Source of the DNA: Bacteroidaceae bacterium | Lineage (GTDB): Bacteria; Bacteroidota; Bacteroidia; Bacteroidales; Bacteroidaceae | Direction of reading: 5' to 3' | DNA length: 64,000 bases | Assembly: GCA_017552435.1 (NCBI GenBank) | Contig: JAFZPZ010000019.1 | Coordinates: 38,123 to 102,122 of the forward strand | Shown here: one piece after another, positions 1-64,000 of the stretch | Numbering within the stretch: position 1 is the stretch's first letter | How the letters are laid out: the number at the start of each line of letters is the position of its first letter | The notes under the pieces: generated by a model | The model's database searches: none | What the model saw: the letters and a program-made list of their open reading frames with translations, nothing else | What the model was told of the DNA's origin: nothing | Program-made: the position numbers and the translations under genes

Positions 1-553
1 GCTGCCACTGGTAGAACTCCGATGCCGGCACCACGAAAGACGACGGGAGGCTCACGGTGACGGGATGCTCCTGCGTATCGCATTCCACCAGAGCAGGCTG
101 TGGCGGCCAGTTGTTGCAGTAGAAAGGCCCACAGCCCAGGAACTTGTTGAGCCAAGGCCATTTTGTATTGCGGTCGTTATAGGCCGAGGCGTGGAACCCT
201 ATCCATCCGCCACCGTTCTCCATATACTTCTCGAAAGCCTCGCGCTGAGTCTGTCCAGCCGGAGCCGCATTCAGGCTGATGATGATGCTGTACTCCCGGA
301 GCCTGTCGTATGGATAATCGGCCAGCGAGGTTGTGACATCCATCGTCCATCCCTCGCCGTATGTCAGTTTATGGAAGAACTCCATCGCCTGCTTGTCGAA
401 CTGCACATGAGCCTCCTCGGCATGCGGTTCGTAGTGCAGCAACGCCTTGAATCGCGGTTCCCGCGCATAGTTGGCAGCATACTCTCCATTGTCCTGAGCC
501 CAAATGGCGAAGCAAGCCATAACGGCTACTATCAGAATCAATATCTTCTTCAT
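1..553 (-). CDS. ThuA-like secreted protein, N-terminal 184 residues (cut by window edge)
   Basis: Read leftwards from the ATG at 553. The first 20 residues, MKKILILIVAVMACFAIWAQ, look like a signal peptide, so the product is probably exported. The following residues include FKALLHYEPHAEEAH, SIIISLNAAP, the motif NGGGWIGFHA and CDTQEHPVT, the pattern of the ThuA-like family (glutamine-amidotransferase-like fold), often linked to sugar utilisation or found in secreted glycosidase-associated proteins. The catalytic function is not known for most members. A good promoter lies upstream (599-629). The stop codon is outside the window, so the total length and any further domain cannot be judged. 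Confidence 0.75.
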   Translation of the reverse strand, partial: MKKILILIVAVMACFAIWAQDNGEYAANYAREPRFKALLHYEPHAEEAHVQFDKQAMEFFHKLTYGEGWTMDVTTSLADYPYDRLREYSIIISLNAAPAGQTQREAFEKYMENGGGWIGFHASAYNDRNTKWPWLNKFLGCGPFYCNNWPPQPALVECDTQEHPVTVSLPSSFVVPASEFYQWQ

Positions 554-598
554 TGTTTTTTACTTAATCAGCTTCTTAAATTATATCCTTTGATGTTG

Positions 599-629
599 CA
601 AAGTTAGTGTTTTATCCAATACGAGCAAA
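599..629 (-). promoter_or_regulatory. Promoter of the ThuA-like gene
   Basis: On the minus strand TTTG (629-626), a 19-bp spacer and TAACTTTG (606-599) match the Bacteroidetes sigma-A consensus (TTTG, 19-21 bp, TAnnTTTG). It ends 46 bp before the start codon at 553. Confidence 0.7.
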
Positions 630-1054
630 GGAATATGCAAATTATTTGAGTATCGGCTGAAGCCTCAGCCGTTCTTGATCAGAAAAAGACATTCCGCGGG
701 GCTTTTTCGCGCAATTTTGACACATGTAACCCAAAGGACGCAAGAACTTTTTCGGGAGCTCACCTTGCCAAGAAAACGCAAAATCTACGATGAAATGGGG
801 AAAAATGTAAAACCTGTTTGAACTTTTGAGACAGGAAAGACAGGGCGTGGTAACATAGTTACGTAACCAAAAACAGAGACCCTAAGTTACAGAAAAAAAT
901 TCTATTATTATATATATATAATAATAGGCCTTAAAAAATGGGTATGGGTCACATTTTTAGGTTACGTAACTATGTAACCTGGACGCCGCCGCGAAGGCCG
1001 TGCTGGAAATTGTGTCAATTGGTATTAAAAATCGTCTGAATTCGACGCCAAAAA
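630..1054. other. Non-coding accessory remnant between the ThuA-like gene and the HU-like promoter
   Basis: No convincing coding sequence is present on either strand. It holds an AT-rich palindromic core (TATATATATA at about 911-920) flanked by two inverted copies of a 20-bp palindromic motif (849-868 and 960-979). A third copy lies beside the VirE-N/DUF3987 gene at 52666. This suggests the segment is the worn-out remainder of a similar accessory module. Confidence 0.5.
849..979. repeat. Inverted pair of GGTTACGTAACTATGTAACC motifs
   Basis: Copy 1 (849-868) read on the minus strand is GGTTACGTAACTATGTTACC; copy 2 (960-979) on the plus strand is GGTTACGTAACTATGTAACC. Each copy is itself nearly palindromic, and they face each other across about 90 bp of AT-rich DNA. 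Copy 1 is followed on the plus strand by CAGAGACCCT; the same bases in reverse complement (AGGGTCTCTG) precede the third copy at 52666-52685. Their role is unknown; recombination, replication or regulator binding are possible. Confidence 0.6.
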
Positions 1055-1086
1055 TTTGACACCGCAAGGAAATTGTCGTACCTTTG
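1055..1086 (+). promoter_or_regulatory. Promoter of the truncated HU-like gene
   Basis: TTTG (1055-1058), 20 bp, TACCTTTG (1079-1086) is a near-perfect Bacteroidetes promoter. The -7 element and the bases after it (CGTACCTTTGCA, then TGTCGAAAG) recur at the promoter of the Rha-type gene (minus strand, about 56165-56185). This supports a common origin of the two accessory regions. Confidence 0.65.
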
Positions 1087-1240
1087 CAGTGTCGAAAGGA
1101 AGACAGAAACGGCCCCGCTCGCCAGCAAGGAAGATTTCCCAGGCGCATCAAAATTTTCTCCCTGCCCAGAGCGCAAAATTCGAGTCTGGAACCGACAAAC
1201 GAGAACTAAAACTAACTACTACCCCGACCGTCCTAAAAAA

Positions 1241-1267
1241 CTCCCCCTAAAGGGGGCTGGGGGGTCC
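1241..1267. repeat. GC-rich palindromic element (family A) in the HU-like 5' leader
   Basis: CTCCCCCTAAAGGGGG followed by CTGGGGGGTCC. Read on the minus strand it is GGACCCCCC-AG-CCCCCTTTAGGGGGAG, the same layout as the copies at 2605, 25398, 38232 and 55134. It separates the promoter at 1055-1086 from the start codon at 1283. Confidence 0.8.
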
Positions 1268-1282
1268 AAAATCTTTACAACT

Positions 1283-1462
1283 ATGGCAATGAAAGTAAAA
1301 GCAATCGAGAAGAAACTGAAGTTCACCAAGGACGAGAACGACCTGCGTATGGCGCTGCCTACGGTGATGACCTTCAGGACTGGTTGCGTCTTGAAATATT
1401 CGGCTATCTGTTGTGTCATTTGCTGCGTATCCATACGACTCATTATTCTATTATGGAAGTAA
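1283..1462 (+). pseudogene. Truncated HU-like DNA-binding protein gene
   Basis: The ATG at 1283 begins MAMKVKAIEKKLKFTKDEND, which resembles the N-terminus of the Bacteroidales HU-related DNA-binding proteins found beside VirE-N/DUF3987 genes (established association; family assignment from memory of the N-terminal pattern). After about 20 residues the similarity stops. The frame runs on through sequence that is antisense to the start of another gene and ends at 1462, giving 59 residues instead of the usual 130 or more. The promoter is intact, so a short product may still be made, but a functional HU fold is not possible. Confidence 0.5.
1372..1443 (-). pseudogene. N-terminal fragment of a MntA-type nucleotidyltransferase gene
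   Basis: Reading leftwards from the ATG at 1443 gives MSRMDTQQMTQQIAEYFKTQ then PVLK. This matches the start of the small Bacteroidales nucleotidyltransferase-domain proteins (antitoxin half of HEPN/MNT pairs), which usually continue with a GS motif such as LFGSYARGE. Here the continuation is VITVGSAIRRS and the frame then enters the antisense of the HU-like fragment, so the catalytic GS-x10-DxD region is missing. It and the HU-like fragment meet head to head at about 1343-1371, as expected from a deletion that joined two convergent genes. Confidence 0.4.
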
Positions 1463-1510
1463 ATTCAAGAATAATTGAGATGGCAAGCAGGATTTTAGCA
1501 AAAAAAGTTG

Positions 1511-1518
1511 TATATTTG
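1511..1518 (+). promoter_or_regulatory. -7 element of the efflux operon promoter
   Basis: TATATTTG (1511-1518) fits TAnnTTTG and lies 39 bp before the ATG of the adaptor gene. No clean TTTG is seen at the expected upstream distance; the region is A-rich. Confidence 0.55.
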
Positions 1519-1557
1519 CAGGCGATAAATTACAGATAATTTAAATAGAAAAGAAAT

Positions 1558-2604
1558 ATGAAAGCAACAGGATTTTTTGTTTTGACACTGGTTATGGCTG
1601 GAATGCTGATGGCCTGTGGCGGCAACAACAAGAAAGATGCCGCAGAGACAGTCATCCACAGTGTGATGACCACACATCCCTCTGCAATCGGCGGCAGGGA
1701 GGTGAAGAACTTCTCGGGCGTGGTGAAGGAGAATGCCACCATCAGCCTCAGTTTCCGCGCTGGCGGACAGATTCAGTCTATTCCCGTCAAGGAAGGTCAG
1801 CATGTGCGTCGCGGACAGCTTTTGGCACAGCTCGACACCAAGGACTATCAGATTGCCGTGGATAATGCCCGCGTCCAGGTGGACCAGATGCGCCGTCAGG
1901 TGGAACGCATGAAAGCTCTCTACGAGGGCAATGCCATGAACGGCAACGACTACGAACTGGCAACAAGCAAACTGGAACTGCTGGAGCTGCAGTTGCGCAA
2001 TGCCGAGAACCAGCTGAGCTACACGCACCTCACGGCTCCCTGCGACGGCTACGTACAAGGCGTGCACCGCGAATTGTCCGAGATGGTAGCCGTAGGCACA
2101 CCCGTCATATCGCTTGTCGATGACCGCCGCAGAGAGATACAGATCAATGTGCCCAGCGACGTTGCACGCGACTACGACCGCTACGACGGCGCTTACTTCA
2201 TCCACAACGGGCAGCGCTATCCGCTGGACATCATCGCCATCCTGCACAAGGCCGATGCCAACCAACTCTACAACGTGCGTCTGGCTACCAACGCTCCTAT
2301 CCGTCCAGGACAGAGCGTGGATGTCTATATCGAGGCACGTGCCTCCGAGAATGAGGTACTGACCGTTCCCGCAGGAGCAGTCTTCGAGGACGGAGGCAAG
2401 AGCTATGTCTGGGTGCTCAAGGACAATAAGATCAGCCGCCGTGCCGTAACAGCCAACAAGGTTGACAAGAACGGAAAAGTGATCATCACCAGCGGACTGG
2501 ACACCACCGACGAAGTGGTGAAAGCCGGCGTGACTCGTCTGACTGAGGGTGAGACCGTGCGTGTGGTCACAGGTGAGTCAAGTAATGTGGGAGACCTCTT
2601 ATAG
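1558..2604 (+). CDS. RND efflux periplasmic adaptor lipoprotein (membrane fusion protein)
   Basis: 348 residues. The N-terminus has a lipoprotein signal with lipobox LMAC (Cys at about residue 20), so it should be anchored in a membrane facing the periplasm. The layout is that of HlyD/AcrA-type adaptors: a beta-barrel/lipoyl start (FSGVVKENATISLSFRAGGQ, then IPVKEGQHVRRGQLLAQLD), a coiled-coil hairpin (about 90-140, ending NQLSYTHLTAPCDGYV), the second lipoyl half and a C-terminal membrane-proximal domain. It links the inner-membrane pump at 2657 with the outer-membrane channel at 5915, forming a three-gene operon. The substrate cannot be read from sequence; drugs, bile salts or metabolites are all possible. 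Confidence 0.9.
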   Translation: MKATGFFVLTLVMAGMLMACGGNNKKDAAETVIHSVMTTHPSAIGGREVKNFSGVVKENATISLSFRAGGQIQSIPVKEGQHVRRGQLLAQLDTKDYQIAVDNARVQVDQMRRQVERMKALYEGNAMNGNDYELATSKLELLELQLRNAENQLSYTHLTAPCDGYVQGVHRELSEMVAVGTPVISLVDDRRREIQINVPSDVARDYDRYDGAYFIHNGQRYPLDIIAILHKADANQLYNVRLATNAPIRPGQSVDVYIEARASENEVLTVPAGAVFEDGGKSYVWVLKDNKISRRAVTANKVDKNGKVIITSGLDTTDEVVKAGVTRLTEGETVRVVTGESSNVGDLL

Positions 2605-2630
2605 GACCCCCTAACCCCCTTTAGGGGGAA
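2605..2630. repeat. GC-rich palindromic element (family A) directly after a stop codon
   Basis: GACCCCC-TAACCCCC-TTTAGGGGGAA begins immediately after the TAG that ends the adaptor gene (2602-2604) and ends 27 bp before the ATG of the pump gene. CCCCCTTTAGGGGG forms a hairpin in RNA, so it may affect mRNA stability or coupling inside the operon. Confidence 0.85.
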
Positions 2631-2656
2631 TTAATGAAAAGTGAAAATTGAGAATT

Positions 2657-5600
2657 ATGAATGTAAGAGGACTCACTGAATTCTTTGTACGACGTCCGGT
2701 TATTTTCTGGAGTTTCGTCGTCGGAATATTTCTGATGGGTGTGTTCAGCTTCCTGAGTATGCCCAAGCTGGAGGACCCCGCCGTAGCCATCAAACAGGCA
2801 TCGGTGGCGCTGGTCTATCCGGGAGCTACCGCCCATGAGGTGGAACTGAAAGCCGTGCAGTTGATGGAGGACGAGCTGAGAACGCTTCCCGACGTCAAGC
2901 ACCTCAATACCGACTGTCAGCCGGGTATGGCCATCATCACCGTGAAATTCGAAAGCACCGTGAAGATGGAGGATATGGAGCAGCACTTCGACCAACTGCG
3001 CCGCAAGGCAGGCGATGCGGCTTCCAAACTGCCATCCGGCTGCTATCCGCCCATCGTCGTCGATGACATGCTTGATGTCTATGGTCTCTTCTATGCCTTC
3101 ACGGGCGACGGCTACGACTACAGCGAACTGGAGAAATACGCCAAGCTGGTACGCCGCGAACTGCTGACGGTGAAAGGCGTGAAGCGCATCAACATCGTCG
3201 GCACACGTTCCGAGGTTATCAATGTTATCATATCCAAGGAGAAACTGGCGCGCAACGGTGTCATTCCCACACAGGTGATGATGGCCCTGCAGAACGCCGG
3301 AAAGGCAGTGAACGCGGGTATGTACGAGACGACGGAAGCGTGCTCCGACGAGAGCCCTGCCGATGTCCTCCAGCGCATACAGCTACGCGTCAGCGACGAA
3401 CTGCAGGACGAGGAAGACGTGGCCAACCTGCTCATCCGCTCATCGGGCGGCAAGCTGATCAGGCTGGGCGACATAACCACCATCGAGCGTGCCTACAAGG
3501 AGCCGCAGACAGGCGGTTTCTTCGTGGACGGCAAGGCTGCACTGGGTATCTGTCTGACGACAAACGAGGGTGTTGTGGTGCCCGACGTGGGTGCTGCTGT
3601 CGATGCCAAGCTGGCAGAAGTAATGCAGCGCGTGCCCGTGGGCTTCGAGACACAGAAGATATTCTTCCAGCCCGACCAAGTGAACTCCGCTATCAGCGGC
3701 TTCATGATTAACCTGCTGGAGTCCGTGCTCATCGTCATCATCATACTCATGTTCATCTACGGTCTGCGCGGTGGCTGCATCATCGGCCTCGGACTGGTGC
3801 TGAGCATCGCCATTACCTTCCCCGTCCTGCTGCTCATGGACAGCACACTGCAGCGTATCTCGCTCGGAGCGTTCATCGTGGCTATGGGTATGCTGGTAGA
3901 TAACGCCATCGTCATTCTCGACGGAATACTGGAAGACCGAAAACGCGGCGTGGGCCCCAAGACCTACCTGTACCGCATCGGCGGAAACACGGCCATCCCC
4001 ATGCTGGGTGCCACCGTCATTGCCGTACTGACGTTTCTGCCCACATTCCTCTCGCCCACGACGGGCGGCGAATACTGCCGCGACCTGTTCCTCGTGCTGT
4101 GTATCTCGCTGCTGGCTTCATGGCTCTTTGCCATTGCTCAGGTGCCAGCCACGGTCGTAGCCTGGATGCCTCTGCGTCCGACACGCAAAGAGACGGGTGC
4201 CGACGGCGGCGAGCAGAAGGAGAATCCCCTGCGCCGCATCGTCCGTTCCCTGATCGGCGTACTCATTAACTACAAGGCACTGACCCTGATTGTTGCCGTC
4301 ATAGCCCTCGTCCTCAGCGTCTGGGGCTTCATGAACGTCAAGCAGATCTTCTTCCCCGACTTCGACTACAAGCAGTTCGTCGTTGAGTACTATCTGCCCG
4401 ACCAGAGCTCTCCCGACCGTGTGCAGCGCGACCTGAAGCAGATGACGGCTGAGCTGCTGCAGGACGAGCGTGTGGAGCGCGTAGCAGCGGCCATGGGTTC
4501 CACCCCGACGCGCTACAGCCTCGTGCGACCCATGAACAACGGTGGCAACCGTTACGGCGAGCTCATCGTTGACTGTCCCGACTTCAATACCGTCAAGCAG
4601 GTCATTGCCGACATGCGCCCCAAGCTTCGCGAGCACTACCCCGATGCATACATCAGGTTCCGCACCTATAACCTGTCTATTTCCACGACCCACCTCGTGC
4701 AGGTGCAGTTCCAGGGCCCCGACCCCGCCGTACTGCGCCGCCTCTGCGACCAGGCTCAGGAAATCATGCGCCGCAGCTCGCAGATTGATCCCTACAGCGT
4801 CACCTCCAATTGGCTGCCCAAGGGCAAGGCACTCGTTGCCGACTACGTGCAGCAGGACGCTGTCCGCAGCGGCTTCAACCGCGATAACGTGGCTTCGTCG
4901 TTGCTCGCCGCCACAAACGGCATGCCCGTCGGCGTCATTCAGGATCACGACAAGAGCGTCGTCATCCAGATGCAGGTGCGCAACGAGGACGGCTCCAAGA
5001 TACAGAACCTGCAGGACATCCCCGTATGGACACACCTCGGCACCAATATCAGTACAGATGACGTGCAAGGTCTTGTCTCGGGCACCAAGAGCATAGAGGA
5101 AATCGAGAGCACCCTGCATAACAGTACGCCGCTCAGCACCATCACCCGGGGCATCAACCTCGACTGGGAAGAGGACTACATCTACCGCGTCGATGGTCAG
5201 CGCACCATCCTCGCCGAGTGCGACGTCAATGCCCTCGACCCCAAGGCCACCAACAAGAGTGCTGAGGCCAGCATACGCGAGGAAATAGAGGCCATCGAGA
5301 TACCCACAGGCTACAGAATGAGCTGGGAAGGCGACAGCGCCTCCTCTTCCGAGAGCACGGCATCACTGATGAAGCTCTTCCCCATCGCCTTTGTCTTCAT
5401 CATCGTCATCCTGCTGCTGCTCTTCAACGACTGGCGCACCGTGGGCATCATATTCGCCTGCGTACCGTTCATCCTCTGCGGTATCGCACCCGCGTTGCTT
5501 ATCTCCGGACAGCCCTTCACCTTCATCGCCATCCTCGGTATGATGGGCCTTATGGGTATGATGATCAAGAACGCCCTTGTGCTGATCGACGAAATCAACC

Positions 5601-5839
5601 GCCTCCGCAACGAGGAGAAACAGAGTGCCTACGATGCCATCTGCAACGCTACGGCCAGCCGTGCATTGCCTGTCATTATGGCCTCCCTGACCACTATCGT
5701 CGGTATGGCACCCCTCGTGCTCGACCCCATGTACGGCTCCATGGCAATCTGCATCATGTCGGGTCTAACTATGGGAACGCTCATCACCCTCGTATTCCTG
5801 CCCATCCTCTACGCCACCGTGTTCAGGGTAAAGAAATAA
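2657..5839 (+). CDS. RND efflux transporter, inner-membrane pump
   Basis: 1,060 residues from the ATG at 2657; an in-frame TTG at 2648 is an unlikely earlier start. N-terminus MNVRGLTEFFVRRPVIFWSF is typical of AcrB/MexB-like pumps. Two large periplasmic loops and 12 membrane helices are expected. The TM4 proton-relay motif is visible (GMLVDNAIVILDGI, about residue 420), and the TM10 lysine sits in GMMIKNALVLIDEINRL (about residue 975). It takes substrate from the periplasm or membrane by proton antiport and passes it to the outer-membrane channel encoded next. Length and motifs fit the HAE-type RND family; no frameshift is seen. Confidence 0.93.
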   Translation: MNVRGLTEFFVRRPVIFWSFVVGIFLMGVFSFLSMPKLEDPAVAIKQASVALVYPGATAHEVELKAVQLMEDELRTLPDVKHLNTDCQPGMAIITVKFESTVKMEDMEQHFDQLRRKAGDAASKLPSGCYPPIVVDDMLDVYGLFYAFTGDGYDYSELEKYAKLVRRELLTVKGVKRINIVGTRSEVINVIISKEKLARNGVIPTQVMMALQNAGKAVNAGMYETTEACSDESPADVLQRIQLRVSDELQDEEDVANLLIRSSGGKLIRLGDITTIERAYKEPQTGGFFVDGKAALGICLTTNEGVVVPDVGAAVDAKLAEVMQRVPVGFETQKIFFQPDQVNSAISGFMINLLESVLIVIIILMFIYGLRGGCIIGLGLVLSIAITFPVLLLMDSTLQRISLGAFIVAMGMLVDNAIVILDGILEDRKRGVGPKTYLYRIGGNTAIPMLGATVIAVLTFLPTFLSPTTGGEYCRDLFLVLCISLLASWLFAIAQVPATVVAWMPLRPTRKETGADGGEQKENPLRRIVRSLIGVLINYKALTLIVAVIALVLSVWGFMNVKQIFFPDFDYKQFVVEYYLPDQSSPDRVQRDLKQMTAELLQDERVERVAAAMGSTPTRYSLVRPMNNGGNRYGELIVDCPDFNTVKQVIADMRPKLREHYPDAYIRFRTYNLSISTTHLVQVQFQGPDPAVLRRLCDQAQEIMRRSSQIDPYSVTSNWLPKGKALVADYVQQDAVRSGFNRDNVASSLLAATNGMPVGVIQDHDKSVVIQMQVRNEDGSKIQNLQDIPVWTHLGTNISTDDVQGLVSGTKSIEEIESTLHNSTPLSTITRGINLDWEEDYIYRVDGQRTILAECDVNALDPKATNKSAEASIREEIEAIEIPTGYRMSWEGDSASSSESTASLMKLFPIAFVFIIVILLLLFNDWRTVGIIFACVPFILCGIAPALLISGQPFTFIAILGMMGLMGMMIKNALVLIDEINRLRNEEKQSAYDAICNATASRALPVIMASLTTIVGMAPLVLDPMYGSMAICIMSGLTMGTLITLVFLPILYATVFRVKK

Positions 5840-5876
5840 GCCTCACCCCCAGCCCCTCTCCGAGAGAGAGGGGAGT
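5840..5876. repeat. GC-rich palindromic element (family B), first of an inverted pair
   Basis: Starts right after the TAA of the pump gene: GCCTCACCCCCAGCCCCTCT, then CCGAGAGAGAGGGGAGT. It is almost exactly the reverse complement of 5981-6018, so the two could pair across the tolC-like start codon. Confidence 0.85.
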
Positions 5877-5914
5877 ATGTGGCGAAATATAAATAGTTAT
5901 AAGATTATTATAAG

Positions 5915-7285
5915 ATGAAAAAGATAATATTGTTTTTATATACATTAATCTTGTGTTTTCCACTCTTTAGCCAAGAAAGCACTCCCCTCTCTCTCGGAGA
6001 GGGGTCGGGGGTGAGGCGTCTCTCTCTCGCCGACTGCCGACGTATGGCACTTGAGCAGAACGAGAAAATCAAGGCAGCCGACAACGCGGTGGAGAAGGCA
6101 AAACTGGACCGACAGATAGCCTTCGCCCAGTATCTGCCCAAGGTGGACGGTTCCTTTACGATGGTCCACATGAAGAATATTGACATACTGGATCAGGAAT
6201 TCCTGGGATTGTCGCTGCAGACACGCGGCACCTATCTGGCTGGCATCAGTGTTACACAGCCACTCTATGTCGGAGGACAGATAACATCCGCTAACCGCCT
6301 GGCAAAAATCGGTCAAACCATCAGCGAGGAACAGCAGCGGAAGGTTCGCATGCAGGTCATCAGCGATGTTGACAATGCCTACTATACGCTCATAGCCGTG
6401 CGTTCGAAAGTGCAGATGCTGGAAGCATACTCCCGGCAGATGCAGGAGCTCTACGACCAGGTGAAACTCAGCGTAGATGTCCAGATGGCCACAGAAAACG
6501 ACCTTCTGCGTGTCTCTACCAAGCAGAACGAGGTTGATTACCAGCTGCAGAAAGCCCGCAATGGCGAACAGCTCTGCGGACTGGCTCTGGCCTACGTGAT
6601 TGGCACCGACCTGGAGCAGACCATCATTCCAACCGACACCGTCTTCAATGGTCAACTCTCAACTCTCAACCCTCAACTCTCAACTTTTAGCGAGGACATC
6701 TCTACACGTCCTGACCTGCTTTTGCTTCAGCAGAAGGTAAAGGCCAGCGAAGTACTGGTGAAGAAGTCACGTTCCAACTATCTGCCTACCGTAGCACTTG
6801 TGGGGCGGTATTCACACTATGACAATTTCAGATTGAAGGGTCACCTGAACCTGCCCAATTTCAGTCCGATGTCTATTAACCATACCATCAGCGGCGGTAA
6901 TCCTGTGGCGCTGCTTTCTGTCAGTCTGCCCATCTTCCATTGGGGCGCTGAGCTGAAGAAGGTCAAGAAGGCAAAACTTGACCTCAGCGATGCCAAGCTG
7001 GATTTGCAGCAGAACGAACGCGGCATGCGTGTTGAGGTGCGCAAGGCTGTCCAGAACATCACCGACGGCGAGCGTATGGTCGAGACCGCAACGGTGGGCC
7101 GTCAGCAGGCCGACGAGAACCTGCGTGTGATGCGCAAGAAATTTGACAACCAGATGTGCACGATGACCGACCTGCTGGATGCCCAGTCCCAGTGGCAGCA
7201 GGCTCGCAGCAACCTCATCGAGGCAGAGACGCAGCTGAAAATCTACGAGACCGAATATCTCCGCGTTACTGGCAAACTGGAATAA
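5915..7285 (+). CDS. TolC-family outer-membrane efflux channel
   Basis: 456 residues. Signal peptide MKKIILFLYTLILCFPLFSQ, then two OEP repeats with long coiled-coil helices, e.g. SLADCRRMALEQNEKIKAAD, ISVTQPLYVGGQ, DNAYYTLIAVRSKVQMLEAY in the first half and NERGMRVEVRKAVQNI and LLDAQSQWQQARSNLIEAET in the second. It is the exit duct of the RND system encoded just upstream. Two short repeats are embedded in frame: a family B element coding for about residues 22-35 (STPLSLGEGSGVRR) at the mature N-terminus, and an AT-rich repeat at 6648-6688 coding NGQLSTLNPQLSTF in the linker between the two OEP halves. Both lie where extra residues are tolerated. Confidence 0.92.
   Translation: MKKIILFLYTLILCFPLFSQESTPLSLGEGSGVRRLSLADCRRMALEQNEKIKAADNAVEKAKLDRQIAFAQYLPKVDGSFTMVHMKNIDILDQEFLGLSLQTRGTYLAGISVTQPLYVGGQITSANRLAKIGQTISEEQQRKVRMQVISDVDNAYYTLIAVRSKVQMLEAYSRQMQELYDQVKLSVDVQMATENDLLRVSTKQNEVDYQLQKARNGEQLCGLALAYVIGTDLEQTIIPTDTVFNGQLSTLNPQLSTFSEDISTRPDLLLLQQKVKASEVLVKKSRSNYLPTVALVGRYSHYDNFRLKGHLNLPNFSPMSINHTISGGNPVALLSVSLPIFHWGAELKKVKKAKLDLSDAKLDLQQNERGMRVEVRKAVQNITDGERMVETATVGRQQADENLRVMRKKFDNQMCTMTDLLDAQSQWQQARSNLIEAETQLKIYETEYLRVTGKLE
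5981..6018. repeat. Family B palindromic element inside the tolC-like gene
   Basis: ACTCCCCTCTCTCTCGGAGA then GGGGTCGGGGGTGAGG. It is translated as STPLSLGEGSGVR in frame with the outer-membrane channel and is the inverted partner of 5840-5876, about 105 bp away. Confidence 0.85.
6648..6688. repeat. AT-rich monotonous repeat (family C) inside the tolC-like gene
   Basis: Four near-copies of TCAACTCTCAAC/CCTCAACTCTCAAC are read in frame as NGQLSTLNPQLSTF. Comparable TCAATGTTCAA-type runs occur between and inside other genes in this window. Confidence 0.7.
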
Positions 7286-7338
7286 AATGCCACGTGTACC
7301 GGATAAAGAACAAATAATAATAATAATACATCAAGAAA

Positions 7339-8316
7339 ATGGGAAAAATAAAAACTATCGGAATTCTGACATCAGGCGGCGACGCCCCCGGCATGAACGC
7401 AGCCATTCGTTCCGTAACAAGAGCTGGAATATATAATGGTTTCAACATCAAAGGTATCTACCGAGGCTATGAAGGACTCATCAATGGTGAGGTGAAAGCG
7501 TTTTCCACCGAGGATGTGTCGGGAATCATCTCTCGCGGTGGTACTATTCTGAAAACTGCACGAAGTAAGGATTTCATGACACCCGAAGGCAGACAGAAAG
7601 CGTTTGAAACCTGTCAGCGCGAGGAAATTGATGCACTTGTAATCATCGGCGGAAACGGTTCTCTGTCCGGAGCCCGTATATTCGCTGAGGAATTCGACTT
7701 CCCAATCATTGGATTGCCCGGCACCATCGACAATGACCTTTACGGCACCGATGCCACTATCGGCTATGATACCACCATGAACACCATCATGGATTGTGTG
7801 GACCGCATCCGCGACACAGCCAATTCACACGAACGAATCTTCTTTGTTGAAGTAATGGGACGCGAGGCAGGATACTTAGCCCAAAACACAGCCATTGCTT
7901 GCGGAGCAGAAGCCGCTATCATTCCTGAAGATATGACTGATGCCGACCAGTTGGCCGAATTCATGCATCGAGGCATCCGAAAGTCCAAGAAGTCATGTAT
8001 CGTCATCGTATCTGAAAGTCAAAAGTGCGGTGCCCTCTACTATGCCGATCGTGTGAAGAAGGAGTTCCCTGGTTTCGACGTGCGTGTTTCTATCCTTGGT
8101 CACCTACAGCGCGGCGGCAGTCCGTCAGCCCGCGACCGCGTCCTTGCCAGTTGCATGGGCGTAGGAGCCATCGAGGCCATCAAGCAGGGCCAGCGCAACG
8201 TGATGATAGGCTATCGCTTTAACGACGTGGTCTATGTACCCTTCAGTGAGTGCATCCGCACAGACAAACCTTTCGACAAGCGCCTCATCAGGGTGCTCGA
8301 TGAACTGAGCATCTAA
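7339..8316 (+). CDS. pfkA: ATP-dependent 6-phosphofructokinase
   Basis: 325 residues, the usual size of the bacterial group A enzyme, which phosphorylates fructose 6-phosphate to fructose 1,6-bisphosphate in glycolysis. The ATP-binding start [17 protein letters not shown], the glycine-rich [11 protein letters not shown], the catalytic loop [12 protein letters not shown] with the general-base Asp, and MGREAGYLA with [11 protein letters not shown] (fructose-phosphate binding) are all present. Gly follows the first motif as in ATP-using rather than PPi-using forms, so ATP is inferred. The gene precedes a GH13 glucosidase gene by 16 bp and heads the stretch of alpha-glucan and partner-switching genes. 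Confidence 0.95.
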
Positions 8317-8332
8317 CTAATATCTGGATATT

Positions 8333-9466
8333 ATGGACAAAGCATTATGGTTTAATAACATACGAATCTATCATCTGCTGATTGACAGATTCAACGGAGG
8401 CTGGCAGACACCGCCGAAAAGTGAGAATGTTTTTTGCGGGGGAAACCTGCAGGGAGTTATCGAGAAACTTGACTATATCAAGGACCTTGGCTTCACAGCC
8501 ATCATGCTCTCGCCTATCTTCAAGTCGGCAAACTATCACGGGTACCATACCCTGAATTTCGAAGATGTCGATCCGCACTTCGGTACGTGGGACGACTATC
8601 AGCAGTTGCTCGACCAGGCGCACGACAAGGGACTGCGGATTATCTGCGACTTTGTGCCCAACCATTGCTGGTATCAGGCTCCCATCTTCGAGCAATCCCT
8701 GCTGAAGAACGGTGGTAAGCATCGTGACTGGTTCTTCTATCCCAAGGCAGACAGCGACGAGTTTGTTTCGTTTCTGGGCTTCGGTGACTTGCCCAAGTTC
8801 AATCTGACGAACCCCGAGGTGGTCAGTTTCATGATTGACAAGGCAGAAAAACTCGCCCGCATGGGAGTGGATGCCTTCCGCATCGACCATGCGCTGGGAC
8901 AGCCACATAGTTTCCTGAAGAGCTTACGCGAAAAATTACAGGAGATTCGCAGCGACATCGTTGTGTTCGGCGAAGTGTGGGCGTTCGGTATTGGCCCGCA
9001 GCTGGCCAGCCAGTTGTACTTCAAGACAGAAAGCAGGCTAAACGAGTTTCTTGCACAGGACACCAAGCCCTTTAACCAGGACGACCTGCAGACCGACTAC
9101 ACAGAAACACTGGATGGTGTATTGGACTTTGCCTATCGCGACATTCTACTGGAAGAAATACAGGCAGGCAGGGGTATCAAGGGGAATCTGACCTTACGCA
9201 ACAAGGTAGATGCTCATTTCGCCAAGTATCCCGCCGATTTCAAACTGGTTTTGTTCCTGGATAATCACGATACCGACAGATTCCTTTTCAATTGTCATGA
9301 TGACGTGAACCTTTTGCAAGAAGCCATCGAGTTTACGAAGGAACTGCCCCATCCGTTCTCCTTCCTCTATGGAACAGAACAGTTGATGACCATTACCAAG
9401 ACCATCTTCAATGCAGAGCCGTATGCTGACCTCCGTGTACGCAACTGTATGGATTGGTCTAAGTAG
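8333..9466 (+). CDS. GH13 alpha-amylase-family enzyme, short cytoplasmic form
   Basis: 377 residues with no signal peptide, so probably intracellular. The TIM-barrel motifs of family GH13 are in order: region I DFVPNHCW, region II DAFRIDHALG (nucleophile Asp), region III VVFGEVWAFG (acid/base Glu) and region IV FLDNHDTDRF (third Asp). The protein ends soon after the barrel, so the usual C-terminal beta domain is missing or reduced. Acting next to pfkA and a glycogen-debranching enzyme, it plausibly trims storage or imported alpha-glucans; the exact bond specificity (hydrolase or transferase) cannot be read. Confidence 0.88.
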   Translation: MDKALWFNNIRIYHLLIDRFNGGWQTPPKSENVFCGGNLQGVIEKLDYIKDLGFTAIMLSPIFKSANYHGYHTLNFEDVDPHFGTWDDYQQLLDQAHDKGLRIICDFVPNHCWYQAPIFEQSLLKNGGKHRDWFFYPKADSDEFVSFLGFGDLPKFNLTNPEVVSFMIDKAEKLARMGVDAFRIDHALGQPHSFLKSLREKLQEIRSDIVVFGEVWAFGIGPQLASQLYFKTESRLNEFLAQDTKPFNQDDLQTDYTETLDGVLDFAYRDILLEEIQAGRGIKGNLTLRNKVDAHFAKYPADFKLVLFLDNHDTDRFLFNCHDDVNLLQEAIEFTKELPHPFSFLYGTEQLMTITKTIFNAEPYADLRVRNCMDWSK

Positions 9467-9493
9467 CCTCAGTAACTTGCCAAAATTAATATC

Positions 9494-11431
9494 ATGAGAT
9501 TGCCTCGGATACGTAATATCAAAGAATCACTCGCCAGCCGCATTAGCGTGTGGATCGTACTAACTGTAGTGGTAATTCTTACAGGCACGGTATTCGTCGG
9601 CAACCATTATGTGTTGAAAAGTATCAAACTCGAGGGAAATGTAAAGGCATTTAATGCTCTAAATGTTGTGGGGCAACGCCTCGAGGCTGCTCTCATCACT
9701 GTGGAAGTGGCCGTAAGGAATCATATGAGCGATATCCGCGAGAACCTGAACAATCCTGATGAACTCTACCGTATCACAAAAATGATGCTGGAGGACAACC
9801 CAGTTATTGTGGGTTCGGCAATTGCTTTCAGACCCAACTACTTTCCAGAACAGGGCGTATGGTTTTCTCCCTATAGTTATCGAGAAGCAGATACCATCAA
9901 AACGAAACAGTTAGGCTCGACTGAGTATGACTACCACAAGATGGACTGGTACCAGACAACAGACTCTCTAAAACACAGTTATTGGAGCGAGCCATATTTC
10001 GACAAGGGTGGTGGTGAGATGTTGATGACGACCTACTGCTATCCATTGATGGACGATGACGGGAATATTATTGCGGTGGTAACTGCTGATATATTGCTTG
10101 ATTATCTTACAGAGTTCATGGATGTAGAATATTTTATTCACGCCTATGTTTGCATGATAAGCAGGAAAGGCATGTTTATTTCTCAATCAGAGGAAGGTAT
10201 TGAACTCGAAGAAAACAGTATCAAGGTAGCAGAGGAAGCAGGGCTATACGAACTGATGGAGGTGGCCCAGGAGATGATTGACGGGAAAAGCGGTATGAAA
10301 GAGTGGACATCGCCTACGTATGGCGAGTCATATATCTTCTTTGTGCCACTTCAGCACATGGGGTGGTCAATTGCCATTATATGCGAAAAGTATGAACTTT
10401 TCAAGAACTATAATAGGGCTGCACTGGCTTTGCTTACTTTGTTCATCCTCATGTTGGTGTTGTTGACCTTTATTTTACGGAGGTTTATACATCAACTCAT
10501 CGCCCCACTGACGGAATTCACTCTGGCTGTGGATGAGGTGGCACAGGGTAATTTGCACGCTACCCTTCCCGAAATTCACTCTGAGGATGAGATGCATAAC
10601 CTGCACCATTCGTTCAGCATCATGCAGCAGTCGTTGGTCAAACAGATGGAGGAACTGAAACAAGTGAATGCGGCAAAGGGTCGAATTGAAGGAGAACTAC
10701 AGGCTGCCAAAGACATTCAGCTTTCCATGCTGCCGAAGACATACCCACCGTTCCCCGACCGTAACGACCTTGACATCTACGGCCAGCAGATTTCTGCCAA
10801 AGAGGTGGGCGGCGACCTCTACGACTTCTTTATTCTTAACGAAAAACTGTTTTTCTGCATTGGCGATGTATCGGGAAAGGGTGTGCCTGCCGCATTAGTG
10901 ATGGCAACTACGCTCAGCCGGTTCCGCAACGTAGCCAACTATGAGGACGATCTGGCCAAGATAATCAAGTCCATTAACAAAGCCACATGTGACGGCAATG
11001 AGACTATGATGTTTATTACCTTTTTTATAGGAGTGCTGGACCTGACTTCAGGATCCCTACACTACTGCAATGCAGGGCACAACAAGCCGTTCCTCCTTAG
11101 CGATAGCATCACCGAACTACCTGCAAAGCCAGACCTTCCCTTAGGCGTTTCCGACGAGGCATCTTTTGTGGTGAGGGAATGTACCTTGCCTGCAGGTGCT
11201 ATGCTGTTCCTCTACACCGACGGACTAACGGAAGCCATGAACGGACAGCGCGAGCAATTTGGCCGTCAGCGACTCATAGACAACCTGAAGAGCGGAGCCG
11301 ACAGCCAGAGCCAAATAGAGGAGATGACCCAAGCCGTACACCAGTTTGTAGGCGATGCCCCCCAAAGCGATGACCTAACGATGCTGACTATCAGATATTT
11401 AAACCAAAATACAACAACCGATAACCGATAA
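9494..11431 (+). CDS. Membrane sensor SpoIIE/RsbU-type serine phosphatase
   Basis: 645 residues. Order: TM helix (about 18-40), extracytoplasmic dCache-like sensor (about 40-300, with FRPNYFPEQGVWFSPYSYRE), TM helix (about 309-331), HAMP linker (about 332-385, RRFIHQLIAPLTEFTLAVDE), short coiled coil, then a PP2C/SpoIIE phosphatase with the metal motifs VGGDLYDFF, GDVSGKGVPAALV, CNAGHNKP, FLYTDGLTEAMN and QSDDLTML. By family knowledge it removes phosphate from a STAS-domain antagonist; such a protein is encoded 17 bp downstream and the matching kinase at 13925. It therefore looks like the input of a partner-switching pathway that responds to an external signal. Confidence 0.92.
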   Translation: MRLPRIRNIKESLASRISVWIVLTVVVILTGTVFVGNHYVLKSIKLEGNVKAFNALNVVGQRLEAALITVEVAVRNHMSDIRENLNNPDELYRITKMMLEDNPVIVGSAIAFRPNYFPEQGVWFSPYSYREADTIKTKQLGSTEYDYHKMDWYQTTDSLKHSYWSEPYFDKGGGEMLMTTYCYPLMDDDGNIIAVVTADILLDYLTEFMDVEYFIHAYVCMISRKGMFISQSEEGIELEENSIKVAEEAGLYELMEVAQEMIDGKSGMKEWTSPTYGESYIFFVPLQHMGWSIAIICEKYELFKNYNRAALALLTLFILMLVLLTFILRRFIHQLIAPLTEFTLAVDEVAQGNLHATLPEIHSEDEMHNLHHSFSIMQQSLVKQMEELKQVNAAKGRIEGELQAAKDIQLSMLPKTYPPFPDRNDLDIYGQQISAKEVGGDLYDFFILNEKLFFCIGDVSGKGVPAALVMATTLSRFRNVANYEDDLAKIIKSINKATCDGNETMMFITFFIGVLDLTSGSLHYCNAGHNKPFLLSDSITELPAKPDLPLGVSDEASFVVRECTLPAGAMLFLYTDGLTEAMNGQREQFGRQRLIDNLKSGADSQSQIEEMTQAVHQFVGDAPQSDDLTMLTIRYLNQNTTTDNR

Positions 11432-11448
11432 ACTGTAAACGACAACCA

Positions 11449-11760
11449 ATGAACATTGAAAGTTATAAACTAGGGGAAGAGTTAGACTCTTTCAACTATG
11501 AGGAAGTACAAGATGGCATTCTGGCCATTCTGAATAAAGGCTGTAGTGCGGTGCTCGATATGACCTCCTGTAACTATGTTTCCAGTACAGGCCTGCGTGT
11601 ATTACTCTATTCCAAGAAGATTGCAGCCTCAAAAGGACTGAAGTTCTGTTTGGTAGGCATGAATGCCGAGGTTAAAGACATTATGAATGTTACAGGCTTT
11701 GATAGTTTTTTTGATTTCTACAACACCATGGAAGAATGCCTGTCGGCAATTAATAACTGA
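11449..11760 (+). CDS. STAS-domain anti-sigma-factor antagonist
   Basis: 103 residues, a single STAS domain. The conserved helix start NYVSSTGLRVLLYSKK carries the Ser pair at the position phosphorylated in SpoIIAA/RsbV, followed by LKFCLVGMNAEVKDIMNVTG. In this pathway type the unphosphorylated form binds the HATPase kinase and frees its other partner. Immediate neighbours are the phosphatase that would activate it (17 bp upstream) and glgX, after which the kinase gene follows. No separate sigma factor is encoded nearby, so the released target is unknown. Confidence 0.92.
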   Translation: MNIESYKLGEELDSFNYEEVQDGILAILNKGCSAVLDMTSCNYVSSTGLRVLLYSKKIAASKGLKFCLVGMNAEVKDIMNVTGFDSFFDFYNTMEECLSAINN

Positions 11761-11798
11761 CAATTTGAACTTTGATTTTTGAATTTTGAATTGATAGC

Positions 11799-13928
11799 AT
11801 GCATAGAGTCGATTTATTTCCCACCCATGAGTATCAGGGACTGAAGCTACGTCCGGGCAGGCCTTATCCGTTTGGCGCAACGGTCGTTGGCAATATGGTT
11901 AACTTTTCGGTATATTCCCGCTATGCTACCGACTGCACGTTAGTACTCTTTCACAACCGTGAAGAGAAACCATTCATCGAAATCCCCTTCTTCAAGGAGT
12001 TCCGACTGGGCAATGTGTTCTCGATGATTATCTTCAACCTTGATTATGAGAACATAGAATACGGTTTCCGAATGGACGGTCCTTTCCAACCAGAAGAAGG
12101 TCATCGCTTCGACAAGTCGAAAATCCTACTCGACCCCTACGCCAAACTGATTGCAGGGCGTGATGTATGGGGACAGGAACCCAACTGGGACAGCCTTTAC
12201 CAGTATCGTGCGCGGGTGGTGTTTGACGACTTTGATTGGGAAGACGACCTGCCTTTGGAAACGCCCGTCAATGACCTTATTATATATGAGATGCACGTGC
12301 GTAACTTTACGTGCGGCTCAGCTGCCAACGTGAAGCATCCTGGAACTTTTGCCGGTATCATTGAGAAGATACCCTATCTGAAGGAACTGGGTGTAAACTG
12401 TGTGGAACTGATGCCCATCCATGAATTTGACGAGTTCGAAAACTCGCGCTGTTCGCCAATAGACGGACGCCAACTTTATAACCTGTGGGGCTACAGCAAT
12501 GTGGGATTTTTTGCCCCCAAGGCTGCCTACGCCTCTTCGGGAAGATTCGGCATGCAAGTGGATGAACTTAAGAACCTCGTGAAAAAACTCCACGCCAACG
12601 GCATCGAAGTGATACTCGATGTGGTGTTCAACCACACCGCCGAAGGCAACGAACAAGGTCCCTACATCTCCTATCGTGGCATCGACAACAAGACCTATTA
12701 CATGCTTACACCAGACGGTTATTACTTTAACTTCAGCGGCTGCGGCAATACGCTGAACTGCAATAACCCCAATGTGCGAGATATGATTGTGGAAAGCCTA
12801 CGCTACTGGGTCACCGACTACCACATCGACGGTTTCCGTTTCGACCTAGCGGCTATCCTGGGACGTGACCAGAACGGAAATCCCATGTCTAACCCACCGC
12901 TACTGGAATCACTGGCACACGACCCGATTCTGGGAAAGACAAAACTTATCGCCGAAGCCTGGGATGCAGGCGGACTTTATCAGGTGGGCTCTTTCCCATC
13001 GTGGGGACGCTGGGCTGAATGGAACGGTAAGTTCCGCGACAGTATGCGTCGTTTCCTGAAGAGCGATGAACAGGTGCTGGCCGACGTGAAGGAACGCATC
13101 ATTGGCTCGCCAGACCTCTATGCCTCACAAAAACGAGGCATCAAAGCCAGCGTGAATTTCGTCACCGCTCACGACGGATTTACTCTGATGGACCTGGTAT
13201 CGTATAACAGCAAGCACAACGAGGCCAACGGCGAGGACAATCGCGACGGCGAGAACCACAATAACAGTTGGAACTGCGGCTGGGAAGGAGAATGCGATGA
13301 TGCCGGAATCAACCGCCTACGCCACCAGCAAGTAAAGAATGCCATCACGCTGCTGATGGTTAGCCAGGGCATCCCCATGGTGCTCTCGGGCGATGAGATG
13401 GGCAACTCCCAGCAAGGCAACAACAACGCCTATTGCCAAGATAACGAAATTGCCTGGCTCGATTGGAATAATCTGAAGAAGAATGCCGACATATTCCGCT
13501 ATTTCAAGCAGATAATCAAATTCCGCCGACTGCATAAGGTGCTTCGTTACGACGAGCATTTGAGCCACAGCGACTATCTGGGGCTTGGCTACCCCGACTT
13601 TTCTTGGCACGGTGTAAAGGCATGGCAACCCGAAAGCGGCTACAACAACTTAACGGCTGCTTTCATGCTCAACGGACAATATACAGTTACAGAATCCGAA
13701 GGCGTTCCCGATGACTTCATTTATGTAGCCATGAACATGCATTGGGAGATGCACGGTTTCGAACTGCCTCAGTTGCCACAGGGTATGGCTTGGCACATAT
13801 TTGCCAATACCGGAATGGATGCTCCCGAAGATATCTTTGAACCTGGGGAGGAACCCATTATCGACAACCAGCATGAGGTACTCCTCGGCCCACGTTCCAT
13901 CATCATCTTAGTAGGGAGAAAAAAATGA
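11799..13928 (+). CDS. glgX: Glycogen-debranching enzyme, GlgX/isoamylase type (GH13)
   Basis: 709 residues. An N-terminal CBM48-like domain (FGATVVGNMVNFSVYSRYAT) precedes a GH13 barrel with VILDVVFNHTAEGN, DGFRFDLAAILGRD (nucleophile Asp), KLIAEAWDAGG (acid/base Glu) and FVTAHDGFTLMDLVSYN (third Asp). Those motifs, together with YRGIDNKTYYML and the NCGWEGECDD loop, fit debranching enzymes that cut alpha-1,6 links of glycogen or limit dextrins. The last 4 bp (ATGA) overlap the start of the anti-sigma kinase gene, showing translational coupling with the signalling module. It has no signal peptide. Confidence 0.92.
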   Translation: MHRVDLFPTHEYQGLKLRPGRPYPFGATVVGNMVNFSVYSRYATDCTLVLFHNREEKPFIEIPFFKEFRLGNVFSMIIFNLDYENIEYGFRMDGPFQPEEGHRFDKSKILLDPYAKLIAGRDVWGQEPNWDSLYQYRARVVFDDFDWEDDLPLETPVNDLIIYEMHVRNFTCGSAANVKHPGTFAGIIEKIPYLKELGVNCVELMPIHEFDEFENSRCSPIDGRQLYNLWGYSNVGFFAPKAAYASSGRFGMQVDELKNLVKKLHANGIEVILDVVFNHTAEGNEQGPYISYRGIDNKTYYMLTPDGYYFNFSGCGNTLNCNNPNVRDMIVESLRYWVTDYHIDGFRFDLAAILGRDQNGNPMSNPPLLESLAHDPILGKTKLIAEAWDAGGLYQVGSFPSWGRWAEWNGKFRDSMRRFLKSDEQVLADVKERIIGSPDLYASQKRGIKASVNFVTAHDGFTLMDLVSYNSKHNEANGEDNRDGENHNNSWNCGWEGECDDAGINRLRHQQVKNAITLLMVSQGIPMVLSGDEMGNSQQGNNNAYCQDNEIAWLDWNNLKKNADIFRYFKQIIKFRRLHKVLRYDEHLSHSDYLGLGYPDFSWHGVKAWQPESGYNNLTAAFMLNGQYTVTESEGVPDDFIYVAMNMHWEMHGFELPQLPQGMAWHIFANTGMDAPEDIFEPGEEPIIDNQHEVLLGPRSIIILVGRKK

Positions 13929-14344
13929 AATTGCATTTCCAACCAATCAAAGGAAGAGCCCGCGAAATACTCAAGGCTATCCTGCAAACACCCGAGCTGG
14001 CTTCTTGTAGCCTAAAGGATGTAATGGTTCTCCGACTGGCTTGCGAGGAAGTGGTCATGAACATAACATCCTACGCCTATCCCGAAGGATTCGACGGTTA
14101 TCTGGATGTCGAAATCCAAAAGACTGACCGCATCGTTATCCGTTTCATAGATGGCGGCAAGCCTTTCAACCCTTTGAATCAACCTACTCCCGACACAAAT
14201 ATGCCGTGGAAACGCCGTCGCATCGGAGGGCTCGGTATTTTTCTCGTCACAAAAAAAATGGACGACATCCACTATGTTTACGAGGATAATAAAAATATTC
14301 TGACTATCGAAAAGGTAATTAAAAATGTTCGGGATAAGGACTAA
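13925..14344 (+). CDS. HATPase anti-sigma-factor serine kinase (RsbW/SpoIIAB-like)
   Basis: 139 residues, a single Bergerat-fold ATPase: N-box VLRLACEEVVMNITSYAYP, G1-type motif RFIDGGKPFNP and G2-type RRIGGLGIFLVTKKMDD. The family phosphorylates STAS antagonists and holds a sigma factor or other effector when the antagonist is phosphorylated. It overlaps glgX by ATGA and completes the phosphatase/antagonist/kinase set that starts at 9494. The operon position suggests that its output is tied to glycogen or glucose status, either by controlling these genes or by being controlled with them; this is an inference. Confidence 0.9.
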   Translation: MKLHFQPIKGRAREILKAILQTPELASCSLKDVMVLRLACEEVVMNITSYAYPEGFDGYLDVEIQKTDRIVIRFIDGGKPFNPLNQPTPDTNMPWKRRRIGGLGIFLVTKKMDDIHYVYEDNKNILTIEKVIKNVRDKD

Positions 14345-14388
14345 ATTTCTAATCCTTGCGAGCAGTTTAGGAAAAAAGGAATGATATT

Positions 14389-15417
14389 ATGAGCATGAAG
14401 AATAGAATCAGAATATGTACCGGCGTCTGGGCGCTCTTCGGTGTTCTGCTGGCCTTCCCCATTCAGGCCTCGGCACAGAAACGAACACTGCGGGAAAAGA
14501 TTGTCCGACTGGACAGCACCCTCTCTGCCCGGTACTACAAGATTCCCTATGACACGAACTACGTGGTGAGGCCCGAAGGCAAATGGACGCTGAAAGTCAA
14601 GCTTAACCAGACGGGAAACACCTTCCATGCGAAGGGGACAATAAACGGCATTACCTCCAAGGCAGACCTCGGCACAAAGTATAAGACCACCATAAGTCTG
14701 GGTGCCTCATACCGAGGCCTCTCAGCATCCTTTTCTCTCAATCCCGCCAAGATGAAGGGAATCTACAAGGACTATGAGCTCAACCTGAATTATTTCAGCA
14801 GCCGCGTCAGTCTTGACTTCAGTTACCAGCGGTCGGAAACCCTCTCCGGTGATATTAGACGCGATGACGGAATACATCAGCTGATATCGGGCGATGCTTC
14901 CATGAAGATAGTCAACGTGGCAGGCTACTATGCCTTCAACAACCGCAAGTTCTCCTTCCCTGCTGCCTTCAACCAAAACTATATCCAGCGCCGTTCCGCC
15001 GGCTCCTGGCTGGCTGGCATCAGCTACCAGGGCGGAAGCATCAAAACAACCGATGAGCTGAAGATGAGGAAACCGGATGCACCGGATGTCATCATAAAGT
15101 TTGGACATTTAGGCATCGGCGGCGGTTACGGCTATAATCTGGTGGTCGCCAGAAAGTGGCTCTTCCATCTTTCTGTATTGCCCACCTTTGTTGTCTATAA
15201 CAGGAATAAGCTAACCATCAACGGCGAAGAAAAGGAAGCAAAGCACATGCGCTTTCACATGATCTTCAACGAACGCGCAGCCATCATATACAACTTCTCA
15301 AAACGTTACTTTGCAGGTGCCACCCTGGTGATGAACAATTCCGTATTTGACAACGATGCAGTAATCATCAACCAGAACAAATGGCGTGTCCGTGCCATCG
15401 TAGGGATGCGTCTGTAA
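14389..15417 (+). CDS. DUF4421 family secreted protein
   Basis: 342 residues with an N-terminal signal sequence (about 1-29, ending ASAQ). The rest is rich in aromatic beta strands alternating with glycine turns, ending KWRVRAIVGMRL with the terminal aliphatic residue typical of outer-membrane barrels. The pattern DTNYVVRPEGKWTLKVKLNQ agrees with the Bacteroidetes DUF4421 family, whose function is unknown. It lies 44 bp after the anti-sigma kinase gene on the same strand. Outer-membrane location is inferred from the strand pattern only. Confidence 0.72.
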   Translation: MSMKNRIRICTGVWALFGVLLAFPIQASAQKRTLREKIVRLDSTLSARYYKIPYDTNYVVRPEGKWTLKVKLNQTGNTFHAKGTINGITSKADLGTKYKTTISLGASYRGLSASFSLNPAKMKGIYKDYELNLNYFSSRVSLDFSYQRSETLSGDIRRDDGIHQLISGDASMKIVNVAGYYAFNNRKFSFPAAFNQNYIQRRSAGSWLAGISYQGGSIKTTDELKMRKPDAPDVIIKFGHLGIGGGYGYNLVVARKWLFHLSVLPTFVVYNRNKLTINGEEKEAKHMRFHMIFNERAAIIYNFSKRYFAGATLVMNNSVFDNDAVIINQNKWRVRAIVGMRL

Positions 15418-15458
15418 CTACTTCTTGCGTCGATATACCATCCTAAATATTTTCAACA

Positions 15459-16964
15459 ATGAGACGAATCAACATTTATGAAGAGGCCAACAGGTGCCTT
15501 CTGTGTGCAGACGCGCCATGCAGTAAAGCATGTAAAAACGGCAATCCTGCGCGTGCCATTCGTGCCATCCGCTTTGGTAACGAGAAACTGGCAGGCCAGT
15601 GGATTAGCCAATGTACGGACGAGGAGCTTGAAACCGCCGAAAAGGCATGCATCCATTACGAGCGTCCCATCCGCATCAGGGAACTGGCTCGCACCGTGTG
15701 TTGCGATTCAGTCGCAACACACAATGCGGTGCCCTCCCTCGCCATTGACTTCTGCGGTATCCCTTGCGAAAACCCCTTCTTCCTCGCCTCATCGGCTGTC
15801 TGTACCAACTACGAGATGGTGGCGCGCGCCTTCGAGGCCGGCTGGGCAGGCGTCTTCTACAAGACCATCTGCATGCAGGAGATACGCGAGGTGTCGCCAC
15901 GTTTCGATGCCTGTCAGCAAGAGGGCTCTGCGGATTTCTACGCCTTCCGCAACATGGAACAGTTGAGCGAGAATCCCATGGAAGTAGACTTCGACATCCT
16001 GCGTCGGCTGAAACAAGATTATCCATCGAAAGTGGTCGTGGCCAGTATCATGGGGCAGAATGAGGAGGAGTGGATCAAGCTGGCGAAGATGGCCGAGGCG
16101 GCTGGTGTTGATGCCGTCGAGCTGAACTTCTCGTGTCCGCAGATGCGAATGGCTGGTATGGGCAGCGATGTGGGGCAGAACCCGGAGCTGGTACTCTTCT
16201 ATACTACTTTTGTCAAACGTAGTGTCTCCATTCCCGTCATTCCGAAGATGACACCCAATATCACCCACATCACGGAACCGGCCATGTCGGCGTACTTTGC
16301 CGGTGCCGATGCCATATCGGCCATCAACACCATTAAAAGCGTAACGATGGGCGACCGTGCCCGGGTATCGGGACATAAAACCATTTCGGGCCTCTCAGGA
16401 AGAGCTGTGCGTCCCATCGCCCTCCGTCACATTCTGGAGATGGCGAAGACCCCGATGACACGTACTGCTTCGAAACTTGACGAATCTAAGAATAGCATGT
16501 ACGGAAAGGGAATGGAGATTAGTGGCATCGGCGGTATCGAGACGTGGAAGGATGCACTGGAATTTATCCAGCTGGGCTGCCGCAACGTGCAGGTGTGCAC
16601 CGCCGTGATGCAGTACGGCTATCGTATCATCGACGACCTGATTCTCGGCATGCAGCATTACCTTGCGGAGCGAGGCATAGCGTCGCTCGATAGCATCGTG
16701 GGCGAAGAACTGCCCAACTTTGTAACTCCTACCGACCTCGACCGCACCACCATTGTCTATCCGAAGATTGACCGCGACAAGTGTATCGGCTGTGGGCGTT
16801 GCTACACTTCCTGTCAAGACGGCGGCCACCAGGCTATCGCTTTCGACACGGAGACCCGCCAACCTCGCATCGTCGGCACAAAATGTGTAGGCTGCCATCT
16901 TTGCCGCCTGGTATGTCCAACAGGTGCAATAGGACTGACAAAGCGAATCCCAAAGAAAAAATAA
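15459..16964 (+). CDS. PreA-like dihydropyrimidine dehydrogenase subunit with extra N-terminal Fe-S domain
   Basis: 501 residues. Residues 1-80 carry a Cys cluster (RCLLCADAPCSKACKNG) like the N-terminal Fe-S domain of GltD/DPD-type proteins. Residues about 85-420 form a dihydroorotate-dehydrogenase-like FMN barrel (ELNFSCPQMRMAGMGSDVGQ, KMTPNITHIT, ISGIGGIETWKDALEF). The C-terminus has two 4Fe-4S motifs (CIGCGRCYTSCQDGG and CVGCHLCRLVCP). The family reduces uracil or thymine with electrons from a PreT-like partner, and no preT gene is adjacent. The position holding the active-site Cys in mammalian DPD (ACGQ) reads DVGQ here, so the substrate should not be assumed. Confidence 0.8.
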   Translation: MRRINIYEEANRCLLCADAPCSKACKNGNPARAIRAIRFGNEKLAGQWISQCTDEELETAEKACIHYERPIRIRELARTVCCDSVATHNAVPSLAIDFCGIPCENPFFLASSAVCTNYEMVARAFEAGWAGVFYKTICMQEIREVSPRFDACQQEGSADFYAFRNMEQLSENPMEVDFDILRRLKQDYPSKVVVASIMGQNEEEWIKLAKMAEAAGVDAVELNFSCPQMRMAGMGSDVGQNPELVLFYTTFVKRSVSIPVIPKMTPNITHITEPAMSAYFAGADAISAINTIKSVTMGDRARVSGHKTISGLSGRAVRPIALRHILEMAKTPMTRTASKLDESKNSMYGKGMEISGIGGIETWKDALEFIQLGCRNVQVCTAVMQYGYRIIDDLILGMQHYLAERGIASLDSIVGEELPNFVTPTDLDRTTIVYPKIDRDKCIGCGRCYTSCQDGGHQAIAFDTETRQPRIVGTKCVGCHLCRLVCPTGAIGLTKRIPKKK

Positions 16965-17007
16965 AGGGCACTGTGATTTTCAATATGTAAATGTAATATT
17001 TTGAACG

Positions 17008-19233
17008 ATGAAACGAGTTCTCCTGCTGGCCATAGCCGCCTTACTGACATGCGGTATGGCAAATGCTCAGACGGACAGCACGGCTGTCGGTAGAAAACGT
17101 GTGGCTGTCGTGCTCAGTGGCGGCGGTGCAAAGGGTATGGCACACATCGGTGTGCTGAAGGTGCTGGAGAAGGCAGGCATACCAGTTGACATCATTACCG
17201 GCACGTCGATGGGAAGCATCATCGGCGGACTCTATTCCATAGGTTACAACGCCAACGCGCTCGACTCTGTAGCTCGGGCACAGGACTGGGGCTACGTCAT
17301 CAGCGACAAGGAGGACATGCGACGGCAGAGTCTTAGGGACAGGCTGAGGCAGTACACCTACGTCTTTACTACGGGTCTGTCCATAGGCAAACGACACCCG
17401 AATGCCGGCGGTCTGATCAAGGGAAAGAACCTGGCGGAACTGTTCCAGCATCTATGCACCGGTTACACCGACTCGCTGGATTTCTCGAAAGACCTGCCCA
17501 TTCCTTTTGCCTGCGTAGCAACGGACATCATAGACAATTCGGAGGTGGATTTCCATAGTGGACGCCTTCCCCAGGCCATGCGCTCCTCCATGTCTATCCC
17601 CGGAGCTTTCTCCCCAGTCAGAATAGGTGATAAAGTGCTGGTGGACGGTGGCCTGAAAAACAACTATCCTGCAGACATAGCCAAGGAGATGGGAGCGGAT
17701 ATTATCATCGGCGTTACCGTACAAGGTGCTCCGAAGGTGGCCGAAGATATGGGCGGAACCATGAGCATCATCAGCCAGATAGTAGATGTGAACTGTAAGA
17801 ACAAGGTCGAGGACAATCTGGCCATCACTGACCTACACATGCAGGTGAACACCAAGGGCTATGGCTCTGCCAGCTTCTCTGCCGCAGCTATAGACACACT
17901 CATCCGCCGGGGCGAAGAGGAAGCCATGCGCCACTGGGACGAGATTGTTGCCCTGAAGAAGCGTATAGGTATTGATGAGACATTCCAGCCCACCATTCTT
18001 CATCCCCTGCGTCCGCAAGCTATGACTGAGAAGATTCGCGTGACAAGCTATACCTTCGAGAATATGAATCCGAAGACAGAGATGTTCCTGCGCCAGAAAT
18101 TCCACTTGCGGAAGAACGACAGCATCGATGCCCAATTGGCACAGGAAATCACCACCTGCATGCGCACCGACCTTTTCTACCAGACAGCCGAATGTCAGTT
18201 CGTTCCAGAGGAGGATGGCGTGCGTGTCATCATCTCGGCCGGCAACCGCAAATCTGTCCAACTGCATGCGGGCATGCGCTACGATACTGAGGAACATGCA
18301 TCTTTGCAAGTAAGTGCCGAGATTCCTCTGAAAACGACAACACCTATTAACTCCGACATAACGGTCAGATTGGGCAAGCGCATATTGGTACATGGTGACC
18401 TTACCTTCCACCCGCTCAGTTTCACGCGGCCCACGGTTTCATATTCCTTCCACAGGAATGACGTAGAAGTCTATCTCAACGGAGACCACGACTACAGCAT
18501 CCTCTACCATCAGCACCAGGCAGAGTTGTTGCCTTTCAATTTTGATGTCCGGCACTTCAACTTCCAGATGGGACTGCGCTGGGATTATGTAAGATACCGT
18601 GACATATTGATGGCGGATAAGACGGGTATCTACGTGCCACTCGATAACGGACACTATTTCAGCTATCGTGCCCGCACAGACTACAACAGCGAGGACAATT
18701 GGATATTCCCCACTCGCGGTACCCGCTTCAAGGCCGAGTATGCTTATTTGACAGATAATTTCCTGCGTCTTGACGGACAAACGGGTTTGAACGAGGTCAG
18801 TGCCAACTGGCGCATGTCGTTCACCTTTGGTAAGCGGTTCACCCTCCAACCCATGGTCTATGGCCGTATGCTCTTCGGCGACGTGGTTCCCCACATCTTC
18901 GGCAACATCATCGGAGGCAATTGGTTTGGGCACTACATCCAGCAGCAGATGCCTTTCGCAGGAGTCGGCAACATGGAGTACATACGCAAGCAGTTCATTG
19001 GTGTTCAGCTGCAGGGACAGCAGCGCATAGGCAGTAACCATTATGTGTTACTGCGCTTTGCCGCTGGCCAGCAGTCCAACAAGTTGAAAGAGCTTTTCGA
19101 CAACCGCACACTGCTGGGCGGACAGATAGCCTATTACTACAATACCATATTCGGTCCCCTTGGTGCTTCCCTCGGCTATAGCAACCACACCAAGAAGCCA
19201 TACTTCTTCCTCGATTTGGGATATGAATTCTAA
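17008..19233 (+). CDS. Patatin-like phospholipase fused to an outer-membrane barrel
   Basis: 741 residues with signal peptide (MKRVLLLAIAALLTCGMANA). The patatin domain (about 28-300) shows the oxyanion motif VLSGGGAKGMAHIGVL, the nucleophile motif ITGTSMGSIIGGLYS and the catalytic Asp in VDGGLKNNYP. It is followed by a POTRA-like stretch (about 345-420) and a C-terminal bacterial surface antigen barrel ending PYFFLDLGYEF. The overall design matches PlpD-type (type Vd) secreted lipases and the wider Bacteroidetes patatin family. It probably acts on phospholipids at the cell surface. It is 12 bp upstream of the TPR/AraC gene. Confidence 0.9.
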   Translation: MKRVLLLAIAALLTCGMANAQTDSTAVGRKRVAVVLSGGGAKGMAHIGVLKVLEKAGIPVDIITGTSMGSIIGGLYSIGYNANALDSVARAQDWGYVISDKEDMRRQSLRDRLRQYTYVFTTGLSIGKRHPNAGGLIKGKNLAELFQHLCTGYTDSLDFSKDLPIPFACVATDIIDNSEVDFHSGRLPQAMRSSMSIPGAFSPVRIGDKVLVDGGLKNNYPADIAKEMGADIIIGVTVQGAPKVAEDMGGTMSIISQIVDVNCKNKVEDNLAITDLHMQVNTKGYGSASFSAAAIDTLIRRGEEEAMRHWDEIVALKKRIGIDETFQPTILHPLRPQAMTEKIRVTSYTFENMNPKTEMFLRQKFHLRKNDSIDAQLAQEITTCMRTDLFYQTAECQFVPEEDGVRVIISAGNRKSVQLHAGMRYDTEEHASLQVSAEIPLKTTTPINSDITVRLGKRILVHGDLTFHPLSFTRPTVSYSFHRNDVEVYLNGDHDYSILYHQHQAELLPFNFDVRHFNFQMGLRWDYVRYRDILMADKTGIYVPLDNGHYFSYRARTDYNSEDNWIFPTRGTRFKAEYAYLTDNFLRLDGQTGLNEVSANWRMSFTFGKRFTLQPMVYGRMLFGDVVPHIFGNIIGGNWFGHYIQQQMPFAGVGNMEYIRKQFIGVQLQGQQRIGSNHYVLLRFAAGQQSNKLKELFDNRTLLGGQIAYYYNTIFGPLGASLGYSNHTKKPYFFLDLGYEF

Positions 19234-19244
19234 GTGCGAATAAT

Positions 19245-20858
19245 ATGAAGAAAGCATTCTACCTTATACTAATATGTGCAGCAGCGGGTATCGTGGCTTG
19301 CACGGGGAAGCAGGCTGACGGCGGCATGGGCAAGGAGATGCATCCTGCCCTCCCATGGCTCTGTGAGGCTCTGGAATGCGACAAGGCCGAACAGATCAGG
19401 AGGGCAGAGCTGTGTTATAGGAAAGCCTACGATTTGCTGAAGGACAATCCCTCGCAGGACTGGACCAGCTACGGTGATGCAGGCTACCGTTATGCCAGTC
19501 TGCTCTATCAGCGCGGTGACACGGAGGGCGCGCTGGCCATCGTTAACGAGATGTTGAATAAGGCCGAAGGCCAGAAAGACTTCCCCACCACGCCCAAAAC
19601 GGGTCTGCTCTCCCTGATGGCACAATGTCAGTTGCATCTGTCCATGCCCGAAGCGGCAAAACAGACCTTTGCCAAGGCTTATGAGAATGAGCTGTCGGTT
19701 TTGGGCGGCGAGGAGCGGGGAAACCTCAATCTAGCCTTCATCTGCTCGAACATCTTCTGCTCTTTCTTTGAAACCGGTGAATATGAAGAAGCTGAGAAGT
19801 GGCTTGGTCGCTATGAGCGTGAAATCCTCGCCTGTGAGAAGCTCGGCATCGGCGACTCCGCACTGATTGAAGAGCTGAAAGGGAGCCTGGCCTTGTACAA
19901 AGCCCAATACCTGCAGGCTACAGACCGTCCGAAGGAGGCAGCCGCCGTCTATGCCGCCATACCGCACAGCCGCATTTCCATAGCATCGAACATCCTGGAT
20001 GCCACCGGCTACCTGGTGGCTGCAGGCCGCTACGACGAAGCCGCCTACTGGTATAAGCAGTTCAACAGCACCTTTCTGGCAACTGTCGGCACAAATGCGA
20101 CCTTCGATAACATCGCTGCCTACCTCTGTCCCTGTTACTTGGTATATCGCAAGGCCGGACGTGATGCCGAGGCACTGACCATTGCCGACAGCATCAATGC
20201 CGCCATCGACTCTGCCCTTGTCCGGCAGAAGAAGAATGATGCCGCCGAGCTTGCCGTCATCTATCAGACGCACGAAAGAGATTTACAAATAAAGGATTTA
20301 CAATTTACAATTTCTTTTCACCGTCTGCTGTTCATTGCCGGAGGAATCATCCTCCTGCTTATCGCTTACCTGTTCGTCCGCGCGCGTATATATAATAAGG
20401 TATTGGCAGAGAAGAACCGAGGGCTCTACCAGCAGATCCAGCAGCTTGAGCAGGCTGAGGCCGAGCAGCGCGAGCAGATGGAGGCGCAGCCAGTCGAGAC
20501 GCTTTCGCAGAACCAGCAGCTCTACCGCCGCCTGTGTGAGCTGATGAAGAATCCCGATATCTATACCAATGCCGAGACCAACCACGAGACGTTGGCCCGT
20601 CTGCTCGGGACCAACACCACTTACCTCTATGCTGCCCTGCACGAGTGTGCTGGCCAGACACCCGCAGACTTCCTCAACCTCTACCGCATCCGTCACGCGG
20701 CTCATCTGCTCACCACGACCGATGACTCCGTGGGCCTCATCATCGAGCAGAGCGGCATCACCAACCGCTCCACTTTCAACCGTCTCTTCCGCGAGCATTA
20801 TTCCATGTCGCCGTCGGAGTTCAGAAATGTAGCGCGGGCTGATGTCCAGAACAAGTAA
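19245..20858 (+). CDS. Membrane-anchored TPR protein with AraC-type DNA-binding domain
   Basis: 537 residues. A lipoprotein-like signal (IVACTGK, Cys about residue 19) leads to TPR-like helices (about 40-340), one TM helix (LLFIAGGIILLLIAYLFVRA, about 365-385), a coiled coil and a cytoplasmic AraC HTH domain (about 430-530, ending in FNRLFREHYSMSPSEFRNVA). The design resembles one-component inner-membrane regulators of Bacteroidetes that sense a periplasmic signal and bind DNA while still membrane-bound. An AT-rich repeat at 20281-20313 is read in frame as DLQIKDLQFTISFH just before the TM helix. The gene is followed by a promoter with a perfect-looking operator (20911-20947), a candidate target. 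Confidence 0.85.
   Translation: MKKAFYLILICAAAGIVACTGKQADGGMGKEMHPALPWLCEALECDKAEQIRRAELCYRKAYDLLKDNPSQDWTSYGDAGYRYASLLYQRGDTEGALAIVNEMLNKAEGQKDFPTTPKTGLLSLMAQCQLHLSMPEAAKQTFAKAYENELSVLGGEERGNLNLAFICSNIFCSFFETGEYEEAEKWLGRYEREILACEKLGIGDSALIEELKGSLALYKAQYLQATDRPKEAAAVYAAIPHSRISIASNILDATGYLVAAGRYDEAAYWYKQFNSTFLATVGTNATFDNIAAYLCPCYLVYRKAGRDAEALTIADSINAAIDSALVRQKKNDAAELAVIYQTHERDLQIKDLQFTISFHRLLFIAGGIILLLIAYLFVRARIYNKVLAEKNRGLYQQIQQLEQAEAEQREQMEAQPVETLSQNQQLYRRLCELMKNPDIYTNAETNHETLARLLGTNTTYLYAALHECAGQTPADFLNLYRIRHAAHLLTTTDDSVGLIIEQSGITNRSTFNRLFREHYSMSPSEFRNVARADVQNK
20281..20313. repeat. AT-rich repeat (family C) inside the TPR/AraC gene
   Basis: ATTTACAAATAAAGGATTTA followed by CAATTTACAATTTC, in frame between the TPR domain and the TM helix. 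The same kind of ATTTAC-based run is found at 25361-25390 and 46835-46880. Confidence 0.6.
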
Positions 20859-20910
20859 GAAAAAGGCACGAAACAGCAGTTTTTCAAAATTTGGCACAAA
20901 GTTTTTAAGC

Positions 20911-20947
20911 AGTGGGAAATGCTTTCGGGCGTTTCCCACTACTTTTG
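20911..20947 (+). promoter_or_regulatory. Promoter with 12-bp inverted repeat upstream of the large lipoprotein gene
   Basis: AGTGGGAAATGC (20911-20922), TTTCGG loop, GCGTTTCCCACT (20929-20940) is an inverted repeat with one G-T mismatch. Its last base begins the -7 element TACTTTTG (20940-20947). The repeat fills the -33 to -7 spacer, where a repressor or activator would act. The leader that follows (about 21-130 nt) contains a possible 17-codon hydrophobic ORF at 20976-21029, for which I see no other support. Confidence 0.55.
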
Positions 20948-21085
20948 CACCATAATTTGAAAAAAACAGCTCACAATGAACGTTATCTGGCAAATAATGC
21001 TTACACTTCTGTTTTGTAGTGTCTCATAGAAGACCAGGACACAATAAATAACAAATATTATTCACAAACTTAAAACAAATCTATT

Positions 21086-23710
21086 ATGAAAAAGCAAGAT
21101 TTCAATTGGATGCTCGCTGCCATCCTGACAATCTGCGGCGCAACAATGGCGCTGACATCGTGTAAGGACGATGACAACGTGACCCCAGGATCTACGGTCA
21201 CAAGCGTGGAGCCGGCCACAACGCCCACCACAGATGCGCTGAATGTGACCACCGACAAATCGTATTTAGTCTATGGCGAGCTGAACGACGGCATTGCCGC
21301 TGCTTTGCAGCGCCGCTTGCAGGGCAACATGATATCGCCCGTGGATGCTGAATGCTATGTGATTAATCCCGCGATTATCGAGCAGGACATAATCAGCATG
21401 GATGAATGGAAGCACATGGTGCGCCGCTGCATGTCGGGCGAGTCCTCGTTTGTGCTTACGCAGTGTACCTTCAAGGAATTCTACGACTTCGGCCTGGCAT
21501 ACGTCCTCGCCGTCATGAATATAACGCTTGAAAACTACTATGGTGACGCTGATCCCGCAGCAGTGGCCGAGGCCCGTGCCCGTGCGAAGCGACAGGTGGC
21601 CAACATGGTGCGCAACGCCTATATAGCCGGTGGGCAGGCTGACGATGCCATGACTCGCGGCACCGAGGTGAACGGTTGGGAAATGGACTGGGAGGACATT
21701 AGCAAGTGGCCCCAGGAGAAGCAGCAGGCCATCATGTTCGATGCATACGCTTTCAGTGTCAACAATGATATATATGTGCTCAATGCAGAGGCCAGCAAGT
21801 ACTTGAATGAAAATGTGCCAGACCAGCCCAGCAACGACTATGAGTGGGGCCATAAGGCCGATGCCGTCGCCGACTGGCTGAACCGTCAGGGCAAGGACGA
21901 TGCCGAGACCCGTGCCGGACTGAAGGATTTTGCCCAGGCTGCCACCCGTGCCGGAAGCTCAAACATCAGCGACCTGATGAAAGCACAAACTAAGGAATTC
22001 GTGTTCGACTTAAAGTATCCCTCACTATGGGGATTCTATGTCGAGACCGCTTATTCCGCCCTTAAAGTGCAGTACGCGGCCTATAGCGCCTACGACTTCG
22101 GCGGCAACGTGGAGTACTACCAGGTGCGCCAGAACATCACGGTGATGAACGATAAAATTTTCAAACCTATAGATGACCCTTATTGGTGGGGCAGACAAAA
22201 TGATGCTAATTTTAGCATGGCCCATGGCGCTTGGATGAAACACATCGACACAAAGATGTGGCTCGAGGGCAGTGGCACGAAGTCCGTCGTCTCGGCGGGT
22301 CCGCTCAACGAGAACGGCAGCAGTTCCGGCAGCTCGTCGAGCGGCGGCTCGTTTACGACTACTACAGGATATTCTGATGGACTCTCTGTCGGAGCTTCTG
22401 GTGGGACATCAGGTTTGTCAGTGTCCGCAGAATATTCACACACATGGGAATATTCTGCGTCATCAGGTACCTCATGGGACACCAGCACCAACTGGAGCAC
22501 CAACGACTTGACCACCAGCTTCACCCAAGGCAACGATGCCAACGGCACCGTGGCATGGGCGCACAAAGGCAATACGCCGACAGACATGGAAAGTACCGCA
22601 ACTAATAAAATCAAAACACTGCTAAAAAGCACCTGCGTCACCGACGAGCAAGCGCTCTGGAAGATAGAAAAACCTTCGGGTGCCTACACGCTGAAGGCCA
22701 GTTTCAACGTATGGAACGAGATTGCATTGTGTGGCAACTCGTCGGGTAGAACAGCCTTCATCACCCAGGACAATCCCCACGAAATCAGCTTCGACCTCAA
22801 CACCCCGAACCGTTTCAAGTTAAGGTGGAACAACTACATTATCAACTATGGCAATGTTCAGGGTGACCCATTCCTGACCGGGGCATTGGACGACTACCTT
22901 GAGAAGACATATGGCGTAAGTTCGGGCAACAACTGCTGGGCCGGACTGTTTATCTCCACCGAAGCCACAGCCAACGGTTCGGACAATGCCCGCGCTGTGT
23001 TCCAGACCTTCAAGAACAGCATCCGAGGCCTGAAGCAGACACTGAAAAAGAAGGGCTATGGCGGGACACTTGTGTTCGGTCTGAAGCGTGACACGGAAGA
23101 CGAGGACAATCCGATAGATAAACTCACTCTCAATTTGGATATGACCTATGAGGTAGGCGAGACCTACACCGAACAAGTGAATGGCTATGACCTGACCTTC
23201 ATGGTGACGAAGAAGAACGGGGAGGTGAAACTGAGTAAAGTACCCACTAATTTCCAGGGTAAACTGGTCATCCCGGCGAACATACTGGACAATGCCTTGA
23301 CGGTGACCTCGCTGGGCGACGAGTGCATCTGGAGCCGCGAGAGAATCACCGCCGTCACCATCCCTGGCACCGTCCGTACCATCGAAGACTTTGCCTTAGC
23401 AGAACTCAATATCACCGAAATCAGTATTCCAGAGGGGGTAAAAACTATCGGCTACTGCTCATTCTATGGAGACGAAAAATTGACGAAAGTCTATCTGCCC
23501 AGCACAGTGACCGCAATAGAGAATGGAGCTTTCGAAGAGTGTAAGGCAATCACCGAGATACGCATCAAGGCTACAACGCCTCCTACATTATCCAAGTGGA
23601 CGCTACATGCTTGTTGTGAGAATGCCACGCTCTATGTGCCTCAAGGCTGCAAGCAGACCTACCAAAACACTCAGTATTGGAAGGATTTCAAGAACATCGT
23701 AGAGGAATAA
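21086..23710 (+). CDS. Large lipoprotein with possible pore-forming segment and BspA-type LRR repeats
   Basis: 874 residues. Lipoprotein signal with LTSCKDDD (Cys about residue 28). Residues about 60-400 are unassigned and helix-rich. Residues about 405-500 form a Gly/Ser/Thr-rich amphipathic tract (SVGASGGTSGLSVSAEYSHT, then WEYSASSGTSWDTSTNWS) that resembles the membrane-inserting stem of leukocidin/hemolysin-type toxins. A beta-rich domain follows, and residues about 715-870 are LRR_5/BspA repeats (ITAVTIPGTVRTIEDFAL, ITEISIPEGVKTIGYCSF, KVYLPSTVTAIENGAF) closing with the usual YVPQGCKQTYQNTQYW. Surface exposure is expected from the lipobox and LRRs. The toxin comparison is my inference, not a firm match. 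A strong terminator follows. Confidence 0.65.
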   Translation: MKKQDFNWMLAAILTICGATMALTSCKDDDNVTPGSTVTSVEPATTPTTDALNVTTDKSYLVYGELNDGIAAALQRRLQGNMISPVDAECYVINPAIIEQDIISMDEWKHMVRRCMSGESSFVLTQCTFKEFYDFGLAYVLAVMNITLENYYGDADPAAVAEARARAKRQVANMVRNAYIAGGQADDAMTRGTEVNGWEMDWEDISKWPQEKQQAIMFDAYAFSVNNDIYVLNAEASKYLNENVPDQPSNDYEWGHKADAVADWLNRQGKDDAETRAGLKDFAQAATRAGSSNISDLMKAQTKEFVFDLKYPSLWGFYVETAYSALKVQYAAYSAYDFGGNVEYYQVRQNITVMNDKIFKPIDDPYWWGRQNDANFSMAHGAWMKHIDTKMWLEGSGTKSVVSAGPLNENGSSSGSSSSGGSFTTTTGYSDGLSVGASGGTSGLSVSAEYSHTWEYSASSGTSWDTSTNWSTNDLTTSFTQGNDANGTVAWAHKGNTPTDMESTATNKIKTLLKSTCVTDEQALWKIEKPSGAYTLKASFNVWNEIALCGNSSGRTAFITQDNPHEISFDLNTPNRFKLRWNNYIINYGNVQGDPFLTGALDDYLEKTYGVSSGNNCWAGLFISTEATANGSDNARAVFQTFKNSIRGLKQTLKKKGYGGTLVFGLKRDTEDEDNPIDKLTLNLDMTYEVGETYTEQVNGYDLTFMVTKKNGEVKLSKVPTNFQGKLVIPANILDNALTVTSLGDECIWSRERITAVTIPGTVRTIEDFALAELNITEISIPEGVKTIGYCSFYGDEKLTKVYLPSTVTAIENGAFEECKAITEIRIKATTPPTLSKWTLHACCENATLYVPQGCKQTYQNTQYWKDFKNIVEE

Positions 23711-23818
23711 GAAGCTGATACGAACAGAATAAAACTATCGATTGAGTATGGCGCGGGCATCGATGGTGCTGCTCGCGGCCATGCTTCCGGCTCCTGCAGA
23801 GCGCAGGAGGAAAAGAAA

Positions 23819-23853
23819 GGCTCTCACTCTTTACGGAGTGGGAGCTTTTTTTT
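23819..23853 (+). terminator. Intrinsic terminator after the large lipoprotein gene
   Basis: Stem GCTCTCACTC / GAGTGGGAGC with a TTTACG loop, followed by TTTTTTTTCTT. It lies about 110 bp after the stop at 23710. Confidence 0.85.
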
Positions 23854-23884
23854 CTTACTTTGTCCCCGAAAGCTCGGGAACGGC

Positions 23885-24162
23885 TGAAATTGACTCGCCC
23901 CCTCGGGGGGAAACCTCAAAACCAGCTGAAATTGACTCGCCCCCTCGGGGGGAAACCTCAAATTAGACTAAAACAAGGTCGCACCCTAAGGGGGAAACCT
24001 CAAATTAGACTAAAACAAGGTCGCACCCTAAGGGGGAAACCTCAAATTAGACTAAAACGAGCTCGCCCCCAAATGGGGAAACATCAAATTAGACTAAAAC
24101 AAGCTCGCACCCTAAGGGGGAAACCTCAAATTAGACTAAAACGAGTTCGCCCCCTCGGGGGG
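23885..24162. repeat. Tandem array of a 42-bp unit, about 6.6 copies
   Basis: Units start at 23885, 23927, 23969, 24011, 24053, 24095 and 24137 (the last is partial). Each unit carries a GC-rich palindrome-like core (CCCCCTCGGGGGG or ACCCTAAGGGGG) followed by AAACCTCAAATTAGACTAAA. The two left units differ from the others at the AAATTGACTCGC block, and the units at 23969 and 24011 are identical. Because 42 is divisible by 3, any frame open in one unit is open throughout; a 113-codon frame exists but has no coding features. It lies between two terminators, so it is probably not translated. Confidence 0.9.
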
Positions 24163-24175
24163 CCAGTCATTGCTT

Positions 24176-24207
24176 TAAAGACCCCAGCCGCCCCCTTTTA
24201 GGGGGAG
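24176..24207. repeat. Family A palindromic element after the 42-bp array
   Basis: TAAAGACCCCAGCCGCCCCC then TTTTAGGGGGAG, in the plus orientation. The same TAAAGACCCCAGTCGCCCCC form is found on the minus strand at 56021-56056. Confidence 0.8.
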
Positions 24208-24219
24208 AAATGACAAACC

Positions 24220-24253
24220 AAAAGCACCCCGTCTGGATGACGAGGTGCTTTTG
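24220..24253. terminator. Terminator after gldN (works in both directions)
   Basis: AAAGCACC-CCGTC-TGGAT-GACGA-GGTGCTTT forms a stem flanked by A and T runs. On the minus strand it closes the type IX secretion operon, 27 bp after the gldN stop. Confidence 0.8.
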
Positions 24254-24279
24254 TATTTCCTAAACAGGACTGTGTCTTG

Positions 24280-25356
24280 CTATCTTCTCTGGCGGCGGGC
24301 ACTGACGCGGGAGGCGGCAGGTGCTGAGGATTCGCTCTTTTCCTTCTTGGCCGTGCCGCTGCTGTTGTCGGCGGATGCGGTGCCCTTGGAGTTCTTGCTG
24401 TGGAACAATCCTTTCGACTTCTCCTCCTTGGCTGCCATTTCAGCATCGAGGCTGTCCTTCTTGGTGGTGTCGGGCAGGAATCCGCTACCCCAGACGTTCT
24501 TCTTGAAGTCGTCTATCTGCTTCTCGATGCGTGCCTGCTCGGCCACCATGTCGCTGTCGGTGGGACAGTAGTTGTGGAGCATCTTGCCCTGCATGTTGTT
24601 GGTCTTGTAGATCTTGCCCTCGTAGCGGTTCATTGTGAAGTAGTCGTCGGCCGTCATGTTGGTAACGTTGTTCAGGTCGCTGGGCATCATGGGGAGCTTG
24701 GCGAGCCAGGGGGCTACGTCGTCGTATCTGATCCAGAAGAGGGGATAGGGCGTAGCATCGGTGCTGAACTCGTCTGCACCGCGCATCAGGACGGGACAGA
24801 GGGCGGTCACCTTGGTTGTGAAGGTGCCGGCGCGCTGGTCCAGATAGATGCTTTCCTTGATGTAGTAGCGTGTGGCCTCGGCACTGGGCACATCGCTGTC
24901 GGCAACGGTCAGCTTGCCTCCGTTCTCTTCATAATAGATGCCGTAGCGCTCCAGCATGTCCTTCACCTCGAGCTTGTCTTTCGGATCGAACGATTCGTTG
25001 CCGTCCAACTTGTAGGCATAGGCCGTGACGCGCCCTGTAAGGATGAGGCGGAAGAGGTAGGTGAAGAGGTTCACCTGTCTGCCCATCGGCTCCACGGGAT
25101 AGTACATCGGGGCATTCTTGTCCTTCGTCAGGTCAAGTTGGCGATAGATGTCGCGTTTCCAAATCACGTCATCGGGCATAGCATCTGTTGTGGGGAACAT
25201 CAGCGATGCGCGGTCGTTGGCAGCAGGGGTCGCTGCGGTTTTAGGTGCTGCCTGCTCGGGTGCTACGGGTGCAGTGACACGACGCTTGGCAGGCTGTGCG
25301 GTTGCGGCACTTGCCACGAGGAGCGTGACTGTTATGAGAAAAAGTATGCGCTTCAT
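24280..25356 (-). CDS. gldN: Type IX secretion system protein GldN/PorN
   Basis: 358 residues with signal peptide (MKRILFLITVTLLVASAATA). The conserved GldN core is clear: VIWKRDIYRQLDLTKDKNAP, YPVEPMGRQVNLFTYLFRLI, KDMLERYGIYYEE, TRYYIKESIYLDQR and LFWIRYDDVAPWLAKLPMMP. In the family it forms a periplasmic ring with GldK under the outer membrane. The C-terminal tail (about 300-358) is Lys/Ser-rich and low-complexity, ending RVSARRQRR, much like the tail of GldK here. It is the last gene of porP-gldK-gldL-gldM-gldN and is followed by a terminator. Confidence 0.95.
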   Translation of the reverse strand: MKRILFLITVTLLVASAATAQPAKRRVTAPVAPEQAAPKTAATPAANDRASLMFPTTDAMPDDVIWKRDIYRQLDLTKDKNAPMYYPVEPMGRQVNLFTYLFRLILTGRVTAYAYKLDGNESFDPKDKLEVKDMLERYGIYYEENGGKLTVADSDVPSAEATRYYIKESIYLDQRAGTFTTKVTALCPVLMRGADEFSTDATPYPLFWIRYDDVAPWLAKLPMMPSDLNNVTNMTADDYFTMNRYEGKIYKTNNMQGKMLHNYCPTDSDMVAEQARIEKQIDDFKKNVWGSGFLPDTTKKDSLDAEMAAKEEKSKGLFHSKNSKGTASADNSSGTAKKEKSESSAPAASRVSARRQRR

Positions 25357-25360
25357 ATAT

Positions 25361-25424
25361 TTACCATTTACTATTTACCATTTACTATTTAACTTTCCTC
25401 CCCCTAAAGGGGGCTCGGGGGGTC
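25361..25424. repeat. Family C plus family A repeats between gldM and gldN
   Basis: The 68-bp gap holds ATTTACCATTTACTATTTAC-type repeats (25361-25390) and, read on the minus strand, GACCCCCCGAG-CCCCCTTTAGGGGGAGG starting directly after the TAA of gldM (25427-25425). The hairpin could set relative expression of gldN inside the operon; this is inference. Confidence 0.75.
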
Positions 25425-26987
25425 TTATTTTATGATTACCTCCATGACACCGTTCAAGACACGCTCTAAGCCGTCGGGACCTGTGGCATGTATTTCCCTG
25501 ATGTAGAATCGTTTGTTACGAGCCAAGCCGCGCATCTGCGCCTTCTGCTGGTCGGAGAATTTCGCGCCGTTGCTCTGATAGGGGACGGCGTTGCCCATTG
25601 CATCGAAGAAGACAATCTCGAAGCTGTTCACGCGGAAGGCGATGTTCAGCAGTCCGTCGTCGATAGCTGCGCCGATGCCATCGGTGCTCATCAGGACCTG
25701 TTTCGAGAGTCCACCGCCGGTGAAGCGGTCCTCGCCTCCCTCTGCAGCGTATGCGATGTAGGCAGTTGGGTCGGGCAGCTTGCGCACGCGGAAGGTGAAC
25801 TTGCCCATCTCCTGCATGCGGCCTTCGCTCTCGGCAGCAACGGTGATGACTGCCTCGGTTCCGGGTGTCGTGGGACGTGCATTGTACTTGCCTTCGCCCT
25901 TCTGTTCGAAGCTGCCGCCGGTCATGCTGACGCGCAACTTGCTGCTGGGAATGCCGGGAACAGAGACGCTCATCGGGTTGTCATAGCCTGCATAGAGCAC
26001 GTTCATGATGTCGGCACTGACCGTAGCGCTGGGAGCCACGACGCTGTACTTCTGCGAGAAGTCGCGGCGCACCTTTTCGCCCGAGCCGTTCAGCATCTCG
26101 ATGTAGCCGCTGAATGTGAAGTCGCCAGTCTTGCTGCAGACGGTCTCGTAGTAGCCCTTGTCGCTCTGTATCTGCTTGCCGCCGATGTAGATGGTCGGGC
26201 GGCGAGTGGTATCGACAGCAGCCATGATGATCTGTGCGCTGAAGCGTCCGCCCTGCACAACTGTCTGGGCATTGGGGATGACGTAGGCGTTGAGCTGGTT
26301 GACGCGAATATCCTTCACGTCCACATTACTGATAAGGTTGTGGAGCACCTCTCCCTCGGCATAACGGACGTCGTTCTGCAACTTCGTCAGCAGTGTAACG
26401 GCAGCGGCGGTAGGCATGTTCTCGAAGGAATACTCCTGCCAGTTCTTGCCCAGAACCGTAGCCTTTGTGGGCACTTCTGTGCTCAGGTTGCTGGTGATGA
26501 TCTCCCTTTTCTCCTTGTCCGTCACCATGCGCACGATACGTTCGCGATAGCGGTTGATGGCGTCATAGAGTTCTTTGCCGCGTCCGGTGCCTGGAGCAAG
26601 CATCACCTGTGTGCTGGCCTCCAAGTCCTCGCGATTGCGTATGTTGTTGAGATCGGCATCCTTGCCATCGCTCTTGATGACGATGGCCTCCTTGAGATCC
26701 TCTGCCAGGTTGTAGAGGGAGTCACTCATGCCGCGCACGTATTGTGCCTTTTCGTACCATTCCTTCACCTTCGCAGGGTTGTTCTTCATCTGCTGGTCGA
26801 AGGTGTTGTAGATGCCTTCATTGACCTTGGAGGCATTCTCGGTACTCTTCTTCAACCCGTCTGCCACAAGTGAGAAACCTTCGAGTACATCGGTTGACAC
26901 ATTGAGTGCCAACATGGCCAAGAGGACCAAGTACATCAGGTTGATCATCTTCTGACGGGGGGATATCCTTTTCTTCTTTATTGGCAT
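25425..26987 (-). CDS. gldM: Type IX secretion motor protein GldM/PorM
   Basis: 520 residues. N-terminal positive stretch and single TM helix (QKMINLMYLVLLAMLALNVS, about 12-32), then a long periplasmic part with the four-domain GldM architecture; TYR-like anchors include NAYVIPNAQTVVQGGRFSAQ and RVNSFEIVFFDAMGNAVPYQ. In the family the dimer, together with GldL, converts proton flow into movement and reaches the GldK-GldN ring. It is 60 bp downstream of gldL. Confidence 0.95.
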   Translation of the reverse strand: MPIKKKRISPRQKMINLMYLVLLAMLALNVSTDVLEGFSLVADGLKKSTENASKVNEGIYNTFDQQMKNNPAKVKEWYEKAQYVRGMSDSLYNLAEDLKEAIVIKSDGKDADLNNIRNREDLEASTQVMLAPGTGRGKELYDAINRYRERIVRMVTDKEKREIITSNLSTEVPTKATVLGKNWQEYSFENMPTAAAVTLLTKLQNDVRYAEGEVLHNLISNVDVKDIRVNQLNAYVIPNAQTVVQGGRFSAQIIMAAVDTTRRPTIYIGGKQIQSDKGYYETVCSKTGDFTFSGYIEMLNGSGEKVRRDFSQKYSVVAPSATVSADIMNVLYAGYDNPMSVSVPGIPSSKLRVSMTGGSFEQKGEGKYNARPTTPGTEAVITVAAESEGRMQEMGKFTFRVRKLPDPTAYIAYAAEGGEDRFTGGGLSKQVLMSTDGIGAAIDDGLLNIAFRVNSFEIVFFDAMGNAVPYQSNGAKFSDQQKAQMRGLARNKRFYIREIHATGPDGLERVLNGVMEVIIK

Positions 26988-27047
26988 TGCTTTCTGAATA
27001 ATCGGATTATTCTGAATACTCTGGAGATTCTGATTGCTCAGAGTTTT

Positions 27048-27896
27048 TTATTTCTCGCTTGCCTGTGCACCGCCGGGAATACCCATGTTGATGGTGAGGG
27101 CGTTGATCATGCGTGCATAGACGTTGTTGAGTTCTTCTATCTGCTGTGCCATGCGGCGTGTCTGCTCGTCGATCTGCTCGATGGTGCTGACCTGCTTGCT
27201 GATGTTGCGCAGCTGCAGCTCGTAAACGGTGGCAATGCCTGTGATAGAGCGGTTGAGGTTCTCCATCTCCTCGCTGTCGGTGCTCATGCGCTCGGCCTGC
27301 TTCTTGACGCGGCCAAAGACCTCGGTGAGTTCCTGGAGCACCTCGGCGTAGTTCGTAATGGCCTCTTCGACAGTGGCAGGGTCGGTCGCCTTGATCTGGT
27401 TGGCATCGACGGTCGGACCGCCGTTCTGTATCTGTTCGAGGGCGAGCTGAGCCTGTGCTGCTGCCTGACCGGCTGCTGCCAGATTGGCTGCGGCTGCACT
27501 CAGGCCTGTGCCTGCTGCCAACGCATCGGGATCAATGTTTCCACCGCCGATAGCACCGCCGCCAATAATGGCTGGTCCGCCACCGCCGATAACGATAGGA
27601 CCTTCGGGCATCTCGGCTCCTTCGGGAAGCGATGCACCGCCTGCAACCACGATGGATGCGCCCTCGCCTTCTGTGTGAGGTGTCTTCTCGTAGGTCTTCT
27701 CAAAACCGGAGATGAAGAAGACGAACACCTCGGTTATCATACTGACGAACAGTATCATGTTAGCTCCGGGAATGTGTGTCAGTTTGAACAATGCACCTAA
27801 GACCACGACTGCAGCACCCCAGCTGTAGGCGTAATTCATAAAAACTTGTCCGGATGGAGAGTCCATCCATTTCTGCAATTTAGCTATAGGATTCAT
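27048..27896 (-). CDS. gldL: Type IX secretion motor protein GldL/PorL
   Basis: 282 residues. Two N-terminal TM helices (about 19-43, FMNYAYSWGAAVVVLGALFK; and about 47-67, MILFVSMITEVFVFFISGF) contain the charged residues used by the proton channel, such as the Glu of TEVF. The cytoplasmic remainder has a Gly/Ala-rich linker (about 95-165, including VIGGGGPAIIGGGAIGGG), longer than needed in most GldL proteins that I know, then a coiled coil (EEMENLNRSITGIATVYELQ). It pairs with GldM to power secretion. Confidence 0.93.
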   Translation of the reverse strand: MNPIAKLQKWMDSPSGQVFMNYAYSWGAAVVVLGALFKLTHIPGANMILFVSMITEVFVFFISGFEKTYEKTPHTEGEGASIVVAGGASLPEGAEMPEGPIVIGGGGPAIIGGGAIGGGNIDPDALAAGTGLSAAAANLAAAGQAAAQAQLALEQIQNGGPTVDANQIKATDPATVEEAITNYAEVLQELTEVFGRVKKQAERMSTDSEEMENLNRSITGIATVYELQLRNISKQVSTIEQIDEQTRRMAQQIEELNNVYARMINALTINMGIPGGAQASEK

Positions 27897-27944
27897 GTCT
27901 TTGTATCTTTTCTGGTAGTTGATATGCTTATTTGATGAATTGTA

Positions 27945-29477
27945 TTAGCGGCGTGTCTTACGTGCGCTGACCGGCTGTCCGGAGGAAGAGGACTTCGCGC
28001 TCTTCTTGCTACCGCCACTGCTCTTGGCCGAACTGCCGCTCACCTTGGTGGAACCGGTCTTGTCGTTGACCATTGTGCGGACGCAGCGGAAGCCGACGAA
28101 GCTACGGGGCTGGTTCTGGTACTCATACGAGCGCCAGGCACTGCGTATCATACTCTCGGGGTCTTTCCACGAGCCACCCCTGACGGATTTCTTCTTCAGG
28201 CGGTAGGGGTCTTCCTTCGCAGCGTTGTAGGAGAGCTCGGGGTTTATGTCGGCCATGCTCTCTACGCCAGCCTCTGTATAGACGGTGCTTGTCCACTCTG
28301 CCACATTACCGGCCATATCATAGAGGCCGTTGCTGTTGGCGCTGAAGATGCCGCACTTGCAGGTGATGAGCGAACCGTCCTGCGTATAGTTACCGTTGTC
28401 GGGCTTGAAGTTGGCATAGAAGCAGCCCTTGTCGCTCTTGACCTCGGTACTCTCCCAGGGGAAGGGATTACCCTCCTTACCGCGGGCAGCATATTCCCAT
28501 TCCACCTCGCTGGGCAGACGATAGCGCTGAATGTGCCGCGCATAGCCGCCTATGCCTCTCATCAGGAAATTGGTGCGCCAAGCACAGAAGGCATTGGCCT
28601 GTTCCCAAGTGACACCCACCACAGGATAATCGTCGAAAGCGGGGTTGGAGAAATAGAGCTTCATGTATCGCTCGTTATCGGCATTGCGGAAGTCGTTGAC
28701 CCAGCATGTCGTGTCGGGATATATATTAACAATGTACGTATTGAGGAAATCCCAAGGCCCAGAGAGCGGACGGGTGATGGTCTGACGGATAATCTTACCG
28801 TCGTCGTCGATCCACGCGGTGTCCTTGCTGATGATGACCTGTTCGTTGCTGACAGCGTGGTCTGTATTGAGGTCACGCTCCTCGGGATTGAGGCGGTACT
28901 TGCGCTGCGCAGCGGTCACATAGTCATAAATCTCGTAGCGATAGTTCATCTGACTTGCATCGAGCATCTTCGTGCCGTCGATGGGATGAATGGTATAGAC
29001 GCTCTGAATGGCGCGATCCTCATCCTCGTTGGCCTTGCGCCAGGGAATGCTCTTGCTCCAGTCGAGATGAGGAGTGATGGGGTTGCCATCCTTATCCTCT
29101 TCTATTTTATAGGTCTCATCACCTCCATAGTTGGGGTCTGCGAGTCGCTCGCGGATAATGCTGTCGCGCACCCAGTTGACGAACTGGCGGTACTTGGCGT
29201 TGCTTATCTCGTGCTGGTCCATCCAGAACCCATCGACACTGATGTCGCGCAGTGGGAACTCTGTACCCCAGAGCGTATCGTTCTTCTCAAGACCAATCTT
29301 GAGCGAACCCTTGTGTATGGGTACCATACCGAAGGGAGTGGGTTCCGAGAAGGAGGAGCCTTTAACGCCGGTCAGTTCGCCTCCTGTGGCCATTGCCGAG
29401 GATTTGCCACCGAAGCAGGAGGCCAGGATCATGCAGCCGATGGCCGCACCTGCTAAAAGCACACTTTTTTTCTTCAT
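27945..29477 (-). CDS. gldK: Type IX secretion lipoprotein GldK/PorK
   Basis: 510 residues. Lipoprotein signal ending ILASC (Cys about residue 21). The main body is a formylglycine-generating-enzyme-like (FGE-sulfatase) domain: GFWMDQHEISNAKYRQFVNW, VGVTWEQANAFCAWRT, YRLPSEVEWEYAARG, GLYDMAGNVAEWT, SVRGGSWKDPESMIRSAW and FVGFRCVR. In T9SS the domain is structural and forms the outer-membrane ring with GldN. The C-terminal tail (about 470-510) is Ser/Lys-rich (AKSSGGSKKSAKSSSSG). It is 79 bp after porP. Confidence 0.95.
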   Translation of the reverse strand: MKKKSVLLAGAAIGCMILASCFGGKSSAMATGGELTGVKGSSFSEPTPFGMVPIHKGSLKIGLEKNDTLWGTEFPLRDISVDGFWMDQHEISNAKYRQFVNWVRDSIIRERLADPNYGGDETYKIEEDKDGNPITPHLDWSKSIPWRKANEDEDRAIQSVYTIHPIDGTKMLDASQMNYRYEIYDYVTAAQRKYRLNPEERDLNTDHAVSNEQVIISKDTAWIDDDGKIIRQTITRPLSGPWDFLNTYIVNIYPDTTCWVNDFRNADNERYMKLYFSNPAFDDYPVVGVTWEQANAFCAWRTNFLMRGIGGYARHIQRYRLPSEVEWEYAARGKEGNPFPWESTEVKSDKGCFYANFKPDNGNYTQDGSLITCKCGIFSANSNGLYDMAGNVAEWTSTVYTEAGVESMADINPELSYNAAKEDPYRLKKKSVRGGSWKDPESMIRSAWRSYEYQNQPRSFVGFRCVRTMVNDKTGSTKVSGSSAKSSGGSKKSAKSSSSGQPVSARKTRR

Positions 29478-29556
29478 ATTTGATTATTAATGGATCTTCT
29501 TGTTTATATTGGGCCCCTGAGGCTTATAGGACCTATAGGGTTTATCGTTTCTTTTT

Positions 29557-30495
29557 TTATAGTATCCGGACGGACTTGTGGAGGTTCTTTCCCTTCTTGA
29601 AGACGTCCAGGTCGTGCTGGTATCCGATGATTATCTCGTGCGTTCCGTTGAGCGCGCCAACACCGCCGGTATAGACTTCGTATGAGTAACCGATGTTGAT
29701 ACCGTGGAAGTCGAAGCCAAGCAGCAGACCGACGCTGATTGTGGGGCTGTACATCAGGCCGCCATAGATTTTGTGCTTCTCGCCGTCATAGAGGAGGCGC
29801 GCATTGATGTCGCCTCGCCAGAACTGGAGATCCGAACGCAACGCAGCATCCATTGCCAGTTTGTAGCGCGGATGGCGAAACGCCAGATTGTATCCGCCTT
29901 GCACCATAAACATCGGCTCCACGGTTACTTCATGTGTCTTGTCGTCACCCAGTTTGGCGGTAGGGCCAAGCAGGTGAATAGCACTGACACCAGCATACCA
30001 GAGTTTCTTGTAGGTGTAGCGCAAGCCCAAGTCGAGGTCGAAGGCATTACCCTTGACATCGTTTGAGGCGAAAGCCGGGTCACTGGAATCGGCCAAGTCC
30101 AGCTTTGAGCCGTTGAAGCCAACCATGAGGAGCGCCGGACGAATGCCGATGCTTGCACGGCCTCCCAGGAACTTTTGGTGGAAGGCGTACTGGAGCTGGA
30201 TCTTCTTGTTGCTGAAGGCTCCGATGGCATCATTGAGGAAAGCCGCGCCTACGCCATGCTTTGGTCCGATGAAGAAGAGCGGCATATCGGCATTGATAAC
30301 CATTGTCTTCGGTGCCCCCTCGTACCCCACCATCTGCATGCTGTACACACCCTGCACATTCAATTTGCTGTCCAGCCCCGCCGCTGCGGGGTTGTAGTAG
30401 GACTGCAGCGCCCAGGTATTGGTAAACGCCGCGTCGAACTGTGCCCTAACTCCAAGGGACACGCTGAGCATACCTATCCAGAGCAGTCTTTTCAT
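29557..30495 (-). CDS. porP: Type IX secretion membrane protein PorP/SprF
   Basis: 312 residues with signal peptide (MKRLLWIGMLSVSLGVRA). PorP/SprF motifs: AFTNTWALQSYYNPAAAG, YSMQMVGYEGAPKTMVINAD, GIRPALLMVGFN and NIGYSYEVYTGGVGALNGTHEI. The family is an outer-membrane barrel associated with the PorK-PorN rings and with certain C-terminal-domain cargos. It is the first gene of the T9SS operon and has its own promoter. Confidence 0.93.
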   Translation of the reverse strand: MKRLLWIGMLSVSLGVRAQFDAAFTNTWALQSYYNPAAAGLDSKLNVQGVYSMQMVGYEGAPKTMVINADMPLFFIGPKHGVGAAFLNDAIGAFSNKKIQLQYAFHQKFLGGRASIGIRPALLMVGFNGSKLDLADSSDPAFASNDVKGNAFDLDLGLRYTYKKLWYAGVSAIHLLGPTAKLGDDKTHEVTVEPMFMVQGGYNLAFRHPRYKLAMDAALRSDLQFWRGDINARLLYDGEKHKIYGGLMYSPTISVGLLLGFDFHGINIGYSYEVYTGGVGALNGTHEIIIGYQHDLDVFKKGKNLHKSVRIL

Positions 30496-30630
30496 CCGTT
30501 TTTAATAACGTAGGGAATTGCGAGTTTATTGTGTCTTCCAACACATTATTTTATACAAAAGCACAATTTTTATTCCTTTCGGCTAAAAGTGCCACTTCGT
30601 GCCGGGTTTATTGTATCTTTTTTCGGAACG

Positions 30631-30662
30631 CAAAAGTACTACATCTTTCGTTTCTGACCAAA
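30631..30662 (-). promoter_or_regulatory. Promoter of the type IX secretion operon
   Basis: On the minus strand TTTG (30662-30659), 20-bp spacer, TACTTTTG (30638-30631). The leader to the porP ATG is about 130 nt. Confidence 0.7.
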
Positions 30663-30716
30663 GAATAAGATGTTTTTTTTGCTTCGGCATCCTATTAAAT
30701 AAGAAAATGTATTCGA

Positions 30717-30751
30717 TTTGCATCGTATTTCGCCTTTTTTAGTTATCTTTG
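30717..30751 (+). promoter_or_regulatory. Promoter of glyS
   Basis: TATCTTTG (30744-30751) fits the -7 consensus; TTTG at 30717-30720 is 23 bp upstream, a little far. The leader is about 30 nt. It is back to back with the porP promoter. Confidence 0.6.
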
Positions 30752-30788
30752 CAGCCAAAATATCGGTAACACATAAAAGAAACAAGAA

Positions 30789-32342
30789 ATGGCACAGCAA
30801 GAGGATGTTTTCAAGAAAATTGTGTCGCACTGCAAAGAGTACGGCTTCGTTTTTCCTTCAAGTGATATCTACGACGGACTTGGAGCCGTTTACGACTATG
30901 GTCAGAACGGCGTTGAGCTCAAGAACAACATAAAGCAATACTGGTGGCAGAGCATGGTGCTGCTGCACGAGAACATCGTGGGCATTGACGCTGCCATCTT
31001 CATGCACCCCACCACCTGGAAGGCCAGCGGACACGTGGACGCCTTCAACGATCCCCTCATTGACAACCGCGACTCCAAGAAGCGTTATCGCGCCGATGTC
31101 CTCATCGAGGAACAGATGGCCAAGTATGAGGATAAGATCCAGAAAGAGATAGAAAAAGCACAGAAGCGTTTTGGCGATGCCTTCGACGAAGCACAGTTCC
31201 GTGCTACCAATCCCCGTGTTCTGGAGAACCAGGAGAAATATGATAACCTGCACAAACGTTATCAGGAAGTTATGAATGCCGAAGGTGGAATTGACCTGGA
31301 AGGCATGAAGCAGATTATTCTGGACGAGGGTATTGTATGTCCCATCAGCGGCACTCGTAATTGGACCGATGTCCGCCAGTTCAACCTGATGTTCAAGACC
31401 GAGATGGGCAGCACAGCAGATGGCGCCTCTACCATCTACCTGCGCCCCGAAACAGCTCAGGGCATTTTCGTCAACTACCTCAATGTGCAGAAGACGGGAC
31501 GTATGAAGCTCCCCTTCGGCATCGCCCAGATTGGTAAGGCTTTCCGCAACGAGATTGTTGCCCGACAGTTCATCTTCCGCATGCGCGAGTTTGAGCAGAT
31601 GGAAATGCAGTTCTTCATCCAGCCCGGCACAGAGCTTGACTGGTTCGCCAAGTGGAAGGAGACACGTATGAAGTGGCACCAGAACCTCGGCTTCGGTGCA
31701 GAGAATTATCGCTTCCACGATCACGACAAGTTGGCTCACTACGCAAATGCCGCAACCGACATCGAGTTCCACATGCCCTTCGGCTTCAAGGAGGTAGAGG
31801 GTATTCATTCCCGTACCAACTTCGACCTTTCCCAGCACGCCAAGTACAGCGGCAAGAAGATTGAGTACTTCGATCCGGAGACAAACGAGAGCTATACGCC
31901 GTATGTCATTGAGACTTCAATCGGTGTGGATCGCATGTTCCTCTCTATCATGTGTCACAGCTACGAAGAGCAGTTGCTGCCCGACGGACAGATACGTACC
32001 GTGCTCCACTTGCCTGCAGCTTTGGCTCCTGTCAAACTGGCTGTGTTCCCCCTCACCAAGAAGGACGGTATGCCCGAAAAGGCTCAGGAGATTATCAACG
32101 ACTTGCGTTTCCACTTCAACTGCAAGTACGAAGAGAAGGATCAGATTGGCAAGCGCTATCGTCGTATGGATGCCATCGGTTGTCCATATTGCGTTACCGT
32201 TGACCAGCAGACGCTCGAAGACAATACCGTCACCCTGCGCGACCGCGATACGATGGAGCAGCACCGCGTTGCCATCAGCGAATTGCGCGATATCATCGAA
32301 GACAAAGTGAGCATCACTTCCCTTCTCAAGAAGCTACTCTAA
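30789..32342 (+). CDS. glyS: Glycine--tRNA ligase, alpha2 type
   Basis: 517 residues. Class II synthetase of the dimeric form (as in eukaryotes, archaea and Bacteroidetes), charging tRNA-Gly. The start DVFKKIVSHCKEYGFVFPSS and GAVYDYGQNGVELKNNIKQY is family-specific. Motif 2 is RNEIVARQFIFRMREFEQME and motif 3 is VIETSIGVDRMFLSIM. A C-terminal anticodon-binding domain begins at LAPVKLAVFPLTKKDG (about 420). It is followed after 3 bp by an FKBP-like lipoprotein gene. Confidence 0.96.
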   Translation: MAQQEDVFKKIVSHCKEYGFVFPSSDIYDGLGAVYDYGQNGVELKNNIKQYWWQSMVLLHENIVGIDAAIFMHPTTWKASGHVDAFNDPLIDNRDSKKRYRADVLIEEQMAKYEDKIQKEIEKAQKRFGDAFDEAQFRATNPRVLENQEKYDNLHKRYQEVMNAEGGIDLEGMKQIILDEGIVCPISGTRNWTDVRQFNLMFKTEMGSTADGASTIYLRPETAQGIFVNYLNVQKTGRMKLPFGIAQIGKAFRNEIVARQFIFRMREFEQMEMQFFIQPGTELDWFAKWKETRMKWHQNLGFGAENYRFHDHDKLAHYANAATDIEFHMPFGFKEVEGIHSRTNFDLSQHAKYSGKKIEYFDPETNESYTPYVIETSIGVDRMFLSIMCHSYEEQLLPDGQIRTVLHLPAALAPVKLAVFPLTKKDGMPEKAQEIINDLRFHFNCKYEEKDQIGKRYRRMDAIGCPYCVTVDQQTLEDNTVTLRDRDTMEQHRVAISELRDIIEDKVSITSLLKKLL

Positions 32343-32345
32343 GAA

Positions 32346-32993
32346 ATGAACGCTAAGCTGAAAATATTTTCCCTATTGTCGTTGCTCGTTCTTGCCTCGT
32401 GCAAGAACAGCGACGAGACCTATGATGCTCGTCACGACTGGCAGGCACGCAACGCCCAATGGTTTGCCGAGATGTATGATGCTGCCCAAGCTGCTATTGT
32501 AGAAGCAAAGGCTCTGCATCCTAACGACTGGGAAGATTACTGCGACTGGCGCGTTTATAAGACGCTCCTCAAGAGTCAGGATGTTCCGGGTGCTTCCACC
32601 GACTATATCGTTTGCAAGATCCTCGAGCGCGGAGACGGAGACTGGAGTCCAGCCTATACCGACAGCGTTCGCCTTTATTATCGAGCCTGGCTCATGGACG
32701 ACAACTATCCGACAAGCAAGGAGAATCTAACCGTCTTTAGCCAAACCTATTACGGAGACTTCAACGAGGCAACGGCTGCACCCGTTGCAATGCCTGTCCT
32801 CAATACTGTGGAAGGCTTCCAGACCGCGGTTCAGTATATGGTCAAGGGCGACGACTGGTTGGTTTATGTACCTCAGCAGTTAGCTTTTAAGGAGACCTCC
32901 TCGGATGCTGTTCCAGCCTACAGCACCTTGCTCTACCGCCTGAAGATAGAGCGTGTGCACAAGAGTGGAACCGATATGCCCGAGTGGAGGTAA
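32346..32993 (+). CDS. FKBP-type peptidyl-prolyl isomerase-like lipoprotein
   Basis: 215 residues. Lipoprotein signal (LLVLASCKNSD, Cys about residue 19), a helical N-terminal part with WQARNAQWFAEMYDAA, and a C-terminal FKBP-like fold (GFQTAVQYMVKGDDWLVYVP, then YSTLLYRLKIERV). This resembles Bacteroidetes FKBP lipoproteins that probably help fold periplasmic or surface proteins. The usual active-site IPyg stretch is degraded (QQLAFKETSSDAVPAYS), so catalysis is uncertain. Translation is likely coupled to glyS (stop-to-start gap 3 bp). Confidence 0.75.
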   Translation: MNAKLKIFSLLSLLVLASCKNSDETYDARHDWQARNAQWFAEMYDAAQAAIVEAKALHPNDWEDYCDWRVYKTLLKSQDVPGASTDYIVCKILERGDGDWSPAYTDSVRLYYRAWLMDDNYPTSKENLTVFSQTYYGDFNEATAAPVAMPVLNTVEGFQTAVQYMVKGDDWLVYVPQQLAFKETSSDAVPAYSTLLYRLKIERVHKSGTDMPEWR

Positions 32994-32996
32994 AGC

Positions 32997-33770
32997 CTAT
33001 CGGATGTTGCCGCGTATCTTTGTGAGGTAAGCATTGAGTGCTTCCTCGTCGCGGTCGTCTATTATCTGTATCAGTTCTTTCAGTTCCGAGCGAATGCCTT
33101 CGACGTGTGCCTTTGTGCGTGGGTTGAAGAGTATCTCGCGCAGTAGCGTGTCGTCCTCTCCCAAAACACCTCTGGCTATCTTCAGATGCCGCTTGAACGT
33201 TGTGCCGGGTGCATCCTGATGCTTCATGACAGCCGAGAAGACGAAGGTGCTGACGAAGGGCACAGACAGACTGTAGGCCATTGCTTCGTCGTGTTCGTCG
33301 AAGCTGTATTCATGAACATTCAGCCCCAGACGGCGATAAAGGTCCAGGAAGAAGATGCGTCCCATATAGTCTCCTTCGTTGATGACAATGGCATTCTCCG
33401 AAGAGAGCGCTCCGAGGTTGGCAAACGTGGGGCCGAACATCGGGTGTGTCGAGACATAGCGTCGGCCTGTCTGCTCGTAGAAATCCTTGAGACCGGTCTT
33501 GACCGAAGAAATGTCCGAGATGATGCAATCATTCGGCAAGCAGGGAATGACTTGCCGGAAGACATCGATGGTGTATTTCAGCGTCACAGCATTGATGACA
33601 AGTTCGGGTTTGAATTCCCGTATCTCGTCGAGTGTCGTGAAGCGTTGCGTATTATAGAGGAAGCGCATCCGGCGCGCATCAATCTCATAGACAGCGCATT
33701 CGTGGTCGAAGGAAAGGACATCCGTAAAGAACGAGCCCATCTTGCCTGCTCCGAGAATCAATATTTTCAT
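32997..33770 (-). CDS. tyrA: Prephenate dehydrogenase
   Basis: 257 residues. Rossmann start MKILILGAGKMGSFFTDVLS, then NAVTLKYTIDVFRQVIPCLP, ISDISSVKTGLKDFYEQTGR and the catalytic HPMFGPTFANL. It oxidises prephenate to 4-hydroxyphenylpyruvate, the tyrosine branch. No ACT domain is attached, so there is no obvious built-in tyrosine-binding regulatory site. It is the last gene of the pheA operon and ends 3 bp from the convergent FKBP-like gene, leaving almost no room for a separate terminator. Confidence 0.92.
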   Translation of the reverse strand: MKILILGAGKMGSFFTDVLSFDHECAVYEIDARRMRFLYNTQRFTTLDEIREFKPELVINAVTLKYTIDVFRQVIPCLPNDCIISDISSVKTGLKDFYEQTGRRYVSTHPMFGPTFANLGALSSENAIVINEGDYMGRIFFLDLYRRLGLNVHEYSFDEHDEAMAYSLSVPFVSTFVFSAVMKHQDAPGTTFKRHLKIARGVLGEDDTLLREILFNPRTKAHVEGIRSELKELIQIIDDRDEEALNAYLTKIRGNIR

Positions 33771-33788
33771 ATTTCGTTAATAATATAG

Positions 33789-33821
33789 CCTCTCTCTCTT
33801 GGAGAGGGGTTGGGGTGAGGC
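33789..33821. repeat. Family B palindromic element between the DAHP synthase and tyrA genes
   Basis: On the minus strand it reads GCCTCACCCCAACCCCTCTC then CAAGAGAGAGAGG. It starts 2 bp after the TAA of the DAHP synthase-chorismate mutase gene and ends 18 bp before tyrA. Confidence 0.8.
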
Positions 33822-33823
33822 TG

Positions 33824-34882
33824 TTACTTATTTATTATCTCCATTTGCTGGCGTACACTCTCTTCGTGGATGTGCTCGAAGATGTTCTTGATGCAAAGCG
33901 TATCGATGCCGAGCAGCGAACCCTGTGCGCCGCGCTTGTCCAAAATCTCGCTGTAGCGGCGGGTCTGCACAATGGTTATGCCATTCTCTTTTTTGTACTC
34001 GCCGATGCTGCGGCAGATTTTCATGCGTTTGGCGAGCAGGTCGATGAGATCGTTGTCGATTTCGTCTATCTCCTTACGCAGGTCCTTCAGCGTGTCGGTG
34101 TGTTCCGTCGTGTCGCGGAAGATGAGGCGCGAAACGATGAAGTCGAGCACCTCGGGTGTTACCTGCTGTGCAGCATCGCTCCAAGCCTTGTCGGGATCAC
34201 AATGACTCTCCACGATGAGTCCGTCGAAGCCCAGGTCCAATGCCTGTTGGCAAAGTGGAGCAATCAGGTCGCGCCGACCGCTGATGTGGCTCGGGTCGCA
34301 CACAACAGGCAGTTCGGGCAGGCGGCGTTTCAGTTCGATGGGAATCTGCCACATCGGTTCGTTGCGGTACAGTTTCTTTTCATAACTGCTGAAGCCGCGG
34401 TGAATGGCACCGAGTTTCGTAATGCCTGCGCCGTTGATACGCAGAAGGGCACCAATCCAAAGCTCGAGGTCGGGGTTGACGGGGTTCTTGACGAGCACCG
34501 TTGCATCTGTGCCTTTGAGGGCATCGGCAAGTTCCTGTACTGCGAAGGGATTGGCTGTGGTGCGGGCTCCGACCCAGAGAATGTCGATGCCGTACTTCAG
34601 GGCCAACTCCACATGCTTTGGCGTTGCCACTTCCGTAGCGACAAGCATGCCTGTTTCCTTCTTGACCCGGGCCATCCAGGGGAGAGCCGGTTCACCGTGT
34701 CCTTCGAAGCCGCCCGGCTTTGTGCGCGGTTTCCAGACTCCGGCTCGGAAGATGTGGCAGCCTTTGCCGGCCAGCTGCTTGGCGGTTGTTATCACTTGTT
34801 CTTCTGTCTCAGCGCTGCAAGGGCCAGCGATGATGAAGGCTCGTTCCTGATCACTTGGCAAGTTTAGGGGTTGTAGTTCCAT
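33824..34882 (-). CDS. Bifunctional DAHP synthase / chorismate mutase
   Basis: 352 residues from MELQPLNLPSDQ (ATG at 34882); a longer frame upstream has no coding character. The N-terminal part is a type I-beta (AroF/KdsA-like) 3-deoxy-7-phosphoheptulonate synthase: AFIIAGPCSAETEEQVI, GIDILWVGARTTANPFAVQE, VLVKNPVNPDLELWIGALLR, CDPSHISGRRDLI. The C-terminal 90 residues are an AroQ chorismate mutase (LRKEIDEIDNDLIDLLAKRM, then YSEILDKRG). It supplies both the entry step of the shikimate pathway and the conversion of chorismate to prephenate. The fusion is common in Bacteroidetes. Confidence 0.93.
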   Translation of the reverse strand: MELQPLNLPSDQERAFIIAGPCSAETEEQVITTAKQLAGKGCHIFRAGVWKPRTKPGGFEGHGEPALPWMARVKKETGMLVATEVATPKHVELALKYGIDILWVGARTTANPFAVQELADALKGTDATVLVKNPVNPDLELWIGALLRINGAGITKLGAIHRGFSSYEKKLYRNEPMWQIPIELKRRLPELPVVCDPSHISGRRDLIAPLCQQALDLGFDGLIVESHCDPDKAWSDAAQQVTPEVLDFIVSRLIFRDTTEHTDTLKDLRKEIDEIDNDLIDLLAKRMKICRSIGEYKKENGITIVQTRRYSEILDKRGAQGSLLGIDTLCIKNIFEHIHEESVRQQMEIINK

Positions 34883-34907
34883 ATGATTATTTCTTTTCGA
34901 TATTTCG

Positions 34908-36098
34908 TTATTTCGACATGTTTTTAATTCTTTCCAGAGCTTCGGCGAATTTGTCATCCTTCGCGCAGAGGCTGATGCGGATGTAGCGACTGCCATTTGA
35001 GCCGAAGATGAAGCCCGGCGTGATGAAGACGCGAGCCTCGTGCAGGACGCGCTCTGTGAGTTCCTCCACATTGTCGTAGCTGTCGGGGATGCGTCCCCAC
35101 AGGAACATGCCTGTCTGCTCGGGGTCGTACTGACACCCCAGTGTCTGCATGATTTCTTCCGCCATCCGTCGGCGGTTCGCGTAGGTCTGCACGTTCGCCT
35201 GTCTGTGCCATTCGTCCGTATTATCGTAGGCCGTCGCTGCTGCCAGCTGGATGGCGCGGAAAGTACCGCTGTCGATGTTGCTCTTCACCTTCAGAATCCA
35301 CTCGACGAACTGTGCGTTGGTGGCAAGCATGCCGACGCGCCAGCCAGGCATGTTGTGGCTCTTCGACATCGAATTGAACTCGATGCAGCATTCCTTTGCT
35401 CGCGGCACTTGCAGGATGGACAGGCGTTCGCCCTCGTTCAGAATGAAGCTGTAGGGATTGTCGTTGACCACGATGATGTTGTGGCGCAAAGCGAAATCGA
35501 CGAGCTTCTCGTAGGTTTCCTTGCGAGCCTTTGCGCCTGTCGGCATGTTGGGGTAGTTCGTCCAAAGAAGTTTCACGCGACTCAGGTCCATCTTTTCCAA
35601 AGCGTCGAAGTCCGGCTGCCAGCTGTTCTCCGGAAGCAGGTCGTAGTTCACTATCTTGGCTCCGAGCAGTTTGCTCAGGCTTGTGTATGTCGGATAGCCC
35701 GGATTCGGGACGAGAACCTCTTCTCCGGGATTGACGAAAGCCAGCGTGACGTGCAGGATGCCCTCCTTGCTGCCGATGAGGGGCTGTATCTCGGTCTTCG
35801 GGTCGAGCTCTACGCCATACCATCTCTTGTAGAAGCGGGCCATTGCGGTGCGCAGTTCGGGGATGCCGACTGTTGGCTGGTAGCCGTGGGCGGTGGGTTT
35901 CTGAGCCTCCCGACAGAGGGTTTCGATGGTCTCTGGCGAAGGCGGCATATCGGGACTTCCGATGGCCAGGCTGATGATGTCCATCCCTTGAGCATTCATA
36001 GCCGCAACCTCTTTCAACTTGCGGCTGAAATAGTACTCCTTGACGTCGGCAAGGCGCTCTGCCGGCCTGAAATTCAATTCACTATTCATAATGTACAA
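34908..36098 (-). CDS. Class I/II aminotransferase of the Phe/Tyr operon
   Basis: 396 residues from the ATG at 36098, 7 bp after pheA; an ATG at 36089 (MNSELNFRP) is an equally good start. PLP enzyme motifs: SLAIGSPDMPPSPETIETLC, LVPNPGYPTYTSL, NYPNMPTGA, VVNDNPYSFIL, the PLP-Lys motif EFNSMSKSHNMPGWRVGML, and the C-terminal GSRYIRISLCA. In this context it should transaminate phenylpyruvate and 4-hydroxyphenylpyruvate (or prephenate) to the aromatic amino acids; the substrate is inferred from the operon, not from residues. Confidence 0.9.
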   Translation of the reverse strand: MYIMNSELNFRPAERLADVKEYYFSRKLKEVAAMNAQGMDIISLAIGSPDMPPSPETIETLCREAQKPTAHGYQPTVGIPELRTAMARFYKRWYGVELDPKTEIQPLIGSKEGILHVTLAFVNPGEEVLVPNPGYPTYTSLSKLLGAKIVNYDLLPENSWQPDFDALEKMDLSRVKLLWTNYPNMPTGAKARKETYEKLVDFALRHNIIVVNDNPYSFILNEGERLSILQVPRAKECCIEFNSMSKSHNMPGWRVGMLATNAQFVEWILKVKSNIDSGTFRAIQLAAATAYDNTDEWHRQANVQTYANRRRMAEEIMQTLGCQYDPEQTGMFLWGRIPDSYDNVEELTERVLHEARVFITPGFIFGSNGSRYIRISLCAKDDKFAEALERIKNMSK

Positions 36099-36105
36099 TT
36101 ATTTT

Positions 36106-36948
36106 CTAAACGCTCTGTCTTCCGCTCTCGTAAATACCAAGTTGTTTAAGTTCCCGAGTGAGCGGACTGATGGCATTGATGGCCTGACGGTAACGCTTCT
36201 CGTCCTCGAAGGAGAGGTCGATATAGAACATATATTGCCACTCCTGGCCGATGATGGGGAGCGACTGGATTTTTGTCAGATTGAGTTTATAGAACGAGAG
36301 GACGGACAGGATGGCGCTGAGGCTGCCTTCCTCGTGAGGCAGCGTGAAGACCAGGCTGGATTTGTTGATAGGCCTCGTGTTGCGGATTGCCGTTGCTTTC
36401 TCGGGGTGAGCCAGAACGAGGAAACGTGTGAAGTTGTGCTTGTTCGTCTCGATGCCTTCCTGCAGGATCTTCATGCCGTAGATCTGGGCTGCGTCGCGAT
36501 GACAGATAGCCGCATGTCCGTGTCTCTGTTCCCTGCTGATGTCGGCTGCGGCTCCGGCTGTATCGACAACCTCGACCACCTTCAGGTTCTGGTGGCGCGA
36601 GAGGAAGTTGCGGCATTGCATCAGAGCGACGGGATGAGAGTTAACTTCCGTTATGTCTTCCCAGCTTTCGCCAGGCAGGCACATGATGCTGTGGCTGATG
36701 CGAAGTTTATGCTCTCCTACGATAGTCATTCCGCTGTCGCGCAGCAGCTCGTAGTTGTGGAGCAGACTGCCGGCGATGGTGTTCTCGATGGCCATAAGGC
36801 CCAGCATATCCGGCGCGCCCTTCAGCCGGGCGAACATCTCCTCGAAAGTGTCGCAGCAGACCAGTTCCACCTCCTCGTTCTCGAAGAAGCGATGAGCAGC
36901 GATATCGTGGAAACTGCCCTTGATGCCTTGTATTGCTATCCGTTTCAT
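36106..36948 (-). CDS. pheA: Prephenate dehydratase
   Basis: 280 residues. Catalytic domain: IAIQGIKGSFHDIAAHRFF, MLGLMAIENTIAGSLLHNYE, AAICHRDAAQIYGM and the TRF motif HNFTRFLVLA. The C-terminal ACT domain begins KSSLVFTLPHEEGSLSAILS. The segment aligned with the phenylalanine-binding ESRP motif of other enzymes reads KIQSLPIIG, and the GALV position reads GSLS, so feedback control by Phe may be weak. The gene is not fused to chorismate mutase, which is on the DAHP synthase instead. It is the first structural gene, directly behind an attenuator. Confidence 0.94.
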   Translation of the reverse strand: MKRIAIQGIKGSFHDIAAHRFFENEEVELVCCDTFEEMFARLKGAPDMLGLMAIENTIAGSLLHNYELLRDSGMTIVGEHKLRISHSIMCLPGESWEDITEVNSHPVALMQCRNFLSRHQNLKVVEVVDTAGAAADISREQRHGHAAICHRDAAQIYGMKILQEGIETNKHNFTRFLVLAHPEKATAIRNTRPINKSSLVFTLPHEEGSLSAILSVLSFYKLNLTKIQSLPIIGQEWQYMFYIDLSFEDEKRYRQAINAISPLTRELKQLGIYESGRQSV

Positions 36949-36950
36949 CT

Positions 36951-36986
36951 TAAAAAGAAATCCCGCTTCACCATGTGAGCGGGATT
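36951..36986 (-). terminator. Attenuator terminator before pheA
   Basis: On the minus strand ATCCCGCTCAC (36985-36975) and GTGAAGCGGGAT (about 36971-36960) form a stem with a small loop, followed by TTCTTTTT, only 3 bp before the pheA ATG. A terminator placed before the first gene implies conditional readthrough. Its 5' arm can alternatively pair with GTGAAGCGGG at 37043-37034. Confidence 0.85.
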
Positions 36987-37033
36987 GTATGTATGTTGTT
37001 TATGTGTTATACCTTATTATATATATACGACGA

Positions 37034-37043
37034 CCCGCTTCAC
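37034..37043 (-). promoter_or_regulatory. Antiterminator segment of the pheA attenuator
   Basis: GTGAAGCGGG, 1 nt after the leader stop codon, is an exact copy of the 3' arm of the terminator (GTGAAGCGGG at about 36971-36962). It can therefore compete for the 5' arm CCCGCTCAC with a single bulged A. A ribosome finishing the leader would cover it; one stalled at Phe or Tyr codons would leave it free. Confidence 0.75.
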
Positions 37044-37044
37044 T

Positions 37045-37104
37045 TCATTTGCTAAAGTAAAAGTAATAATAAAAGCCGAAGAAGGAATTGCGGTTCTGTG
37101 TCAT
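37045..37104 (-). CDS. Phe/Tyr-rich leader peptide of the pheA operon
   Basis: 19 codons: MTQNRNSFFGFYYYFYFSK, with Phe at positions 8, 9, 11, 15, 17 and Tyr at 12, 13, 14, 16. Nine of the ten codons from 8 to 17 are the end products of the operon. A purine-rich AAAGAAAG lies just before the ATG, and a promoter 20 bp upstream would start the transcript close to it. The composition, position and alternative hairpins match leader peptides of ribosome-mediated attenuation in enterobacteria (pheL, pheM). It is too short to be found by normal gene callers. I know of no description for this order, but could not search. Confidence 0.85.
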   Translation of the reverse strand: MTQNRNSFFGFYYYFYFSK

Positions 37105-37123
37105 CTTTCTTTGTTTTCGGGTG

Positions 37124-37160
37124 CAAATTTAATACAATTCTTTTATTCAGCCAAGCAAAA
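37124..37160 (-). promoter_or_regulatory. Promoter of the pheA operon
   Basis: On the minus strand TAAATTTG (37131-37124) is the -7 element, with TTTG (37159-37156) 24 bp upstream, somewhat wider than usual. Transcription should begin about 37118, leaving about 14 nt before the leader ATG. Confidence 0.65.
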
Positions 37161-37638
37161 GTCCGATTTTTTTTGCCTTTCAGCGACAAAAAGTTACTTC
37201 CCGACACATCGGCGCAGGCGAAGTCCGGTGTTAAAACGCGCAAAGAACAAGGCAACTGGTCCTTACTTCACCAGCAAAAAAAAGTCTTTCACGACGGACA
37301 AAAGCATTTTATACGCCTGATAAAAGTCTTTTCTACAGCATACAAAATTATTTTCAAGCCTTGAAAATATATAACCAAGCCTTGAAAATAAATTTTCATG
37401 ATTTGAAAATATATTTTCAAAGCTAGATAATTGTTTTAGATGCCGTATCAGGATACTTTATATGCCGCAAGAAAATGTTTTGTCCCCGGTAGGAACAGAT
37501 ATTGTATAGTGGGAGAACTGGCGGCAAAGTCGGGAATGAGACGCACTGCCAACGCGGAGCAGACACGGGAAAAACACGATTTCTATCGCGTTGCCGGTTT
37601 TTGTCTCACGAAAATTTCTTTTTGTGCTGTCTTTTTCC
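37161..37638. other. Intergenic region between the pheA promoter and the gene at 37698
   Basis: No convincing gene. A cluster of TTTTCAAG-CC-TTGAAAA and related ATTTGAAAATATATTTTCAA palindromes at 37350-37422 could form hairpins or bind a protein. The rest shows nothing recognisable; a 72-codon frame at 37440-37658 has no start context or family resemblance. Confidence 0.5.
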
Positions 37639-37646
37639 TACTTTTG
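37639..37646 (+). promoter_or_regulatory. -7 element before the conserved hypothetical gene
   Basis: TACTTTTG followed by CACC, a typical Bacteroidetes -7 box and start site, 52 bp before the GTG at 37698. No TTTG is found at the ideal distance. Confidence 0.5.
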
Positions 37647-37697
37647 CACCCGCGATAATATAGTAAATGGTTAATCTTTAAATTGTAAATCAGTAAG

Positions 37698-38231
37698 GTG
37701 AATCTTTATATCAGATATTTCGACGAGGAAGTCCTCGTCTATAGTGTGGAAGAGGCACTTAATTTCCTTTCCTCTTTGGAAGATGTGGAAGTTGATGAGG
37801 AGATGGTAAGTGAACTGGAGAAGTTCATGAGCAGCACCGCAATGTATCCTAAACACATTAAGGTGCATGCCCGTTCTTTCTTCATCGTCATCAAGACGAC
37901 AGCCAACACGCTGGAGGAATTCAAGGCGAAGGGCGCGGGACAGATCAAGATGGAAAAGGCAGCTCAGAAGGAGGCTATAGCTCAGTACAGCAAGTCTCAA
38001 CCCGGATGGTACAGCGCAAGTATTCTTTTCAAGCGCGTCATCACTCTGCCCGAGACCCAGAAGTGCCATTATGTCGATACCCCTTTTGCCTGCAAAGTCA
38101 AGGCCGAAAGCGCCCAGGACTGCTACGAGAAAGTTATCAGCCACTTGCGCAGCCGTGGGGACATCGACACTCGCAGTCAATTCCCCAGCATCAAGAGCGC
38201 GAACTTCGAGTGGAACTATTTGGGAGAATAG
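37698..38231 (+). CDS. Conserved Bacteroidales hypothetical protein
   Basis: 177 residues, GTG start (AAGGTGAAT). It begins MNLYIRYFDEEVLVYSVEEA and has KHIKVHARSFFIVIKTTANT; the second half has GWYSASILFKRVITLPETQK and ends NFEWNYLGE. I recognise the type as a widely conserved cytoplasmic protein of the order, but no function is known. There is no signal peptide or TM helix. It is followed by a family A element right after its TAG. Confidence 0.8.
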   Translation: MNLYIRYFDEEVLVYSVEEALNFLSSLEDVEVDEEMVSELEKFMSSTAMYPKHIKVHARSFFIVIKTTANTLEEFKAKGAGQIKMEKAAQKEAIAQYSKSQPGWYSASILFKRVITLPETQKCHYVDTPFACKVKAESAQDCYEKVISHLRSRGDIDTRSQFPSIKSANFEWNYLGE

Positions 38232-38275
38232 ACCCCACGGTCCCTTAGGACCCCTATCCCCCTTTCGGGGGAATA
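38232..38275. repeat. Family A palindromic element after the hypothetical gene
   Basis: It starts directly after the TAG at 38229-38231: ACCCCACGG, then TCCCTTAGGACCCCTATCCC and CCTTTCGGGGGAATAA. The orientation relative to the upstream gene is the same as at 2605, 25424 and 55160. Confidence 0.8.
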
Positions 38276-38281
38276 ATTTGT

Positions 38282-39163
38282 ATGGCTTTTTGTATGGCTT
38301 CGCATTCGCGCAATTATATAAATAGTACCTTCCCTTTTCCCCCTAAAGGGGGATGGGGATTCTTGTTTTTGGGGGTCACCTTTTTCCTGTTGTCTATTTC
38401 TGTCTATGCCAACAAGGATGATAAGGATAAGACCAAAAACAAACCAGGCGAAGCTGTCTATACTCTGCCAGAGCCCGATGTATTGCTGCCTGCCCCACTA
38501 CCCGACCGACCGGTGCCGCCTGTTCTGGAACTTCGTCCGCCTATCCGGCATACGGTAAACACCGTCCAGCAGGGCATAGATGTCTCGCATTATCAGAACA
38601 TTATCAATTGGGAGCTGGTGGCTCAGGACGAGAACGTCCAGTTTGTCTATGTCAAAGCCACAGAGGGTTCAGGCTATGTCGACGACCTCTATCTGCGCAA
38701 CCTCTATGGCGCAAAAAAGGCACACATCCCAGTGGGTGTCTATCACTTCTTCAGCCCTAACGCCAGCGCTCTGACACAACTCCAGAACTTCCGCTCGAAC
38801 GTCGATCCCCGCCAGCAGGACCTCATCCCGATTGTCGATGTCGAGAAACGCGGCAGAGGTTCCCTCGGCCAGTTCCAAAGCCGGCTGAGAGCCTTCCTCG
38901 AAGGAGTGGAACGCATGTTCGGCGTCAAGCCCATCATCTATACCGGCGTCAATTTCTACGCCAAATACTTGGAGGGCAAGTTCTCGCAGTACCGTTTTAT
39001 GGTGGCCCGCTATGCCGACGAATTCCCCGGGCTGAGCGAGGATGTACCCATCGTTCTGTGGCAATACACCTGTACCGGCCAGGTGGAAGGTATCAAAGGA
39101 CACGTTGACCGCAGCGTTTTCCTGGACCGTTACACAGTAGCAGACATCATGCTGAAAAAGTAA
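38282..39163 (+). CDS. GH25-family lysozyme, exported
   Basis: 293 residues. An N-terminal hydrophobic segment (GFLFLGVTFFLLSISVYA, about 26-43) would be the signal or anchor, followed by a charged and Pro-rich linker (about 44-95). The GH25 domain starts at QGIDVSHYQNIINWELVAQD and contains VYVKATEGSGY, PVGVYHFFSP, IPIVDVEKRG (catalytic Asp-x-Glu) and VLWQYTCTGQVEGIKGHVDR. It cleaves the MurNAc-GlcNAc bond in peptidoglycan. A family A element (38337-38361) codes for FPPKGGWG right before the signal core, so the element supplies part of the signal peptide N-region. The start site is therefore uncertain. Confidence 0.85.
   Translation: MAFCMASHSRNYINSTFPFPPKGGWGFLFLGVTFFLLSISVYANKDDKDKTKNKPGEAVYTLPEPDVLLPAPLPDRPVPPVLELRPPIRHTVNTVQQGIDVSHYQNIINWELVAQDENVQFVYVKATEGSGYVDDLYLRNLYGAKKAHIPVGVYHFFSPNASALTQLQNFRSNVDPRQQDLIPIVDVEKRGRGSLGQFQSRLRAFLEGVERMFGVKPIIYTGVNFYAKYLEGKFSQYRFMVARYADEFPGLSEDVPIVLWQYTCTGQVEGIKGHVDRSVFLDRYTVADIMLKK
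38337..38361. repeat. Family A palindromic element within the GH25 gene
   Basis: TTCCCCCTAAAGGGGGATGG then GGATT, read in frame as FPPKGGWGF near the N-terminus of the lysozyme. Confidence 0.75.
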
Positions 39164-39167
39164 GATC

Positions 39168-39797
39168 ATGTACGTTGTAGTAGCAGGAAACATAGGCAGC
39201 GGCAAGACTACGCTGACCGAGATGCTCGCCCGGCACTACCACTGGGAGCCGAAGTTCGAGCAGGTAACCTTCAATCCCTACCTGGACGACTACTACCGCG
39301 ACATCAAGCGCTGGTCGTTCCCGATGGAGATATTCTTCCTGAAGGAACGCTTCCGCGACATCATGGAGATGCAGGCCAGCGGGAAGGACACGATTCAGGA
39401 CCGCAGCATCTACGAGGGCGTCTATGTTTTTGCCACCAACAACAAGCGAATGGGGAACCTCAGCGATCGCGACTTCGAGACGTTTATGGAACTGTTCTCT
39501 CACATGACGGACATCGTGCGCTATCCCGACCTCATGATATACCTCAGAGCCAGCATTCCCCACCTGGTAGCCAACATTCAGAAGCGCGGACGCGACTGCG
39601 AGCAGGCGATTCAGCTGGAGTACCTGAAGGGACTCAACGACCTCTACGAGGACTTCATATATAATAAGTACAAGGGAAAAGTCCTGACCGTCGAGGTCGA
39701 TAACATCGACTACCAGCACAATCCCAAAGACTTCAAAGACATAACAGACAAAATCGACGGACTGCTCTACGGCATGTTCCCAATCACTGAACATTGA
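39168..39797 (+). CDS. Deoxynucleoside kinase, first of a tandem pair
   Basis: 209 residues. P-loop VVAGNIGSGKTTLTEMLARH, the base-recognition/catalytic DRSIYEGVYVF (DRS motif) and a LID-like KRGRDCEQAI place it in the dCK/dGK family, which salvages deoxynucleosides to their monophosphates. The C-terminus ends MFPITEH and runs into a short AT-rich repeat (TCACTGAACATTGAGCATTG). It starts 4 bp after the lysozyme stop and is followed by a paralog. Confidence 0.92.
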   Translation: MYVVVAGNIGSGKTTLTEMLARHYHWEPKFEQVTFNPYLDDYYRDIKRWSFPMEIFFLKERFRDIMEMQASGKDTIQDRSIYEGVYVFATNNKRMGNLSDRDFETFMELFSHMTDIVRYPDLMIYLRASIPHLVANIQKRGRDCEQAIQLEYLKGLNDLYEDFIYNKYKGKVLTVEVDNIDYQHNPKDFKDITDKIDGLLYGMFPITEH

Positions 39798-39855
39798 GCA
39801 TTGAACATTATTCCCCAAACGACCAAACGACTAATCTCCTAAACAACCAAACAAT

Positions 39856-40476
39856 ATGCACATCGCCATCGCCGGAAACATCGGGTGCGGCAAGACCACC
39901 CTTACCAAGTTGCTCGTCAAGCGTTACGGCTGGACGCCCCGTTTCGAGCCAGTTGAAGTGAACCCCTACCTGGAGGACTTCTATCAGGACATGAACCGCT
40001 GGAGCTTCAACCTCCAGGTCTATTTCTTGAACAAGCGCTTCCGCGATGTGGTGGAGATATCCAAGAGCAACGACACCATCATCCAGGACCGCACCATCTT
40101 CGAGGATGCACGCATCTTCGCCCCCAACCTGCACGCACAGGGCTACATGAGCGACCGCGACTTCGATAATTACAGCCAGCTCTTCGACCTAATGATGTCC
40201 CTCGTCGGCCTGCCCGACCTGCTGATATACATCCGCAGCTCTATTCCCAACCTCATCGCACAAATCGCCAAACGCGGTCGAGAGTACGAGCAGAGCATCC
40301 GCATCGACTACCTGACAGGCCTGAACGAGCGCTACGAAGCCTGGATAAAGGACTATCCCGGAAAACTGCTCATCGTGGATGGCGACAAACTGAAGTTCGA
40401 AGCCAACGATGCCGACTTCAAACACATCACAGAACAAATCGATGCTAAGCTCTACGGCCTCTTCCCGGAAGATTAA
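39856..40476 (+). CDS. Deoxynucleoside kinase, second of a tandem pair
   Basis: 206 residues. P-loop IAGNIGCGKTTLTKLLVKRY, DRTIFEDARIFA and the LID region KRGREYEQSIRI. It has the same fold and length as the preceding gene, and the two share stretches such as NPYLxDFYxDxxRWSF. Residue changes at GSGK/GCGK and DRS/DRT suggest divergence, perhaps to different base preferences or a heterodimer as in the Lactobacillus dAK/dGK pair (known case, not shown here). A terminator follows. Confidence 0.92.
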   Translation: MHIAIAGNIGCGKTTLTKLLVKRYGWTPRFEPVEVNPYLEDFYQDMNRWSFNLQVYFLNKRFRDVVEISKSNDTIIQDRTIFEDARIFAPNLHAQGYMSDRDFDNYSQLFDLMMSLVGLPDLLIYIRSSIPNLIAQIAKRGREYEQSIRIDYLTGLNERYEAWIKDYPGKLLIVDGDKLKFEANDADFKHITEQIDAKLYGLFPED

Positions 40477-40486
40477 CACACAAATC

Positions 40487-40520
40487 AAGCCCCCTGTCTC
40501 ACACCAGAAACAGGGGGCTT
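40487..40520. terminator. Bidirectional terminator between dNK and FadL-like genes
   Basis: AAGCCCCCTGT / ACAGGGGGCTT, an 11-bp perfect stem with a 12-nt loop, flanked by A- and T-rich ends. It serves both convergent operons. Confidence 0.85.
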
Positions 40521-40548
40521 ATTGTATCGTGACTGCAAGCAGCTGAAC

Positions 40549-42090
40549 TTAGAACTTGAAGCCCAGCGTGCAGGTAATAGCGTGGCGTGTCAAGTCAACA
40601 TTCACAGGGTCAATCGTCCTGTTAACAAGCGTGGGATTGTAATTCCGGAAGATGGGATCCGTAGAAGTGAAGTTTGTATCGAAGGCGTAGAAATCAGCTT
40701 TCTGGCTGCGAATCTTGTATGCAAGGTCTATGTAGAAGTTCTTTATCTGATAACCCATGCCGAGTGTGATGATATTCGTAGTACCCATACGCATATAGCT
40801 TGTACTGGTGGCAAAGTTCCTTGCATAGCTATCAAGATTATACTGGTCAAAGCTTATGTTCTTATTGTAGGCCGAAGTACTGAGGTTATAACCCACACGG
40901 AATGCAAGAGCTTTGGTCGGCTTGACCTCGATACCAGCACGAAGTGTGTGAGTACCGCGCAGATTGTCGTGGGTCTGCTGGTTCATAGCAGCATCCTTGA
41001 TGTTGCCCGATGTGGAGCCATCATTGTAGGACACCTCTGGATAGCCCATACTAGTGCCCGCATAGGCGCCATATTCGTAATCAACGTCCCAAGCAAGGAA
41101 GCTACCGACGGTACTGCCAATGCTGGCGCGTACTTTCCAGGGCGAGCGAATATTAAAATCAAAACAACTTTTGTCTTCAGGCGTACTAATTTTATCATCA
41201 TAGAAATAGAAATACGAGGTTCTGGTAAGACGGTACCAGGTCGGTGTCTCTACAGCGAAGCCGACACGGAACGGGCTGTCTGCGAAAGGACGGACAATGG
41301 CTCCGAGCTTAACATTAACACCTGTACCATGTAAGTTAATACCATAGTCATGAAGACCATAATCGCCTCCTGTTTCTGTGTAATTGTTCCACCCACGGTA
41401 GCGCATATTGTCAACACCAACAGTAAGGCCGAGGAAAGCACGATTACTGATATTGGTGCTCAGGTTGAAGTCGAACGCCTGGAGGGAACCTTCACTATGG
41501 TAGGTATAGGTGTTACTGGTGGAGCGTAACTGATTGGAAAAGTCAGTCTCGTCAAAGAAAAAGCCTCCATCGTTGTTCAGCAAAGTATGTCCTACAAGAT
41601 TATAAGGAAATTCTTTAAAATGAATATAACGATCTGTCAGTTGGGACAACTGGTCCATTTGGCTAAGACCACCCAGGTTGCCATTGTTGGCATAAAAGTT
41701 TTGGTTGAAGTTTATCTTCTTTTGAAAATTGAAGGAGAAGTTGACATAGGGACAGGTCTCGCTGTCGATTTTCATGTTATAAACGAAGCCAATCTGGTCG
41801 AAAGTTCCTGTGCCGCGATTCTCTTCGCTAATATGCGACTTGCCCCAAATGCCACCGAAGGTGAGGGCGATGTCGTTCTTGCGGTAGAGACCGATGCCGG
41901 CGGGATTCCAACTGATGACGCTCATGTCTGCGCCAAGTGCACCGAGAGCACCGCCCATGCCGACGTAGCGAGCTGTACCAATGACATCACTGGAGTTGTT
42001 CGTGAGACGCTCGTTCATATAGGTGTCTTGTGCCTGAACTGCGAAAGAGACAGCAAGGATGGAAAGTAAAATATAGCGTTTCATATTCAA
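40549..42090 (-). CDS. OmpP1/FadL-family outer-membrane transport protein
   Basis: 513 residues with signal peptide (start MNMKRYILLS; a start two codons later is equivalent). The conserved plug region is GTARYVGMGGALGALGADMS and WNPAGIGLYRKNDIALTFGG; the rest is aromatic-rich beta strands, ending RHAITCTLGFKF with the terminal Phe required for barrel assembly. The family takes up hydrophobic compounds such as fatty acids; the substrate here is unknown. It lies 38 bp downstream of the repeat-rich gene on the same strand. Confidence 0.88.
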   Translation of the reverse strand: MNMKRYILLSILAVSFAVQAQDTYMNERLTNNSSDVIGTARYVGMGGALGALGADMSVISWNPAGIGLYRKNDIALTFGGIWGKSHISEENRGTGTFDQIGFVYNMKIDSETCPYVNFSFNFQKKINFNQNFYANNGNLGGLSQMDQLSQLTDRYIHFKEFPYNLVGHTLLNNDGGFFFDETDFSNQLRSTSNTYTYHSEGSLQAFDFNLSTNISNRAFLGLTVGVDNMRYRGWNNYTETGGDYGLHDYGINLHGTGVNVKLGAIVRPFADSPFRVGFAVETPTWYRLTRTSYFYFYDDKISTPEDKSCFDFNIRSPWKVRASIGSTVGSFLAWDVDYEYGAYAGTSMGYPEVSYNDGSTSGNIKDAAMNQQTHDNLRGTHTLRAGIEVKPTKALAFRVGYNLSTSAYNKNISFDQYNLDSYARNFATSTSYMRMGTTNIITLGMGYQIKNFYIDLAYKIRSQKADFYAFDTNFTSTDPIFRNYNPTLVNRTIDPVNVDLTRHAITCTLGFKF

Positions 42091-42128
42091 AGTTAAGAAT
42101 TAAGAGTTAAGAATTAGAAAGGGGGCTA

Positions 42129-43286
42129 TTATCTGCGACCACCACCACCGCGTGAACCGCCTCCGCCGCCACCGCTGAAGCCACCGCCGCGAGATCCACC
42201 GCCACTGAAGCCGCCACCGCCGCCTCCGCTAAAGCCACCGCCGCGAGAACCTCCACTGCTGCTGCCACTGCTGAAGCCACCACTTCTGGATGAACCACTA
42301 TTGGAATAAGGGTTACTGCGAGAGGATGATGACGATACATTGCTACGAGAAGAACCTGTCATCTGGCGAGAGGATGATGCTTCGCTACGAGAAGAACCTG
42401 TAATCTGGCGAGAGGATGATGCTTCGCTGCGAGATGAGCCTGTCATCTGGCGGGAGGATGTCGTATTGCTGCGTGAAGAGCCTGTCATCTGGCGGGAGGA
42501 TACTGCGTTGCTGCGGGAAGAACCTGTCATCTGGCGAGAGGATGCTGCGTTGCTGCGAGAAGAACCCATCTGACGAGATGCTACTGCATCGCTGCGAGAA
42601 GAGCCGACTCTGCGGCCTCCACCACCTCCGTTGAAGGATGCGGAACTTCGTCCCATGTTACGGGCAGCCTCTGTCCGATGTGCTGTATGTCCGCCATAAT
42701 AGTAACCATGAGGATGGTGAGGATGATGCCATCCGTAGTCCCATCCGTAGTAGTATGGATAGTGCCAACCCCAGCTGAATCCCCAGCCGTTCCAACCGAT
42801 ATAATTATAATAGTAGGGCGAATGCCAGGTATACCAGGGGTCGTACCATCCATAGTAATCCCAATAGTAGGGGTCGCTCAGGCAGAAGCCGCGATATCGT
42901 GCCAATCGGGACGTATAAGTGAAGTCTCCGTCGTAAAGGCCATCGTAGTAACCATCGGAATAGCCTTCGTTGTAACTTTCACTCTGGGCGGGTGCAGTGG
43001 AAACGTAGAGCGTGTCGCCCTTCAACTGATAGGACGGAGTGCTGTCCGTCAGGGTGTAGTAGCGACGATTGTATTCATCTACGTCACGCAGATCTCCAGT
43101 GTGGTAATCGGCATCTGAAGCATCCTCGAATTCATAGGTTGCTTTGGAACTTGCCTGTGCGGTAGTCGTAGTGGTTCCCTTTTGTGCTTTCTTCTTGGAA
43201 GAGAAGGAGTACATGTCATCGTCCTGTGCGTTTACACTAATGCAGAACACAGAAAAGAGCAAGAGTGTCAAGATGTTTGCTTTCAT
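42129..43286 (-). CDS. Secreted Ser/Arg/Gly repeat protein
   Basis: 385 residues with signal peptide (MKANILTLLLFSVFCISVNA). Order: acidic region (about 40-120, NEGYSDGYYDGLYDGDFTYT), a Tyr/Trp/His/Pro-rich region (about 130-205, HHPHHPHGYYYGGH), a tandem repeat of 14 residues (about 215-320, SSRQM-TGSSRSNAV and variants) and a Gly/Ser-rich tail (GGGFSGGGGGGFSGGG) ending GGRR. Its function is unknown; the composition suggests an extended, perhaps aggregating or metal-binding, exported protein. The repeat length can change by slippage. A promoter is present upstream. Confidence 0.75.
   Translation of the reverse strand: MKANILTLLLFSVFCISVNAQDDDMYSFSSKKKAQKGTTTTTAQASSKATYEFEDASDADYHTGDLRDVDEYNRRYYTLTDSTPSYQLKGDTLYVSTAPAQSESYNEGYSDGYYDGLYDGDFTYTSRLARYRGFCLSDPYYWDYYGWYDPWYTWHSPYYYNYIGWNGWGFSWGWHYPYYYGWDYGWHHPHHPHGYYYGGHTAHRTEAARNMGRSSASFNGGGGGRRVGSSRSDAVASRQMGSSRSNAASSRQMTGSSRSNAVSSRQMTGSSRSNTTSSRQMTGSSRSEASSSRQITGSSRSEASSSRQMTGSSRSNVSSSSSRSNPYSNSGSSRSGGFSSGSSSGGSRGGGFSGGGGGGFSGGGSRGGGFSGGGGGGSRGGGGRR
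42345..42595. repeat. In-gene tandem repeat of 42 bp (14 codons)
   Basis: About six units of TCATCTGGCG(A/G)GAGGATG... spaced 42 bp, coding for SSRQMTGSSRSNxx on the minus strand. Units differ mainly in the last two codons (NA, NT, EA, NV). The unit length equals that of the non-coding array at 23885, but the sequences are not alike. Confidence 0.8.
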
Positions 43287-43334
43287 AGTGCTTTTGTATT
43301 AAATGTTGCGGTATAATTCTTGAATATCACGTTG

Positions 43335-43365
43335 CAAAGTTACAGCCTTTTGCGAAATAACCAAA
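43335..43365 (-). promoter_or_regulatory. Promoter of the Ser/Arg/Gly-rich protein gene
   Basis: On the minus strand TTTG (43365-43362), 19 bp, TAACTTTG (43342-43335), then about 48 nt to the start at 43286. Confidence 0.7.
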
Positions 43366-43416
43366 AGGGAAAAGCCTATTTTAGTGAGGAAATTTCCCCA
43401 TGTGGATAAAAAAAGC

Positions 43417-43424
43417 TACATTTG
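43417..43424 (+). promoter_or_regulatory. -7 element of the prmA promoter
   Basis: TACATTTG followed by CAGAG, 25 bp before the ATG at 43449. The TTG frame start at 43422 lies inside this element and is therefore rejected. Confidence 0.55.
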
Positions 43425-43448
43425 CAGAGAATTAGAGACTATGAAAAG

Positions 43449-44318
43449 ATGAAATACTACGAAGTAAAGTGTGTACTGAAGCCTTTCAGCGAGACTGCCG
43501 CCGACCTTTTCTCCGCAACACTTTCGGAGATTGGATTCGAGGCTTTCTCCATTACGGAAGACGGGCTGACTGCTTATATACAGCAGAGCGAATGGGACGA
43601 AAGCCAGATGCAGCAGGCGATACAGGATTTCTTCCTGCCCGATGTCAGTATCAGTTACACATGCACAGAGGCTCCGGACGAGGACTGGAATCAGGTGTGG
43701 GAAGAAGAAGGCTTCCAACCTGTTGTGGTGGGCGAGGATGTGGTGGTACATGATGTCAAACATACAGATGTGCCGCAAGTACGCTACGATATTCTTATTA
43801 CGCCGAGACTGGCCTTCGGAACTGGCAGCCATCAAACCACTCGTCTCATCCTGCGCATGCTTGCCCATATGGATTTGGAGGGCAAACACCTCATCGATGC
43901 TGGCACAGGCACCGGCATCCTGGCCATCATGGGCATTAAGCGTGGAGCAGCACACGTCTTCGCCTACGACATTGACGAGTGGAGTGTAGAAAACACTAAA
44001 GATAATCTGCTCCTAAACCATATATATAATAATGTGGAAGTTGTTTGCGGCGACAGCTCTGTGCTGGAAGGACAACCGCAAACCGATTTACTCATCGCCA
44101 ATATCAACCGAAACATCCTGCTGGCCGATCTTCCGCGTTTCAGCAAGGTTGTGCGAAAAGGTGGTCAGATGATTTTGAGCGGTTTTTACCTCTCGGATGT
44201 TCCTGTCCTGAAAGAAGCCGCGGCACAACTGGGCTTTTCCCTACTGGAAACAGAAAGCGAGGAGGAATGGGCAATGTTGCTATTCGTATCGGATACTGCT
44301 GGCAGGTGTGATATTTGA
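43449..44318 (+). CDS. prmA: Ribosomal protein L11 methyltransferase
   Basis: 289 residues from MKYYEVKCVLKPFS (ATG 43449). N-terminal L11-binding domain, then a Rossmann methyltransferase: TPRLAFGTGSHQTTRLILRM, LIDAGTGTGILAIMGIKRGA (SAM loop), FAYDIDEWSVENTKDNL and LIANINRNILLADLPRF. It trimethylates L11. The last 39 bp overlap, tail to tail, the end of the permease gene on the other strand. Confidence 0.93.
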   Translation: MKYYEVKCVLKPFSETAADLFSATLSEIGFEAFSITEDGLTAYIQQSEWDESQMQQAIQDFFLPDVSISYTCTEAPDEDWNQVWEEEGFQPVVVGEDVVVHDVKHTDVPQVRYDILITPRLAFGTGSHQTTRLILRMLAHMDLEGKHLIDAGTGTGILAIMGIKRGAAHVFAYDIDEWSVENTKDNLLLNHIYNNVEVVCGDSSVLEGQPQTDLLIANINRNILLADLPRFSKVVRKGGQMILSGFYLSDVPVLKEAAAQLGFSLLETESEEEWAMLLFVSDTAGRCDI

Positions 44319-45521
44319 CACCACAAAACTTGGCACAATCATTGCTAAAGCACTGATGACAAATGTCCCGACATCAATAAGCACAAACCACAGCCAATTC
44401 ACCATCACAGGCACGGCTTCGACATAATAAACTTCGGGGTCGAGCGTAACAAGGCCCGTGTATTTCTGTAAAAGAATTAAGGCAAAGGCCAAGATGTTGC
44501 CCAACACAATGCCTCGTACTACAATCAGCAAAGCATAGTTGAGGAAAAGGTGACGCACCTGACGGTTACGCGCGCCGAGGGCTTTCATGATGCCGATGAA
44601 GTTTGTTCGCTCCAAGATGATAATGAGCAGACCGCTAACAGCCGTGAAGATAGAAACGCAAATCATGAGAATAAGTATAACCACGATGTCCATATCCAGC
44701 AGTTGCAGCCAAGCGAATATCTGCGGATGCTCCATACGAATACTTATACTGGAATAGTAGTTGCCGTAGGCATCTTGCGTATGATTAACTTCACTTACGA
44801 CGGATAACAGTGTCTCGTCAAGGCGTTCGAAATCCTGAAGCCTTATCTCTGCGCCGGCATATTGCTGCGAGTCCCAGCCCAAAAGACGGTGGATCGTATA
44901 AAGGTCGGTATAGGCAAAGTTCTTGTCAAAATCGGTGAGATTGGTACGATAGATGCCAGCAACGGTGAATTTCCTTGCTCTGACTGTCTTCTCGAAGAAG
45001 TAAGCATAGATGGTCTGCCCCACATCGACCTGCATCTCGCGAGCCATCGCTTGCGAAATGACTAGCTTGCCAGAATTGACAGAATCGGTGAACTGCGGCA
45101 TTTCGCCTTTCACCAAGTGACTACTGATGAAGCTTTGGTCGTAGTCTTGCCCAATACCCTGGATGGCAATGCCTCGGAAGTTGGCCTCGGTCTTCAGCAT
45201 TCCCGGCTTGATGCAGAAGCGGGCGACGGAGGCGACGTTGGGAATGGCACTGAGACGCGAAGTTACGGAGTCGTCGATGACGATGGGACTGAACTCCTGC
45301 TGTCCGAGGCTTTTGTAGTTGAGCACCTTGATATGTGCACCGAAGCCAAGCACCTTGTCCTGCACCTCTTTCTGGAAACCCAGCACAATAGCCACGCTGA
45401 CCAGCATCACAGCCAAGCCGATGGCGACACCAAAGGTGGCGATACCTGTGGCAAGGCGCGAGGCTCGTCCGCTATTGCCACCTTGGGCATAGAGCCGTTT
45501 AGCAACAAACCAGGTGAACAT
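44280..45521 (-). CDS. FtsX/LolC-type ABC transporter permease
   Basis: 413 residues. One N-terminal TM (TGIATFGVAIGLAVMLVSVA), a large periplasmic domain (about 60-270, MacB-PCD-like, HIKVLNYKSLGQQEFSPIVI) and three C-terminal TMs (IVVILILMICVSIFTAVSGL, LLIVVRGIVLGNILAFALIL, a last one near MVNWLWFVLIDVGTFVISAL). The architecture fits lipoprotein-releasing LolC/E or similar permeases; ERTNFIGIMKALGARNRQVR is the coupling helix. No ATPase gene is adjacent. It is probably essential if it is the Lol permease, but that is inference. Confidence 0.85.
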   Translation of the reverse strand: MFTWFVAKRLYAQGGNSGRASRLATGIATFGVAIGLAVMLVSVAIVLGFQKEVQDKVLGFGAHIKVLNYKSLGQQEFSPIVIDDSVTSRLSAIPNVASVARFCIKPGMLKTEANFRGIAIQGIGQDYDQSFISSHLVKGEMPQFTDSVNSGKLVISQAMAREMQVDVGQTIYAYFFEKTVRARKFTVAGIYRTNLTDFDKNFAYTDLYTIHRLLGWDSQQYAGAEIRLQDFERLDETLLSVVSEVNHTQDAYGNYYSSISIRMEHPQIFAWLQLLDMDIVVILILMICVSIFTAVSGLLIIILERTNFIGIMKALGARNRQVRHLFLNYALLIVVRGIVLGNILAFALILLQKYTGLVTLDPEVYYVEAVPVMVNWLWFVLIDVGTFVISALAMIVPSFVVSNITPASSIRYE

Positions 45522-45529
45522 GACTGTGG

Positions 45530-45627
45530 ATTAAGGATTAGGGATTAGGGATTAAAGTTTTTTTGATTAGACAATTAGGAATTCTTTGGATTAGGATGTA
45601 AAAGCCTTAATCCTTAATCTTTAATCC
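45530..45627. repeat. AT-rich monotonous repeats (family C) between the permease and aminotransferase genes
   Basis: GGATTAAGGATTAGGGATTA and GCCTTAATCCTTAATCTTTA, two facing runs of ATTAAGG-type units that could pair with each other. They begin a few bases upstream of the permease start and run up to the aminotransferase stop. Confidence 0.7.
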
Positions 45628-46827
45628 TTAATCCAGTTTCCCGGGGTATGCTTCCAATGCTTTGCGGAGAACGAATAGGGCGCGAGTGAGATCTTCCTTC
45701 TTCAGAACGTAGGCCAGACGGACTTCATTCTTGCCTGCGCCAGGTGTGGTGTAGAAACCTGCGGCGGGTGCCAGCATGACGGTCTCGCCCTCGTAATTGA
45801 ACTCACTCAGGCACCAGGCACAGAACTTCTCAGCATCATCGACTGGCAACTTGGCTACAGTATAGAAGGCACCCATCGGGATGGGGCTATAGACACCGGG
45901 TATGCGGTTCAACCCGTCGATGAGACACTTACGACGCTCTACGTATTCGTCATATACCTCGCGACCGTATTCTTCGGGTTCGTCCAGACTGGCTTCGGCT
46001 GCAATCTGGCCGATGAGCGGGGGACTGAGGCGTGCTTGACAGAACTTCATCACGGCCTTCCTGACCTCTTTGTTCTTTGTGATGAGTGCTCCGATGCGGA
46101 TGCCGCACTCGCTGTAACGTTTGCTGACGCTGTCGATGAGTACCACATTGTTCTCGATGCCTTCCAAATGGCAAGCGCTGATGTAGGGGCTGCCGGTATA
46201 GATGAATTCGCGATAGACTTCGTCGCTGAACAGGTAGAGGTCGTACTTCTTGACGAGGTCGCGTATCTGATTCATTTCGCGACGCGTATAGAGGTAGCCT
46301 GTCGGATTGTTCGGGTTGCAGATAAGGATGGCTCGCGTCCTTTCGTTGATGAGTTCCTCGAACTTTTCCACCTTGGGCAGAGAGAAACCCTCGTCAATAG
46401 TTGTCGTGATGGTCCGGATGACGGCACCTGCCGAGATGGCAAACGCCATATAGTTAGCGTAGGCAGGTTCTGGCACGATGATTTCGTCGCCGGGATTCAA
46501 GCATGCCAGGAACGAGAAAAGCACAGCCTCGCTACCGCCGCTTGTAATGATGATGTCCTCGGGCGTGAGGTTGATATTGTACTTGGCATAGTAGCCCACC
46601 AGCTTCTTGCGGTAGCTTAGGTAGCCCTGGCTGGGGCTGTACTCCAGAATGGTGCGGTCTATGTTCTTGATGGCATTGATGGCCGCTTGTGGTGTAGGCA
46701 GGTCGGGCTGACCAATATTCAGGTGATAGACATGTATTCCTCTGTCTTTGGCAGCATACGCCAATGGAGCCAGCTTGCGGATAGGTGACTCGGGCATCTC
46801 TACGCCTCGTACGGAAATCTGTGGCAT
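45628..46827 (-). CDS. Pyridoxal phosphate aminotransferase, class I (aspartate aminotransferase-like)
   Basis: 399 residues. HLNIGQPDLPTPQAAINAIK, ITSGGSEAVLFSFLACLNPG, VPEPAYANYMAFA, LICNPNNPTGYLYTRREMNQ, DEVYREFIY, the PLP-Lys motif LIDSVSKRYSECGIRIGALI and NEVRLAYVL define the fold type I aminotransferases, probably converting oxaloacetate/glutamate to aspartate, though other substrates are possible. It is separated from the permease by repeats and has its own promoter with a long repeat-rich leader. Confidence 0.9.
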   Translation of the reverse strand: MPQISVRGVEMPESPIRKLAPLAYAAKDRGIHVYHLNIGQPDLPTPQAAINAIKNIDRTILEYSPSQGYLSYRKKLVGYYAKYNINLTPEDIIITSGGSEAVLFSFLACLNPGDEIIVPEPAYANYMAFAISAGAVIRTITTTIDEGFSLPKVEKFEELINERTRAILICNPNNPTGYLYTRREMNQIRDLVKKYDLYLFSDEVYREFIYTGSPYISACHLEGIENNVVLIDSVSKRYSECGIRIGALITKNKEVRKAVMKFCQARLSPPLIGQIAAEASLDEPEEYGREVYDEYVERRKCLIDGLNRIPGVYSPIPMGAFYTVAKLPVDDAEKFCAWCLSEFNYEGETVMLAPAAGFYTTPGAGKNEVRLAYVLKKEDLTRALFVLRKALEAYPGKLD

Positions 46828-46829
46828 AA

Positions 46830-47058
46830 TGCGATTTACTATTTGACGATTTACGGTTTACTATTTATTTACGATTGGACTATTTCACGATTTTACAATC
46901 AATCCCTATTCCTTAATCTCTAATCCTTAATCCATTCCCCCTAAAGGGAATTCGGGTGCAAAGGTACGATAATAAATTCAAAATTCAAAATTATAAAATT
47001 TAAAATTCAGGCGGTAGCAAATTCTTCACTCTTCACTCTACATTCTTCACTGTTTTTC
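46830..47058. repeat. Repeat-packed leader and promoter region of the aminotransferase gene
   Basis: It holds runs of ATTTACTATTTGACG type (46838-46890), CCTTAATC type (46911-46932), a family A remnant TTCCCCCTAAAGGGAATTC (46935-46953), AAATTCAAAATTCAAAATT (46975-46993) and TTCTTCACTCTTCACTCT (47021-47038). Almost none of the 268-bp gap is unique sequence. The TTTG of the promoter lies inside one of the runs. Confidence 0.75.
46959..46989 (-). promoter_or_regulatory. Promoter of the aminotransferase gene
   Basis: On the minus strand TTTG (46989-46986), 19 bp, TACCTTTG (46966-46959), then a leader of about 125 nt filled with repeats. Confidence 0.7.
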
Positions 47059-47060
47059 CG

Positions 47061-47068
47061 TACTTTTG
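47061..47068 (+). promoter_or_regulatory. -7 element of the AraC-type gene
   Basis: TACTTTTG, 27 bp before the ATG at 47096. A TTG start at 47066 would lie inside this box and is rejected. Confidence 0.55.
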
Positions 47069-47095
47069 TATCGGTTAAAAGATGGGAAAGGTATT

Positions 47096-47836
47096 ATGCA
47101 GCAACAGATTTTGCACCTCCTGTGTACAGCAGGAACTTGTCAGCTACATTTTTCCGGGCACGAGCACACACTCACGCCGGGTTGTTGCATGATAGCGATG
47201 GCCTGTCATGTGGGACGCATTCAGCCATCCGAGGACTGCCAACTATATCAGTTTTTGCTTCCTGCCGAGCAGCAGGCCAGCCTAATGCCTCGCAGCAGTT
47301 ACGGGACATGCGGGTGGCTGCACCTGTTCATGCATCCTATTTTTCAATTAGAAGGAGAGACGCTGGCTCTTTTGGAACATGATTTCCTGGATGTCGCTTT
47401 CCGCTCGGAACACACGCCGGAGGCATATCGTGGGGAAGCCGTTCTGCAAAGCGTACGCATGCTCTACCTCGATGCCATGAATGCCCATGCAGCCCTTTAT
47501 GAACGAGTAGAAGCCACGCATCGGGCTGCAGACATCATGTCTCGCTTCATCCAGATGTTGGAGGCCGGGAGCTATCGCCAGCACAGAACCGTCGCCTATT
47601 ATGCTCAAGAACTCTGTGTGACTCCCAAGCATCTTCACAAGATTTCAACAGGCGTGAGCGGACGCACACCAAGCCACTGGATACAACAGTTCACAGCAAT
47701 GGAAATCCGACACCTGCTGATGCACGAGAAACTGACAGCAAAGGAAATTGTGGATAAAATGAATTTCGATAATGCATCACATTTTAGCCGCTATGTTCTT
47801 GAACATCTTGGAGTTAACCCAAGTAATATGAAATAG
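47096..47836 (+). CDS. AraC-family transcriptional regulator
   Basis: 246 residues from MQQQILHLLCTAGTC. N-terminal cupin-like part (CQLHFSGHEHTLTPGCCMIA) and a C-terminal AraC DNA-binding domain with two HTH motifs (YYAQELCVTPKHLHKISTGV and AKEIVDKMNFDNASHFSRYV). The closely following TonB-dependent receptor (123 bp, same strand) is a likely target. The effector is unknown; pairing with a TonB receptor suggests iron, haem, cobalamin or a glycan. Confidence 0.9.
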   Translation: MQQQILHLLCTAGTCQLHFSGHEHTLTPGCCMIAMACHVGRIQPSEDCQLYQFLLPAEQQASLMPRSSYGTCGWLHLFMHPIFQLEGETLALLEHDFLDVAFRSEHTPEAYRGEAVLQSVRMLYLDAMNAHAALYERVEATHRAADIMSRFIQMLEAGSYRQHRTVAYYAQELCVTPKHLHKISTGVSGRTPSHWIQQFTAMEIRHLLMHEKLTAKEIVDKMNFDNASHFSRYVLEHLGVNPSNMK

Positions 47837-47883
47837 TTCCTTCCCTTCTGAAGAAATCTTGGTAACAGCCTGCGAAATATTGG

Positions 47884-47916
47884 TTTGGCGAGGTATGTAT
47901 TTTTTTGATAACTTTG
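47884..47916 (+). promoter_or_regulatory. Promoter of the TonB-dependent receptor gene
   Basis: TTTG (47884-47887), 21 bp, TAACTTTG (47909-47916), then CACCC as a likely start, 43 bp before the ATG at 47960. Confidence 0.7.
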
Positions 47917-47959
47917 CACCCGGAATTATTATTTATTTACCAATCAAATAACCCGAGTT

Positions 47960-49852
47960 ATGCAAATCCGTACATTTTTGCTATTGGGTGCAAGCGCAGC
48001 CTGCCTTACCCTACAGGCTGAAACCCAGAAAGAAGGCATTCAGGACACTACCCAAATGAATGAAGTGGTAGTTACAGGCACACGCAACGCTACAGATGTT
48101 CGTCATCTTCCGATGACAGTCAACTCCCTTAGTCGCGAACAGCTTACTGCAAATGAGCGTACAAGCTTGCTGCCTACCATCATGGAGGAGGTTCCCGGCG
48201 TTCTTGTCACCAGTCGTGGTGTGATGGGTTATGGCGTCAGCACAGGCGGTTCAGGCAGTATCAATGTGCGCGGACTCAGTTCTGGCGCAGGGCAGATGCT
48301 GGTGCTCATCGACGGACATCCACAGTATCAGGGCATCTTCGGACATGGAATCGCCGACAGCTACCAGACGATGATTGCCGACAGGGTAGAGGTGCTTCGC
48401 GGTCCTGCCAGCCTGCTGTATGGTTCCAACGCGATGGGCGGCGTCGTCAATATCGTCACCCGAAGTCTCCCCCTAAGGGGGGATGGGGGGATTTCCCAGC
48501 ACACCACCATCAATGCCGGTGCCGGCAGCTACGGAACGGTGCAGGTGGAGGGCAGTAACCAACTGCGTGTAGGTCGTTTCACCAGTACCGTCGCCGCTCA
48601 ATACCAGCGTAGCGACAACCATCGTCCCGATATGGGCTTCGAGCAGTATGGCGGCTTCCTCAGCCTCGGCTATCAGCTGTCGCAAAACTGGGATGCAAAG
48701 GCTATGGCAGACATCACACACTTCAATGCCAGCAATCCCGGCACCGTCGCTGTGCCTAAGATTGATAATGACCAACGCATCACACGCGGTTCTGCGAATC
48801 TTGTCATAGAGAATCACTACGACTGTACCAGCGGTGCCCTGAGCATCTATAATAACTATGGCAATCATCACATAGATGATGGCTACGAGGCAGGCAAGAA
48901 GCCGCAGACTGATTTCTTCCGTTCGCGTGACGCAGTTGCTGGTGTATCGTTGTACCAGAGCGTTCTTGCAACAAAATCAACCCGCATCACGGCAGGCTTT
49001 GACTATCAGCACATCTACGGACATGCTTGGTATGAGGACAAGGCGACAGGTAATACCGTTATGACTAACCAGCGTAAGATGCAAAGCGCCCGTGACCATG
49101 CGGATGAGGTGGCAGGCTATGCGGACGTGCGCCAGGAGATAACCAAGTATGTGACGCTCGATGCCGGTCTTCGCTACGATTATCATACTACTTCTGGCGG
49201 CGAGTGGATTCCGCAGGCGGGCTTTGTTGTGCGTCCCATCGAGACTGGCGAGTTCAAGTTCATGTTCAGCAAAGGCTTCCGTAACCCGACCAACAAGGAA
49301 AAATATCTCTATAAGCCTGCCAATGAAGAACTCTATGCAGAGAGCATGCTTAACTACGAAATCAGTTGGCGTCAGCGTTTGCTCGAGAATCGTCTGACGT
49401 ATGGTATCAACCTTTTCCTCATCGATGGAAGGAACATGATTCAGACAGTGGCAATGAAAAACATCAATACCGGCGAGTTCCGCAACAAAGGCGTGGAGGT
49501 CGAGGCAGCTTGGCGCGTCAACAACCACTGGCGTCTCAACACGAACCATAGTTATCTGCACATGGACAAACCAATTATTGGTGCGCCCGACTATAAAGGT
49601 TACATCGGTGCCGACTGCATTTATGGTAAGTTCACAGCTGCGGCAGGACTGCAGCAGCTGGTGGGCCTATACACATCCGAAACCACAAAAGAGTTCGCCA
49701 CCCTACTCCACATGACCCTCGGCTATCGTGTTTGCCCGCAGCTCAAGATATGGGCAAAAGGCGAGAACTTACTTGGACAGAAGTACGAAATCAACCTCGG
49801 CTACCCGATGCCGAAGGCTACCTTCATGGGCGGCATAACATTGGATATTTAA
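47960..49852 (+). CDS. TonB-dependent outer-membrane receptor
   Basis: 630 residues. Signal peptide, TonB-box-like NEVVVTGTRN (about 32-41), plug domain (SINVRGLSSGAGQMLVLIDG, ADRVEVLRGPASLLYGSNAM, GGVVNIVTRS) and a barrel ending FMGGITLDI. It has no SusC-type N-terminal extension, so it is more like siderophore, haem or cobalamin receptors than glycan SusC. A family A element (48468-48491) codes for SLPLRGDGGI between the plug and the barrel. An AraC regulator lies upstream. Confidence 0.9.
   Translation: MQIRTFLLLGASAACLTLQAETQKEGIQDTTQMNEVVVTGTRNATDVRHLPMTVNSLSREQLTANERTSLLPTIMEEVPGVLVTSRGVMGYGVSTGGSGSINVRGLSSGAGQMLVLIDGHPQYQGIFGHGIADSYQTMIADRVEVLRGPASLLYGSNAMGGVVNIVTRSLPLRGDGGISQHTTINAGAGSYGTVQVEGSNQLRVGRFTSTVAAQYQRSDNHRPDMGFEQYGGFLSLGYQLSQNWDAKAMADITHFNASNPGTVAVPKIDNDQRITRGSANLVIENHYDCTSGALSIYNNYGNHHIDDGYEAGKKPQTDFFRSRDAVAGVSLYQSVLATKSTRITAGFDYQHIYGHAWYEDKATGNTVMTNQRKMQSARDHADEVAGYADVRQEITKYVTLDAGLRYDYHTTSGGEWIPQAGFVVRPIETGEFKFMFSKGFRNPTNKEKYLYKPANEELYAESMLNYEISWRQRLLENRLTYGINLFLIDGRNMIQTVAMKNINTGEFRNKGVEVEAAWRVNNHWRLNTNHSYLHMDKPIIGAPDYKGYIGADCIYGKFTAAAGLQQLVGLYTSETTKEFATLLHMTLGYRVCPQLKIWAKGENLLGQKYEINLGYPMPKATFMGGITLDI
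48468..48491. repeat. Family A palindromic element within the TonB receptor gene
   Basis: TCCCCCTAAGGGGGGATGGG then GGGA, in frame as LPLRGDGG directly after the end of the plug domain. Confidence 0.75.
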
Positions 49853-49896
49853 GGGGTATCGCTACATTCTGTCATTTCTCTTAACATAACATAAAG

Positions 49897-49935
49897 AAGC
49901 CCCCTGCGGATAATCCACAAGGGGCTCTCTTTTTA
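49897..49935. terminator. Bidirectional terminator between the TonB receptor and groL
   Basis: AAGCCCCCTGCGGATAATCC then ACAAGGGGCTCTCTTTTT: a stem of AGCCCC(C)TG with CA(A)GGGGCT, followed by a T-run on the plus strand and preceded by A-rich bases on the other. Confidence 0.75.
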
Positions 49936-49955
49936 TAAACTATTCGCGGAAAGAA

Positions 49956-51626
<1,671 letters not shown>

Positions 51627-51693
51627 TTAAGTGTTTGGTTTGTTTTGCTATTCAAGGAAGAATCCTTAAATATAAAATCCTTAAATCCAAAAA

Positions 51694-51966
51694 TTATGAA
51701 AGGATTGCCACTACGTCGCTCTGACGCATGATGAGGTACTTGGTGCCGTCAATCTCTACTTCTGTGCCGGCATATTTGCCATAAAGGACTTGGTCGCCAG
51801 TCTTGAGGACCATCTCTTCGTCCTTGGTGCCATTACCTACTGCCACTACGGTACCCTTCAGGGGTTTCTCCTTGGCGGTGTCGGGGATGATGATGCCGCC
51901 TACTGTCTTTGTCTCTGCAGGTGCGGGCTCAATAAGCACGCGGTCTGCCAATGGTTTTACGTTCAT
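51694..51966 (-). CDS. groS: Co-chaperonin GroES
   Basis: 90 residues: [20 protein letters not shown], then [20 protein letters not shown] and [20 protein letters not shown]. It is the first gene of groES-groEL. The gap between the two contains an AT-rich ATGATTTAA repeat. No CIRCE sequence is seen, but an 8-bp inverted repeat lies upstream (52018-52038). Confidence 0.97.
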
Positions 51967-52017
51967 TGATTCTATTATTTAGTTATTGGTTAAACATTCC
52001 GCTCTCTTATATACAAA

Positions 52018-52038
52018 GTGCGTGCCAAACGCACGCAC
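52018..52038. promoter_or_regulatory. 8-bp inverted repeat upstream of groES
   Basis: GTGCGTGC-CAAAC-GCACGCAC, a perfect stem with a 5-nt loop. It lies 51 bp before groES and 45 bp after the stop of the DUF5675 gene. It may be a weak terminator for the latter or a heat-shock operator; no T-run is present. Confidence 0.4.
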
Positions 52039-52082
52039 TAAGTCATATTATCTGCCACGACTGACAAAACATGTCATGTCAA

Positions 52083-52556
52083 TTAAAGAATTGTCAGCCA
52101 CACGGCTTCGCCGCGGTCTTTGGCCTCGACGATGCGGTGTTTCAGTTCGTAGAGCCACTTGCGCGAGTTCAGGACCTTGCCTACTTCACGGTTCTCGCCG
52201 ACCAGGATGCAGCCCTCGGTGTCCTTTGCGCTGTTGCCGGCGTGGATGCGGATGCCGCTCCATTTCTTGTTGAACTCGGGGCCGCCCAGCAGCAGGGGGA
52301 GCCACTGCTTGAACTTCGGAGAGTAGGAGATCACCACGGCGTAGCGCCCTTCGGGGATGGCGCTCTTGCCCTTGATTTTGTAGGCTCCGTGCTCGTAGTT
52401 GCGCCAAGTGGGTTCCAGGGTGTCGCAAAGACCCTCTAAATCTCCCTTAAAGGGAGACTTATTGTTCTCCCCCTTTAAGGGGGAGTCAGAGAGGGTCTGC
52501 AGCCTCCCGATGGTGTACCCTTTCTTCTTAGCAATGCGTGTCAGTATCAGTTCCAT
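52083..52556 (-). CDS. DUF5675 family protein interrupted in frame by a repeat element
   Basis: 157 residues from MELILTRIAKKKGYTIGRLQ (ATG 52556). The family pattern is clear: CDTLEPTWRNYE, KGKSAIPEGRYAVVISYSPK, FNKKWSGIRIHAGNSAKDTE and GCILVGENREVGKVLNSRKW. The family is common in Bacteroidetes prophages and accessory islands beside VirE-N/DUF3987 genes; its catalytic role is not established but HAGN/GCI resemble L,D-transpeptidase-type motifs. Residues about 20-42 (SDSPLKGENNKSPFKGDLEG) come from a nested palindromic element at 52429-52498 that seems to replace a family strand. The product may have lost function. Confidence 0.8.
   Translation of the reverse strand: MELILTRIAKKKGYTIGRLQTLSDSPLKGENNKSPFKGDLEGLCDTLEPTWRNYEHGAYKIKGKSAIPEGRYAVVISYSPKFKQWLPLLLGGPEFNKKWSGIRIHAGNSAKDTEGCILVGENREVGKVLNSRKWLYELKHRIVEAKDRGEAVWLTIL
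52429..52498. repeat. Nested palindromic element within the DUF5675 gene
   Basis: AGACCCTCT...AGAGGGTCT encloses TCTCCCTTAAAGGGAGA and TCTCCCCCTTTAAGGGGGAG, three nested inverted repeats in about 70 bp, related to family A. It is read in frame. Confidence 0.85.
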
Positions 52557-52561
52557 AATTC

Positions 52562-52645
52562 TCAATGTTCAATTGTCAATGTTCAATTGTCAATGTTCAA
52601 TTGTCAATGTTCAATTCTCAATGTTCAATTCTCAATGTTCAATGT
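52562..52645. repeat. Tandem 14-bp repeat TCAATGTTCAATTG
   Basis: Six copies, the later ones TCAATGTTCAATTC. It sits between the DUF3987 and DUF5675 genes, just upstream of the DUF5675 start. It is the cleanest family C array in the window; shorter runs of the same unit occur at 39783-39806 and 54041-54071. Confidence 0.9.
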
Positions 52646-52665
52646 TAAGTAGGGTCTCTGTTTTC

Positions 52666-52685
52666 GGTTACGTAACTATGTAACC
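52666..52685. repeat. Third copy of GGTTACGTAACTATGTAACC
   Basis: It lies 17 bp beyond the stop of the VirE-N/DUF3987 gene and is preceded by AGGGTCTCTGTTTTC, which matches the reverse complement beside copy 1 (849-885). Confidence 0.7.
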
Positions 52686-52702
52686 TTTTTCATTTTTCTT
52701 TT

Positions 52703-55093
52703 TTAATTTTTCACTTTTAATTTTCTATAGACGCCTTTTTCCATTCTTTCTATTTTTCCGCTTTTGCAGTAGCGCGAGAGCAGCACCTTCACTTCGCTGC
52801 TTTGTCCCTGCCGGATGCGTTCCTCGCGGAACTGCTGGAGGGTGAAGATGTCGGGCATATGGGCGAGCAGGGGTTCGGCTGTGATTCGTCCATCCGCCTG
52901 CCGCTGAAGCATCTGTTCCGACTCCTTCAGGTCCTGAGCGACGCGCGATGCAAAGATGTGGCAGATGTTGTAGTAGGCGAAATCTCCGAGCCAGCGCACC
53001 AGGTCGATGACCTCCTTCTGTTCCTCTCCGTAGAGCGCCACGAAGGGTATGGCTGCCCGCTGCATGAACTGTCCCACACGGTGGCTGAGGTCGGCTTCCG
53101 CCTCGGTCATGGTGCCTTCCGCATAGCGTTCCTCCAGTTCGTTGTACCATTCCTGGATCATCTTCTGCGTCTTGGGCATCTCCAGCATGAGTGTCCCGTC
53201 GCCCAGCGAGAGGTCCTTCTGCCAGAGACTTGCGAGCAGTCCGTCGCGCTCGGCTTCCTCGTCAGCAGGGAGAGGCGTGAATACTGGCGGACGGAATGTG
53301 CGCTTGATGCTTGGCATCATCATGGGCAGGAAGCGTTGCATCATGCCGTTCTCGGTGTCGGTGAAGAGGCGAGAAAGGACACTCTTCGGCGTTCCTGTGA
53401 GCAGGATGGCGGCACAGAGTCGGCACTGGGTGCTGCACGAAGCCTCGCTCATGTAGAACTGGCGGTGGATATCCATGTCCCATGCCTTTCGCAGCAGCAC
53501 GGAGATGTTGCTGAACTGTGCCCGCGAGGCGTTTGCCAGCTCGTCGCTCTCGGTGTAGTTGCAGAGCAGCATGCCGTTTTCGCCCAGGTTCGTCTGCACT
53601 TCCAGAAGCGAGGTCTTCGACATCGTTTCCATGATGCGTAGTCTCGGATGGTACTTGGCTGGCTTATCCTTGGCGTTCGACTTCCTGTCGCGCATCTCCT
53701 GGTTCTCTCGCACCTTTTGCCACTCGGCATCGTCCCACGTCTGGAGGGTGTTCCGGCACATCAGCTCCAGCAGTTTCGTCACCCAGTGCTTGCCCTTTCC
53801 GCTACCGGCGATGATGGCAGCATAGAGATTGGCTGCTATGGTGCGGCCGTCGATGTACGTGCTGCGGAAGTGGCTGGCGATGGCACCAAGCACGACGCAG
53901 GCCGTGACCACGAGCATGGGGTGATAAACCTCGGGGAAGGGTTTGATGAGCAGGGCAATGAGTCGTGGCAGCTTCTGTGGCAATTCCGGCGGGTTCCAGC
54001 CCTGGGTCAGCTGGGCCATGTCCCTGTCGTCATCAGTCTCATTGACCATTGAACATTGACCATTGAACATTTTTTCCTGCGCCTTGGCGTTGATATCGCG
54101 CAGGCTGGCACTCATGAAGCCCTTGTCGGCACTGTATTTCTCGTAGAAGTAGTCGATGAGTTTGCGGCAATCCTCCGTCTGCGAGTAGTTGGGGAGCCTT
54201 TCTGCCACGACAGCCAGGAGTTGCTCCCTGCTCATCAGTTTTCCGACGCCCACCGAAAGCACGGCCATCAGGTTGCTGTGCCAGTTGTGCTCGCCCCAGA
54301 CATCCATCGCACCGGGTTTCAACCCAGCCTGCTCCACGCAGAGGTCAAAAGCAGAGAGGGAAGTCTCTGAGGGTTGAGAGGTCAGAGGTGAGGGTTGAGA
54401 ATTGGTGGTGAGTTCGGAGTTGTCATGTGCGGCAGCAAATTCTTCACTCTTCACTCTTAACTCTTCACTCCCGCGAAGCGGTCTCCCGTCCACATCTAGC
54501 CCTCTTTGTAGGAAAATCTCGCGTCTTTCAGCTATTTCTTCTTCGCTCAGTGGCTCCAGCCAATGCTCCGAACGATAGACCTCCTCGTCCTTACCCGTCA
54601 CATAGATGAATCGTTCTGGTGTGATGCAACTCTCATCATAGGGTATGCCCAGCTCCTTGCAGAACGCCTGCTGAGCCTCCTCTATGGTCATTCCTTTCGG
54701 AATTCGGATGTAGATATGCACTTTCTTGCGTGCCGAATATTCGATGCGGAGCACCTGATCCTGCCAGTCGGAATACTCGTCTTTGTTCACTTCCATGGCG
54801 CGCTGGATGGCTTTGTCAACAAGCTCCTTGTCGTCCACATCCACACATGTCATAAACGTGAACGCCTCTGGTATGATGTCAGCCTGCGCCCGATGGTTGT
54901 TGCGGAAGGCCGCATAGTGCGGACAGATATAAGGCAGGTTATCCTTCTGACCTTCGTTGCCGCCACGAATCTCTACCACCATCTTCTTCAGCCAGTCGGC
55001 AGAGAGCAATTTGTCCAGCTGCTCCTTTGTCATCGATTCAGCAAAGCCACGACTGGCGTGGCCTTGCTTAGTATTTCCACTAATTACTTTCAT
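52703..55093 (-). CDS. VirE N-terminal (BT4734-like) / DUF3987 primase-helicase-like protein
   Basis: 796 residues from MKVISGNTKQG (ATG 55093). The first 230 residues match the VirE-N/BT4734 domain (VVEIRGGNEGQKDNLPYICP, HAAFRNNHRA-type core, FTFMTCVDVDDKELVDKAIQ). The main part is DUF3987, with a P-loop-like AIIAGSGKGKHWVTKLLELM (about 440). Such genes are common accessory islands in Bacteroidales and may act in replication of mobile DNA. Two AT-rich repeats are in frame: 54367-54470 (SEELRVKSEEFAAAHDNSEL, then TTNSQPSPLTSQPSE) and 54041-54071 (FNGQCSMVNE), both at domain borders. Confidence 0.82.
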   Translation of the reverse strand: MKVISGNTKQGHASRGFAESMTKEQLDKLLSADWLKKMVVEIRGGNEGQKDNLPYICPHYAAFRNNHRAQADIIPEAFTFMTCVDVDDKELVDKAIQRAMEVNKDEYSDWQDQVLRIEYSARKKVHIYIRIPKGMTIEEAQQAFCKELGIPYDESCITPERFIYVTGKDEEVYRSEHWLEPLSEEEIAERREIFLQRGLDVDGRPLRGSEELRVKSEEFAAAHDNSELTTNSQPSPLTSQPSETSLSAFDLCVEQAGLKPGAMDVWGEHNWHSNLMAVLSVGVGKLMSREQLLAVVAERLPNYSQTEDCRKLIDYFYEKYSADKGFMSASLRDINAKAQEKMFNGQCSMVNETDDDRDMAQLTQGWNPPELPQKLPRLIALLIKPFPEVYHPMLVVTACVVLGAIASHFRSTYIDGRTIAANLYAAIIAGSGKGKHWVTKLLELMCRNTLQTWDDAEWQKVRENQEMRDRKSNAKDKPAKYHPRLRIMETMSKTSLLEVQTNLGENGMLLCNYTESDELANASRAQFSNISVLLRKAWDMDIHRQFYMSEASCSTQCRLCAAILLTGTPKSVLSRLFTDTENGMMQRFLPMMMPSIKRTFRPPVFTPLPADEEAERDGLLASLWQKDLSLGDGTLMLEMPKTQKMIQEWYNELEERYAEGTMTEAEADLSHRVGQFMQRAAIPFVALYGEEQKEVIDLVRWLGDFAYYNICHIFASRVAQDLKESEQMLQRQADGRITAEPLLAHMPDIFTLQQFREERIRQGQSSEVKVLLSRYCKSGKIERMEKGVYRKLKVKN
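54041..54071. repeat. Family C repeat in the DUF3987 gene, downstream copy
   Basis: ATTGACCATTGAACATTGAC then CATTGAACATT, translated as NGQCSMVN. Confidence 0.75.
54367..54470. repeat. Family C repeats in the DUF3987 gene, upstream copy
   Basis: Two runs: GAGGGTTGAGAGGTCAGAGG (54369 onwards) and TTCTTCACTCTTCACTCTTA (54440-54459). They encode a Ser/Thr/Glu-rich linker between VirE-N and DUF3987. Confidence 0.75.
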
Positions 55094-55133
55094 AGTCTCG
55101 TTCTCAATTTTCAATTATTAATGCTCGTATATC

Positions 55134-55159
55134 CCTCCCCCTAAAGGGGGTCGGGGGGT
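55134..55159. repeat. Family A element directly after the Rha gene stop
   Basis: On the minus strand ACCCCCCGACCCCCTTTAGG then GGGAGG starts right behind the TAG at 55162-55160. Confidence 0.85.
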
Positions 55160-55855
55160 CTAAAAGTTGGGATATCCCAACTTCGAGTTCAGGTAGCGCA
55201 GTCCTTCGAGCGTCCACGTCATGTAGGTCTTGACCTTCTTCTCGCCTCTCAGCGAGTAGGAGACGTGTGTGCGGAATCGCACCAGGTCGCGGTCAGCGAG
55301 GTGGTCCGAGATGTTCCAGTGGCCACCCCGACGATACTGGATGCCCATGTCGCTGAGCACGGCATTGAAGTCGAAGACCGACATGTTGAACGTCTTGGCC
55401 ACCTGCGTGGCAGTGAGGCAATCCTCGCTCTCGGCGTTCACCAGGCGCAATCCCTCACCGATGATGTGGTCGGCCAGTCGGAGAATCTCCTTCGGCTCCG
55501 GCAGACAGTATCTACTCCCCTCGCCCACGGGAGAGGGGTCGGGGGTGAGGCTCCGCTCTAGCTCTTCCCACCTCAGTACCAACTTGGCACGCGCCTCGTC
55601 GTTGAACTTCGTGGCGATGTAAAGGCACTCAGTTTTGGTAAGTGAATAGCAAGGGCGAAGCTCGCCTTTCTGGTCTTTGTATGTAACCAATCGAAAATTC
55701 GATCCGTTGACTTTCGCCCATGCAGGTTCCATCTTTCGGATAGCTTCCATAACATGGCAGTGTTGTTTACCTGTCAGCTCGGCGATTTCGAGTGACGTCA
55801 TGTGTTGTGTGTCGTTTCCGACGATTTGTGTGTGTAATACAATTGAAGTTTTCAT
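55160..55855 (-). CDS. Rha-family regulator with KilA-C/ANT-type antirepressor domain
   Basis: 231 residues. The N-terminal Rha domain is clear (MTSLEIAELTGKQHCHVMEA, then GSNFRLVTYKDQKGELRPCY, SLTKTECLYIATKFNDEARA, ELERSL). The C-terminal 110 residues resemble the phage antirepressor KilA-C domain (LTATQVAKTFNMSVFDFNAV, MGIQYRRGGHW, KTYMTWTLEGLRYLNSKLGY). Rha proteins are phage regulators that interfere with infection in strains lacking integration host factor (known for phi80). A family B element at 55515-55550 codes for LTPDPSPVGEG exactly between the two domains. Confidence 0.88.
   Translation of the reverse strand: MKTSIVLHTQIVGNDTQHMTSLEIAELTGKQHCHVMEAIRKMEPAWAKVNGSNFRLVTYKDQKGELRPCYSLTKTECLYIATKFNDEARAKLVLRWEELERSLTPDPSPVGEGSRYCLPEPKEILRLADHIIGEGLRLVNAESEDCLTATQVAKTFNMSVFDFNAVLSDMGIQYRRGGHWNISDHLADRDLVRFRTHVSYSLRGEKKVKTYMTWTLEGLRYLNSKLGYPNF
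55515..55550. repeat. Family B element inside the Rha gene
   Basis: On the minus strand CCTCACCCCCGACCCCTCTC then CCGTGGGCGAGGGGAG, in frame between the Rha and KilA-C-like domains. Confidence 0.85.
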
Positions 55856-56187
55856 AGTTTGAGTTGATTTTTGTGAGGAGAAGTTTGGAATTGCTGGCCA
55901 GCTTATTCACGTGAAGTTCCTCACTCCAACTCGGGTTAATATTAATTAATGTGTATTGTTTCTCATGGAATAGATTGAAAAGTACGCACGTATGTGTATG
56001 TGGGGGTGAAAGAATTTAGTAACTCCCCCTAAAGGGGGCGACTGGGGTCTTTAGAGTAGCCACTGAATGTGGCTACGGCCCCACAAAGGGGAGCGACTAC
56101 CCAGTCGCGACGGAGGTTGGGGGGTCCTCAATAATTCAAAGAGCACCGCCGGCAGTTTTTCAACTTTCGACAGTGCAAAGGTACGGC
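55856..56187. other. Long structured leader of the Rha gene
   Basis: No gene. It holds a family A element at 56021-56056 (minus strand TAAAGACCCCAGTCGCCCCC...), a perfect hairpin GTAGCCAC-TGAAT-GTGGCTAC at 56056-56076, and a second family A-like copy (GACCCCCCAACCTCCGTCGC on the minus strand, 56127-56108). The promoter TACCTTTG (minus strand, 56183-56176) is followed by TGTCGAAAG, as at the HU-like promoter. The leader is thus about 300 nt of mostly palindromic sequence. Confidence 0.6.
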
Positions 56188-56222
56188 ATAAAAAAAGGTG
56201 CCTAAAGAACCTTTAGACACCT
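56188..56222 (-). terminator. Terminator of the AAA/DUF4143 ATPase gene
   Basis: On the minus strand AGGTGTCTAAAG-GTT-CTTTAGGCACCT is a 12-bp stem with a 3-nt loop, followed by TTTTTTT. It is 39 bp after the stop codon. Confidence 0.85.
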
Positions 56223-56260
56223 ATAGAAGTATTTATAGAACTATATAACTTTTTCTATAG

Positions 56261-57538
56261 CTAACTCAAAAACCATTCCAATGCCGACACGATATGGATG
56301 GCCTTTCCGTCTTTGGTGACATCGTGGGTTGGAGTCAGCGCAATAAGCGTCAGATGGTTGCAGTGAAGAGCCTCCGAAGCCTTGACGAGCGAAGATGTCT
56401 CACGCTCGTAGGTCTTTGGTGAATCTATTTCGTAGGCCACCTGGATCAGTTCCAGGGCTTTACCCTTGTCGCAGACCACAAAGTCCACTTCCTTGGCTCT
56501 TGGGTTGGACTTGAAGAAATAGACGTCCAGGAATTCGCCTGTGCATCTTCTGAGCAGTTCTATATAGACCACATTCTCCAGACGCCATCCCAGATTTTCA
56601 GGTGCCAATGCATTCTCACGATTGCTTTGCAGACCTGTATCGACGATGTACGCTTTCTGATTACGTATACGCTCCTTCACCTTGAAGGAATGGCGTGAGA
56701 GCAACTGAATCATAAAGGCCTGGCGAAGATAGTCGACATATTTTTTCACCGTCTTATCAGCAATACCCAGCAGACCGGACAACTCGTCGTATTTCACCTC
56801 CTGACAGGCATTGTTGATCAGGTAATGAGCTATCTTGCGGAGGGCCTCTATATTGCGTATCTTGAAGCGTTTCTTGATGTCCTTACGCAATATAGCCTCA
56901 ATCAGACTTTCCACATAGCCGCGTTTGTTCCTGAGGTTCTGGATCTCAGGGAATCCTCCATCGTGGATATAGTCCATGAAGGCACGTTTCCTTTCTGCAT
57001 CAGCCTTGGTGGTGATACTAGTCGTGTCGATGTTATGGAAAGCGCAGAACTCGGAGAACGAGAATGGGTAGAGACGAATCTCGTTGTAGCGACCCGTCAG
57101 ATGGGTGGCCAACTCGCCACTGAGCAACTTTGCATTACTACCCGTGATGAATATGCGGAGGTTGGTACGAAGCAGACGGTTGACAAACAGATACCATCCG
57201 TCAACATCCTGAATCTCGTCGAGCAGCAGATAGGGCACGTCTGTACCATACAACTGATAGACGCACGACAGCACCGTATTCAGATCCTCCGTCTTCATGT
57301 CAGCCAAGCGGTCGTCGTCAAGGTTTACGTACCCATATCTCACACCATGTTCCAACAGTACTTTATGGCAAAGTGTTGACTTGCCACTTCGACGTACACC
57401 TATCACCACTTGCGCCAATTTAGTGTCAAATTCGAAGAGCGACTCCTCTCGGCGGGTCACCCACTGCTGTGGCTTGTAGCTCTTGATTTCCTCCTGTTGC
57501 TCAGCCAAAACCTGTAATATTATCTTCTCGTCTATCAT
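56261..57538 (-). CDS. AAA-type ATPase with DUF4143 C-terminal domain
   Basis: 425 residues. Walker A VVIGVRRSGKSTLCHKVLLE (about 45-64), Walker B YLLLDEIQDVDGW, sensor FITGSNAKLLSGELATHLTG, RLYPFSFSEFCAF, and the C-terminal DUF4143 core (KTVKKYVDYLRQAFMIQLLS, then RNQKAYIVDTGLQ and ELLRR). The family is common in Bacteroidetes and archaea with no settled role; a Holliday-junction-resolvase-like fold has been proposed for the C-terminus. The gene has its own promoter, a terminator and three upstream direct repeats, so it is probably autoregulated. Confidence 0.88.
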   Translation of the reverse strand: MIDEKIILQVLAEQQEEIKSYKPQQWVTRREESLFEFDTKLAQVVIGVRRSGKSTLCHKVLLEHGVRYGYVNLDDDRLADMKTEDLNTVLSCVYQLYGTDVPYLLLDEIQDVDGWYLFVNRLLRTNLRIFITGSNAKLLSGELATHLTGRYNEIRLYPFSFSEFCAFHNIDTTSITTKADAERKRAFMDYIHDGGFPEIQNLRNKRGYVESLIEAILRKDIKKRFKIRNIEALRKIAHYLINNACQEVKYDELSGLLGIADKTVKKYVDYLRQAFMIQLLSRHSFKVKERIRNQKAYIVDTGLQSNRENALAPENLGWRLENVVYIELLRRCTGEFLDVYFFKSNPRAKEVDFVVCDKGKALELIQVAYEIDSPKTYERETSSLVKASEALHCNHLTLIALTPTHDVTKDGKAIHIVSALEWFLS

Positions 57539-57558
57539 AATGCGTTATATTTCAGCTG

Positions 57559-57661
57559 CAAAGATACGAAAAATATTTATGAAATACGATAAAATGCATG
57601 AAATTTACTTCTGAAATACGATAAAATGCATAAAATAGAACATTATAATACGATAAAATGC
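57559..57661 (-). promoter_or_regulatory. Promoter and three direct repeats upstream of the ATPase gene
   Basis: TATCTTTG on the minus strand (57566-57559) is the -7 element. Just upstream, ATACGATAAAATGC (plus strand) recurs at about 57584, 57616 and 57648, a spacing of 32 bp or three helical turns. The regular spacing on one face of the helix suggests binding of a regulator. Confidence 0.6.
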
Positions 57662-57721
57662 TCTATGGCATTCCGTGTCAACCCCGAGGAACATTACACC
57701 GTGGCCGTCTTTCTCGACTTT

Positions 57722-58204
57722 CTATAACTCAAGCTGCTCTTTCAGCTTTTCCAGAAGTAATGCGATACGGGGATTTGCTTTGTCCTTCCACTTGCTCACG
57801 TGCTGTCTGTAGATTGGGTTATTGCAGAAGGCATTGGCTATGGTGCCCGTTGGACATATCCACGACCTTTCCTTGCTATAGGGCAGCCTTTCCACCTTTG
57901 TCTCGAACATCGACATATTGTCGGCCATGCCGTGTTCGTCGCGCAGCAGACAGAACAGCACAGCATAGGAACTGTTGCCCCAGAAGAACGCCTGACATTG
58001 CTCTATGGCCCTTGCCAGAAGATCATCTTCCGGCATTTCTCCAGAAGCCTGTTTGTCTTTTTTCTTCACCTCCAGCTCTATGCCGAGCCTTTTCAGGATA
58101 TCAGCCTGATAGAGATGCTCGACATTCTGGATGTTGATGCCGCCAGGCTGCACATCCACATGGGTATAGTACGTCACACCAGGAAACTGTTCATGCCCGC
58201 TCAT
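57722..58204 (-). CDS. Unknown protein with GGINIQ motif, end of the WYL operon
   Basis: 160 residues, not recognised. N-terminal VTYYTHVDVQPGGINIQNVE, then a helical mid-part with many charged residues (about 55-75) and a conserved-looking FFWGNSSYAVLFCLLRDEHG, PTGTIANAFCNNPIYRQHVS. It has no signal or TM segment. It overlaps the preceding gene by 4 bp (ATGA), so the two products are made together. The N-terminal GGINIQ echoes the C-terminal GGINVQ of that protein. Confidence 0.65.
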   Translation of the reverse strand: MSGHEQFPGVTYYTHVDVQPGGINIQNVEHLYQADILKRLGIELEVKKKDKQASGEMPEDDLLARAIEQCQAFFWGNSSYAVLFCLLRDEHGMADNMSMFETKVERLPYSKERSWICPTGTIANAFCNNPIYRQHVSKWKDKANPRIALLLEKLKEQLEL

Positions 58205-58716
58205 TTCTTCAATGTGTTAGCCTGTTGGACATTAATACCGCCAGCAGCCACGTTTATGGTGGTGATGGCAGGAGATTCCGGCTGCTCGTCGTCCAGGTGG
58301 GCGAGGGTCTCCCTCAAATCATCTGGAAGCTCAAGCTTTACGGCATCTGCCAAGTCCCTGATCATATCCTTGATATGAGTGCGTTTGTCCAGTGATTTGC
58401 GCTTTGAGATGTTGATGAAGACACGGATTGCCTTTATCAGCTCATCTTCCGACGACTTCTTCGCCATTCCCGTCGTCAGTTTGCGTTGTTCAGAGAGCTG
58501 CACCTCCTTCTCCTGCAGTTGTGCGCGTAGGCTGTCGGCCTCCTCCTGAAGTCTCTCATATTCGGTCAGGAGGCCGTCCCGTGCATTCAGAATCTGCAGG
58601 AAAGTGTCCATTTGCTCTACTTTCTGTGCTAAACTTTGTATGTCATCGCGCTCCTGTTCGAGCGCCCGCCGCGCTTTCCGCGCCAGTTCTTTTAGTTCAA
58701 TATAATTCGTATTCAT
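58201..58716 (-). CDS. Coiled-coil protein of unknown function in the WYL operon
   Basis: 171 residues from MNTNYIELKELARKARRALE (ATG 58716). Residues about 10-85 are a predicted coiled coil (ERLQEEADSLRAQLQEKEVQ), followed by a helical domain (SEDELIKAIRVFINISKRKS) and a C-terminal tail TTINVAAGGINVQQANTLKK. A longer frame to 58860 is not supported. It overlaps both the 21-residue peptide gene (58716-58713) and the next gene (58204-58201) by ATGA, which marks a translationally coupled operon. The function is unknown. Confidence 0.7.
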   Translation of the reverse strand: MNTNYIELKELARKARRALEQERDDIQSLAQKVEQMDTFLQILNARDGLLTEYERLQEEADSLRAQLQEKEVQLSEQRKLTTGMAKKSSEDELIKAIRVFINISKRKSLDKRTHIKDMIRDLADAVKLELPDDLRETLAHLDDEQPESPAITTINVAAGGINVQQANTLKK

Positions 58717-58778
58717 GGTTTTGTTTGATTTAAGTTGATACAACACATGAGGATTCCGATAACAATGATGATTTCCAT
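58713..58778 (-). CDS. 21-residue hydrophobic mini-protein
   Basis: The ATG at 58778 reads MEIIIVIGILMCCINLNQT followed by KP and a TGA that overlaps the ATG of the coiled-coil gene by 4 bp (ATGA). Residues 2-15 are long and hydrophobic enough to dip into or cross a membrane. The start lies 12 bp downstream of the WYL gene stop. The exact coupling to the next gene argues that it is translated. Its role could be a toxin-like membrane peptide or simply a leader that delivers ribosomes. Confidence 0.5.
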   Translation of the reverse strand: MEIIIVIGILMCCINLNQTKP

Positions 58779-58790
58779 GATTCTTAATTT

Positions 58791-59633
58791 TTAATTTTCC
58801 ACTTCCCATTCTGTATTCTCGTACTTTCGCATTTCCATCTCGAAGTCGCGGGTGACGCACATCTGGAGGCGGAAGCGGTAGGTGTCGCCCTCGGGTTCCA
58901 GCTCCTGCTGGCTGTGGTGCAGCGGCAGGGTGCGGAAGTAGTGGGCGTTCTGCTCGTTCGTGCGGATGAGAATGCTCTGCGGCTTCAGGCTCTGGTCGCA
59001 GAAAGCCCCGAAGAAGGGCGCATAGAACTCCTTCGCGTTGAAGCTGACGGGACGGAACGTCTTCTCGGTCAGCTCCAGGCGCTGGATGCGGTCCAGGCTG
59101 AAGTGCTTGAACTGGTGCTCGTCGTTCTTCTTAGCCAGCAGGTACCAGCGGCCCTCGAAGGCTTTCAGCGCGTAGGGACGGAGGGTGCACAGGTAGGGCT
59201 CCGAGTCGGAGAACTTCCGGTAGGTGCAGGCAAGGACGCGGTTCTCGCGCAGGGCGATGCCGATGGTGTGCAGGTATTCGTGGCCCTGCGGGATGACGAT
59301 GGGCTGAATCTTGTCGCCCAGGTCGCGGAACTCCTTCAGGAACATGTTCTCCAGGATGTTCGCCACCAGGGTGCCCACCATTTTTGCCCGCTCCTGCTGG
59401 TCGGGTGTACTCTGGCCGATGCTGTAGCGCCACACGTTCTTGCCGCAGTTGTGCGAGAAGATTTCCACGTCCATTGCCTTGCGGATGCGTGGCAGATCCT
59501 TCACGAACGCCTTGCGGTTGTAGCGCGAATCGCCGTCGCGCTGGATGAGTTCAACGATTTCCTTGCGTGTGATACCCTCGGGGTGCTTCTGCATTTCCTC
59601 GAGGATGAGATAGTGTCTGCGTCTGAGTATCAT
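58791..59633 (-). CDS. WYL-domain transcriptional regulator
   Basis: 280 residues from MILRRRHYLILEEMQKHPEG (ATG 59633). N-terminal winged HTH (GITRKEIVELIQRDGDSRYN, then RKAFVKDLPRIRKAMDVEIF) and a central WYL domain (about 145-215, RPYALKAFEGRWYLLAKKND, HFSLDRIQRLELTEKTFRPV), plus a WCX-like C-terminus. The family often controls phage-defence loci (BrxR, CapW and others; established knowledge). It heads the operon of the 21-residue peptide and two unknown genes. Confidence 0.88.
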   Translation of the reverse strand: MILRRRHYLILEEMQKHPEGITRKEIVELIQRDGDSRYNRKAFVKDLPRIRKAMDVEIFSHNCGKNVWRYSIGQSTPDQQERAKMVGTLVANILENMFLKEFRDLGDKIQPIVIPQGHEYLHTIGIALRENRVLACTYRKFSDSEPYLCTLRPYALKAFEGRWYLLAKKNDEHQFKHFSLDRIQRLELTEKTFRPVSFNAKEFYAPFFGAFCDQSLKPQSILIRTNEQNAHYFRTLPLHHSQQELEPEGDTYRFRLQMCVTRDFEMEMRKYENTEWEVEN

Positions 59634-59660
59634 TTTTTTTGTTTTTGTGGTTTGGTGCTG

Positions 59661-59668
59661 CAAAGTTA
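59661..59668 (-). promoter_or_regulatory. -7 element of the WYL operon
   Basis: TAACTTTG on the minus strand, followed by CAGCACC, 27 bp before the ATG at 59633. Confidence 0.6.
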
Positions 59669-59825
59669 TGAAATTAATCTATACGCACCAAAAAAGGATG
59701 CCCCAACTGTCTGGAGCACCCTTGAAAATTTATTTGCTTATTTGCTCTGTTTGCAAACTCCGGATAGCAAAATGACCCCTATTCCGCGTCGTACACCAAG
59801 CGGACACTACACCCGTGTGACGGGG

Positions 59826-62800
59826 TTACTGTGCGTTCACGATCGTCCAGCCGCTGGGGATGCCGCTGGCGCCCTCACCCCAGCTATTCATCGATGCTGC
59901 CTTGGTGAACGTGCCCGTCTTGGCCACGACACCGAGCCAATTCGTTGTACACTTCTCTGCTGAGATATTGGTGGCAAGGCAAGTGACCGAGCTGAGGCTT
60001 ATGCAGCCAATGAACATGTTAAAGTAGCAACCACCTGTCAGCGTCGCGGCTGGCAAGTCTGGAGCCGTTGTCAAACTCGTGCAACCATTGAACATATTGG
60101 AATAGCAACTCTCGGCCAGCGTTGTGGCGGGCAGTGCGGGAGCAGTGGTCAAGTTCGTGCAGCCTTCGAACATACAGGAATAGCAATTAATTGTCAACGT
60201 CGTAGCGGGCAATAGCAACGTTTCAGATGAATGACTCACAATGTGTGTATTGCCATTAAATAGTTTGCAAAACGCAGACTCCCCTGTTAAGGTTGTGGTC
60301 GTGGCATATCCTGTCTTGCTGATAAGGCTCATGATGTTGCCATAGACATAGCAGTCTTCTGTACAGGAGAACGTACTATATTTGTCAATACCTTGCGCAT
60401 ACGTAGCATTAGTGCCGCGGAACGAGACTTTGTCGCCTTCCTTGGTGAGGGTGATGGCTGTGCCGGAAGTGTAGGAGTTCCAAGTTATGCCGTCGGTGCT
60501 GTATTCCACGCCGTTGGTGGCGGCTGTGGTGTTAATGGTGAACGTCACCATAGCTCCTGCCGTCTTTGCCTCGAAGGTGAGCGGTGTGAGCAGCGCCACG
60601 TCCTTGGCAGTCCAGCCGCTGGGGATGCCGTCGGCGCTGTTTGTCGTCCAACTTGTCATCGATTCAGGCCTGAAGAACGTACCTGTGGCGGCCACGCCAT
60701 TGAGCCAATTTTTTGTGCAGCTATTAGCGGAAATATTAGTAGCAAGACACGTCACGCTGTTCAGGTTTGTGCAACCACTGAACATGCCAGCATAGCAGTG
60801 ACTGGCCAGCGTCGGGGCGGGTAGTGTCGGTGCCGTAGTGAGGCTTGTGCAACCTTTGAACATATCCTGATAGCATTGAGTGGCCAGCGTCGTGGCGGGT
60901 AGTGACGGTGCCGTAGTGAGGCTTGTACAACCATCGAACATATTGGAATAGCATTGAGTGGTCAGAGTCGTGGCAGGCAATGCTGGAGCCGTCTGAAGTG
61001 AAGTACATCCTCGGAACATATAGGAATAGCATTGATCGGCCAGTGTCAGTGTCGTGGCGGGCAATGTCGGTGCCGTTGTTAAATTTGTGCAACCATCGAA
61101 CATCCCGTAATAGCAATGATCGACCAACGTCGTGGTGGGTAGTGCTGGAGCCGTTGTTAAACTCGTGCAACCACTGAACATACGATAATAGCAGTGTGTG
61201 GCCAGTGTCGTAGCGGGCAAATTTGCTGGTGCTGTCTTAAGTGAAGTACAACCTTGGAACATTTGGCTATAGCAATGAGTGACCAGCGTCGTAGCGGGCA
61301 AATTTGCTGGTGCTGTCTTAAGTGAAGTACAACCTTGGAACATTTGGCTATAGCAACCCCCGGCCAGCGTCGTGGCGGGCAATGCTGGAGCCGTTGTCAA
61401 ACTTGTACAACCATCGAACATATTAGAATAGCATTGAGAGGCCAGCGTCGTGGCGGGCAATGCCGGAGCCGTTGTCAAACTTGTGCAACCATTGAACATG
61501 CCGTAATAACAGAGATTGTACAGCGTCGTGGCGGGCAACACCAGTGCTTTGGTGGAGTGATTAAAAATGTTTGTGTTGCCAGTAAACAGTTGGGCGAATG
61601 TATAATTAGCTGTCAGCGTTGTGGTCGTGGCAAAGCTGTTCTTGTTGATCAGACTCATGATGTTGCCATAGACATAGCAGTCATCCGAACAGAAGAAATA
61701 GCTATACTTGCCGTCTGAAGTACTGTTGGCATATCTCACATTGGTACCTCGGAAGGAAACCTTGTCGCCGACGTTGGTAAGAGTGATGGGGTCCGTATAA
61801 GTCTTCCATGTTGCACCGTCGGTGCTGTATTCAACAGACAGCGAGGAAAGCGATGTGTCTGTCGATTTCGTAAATGACACCTGAACGTTAGCTTTCTTTG
61901 CCTCGAAGGTCAGCGGACGGGCGAGGTCTGAAGCTTCCATCTTCACGTTGATGGCGTAGTAGCTATTGTCTGCGAAGGTCACACCGGTCCTCTGATACAG
62001 GTAATACTCATTCCCGTCTGTGGCAGTCAGGGTGACAGTCTGGCTGCTAATGCCGGGAATACCCACGAAGAGCTCATTCGTAGCCGTTGTTGGCGTGACG
62101 ACATAGGAGTTCGTGCCATAATAGACGGTGAATGATTTCGCACTGATGGCAGCGTCGCTGTTGCCTTTGTCCTTCAGCGTGAACTTCACGACGGCGATGG
62201 GACGCTCGAAGTTCAGGTTGCTGATGCTGGCGTTGCCGCCGTCGATGGTCAGCGTGCCTGTTGCGGTGAAATAGAACAGGCTCTCCACTGTGCCGTCCTG
62301 CGAGGAGAGGTCGAGCGTGGAGCGGTCTTTGGTGGAGAAATAGAGCGTCTGGCCGTCAGTAAGTCCCTTGGCATTGATGTTGCCCGAAAGTGTGGCGGTT
62401 TTCTCGCCATAGGTCTTCGGCGTCAGGGTGCCGATGGGTGAATCATTGTCAGGGTTATTGTCTGTATAGACATACACCACATCACCATTCTCCCATGTCG
62501 ATTTCAGCTTGCCGTCGCTGTCGATGGCCTGGGCGCGCCTGGGGCCCGACTGGCTGTTGTCGCTGCCGATGCTGGTGCTGACGGTCAGTCGCAGGGTGCC
62601 AGGGTTGGGACGCTGGAACGAGAGGGTGCGCAGGGTGCGGTCGAAGGTGGTATCGCCCCAGGGCTGTACGACGGTGATCTTGCCGCCGTCGAAACGGATG
62701 ACCTGGATGTCGTCGGTGTTCAGTTCCTGGTCGCCGTCGGTGGTCTCGATGATGGCCTTGTTCTTGTTGTCAGTCGTGTTCTGGGCCGTAGCAGGCTGGG

Positions 62801-62852
62801 CGGTCAGAAGCATAACGCACAGCAGGGTGCAGAGTGTATTGATTGTCTTCAT
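59826..62852 (-). CDS. BspA-type LRR surface protein with fimbrillin-like N-terminal part
   Basis: 1,008 residues. Signal peptide MKTINTLCTLLCVMLLTAQP. Residues about 30-300 resemble a fimbrillin-like beta domain (VVKFTLKDKGNSDAAISAKS, VTLTATDGNEYYLYQRTGVT). Two blocks of BspA-type repeats follow: about 10 units of 26 residues (LPATTLASQCYSNMFDGCTS) at about 420-700, a spacer domain, then three units near the C-terminus. Two copies of a linker domain (GDKVSFRGTNVRYANSTSDG; GDKVSFRGTNATYAQG) suggest internal duplication. It ends SGIPSGWTIVNAQ, with no obvious T9SS domain of its own. Adhesion to host or other cells is the known role of relatives. Confidence 0.8.
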   Translation of the reverse strand: MKTINTLCTLLCVMLLTAQPATAQNTTDNKNKAIIETTDGDQELNTDDIQVIRFDGGKITVVQPWGDTTFDRTLRTLSFQRPNPGTLRLTVSTSIGSDNSQSGPRRAQAIDSDGKLKSTWENGDVVYVYTDNNPDNDSPIGTLTPKTYGEKTATLSGNINAKGLTDGQTLYFSTKDRSTLDLSSQDGTVESLFYFTATGTLTIDGGNASISNLNFERPIAVVKFTLKDKGNSDAAISAKSFTVYYGTNSYVVTPTTATNELFVGIPGISSQTVTLTATDGNEYYLYQRTGVTFADNSYYAINVKMEASDLARPLTFEAKKANVQVSFTKSTDTSLSSLSVEYSTDGATWKTYTDPITLTNVGDKVSFRGTNVRYANSTSDGKYSYFFCSDDCYVYGNIMSLINKNSFATTTTLTANYTFAQLFTGNTNIFNHSTKALVLPATTLYNLCYYGMFNGCTSLTTAPALPATTLASQCYSNMFDGCTSLTTAPALPATTLAGGCYSQMFQGCTSLKTAPANLPATTLVTHCYSQMFQGCTSLKTAPANLPATTLATHCYYRMFSGCTSLTTAPALPTTTLVDHCYYGMFDGCTNLTTAPTLPATTLTLADQCYSYMFRGCTSLQTAPALPATTLTTQCYSNMFDGCTSLTTAPSLPATTLATQCYQDMFKGCTSLTTAPTLPAPTLASHCYAGMFSGCTNLNSVTCLATNISANSCTKNWLNGVAATGTFFRPESMTSWTTNSADGIPSGWTAKDVALLTPLTFEAKTAGAMVTFTINTTAATNGVEYSTDGITWNSYTSGTAITLTKEGDKVSFRGTNATYAQGIDKYSTFSCTEDCYVYGNIMSLISKTGYATTTTLTGESAFCKLFNGNTHIVSHSSETLLLPATTLTINCYSCMFEGCTNLTTAPALPATTLAESCYSNMFNGCTSLTTAPDLPAATLTGGCYFNMFIGCISLSSVTCLATNISAEKCTTNWLGVVAKTGTFTKAASMNSWGEGASGIPSGWTIVNAQ

Positions 62853-62864
62853 GTCCGTTCCTCC

Positions 62865-63269
62865 TTACTTATTCTTGTTCAATACCTTCTTGCCGTTGAC
62901 AATGTAGATGCCACGCTTTGAACTTTGAACTTTCAATTTTGAACCTTCAACTTTCCTTCCCAGCAGGTCGTACACCTTCACGTTGCCGTCCTTGTCCTTC
63001 ATATTCAGGCGGTTGATGCCTGTTGCCTCGTCGTAGCTCATGGTGAGCGTCACCAGGCGCATGTCGGCGGTCAGCGTGGTGCCGTCGGTAAAGAGCAGCA
63101 CGGCATTGTTGCCGTCGATGCGTATCTCGCTGACGGTGCGGTCCACTGTCTCTTCATTGACAGTCAGCGTCTGCTGTACGCCATCGTTATTGTCGTCGGG
63201 TGTGGCATTCAGAGCCGGTGCCGTCATCAGCAGCGCAGCACCCAGAATCAGGATATTCATGCGTTTCAT
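62865..63269 (-). CDS. Small secreted protein with a T9SS-type C-terminal domain
   Basis: 134 residues. Signal peptide (MKRMNILILGAALLMTAPAL), a short beta-rich body (TVNEETVDRTVSEIRIDGNN, LVTLTMSYDEATGINRLNMK) and a C-terminus VYDLLGRKV...KRGIYIVNGKKVL typical of T9SS type A sorting domains. A family C repeat (62916-62954) codes for EGSKLKVQSSK inside that domain. It lies 12 bp before the 1,008-residue gene in the same operon. Confidence 0.7.
   Translation of the reverse strand: MKRMNILILGAALLMTAPALNATPDDNNDGVQQTLTVNEETVDRTVSEIRIDGNNAVLLFTDGTTLTADMRLVTLTMSYDEATGINRLNMKDKDGNVKVYDLLGRKVEGSKLKVQSSKRGIYIVNGKKVLNKNK
62916..62954. repeat. Family C repeat inside the small T9SS-type gene
   Basis: TTTGAACTTTGAACTTTCAA then TTTTGAACCTTCAACTTTC, in frame as EGSKLKVQSSK. 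Confidence 0.75.
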
Positions 63270-63292
63270 TGTTTCGTCGTTTTTAGTTTAAA

Positions 63293-63478
63293 CTAACCCC
63301 AATCTACATATTCTGGGGATTTGGGGTCGCCCAAATCACCTTGCGGGCTGCCATTGAGCAGCCTGCTCTGATGTTGCAACTGGACGACAAGCATCGCCGG
63401 TTTCTCGTAATCTTTCCCTTTGAGCAAAGCCCGAATTTGTTCACGCTGGCTACGCTCTTTTTTGATTGAAATTTTCAT
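63293..63478 (-). CDS. Small peptide with KPAMLVVQLQ...LLNGSP motif
   Basis: 61 residues, no signal peptide. The C-terminal 38 residues follow the pattern Y-x-K-P-x3-V-x2-L-x5-LL-x-G-S-P (YEKPAMLVVQLQHQSRLLNG, then SPQGDLGDP), and it ends EYVDWG. Such short peptides are frequent in Prevotella and Bacteroides next to surface-protein genes, with no known role; some have been considered as possible precursor peptides. The similar peptide at 63677 supports both. Confidence 0.6.
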   Translation of the reverse strand: MKISIKKERSQREQIRALLKGKDYEKPAMLVVQLQHQSRLLNGSPQGDLGDPKSPEYVDWG

Positions 63479-63496
63479 ATAATTTAATTCTTTCTG

Positions 63497-63560
63497 AAGT
63501 TAACGGAGTTAAAGAAGTTAACGAAGTTAACGCTTCGCTCGAAGTTAACGAAGTTAACGA
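63497..63560. repeat. GTTAACGAA-type repeat (family D)
   Basis: AGTTAACGGAGTTAAAGAAG, then TTAACGAAGTTAACG, CTTCGCTCG, AAGTTAACGAAGTTAACG. The related CTTTTAACTTC...AACTTCTTTAACTTCG run at 63611-63656 lies on the opposite strand, so the two could pair. Confidence 0.7.
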
Positions 63561-63676
63561 CGATACATTTTTGGAAGATTGGACTTTGACAGCATCCCAA
63601 GCTATTGTCTTTTAACTTCTCAGCGAGCATAGCGAGCGATAACTTCTTTAACTTCGTTTATTTAATCGCGATTTTT

Positions 63677-63823
63677 TTACCATTCTTCGTCCCCGATGCT
63701 GTTGAACTCGCGGGCACCAAACTCGCCGCTATAGCCTTTGGCGTATTGGCTGCCGGTCAGGATTGCCGATGCGTGATGTAATTCTATCACCTTCTGCGAA
63801 GGCTTTAAATATGTTTTCTTCAT
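63677..63823 (-). CDS. Small peptide, second KP...LTGS member
   Basis: 48 residues beginning MKKTYLKPSQKVIELHHASA, then ILTGSQYAKG and ending GDEEW. It shares with the 61-residue peptide the Y-x-KP start, an L/ILxGS turn and an acidic, aromatic C-terminus. Its ATG overlaps the stop of the preceding gene (ATGA at 63823-63820), so it is in the same operon as the T9SS-type protein upstream. Confidence 0.6.
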   Translation of the reverse strand: MKKTYLKPSQKVIELHHASAILTGSQYAKGYSGEFGAREFNSIGDEEW

Positions 63824-64000
63824 TTTACTACCTCCTTCCTGCCATTGTGGATGTACAGGCCTTTGGCTGTCGGCTGTTGGCCATTGGCTACGCGGCGCCC
63901 ACTCAGGTCGTACCAGGCATTATCATTTATCATTTGTCCTTTATCATTTAGACGCACAGCGTCGCCGATTCCGTCAACTTCGTCATCGTCGGCGTTCACG
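63820..64000 (-). CDS. C-terminal part of a secreted protein with T9SS-type sorting domain
   Basis: The last 59 residues are visible; the rest lies beyond the window. NDNAWYDLSGRRVANGQ...AKGLYIHNGRKEVVK is a typical T9SS type A C-terminal domain, so the product is likely exported by the machinery encoded at 24280-30495. A family C repeat at 63919-63950 codes for LNDKGQMINDN. It ends in an ATGA overlap with the small-peptide gene. Confidence 0.7.
   Translation of the reverse strand, partial: VNADDDEVDGIGDAVRLNDKGQMINDNAWYDLSGRRVANGQQPTAKGLYIHNGRKEVVK
63919..63950. repeat. Family C repeat inside the truncated T9SS-type gene
   Basis: ATTATCATTTATCATTTGTC then CTTTATCATTTA, in frame as LNDKGQMINDN. 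Confidence 0.65.

Follow-up and report, generated by a model that had tools for sequence, protein, structure and literature searches.

A putative Phe/Tyr attenuator ahead of the pheA operon in a Bacteroidaceae genome and its conservation among Bacteroidia

The window analysed here, a stretch of 64,000 nt from a Bacteroidaceae bacterium, carries ahead of its pheA-aminotransferase-DAHP synthase/chorismate mutase-tyrA operon a short unit that we read, with high confidence, as a ribosome-mediated transcription attenuator predicted to sense charged tRNA-Phe and tRNA-Tyr. The first-pass annotation of this DNA had proposed attenuation by Phe and Tyr, and the parts of the unit, its conservation, its pairing and its spacing lend support to that proposal. 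The operon is very probably switched on when Phe or Tyr runs short.

From these features we infer leader translation, ribosome stalling, coupling, termination in vivo and an amino-acid response, in the following form. Transcription would begin just upstream of the leader ORF, with a ribosome trailing RNA polymerase through the leader. When Phe- or Tyr-tRNA is short, this ribosome would stall in the run of Phe and Tyr codons and its leading edge would come no further than GTGAAGCGGG (segment 2), which would then be free to capture the CCCGCTCAC arm as it emerges, so that the terminator is blocked and the operon transcribed. When both charged tRNAs are plentiful, the ribosome would cover GTGAAGCGGG, the terminator would form and transcription would stop ahead of pheA.

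The unit and its operon in the window

The sequence bears out the parts that the first-pass annotation had listed (Table 1). The 19-codon leader with five Phe and four Tyr among codons 8-17 is exact, Phe standing at codons 8, 9, 11, 15 and 17 and Tyr at codons 12, 13, 14 and 16. The promoter claimed upstream of it is present, base by base, as a promoter-like TAnnTTTG, which we take to be the Bacteroidota promoter consensus, reading TAAATTTG as such. The terminator placed 3 bp ahead of pheA occupies 36986-36952, its T tract ending 3 nt before the pheA ATG. The element behind the leader stop, said to duplicate the terminator 3' arm and to be able to pair with the 5' arm, recurs as an exact second copy at 36971-36962, inside that 3' arm, and the pairing is supported. 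An A/T-rich linker of 47 nt separates segment 2 from the terminator hairpin. Within this linker a ATAAGGTATA-like stretch is conserved in the close relatives L001, L002, L004-L010, L032 and L061, and the first unit of the divergent L060 holds a similar word.

Table 1. Positions of the unit and of the operon genes in the window
Feature	Position	Strand	Details
Bacteroidota-type promoter, predicted	37124..37154	-	TTG 37154-37152, 20 nt, TAAATTTG 37131-37124
Leader peptide ORF, 19 codons + TGA	37045..37104	-	MTQNRNSFFGFYYYFYFSK; ATG at 37104; counterparts in 191/221 upstream regions
Regulatory codons 8-17	37054..37083	-	5 Phe, 4 Tyr, 1 Gly; read from sequence
Anti-terminator arm (segment 2)	37034..37043	-	GTGAAGCGGG; pairs with terminator 5' arm
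Candidate RNA polymerase pause site	37028..37038	-	G-10 Y-1 G+1, minimal three-base match only
Terminator 5' arm (segment 3)	36975..36986	-	AATCCCGCTCAC; common to anti-terminator and terminator
Intrinsic terminator, predicted	36952..36986	-	hairpin AATCCCGCTCAC-ATG-GTGAAGCGGGATT 36986-36959, then TTTCTTTTT to 36952
pheA, prephenate dehydratase	36106..36948	-	Pfam PF00800 2.7e-55; ATG at 36948
Class I/II aminotransferase	34908..36098	-	Pfam PF00155 3.4e-64
DAHP synthase fused to chorismate mutase	33824..34882	-	Pfam PF00793 1.6e-41, PF01817 4.9e-23
tyrA, prephenate dehydrogenase	32997..33770	-	Pfam PF02153 2.5e-10

The Pfam domains of the four genes agree with the gene order given in the first pass, and the operon genes serve Phe and Tyr synthesis, matching the leader codons. 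The top NCBIfam rows for the aminotransferase are LL-diaminopimelate aminotransferase-like and fall below the cut-off. The frame of the DAHP synthase/chorismate mutase gene (33824-35071) stays open 5' of where the gene probably starts, and so far that it runs into the aminotransferase gene's end. The full order recurs in 71 of the best 80 loci listed from the named genome collection, the other nine holding the first one to three genes only.

Runs of this composition are rare in the window and not confined to this leader. Among 212 pieces of 600 bases (both strands) only three reach at least 7 Phe/Tyr in 12 codons; the pheA leader scores highest with 9 and the other two reach 8 and 7, so composition alone is not unique. 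A short Tyr/Phe-rich ORF with 8 in 12 codons, beginning MYYYYYLFF, lies at 7201-7800 of the window on the minus strand. A genome search with TWY x7 returned five matches against seven for the reversed control pattern; besides the leader, the other four fall in one run (G000:C5:22112-22141), an open frame in which no start codon was found and which is probably not a leader. A search for a His attenuator by CAY x5 gave 15 matches, eight of which were examined as loci, and L245, L246, L251 and L252 among them are not leader-like.

The leader RNA (174 nt) has a folding energy of -37.9 kcal/mol, whereas shuffled sequences average -25.7 +/- 3.7 and none of 200 is as good; the comparison with relatives, below, is much stronger evidence. 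With the transcript extended to the 5' arm, a free segment 2 gives a fold of -14.5 kcal/mol that runs through the anti-terminator, and a covered one gives -1.5. When the 3' arm is included as well, the terminator is the most stable fold at equilibrium in both ribosome positions, and thus the choice between the two structures would be kinetic.

Conservation, pairing and spacing among relatives

PheA was sought in 81 genomes (the window's own, 48 of the same genus and 32 of the order), 61 of which were positive, and in further surveys that found it in 53 of 119 genomes of the order and 128 of 148 of the phylum; a named genome collection contributed the best 80 loci listed. Upstream DNA came from 60 of the 61 genomes of the first survey, from the 53 of the order and from 50 of the 128 of the phylum. 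These 50 comprise 30 returned as loci, among them the window's own genome, and 20 chosen by hand. Outside the class, 18 of the 95 genomes with a PheA match were examined. After setting aside two of the 239 loci for too little upstream DNA and 16 as repeats, 221 distinct upstream regions were left. We scored a leader as an ORF within 600 nt upstream holding at least 6 Phe/Tyr among 12 codons.

By this rule 191 of 221 pheA upstreams have a Phe/Tyr-rich ORF, and 184 still do at a threshold of at least 7. The stricter threshold is passed by 4/221 reverse complements and 6/1105 dinucleotide shuffles, besides the three window pieces mentioned above; at the looser one the controls are less clean (27/221 and 41/1105). 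Leaders (at least 6) occur in 39/45 upstreams of the same genus, 15/15 of families of the order, 33/37 of the order survey, 73/75 from the best 80 loci listed of the named collection, 29/29 in the first part of the phylum survey and 2/5 of the remaining class loci, and in 0/15 of the other-class loci L225-L239. Phocaeicola vulgatus, Bacteroides fragilis, B. xylanisolvens and Paraprevotella xylaniphila carry the leader, as do same-class genomes outside the order in the phylum survey. A terminator hairpin with a T tract follows 188 of the 191 leaders; L033, L100 and L131 have the ORF and no terminator by our T-run rule, and were left out of the pairing counts. Leader, terminator and a pairing at or below -11 kcal/mol occur together in 171/221 upstreams and in 0/663 shuffled ones. 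The first-pass annotation had staked its reading on conservation of the Phe/Tyr run and of the duplicated element, and in this upstream comparison both are kept across genus, order and class.

In the 188 leaders, Phe makes up 39% of the 12 codons to the run end, Tyr 34% and Trp 1.3%. Of these leaders 183 contain both Phe and Tyr, five Phe only and none Tyr only, while 29 also contain Trp. The first pass had remarked that mixed Phe and Tyr content fits an operon making both amino acids. A selected alternation of Phe and Tyr at the end of the run was considered and rejected: both stand in the last two codons in 106 of 109 near loci (57.6 expected) but in only 36 of 79 divergent loci (35.5 expected), so that the pattern may be inheritance only.

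In 158/188 loci a TAnnTTTG occurs no more than 75 nt ahead of the leader start, against 7/186 in a control stretch 150-225 nt upstream and 0/188 in the 75 nt that follow the run. This placement argues against a start site within the leader, and also against transcription starting downstream of 37045, the other ground on which the first pass would have given up its reading.

Pairing of segment 2 with the terminator 5' arm averages -16.9 kcal/mol over the 188 loci (mean z -3.9), and at most 5 of 100 dinucleotide shuffles match it in 167 of them, the other 21 failing this test. In the 79 divergent loci the energies of own pairs sum to -1246, against -790 +/- 24 for permuted partners, the lowest of 20000 permutations being -898; at the median divergent locus the own arm is equalled by 3.8% of foreign arms. 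The exact complementary words vary by lineage, with 105 distinct words of median length 8 nt and types such as GCGGG, GCGAG, ACGGG, CCGGG and GACAGG, each with its matching arm. Own pairs far better than swapped ones, in words that differ by lineage, point to coevolution of the anti-terminator rather than mere inheritance. The parts, their spacing, their pairing and this coevolution can be read directly from the sequences and their comparison.

In 143/188 loci segment 2 begins 8-12 nt past the last Phe/Tyr codon, with a mode of 10. Counted from a codon's first base, the median distance is 13-14 nt for the last Phe, which would be about where a stalled ribosome ends, and 16 nt for the last Tyr. 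A ribosome held at the last Phe/Tyr codon would thus leave segment 2 roughly free, and one that reads on would cover it. The stop codon, by contrast, wanders, its end falling between 6 and 75 nt past the run. The GCGG core sits before or after the stop depending on the locus and occurs in all three leader frames (48, 22 and 43 of the 113 loci with the core). Where the leader runs through the element it encodes SNEVKR in some lineages and NCEAGSCV in others, whereas the window's leader stops before it. The wandering stop and the use of all three frames indicate that RNA, not peptide, is conserved at the element. What the comparison describes is a putative anti-terminator that would be mutually exclusive with the terminator whose 5' arm it shares, in a position suited to gating by a stalled ribosome.

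Two further features of classical attenuators are less distinct. A 1:2 hairpin of at least 5 pairs, in which the run end pairs with the bases that directly follow it, can be drawn in 103/109 near and 67/79 divergent loci; it lies above 95% of shuffles in 26/109 and 22/79 (48/188 together; mean z -1.1), or in 37/188 by another test (mean z -0.8). Synonymous-codon controls over the 186 of 188 loci usable for the codon and pause tests gave no sign of codon choice favouring this hairpin. Being just modestly above shuffles, the 1:2 hairpin is not established as the classical protector. As for pausing, relatives share a motif 3' of segment 2; aligned on the GCGG core, 104 loci give roughly GCGGGA.GTYGTRTGTA. 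For E. coli a pause consensus G-10 Y-1 G+1 was described, and it was noted in hisL and leuL (PMC9291695). This consensus falls across the segment 2 end in 139/186 loci, against 81.5 +/- 6.3 with shuffled downstream sequence; reading it as a pause assumes that Bacteroidota polymerase obeys it. Enrichment is also seen for G-N6-TRYG (82/186 against 21.3 +/- 4.8) and G-N6-TATG (48/186 against 6.8 +/- 3.0), whereas the full GGN6TGYG is rare (12/186 against 6.4) and shows no enrichment in divergent loci (3/78 against 2.0).

We weighed three other explanations against these data. The hairpin might act in translation, blocking ribosome binding at pheA until stalling in the leader frees it, with little termination of transcription, and the 3-nt gap between T tract and pheA ATG in the window would suit such control. 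Among the 188 loci, however, the terminator stem stands at very different distances from the pheA start (median 19 nt, 5-95% range about 2-111), hairpins with T tracts follow nearly every leader, and in one relative a whole gene separates leader from pheA, so we give translational control only a small chance. A T-box or riboswitch leader, binding tRNA or a metabolite and overlapped by an accidental ORF, would likewise be a structured leader ahead of an amino-acid operon. Rfam, however, yields no family at gathering score in the whole window, Bacteroid-trp (RF01692) and the amino-acid operon leader families included, and no T-box covariance match in window or leader. On the leader nothing comes near threshold; the only leader family to appear, Thr_leader, scores 13.8 bits where 55 are required. 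Conservation, moreover, lies in the peptide run and in pairing arms whose words differ between loci, and a T-box or riboswitch seems to us very improbable.

Least probable of all, to the point that we would hardly entertain it, is a plain terminator for upstream read-through beside a short ORF of no regulatory role, the similarity among relatives being inherited without function. Short ORFs and terminators are common, and two other pieces of the window likewise hold short Phe/Tyr-rich ORFs; yet the Phe/Tyr content, the coevolving pairing and the spacing stand far above their controls and contradict this reading, and a promoter-like motif lies inside the unit. Ribosome-mediated attenuation is the explanation that we retain.

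Upstreams without a leader, other classes and tandem units

Outside L225-L239, 15 of 206 upstreams lack the ORF within 600 nt (L003, L022, L031, L036, L038, L040, L084, L094, L152, L159, L167, L217, L220, L221 and L224). In L003 the leader stands 1.1 kb upstream and is separated from pheA by a methyltransferase-like gene, which the attenuator there may also control. L003 is a close relative (91% PheA identity) on the same contig as L062. L038 is cut by a contig end, segment 2 and terminator still being visible. For the 14 loci other than L003, the 234 to 4500 nt of upstream DNA searched held no convincing leader; L022, L084, L094, L152 and L159 had none across about 1.5 kb or more, and in L167 there is a single run of 6 Phe/Tyr, a borderline case, at a distance of 1.2 kb. 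Certain members of the class therefore seem, as far as their sequences tell, to manage without a Phe/Tyr leader. In 11 of the 15 a same-strand open frame reaches to less than 50 nt from pheA, so that pheA there may sit inside a longer operon. In L036 and L084 pheA lies immediately 3' of an open frame that, in our view, resembles the tryptophan synthase beta chain.

Among the 18 other-class upstreams, 15 are without leader and three (L172, L194 and L197) combine a leader with a Bacteroidia-type PheA. In a tree of 44 PheA proteins, the 15 leaderless other-class proteins stand together across one branch (100/99) and the three others fall among Bacteroidia; L172 and L227, members of the same family, lie on opposite sides of that branch. 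The simplest reading is that in these three pheA was likely transferred along with its attenuator.

Nine of the 221 upstreams (L054, L060, L149, L154, L156, L205, L208, L216 and L222) hold two complete units in series within the 600 nt searched, each with leader, segment 2 and terminator. Segment 2 pairs best with the arm of its own unit in 17 of these 18 units, the second unit of L222 being the exception. The candidates L032, L182 and L188 were rejected for weak pairing and the lack of a real terminator, and L173 and L211 are doubtful. We lean, by a little, towards a history in which Phe/Tyr attenuation is ancestral in Bacteroidia, moves with pheA to other classes and has been doubled repeatedly to give a steeper switch. 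If so, the doubled units would be two translation checkpoints in series for the same amino acids with largely separate pairing arms, and such natural tandem attenuators would offer a test of serial checkpoints.

Relation to known attenuators

The principle is that of classical, textbook attenuation, and the unit is known in kind. Attenuation requires a ribosome close behind RNA polymerase, and Bacteroidota genes mostly lack Shine-Dalgarno sites; the leader could serve as a direct test of transcription-translation coupling in Bacteroidota, and in abundant gut bacteria Phe and Tyr synthesis would come under a control that is concrete and predictable. In the literature searched, the Phe/Tyr unit, its anti-terminator, its spread and its tandem form are undescribed, though most subscription papers lay outside the search and a prior description is possible. 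A 2004 comparative study of attenuation reportedly mentions Bacteroidetes/Chlorobi in its abstract.

In E. coli the pheA leader is rich in Phe and not known to contain Tyr, and in the thr and ilvGMEDA attenuators one leader senses several end products of its operon. The present unit resembles the latter in its predicted multi-product sensing and differs in amino acids, phylum and RNA arms. pheA is named among the attenuated operons (PMC1183508); like the E. coli and Salmonella attenuator, ours would act ahead of pheA, but here Phe and Tyr codons are mixed about equally and a four-gene pheA-aminotransferase-DAHP/CM-tyrA operon follows a Bacteroidota-type promoter.

The first-pass annotation knew of no account of such a unit in Bacteroidales. 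We likewise found no description of it, but hints at the level of the phylum are in print: in Flavobacterium psychrophilum, clues to leader-peptide attenuation were reported before amino-acid operons, along with a structured 5' element upstream of pheA common to other Flavobacteriaceae (PMC9723704). That element shares gene and phylum with ours, while the Phe/Tyr leader, the anti-terminator, the tandem units and the wider distribution are absent from the portion of that account on which we draw. Leader-peptide-like sORFs were reported in B. thetaiotaomicron, in a main text that does not contain the word pheA (PMC7366714). The Bacteroid-trp motif (PMC2864571), from what the source gives of it, is likewise an RNA of Bacteroidetes, but is tied by name to trp genes and, as noted, has no Rfam match in the window. 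For the tandem form, the nearest parallel is the Salmonella mgtCBR operon, with tandem attenuators and two short leader ORFs (PMC3641672): there, in the part of that report used here, as in our doubled upstreams, two attenuators stand in series, but here both leaders are Phe/Tyr leaders placed before pheA.
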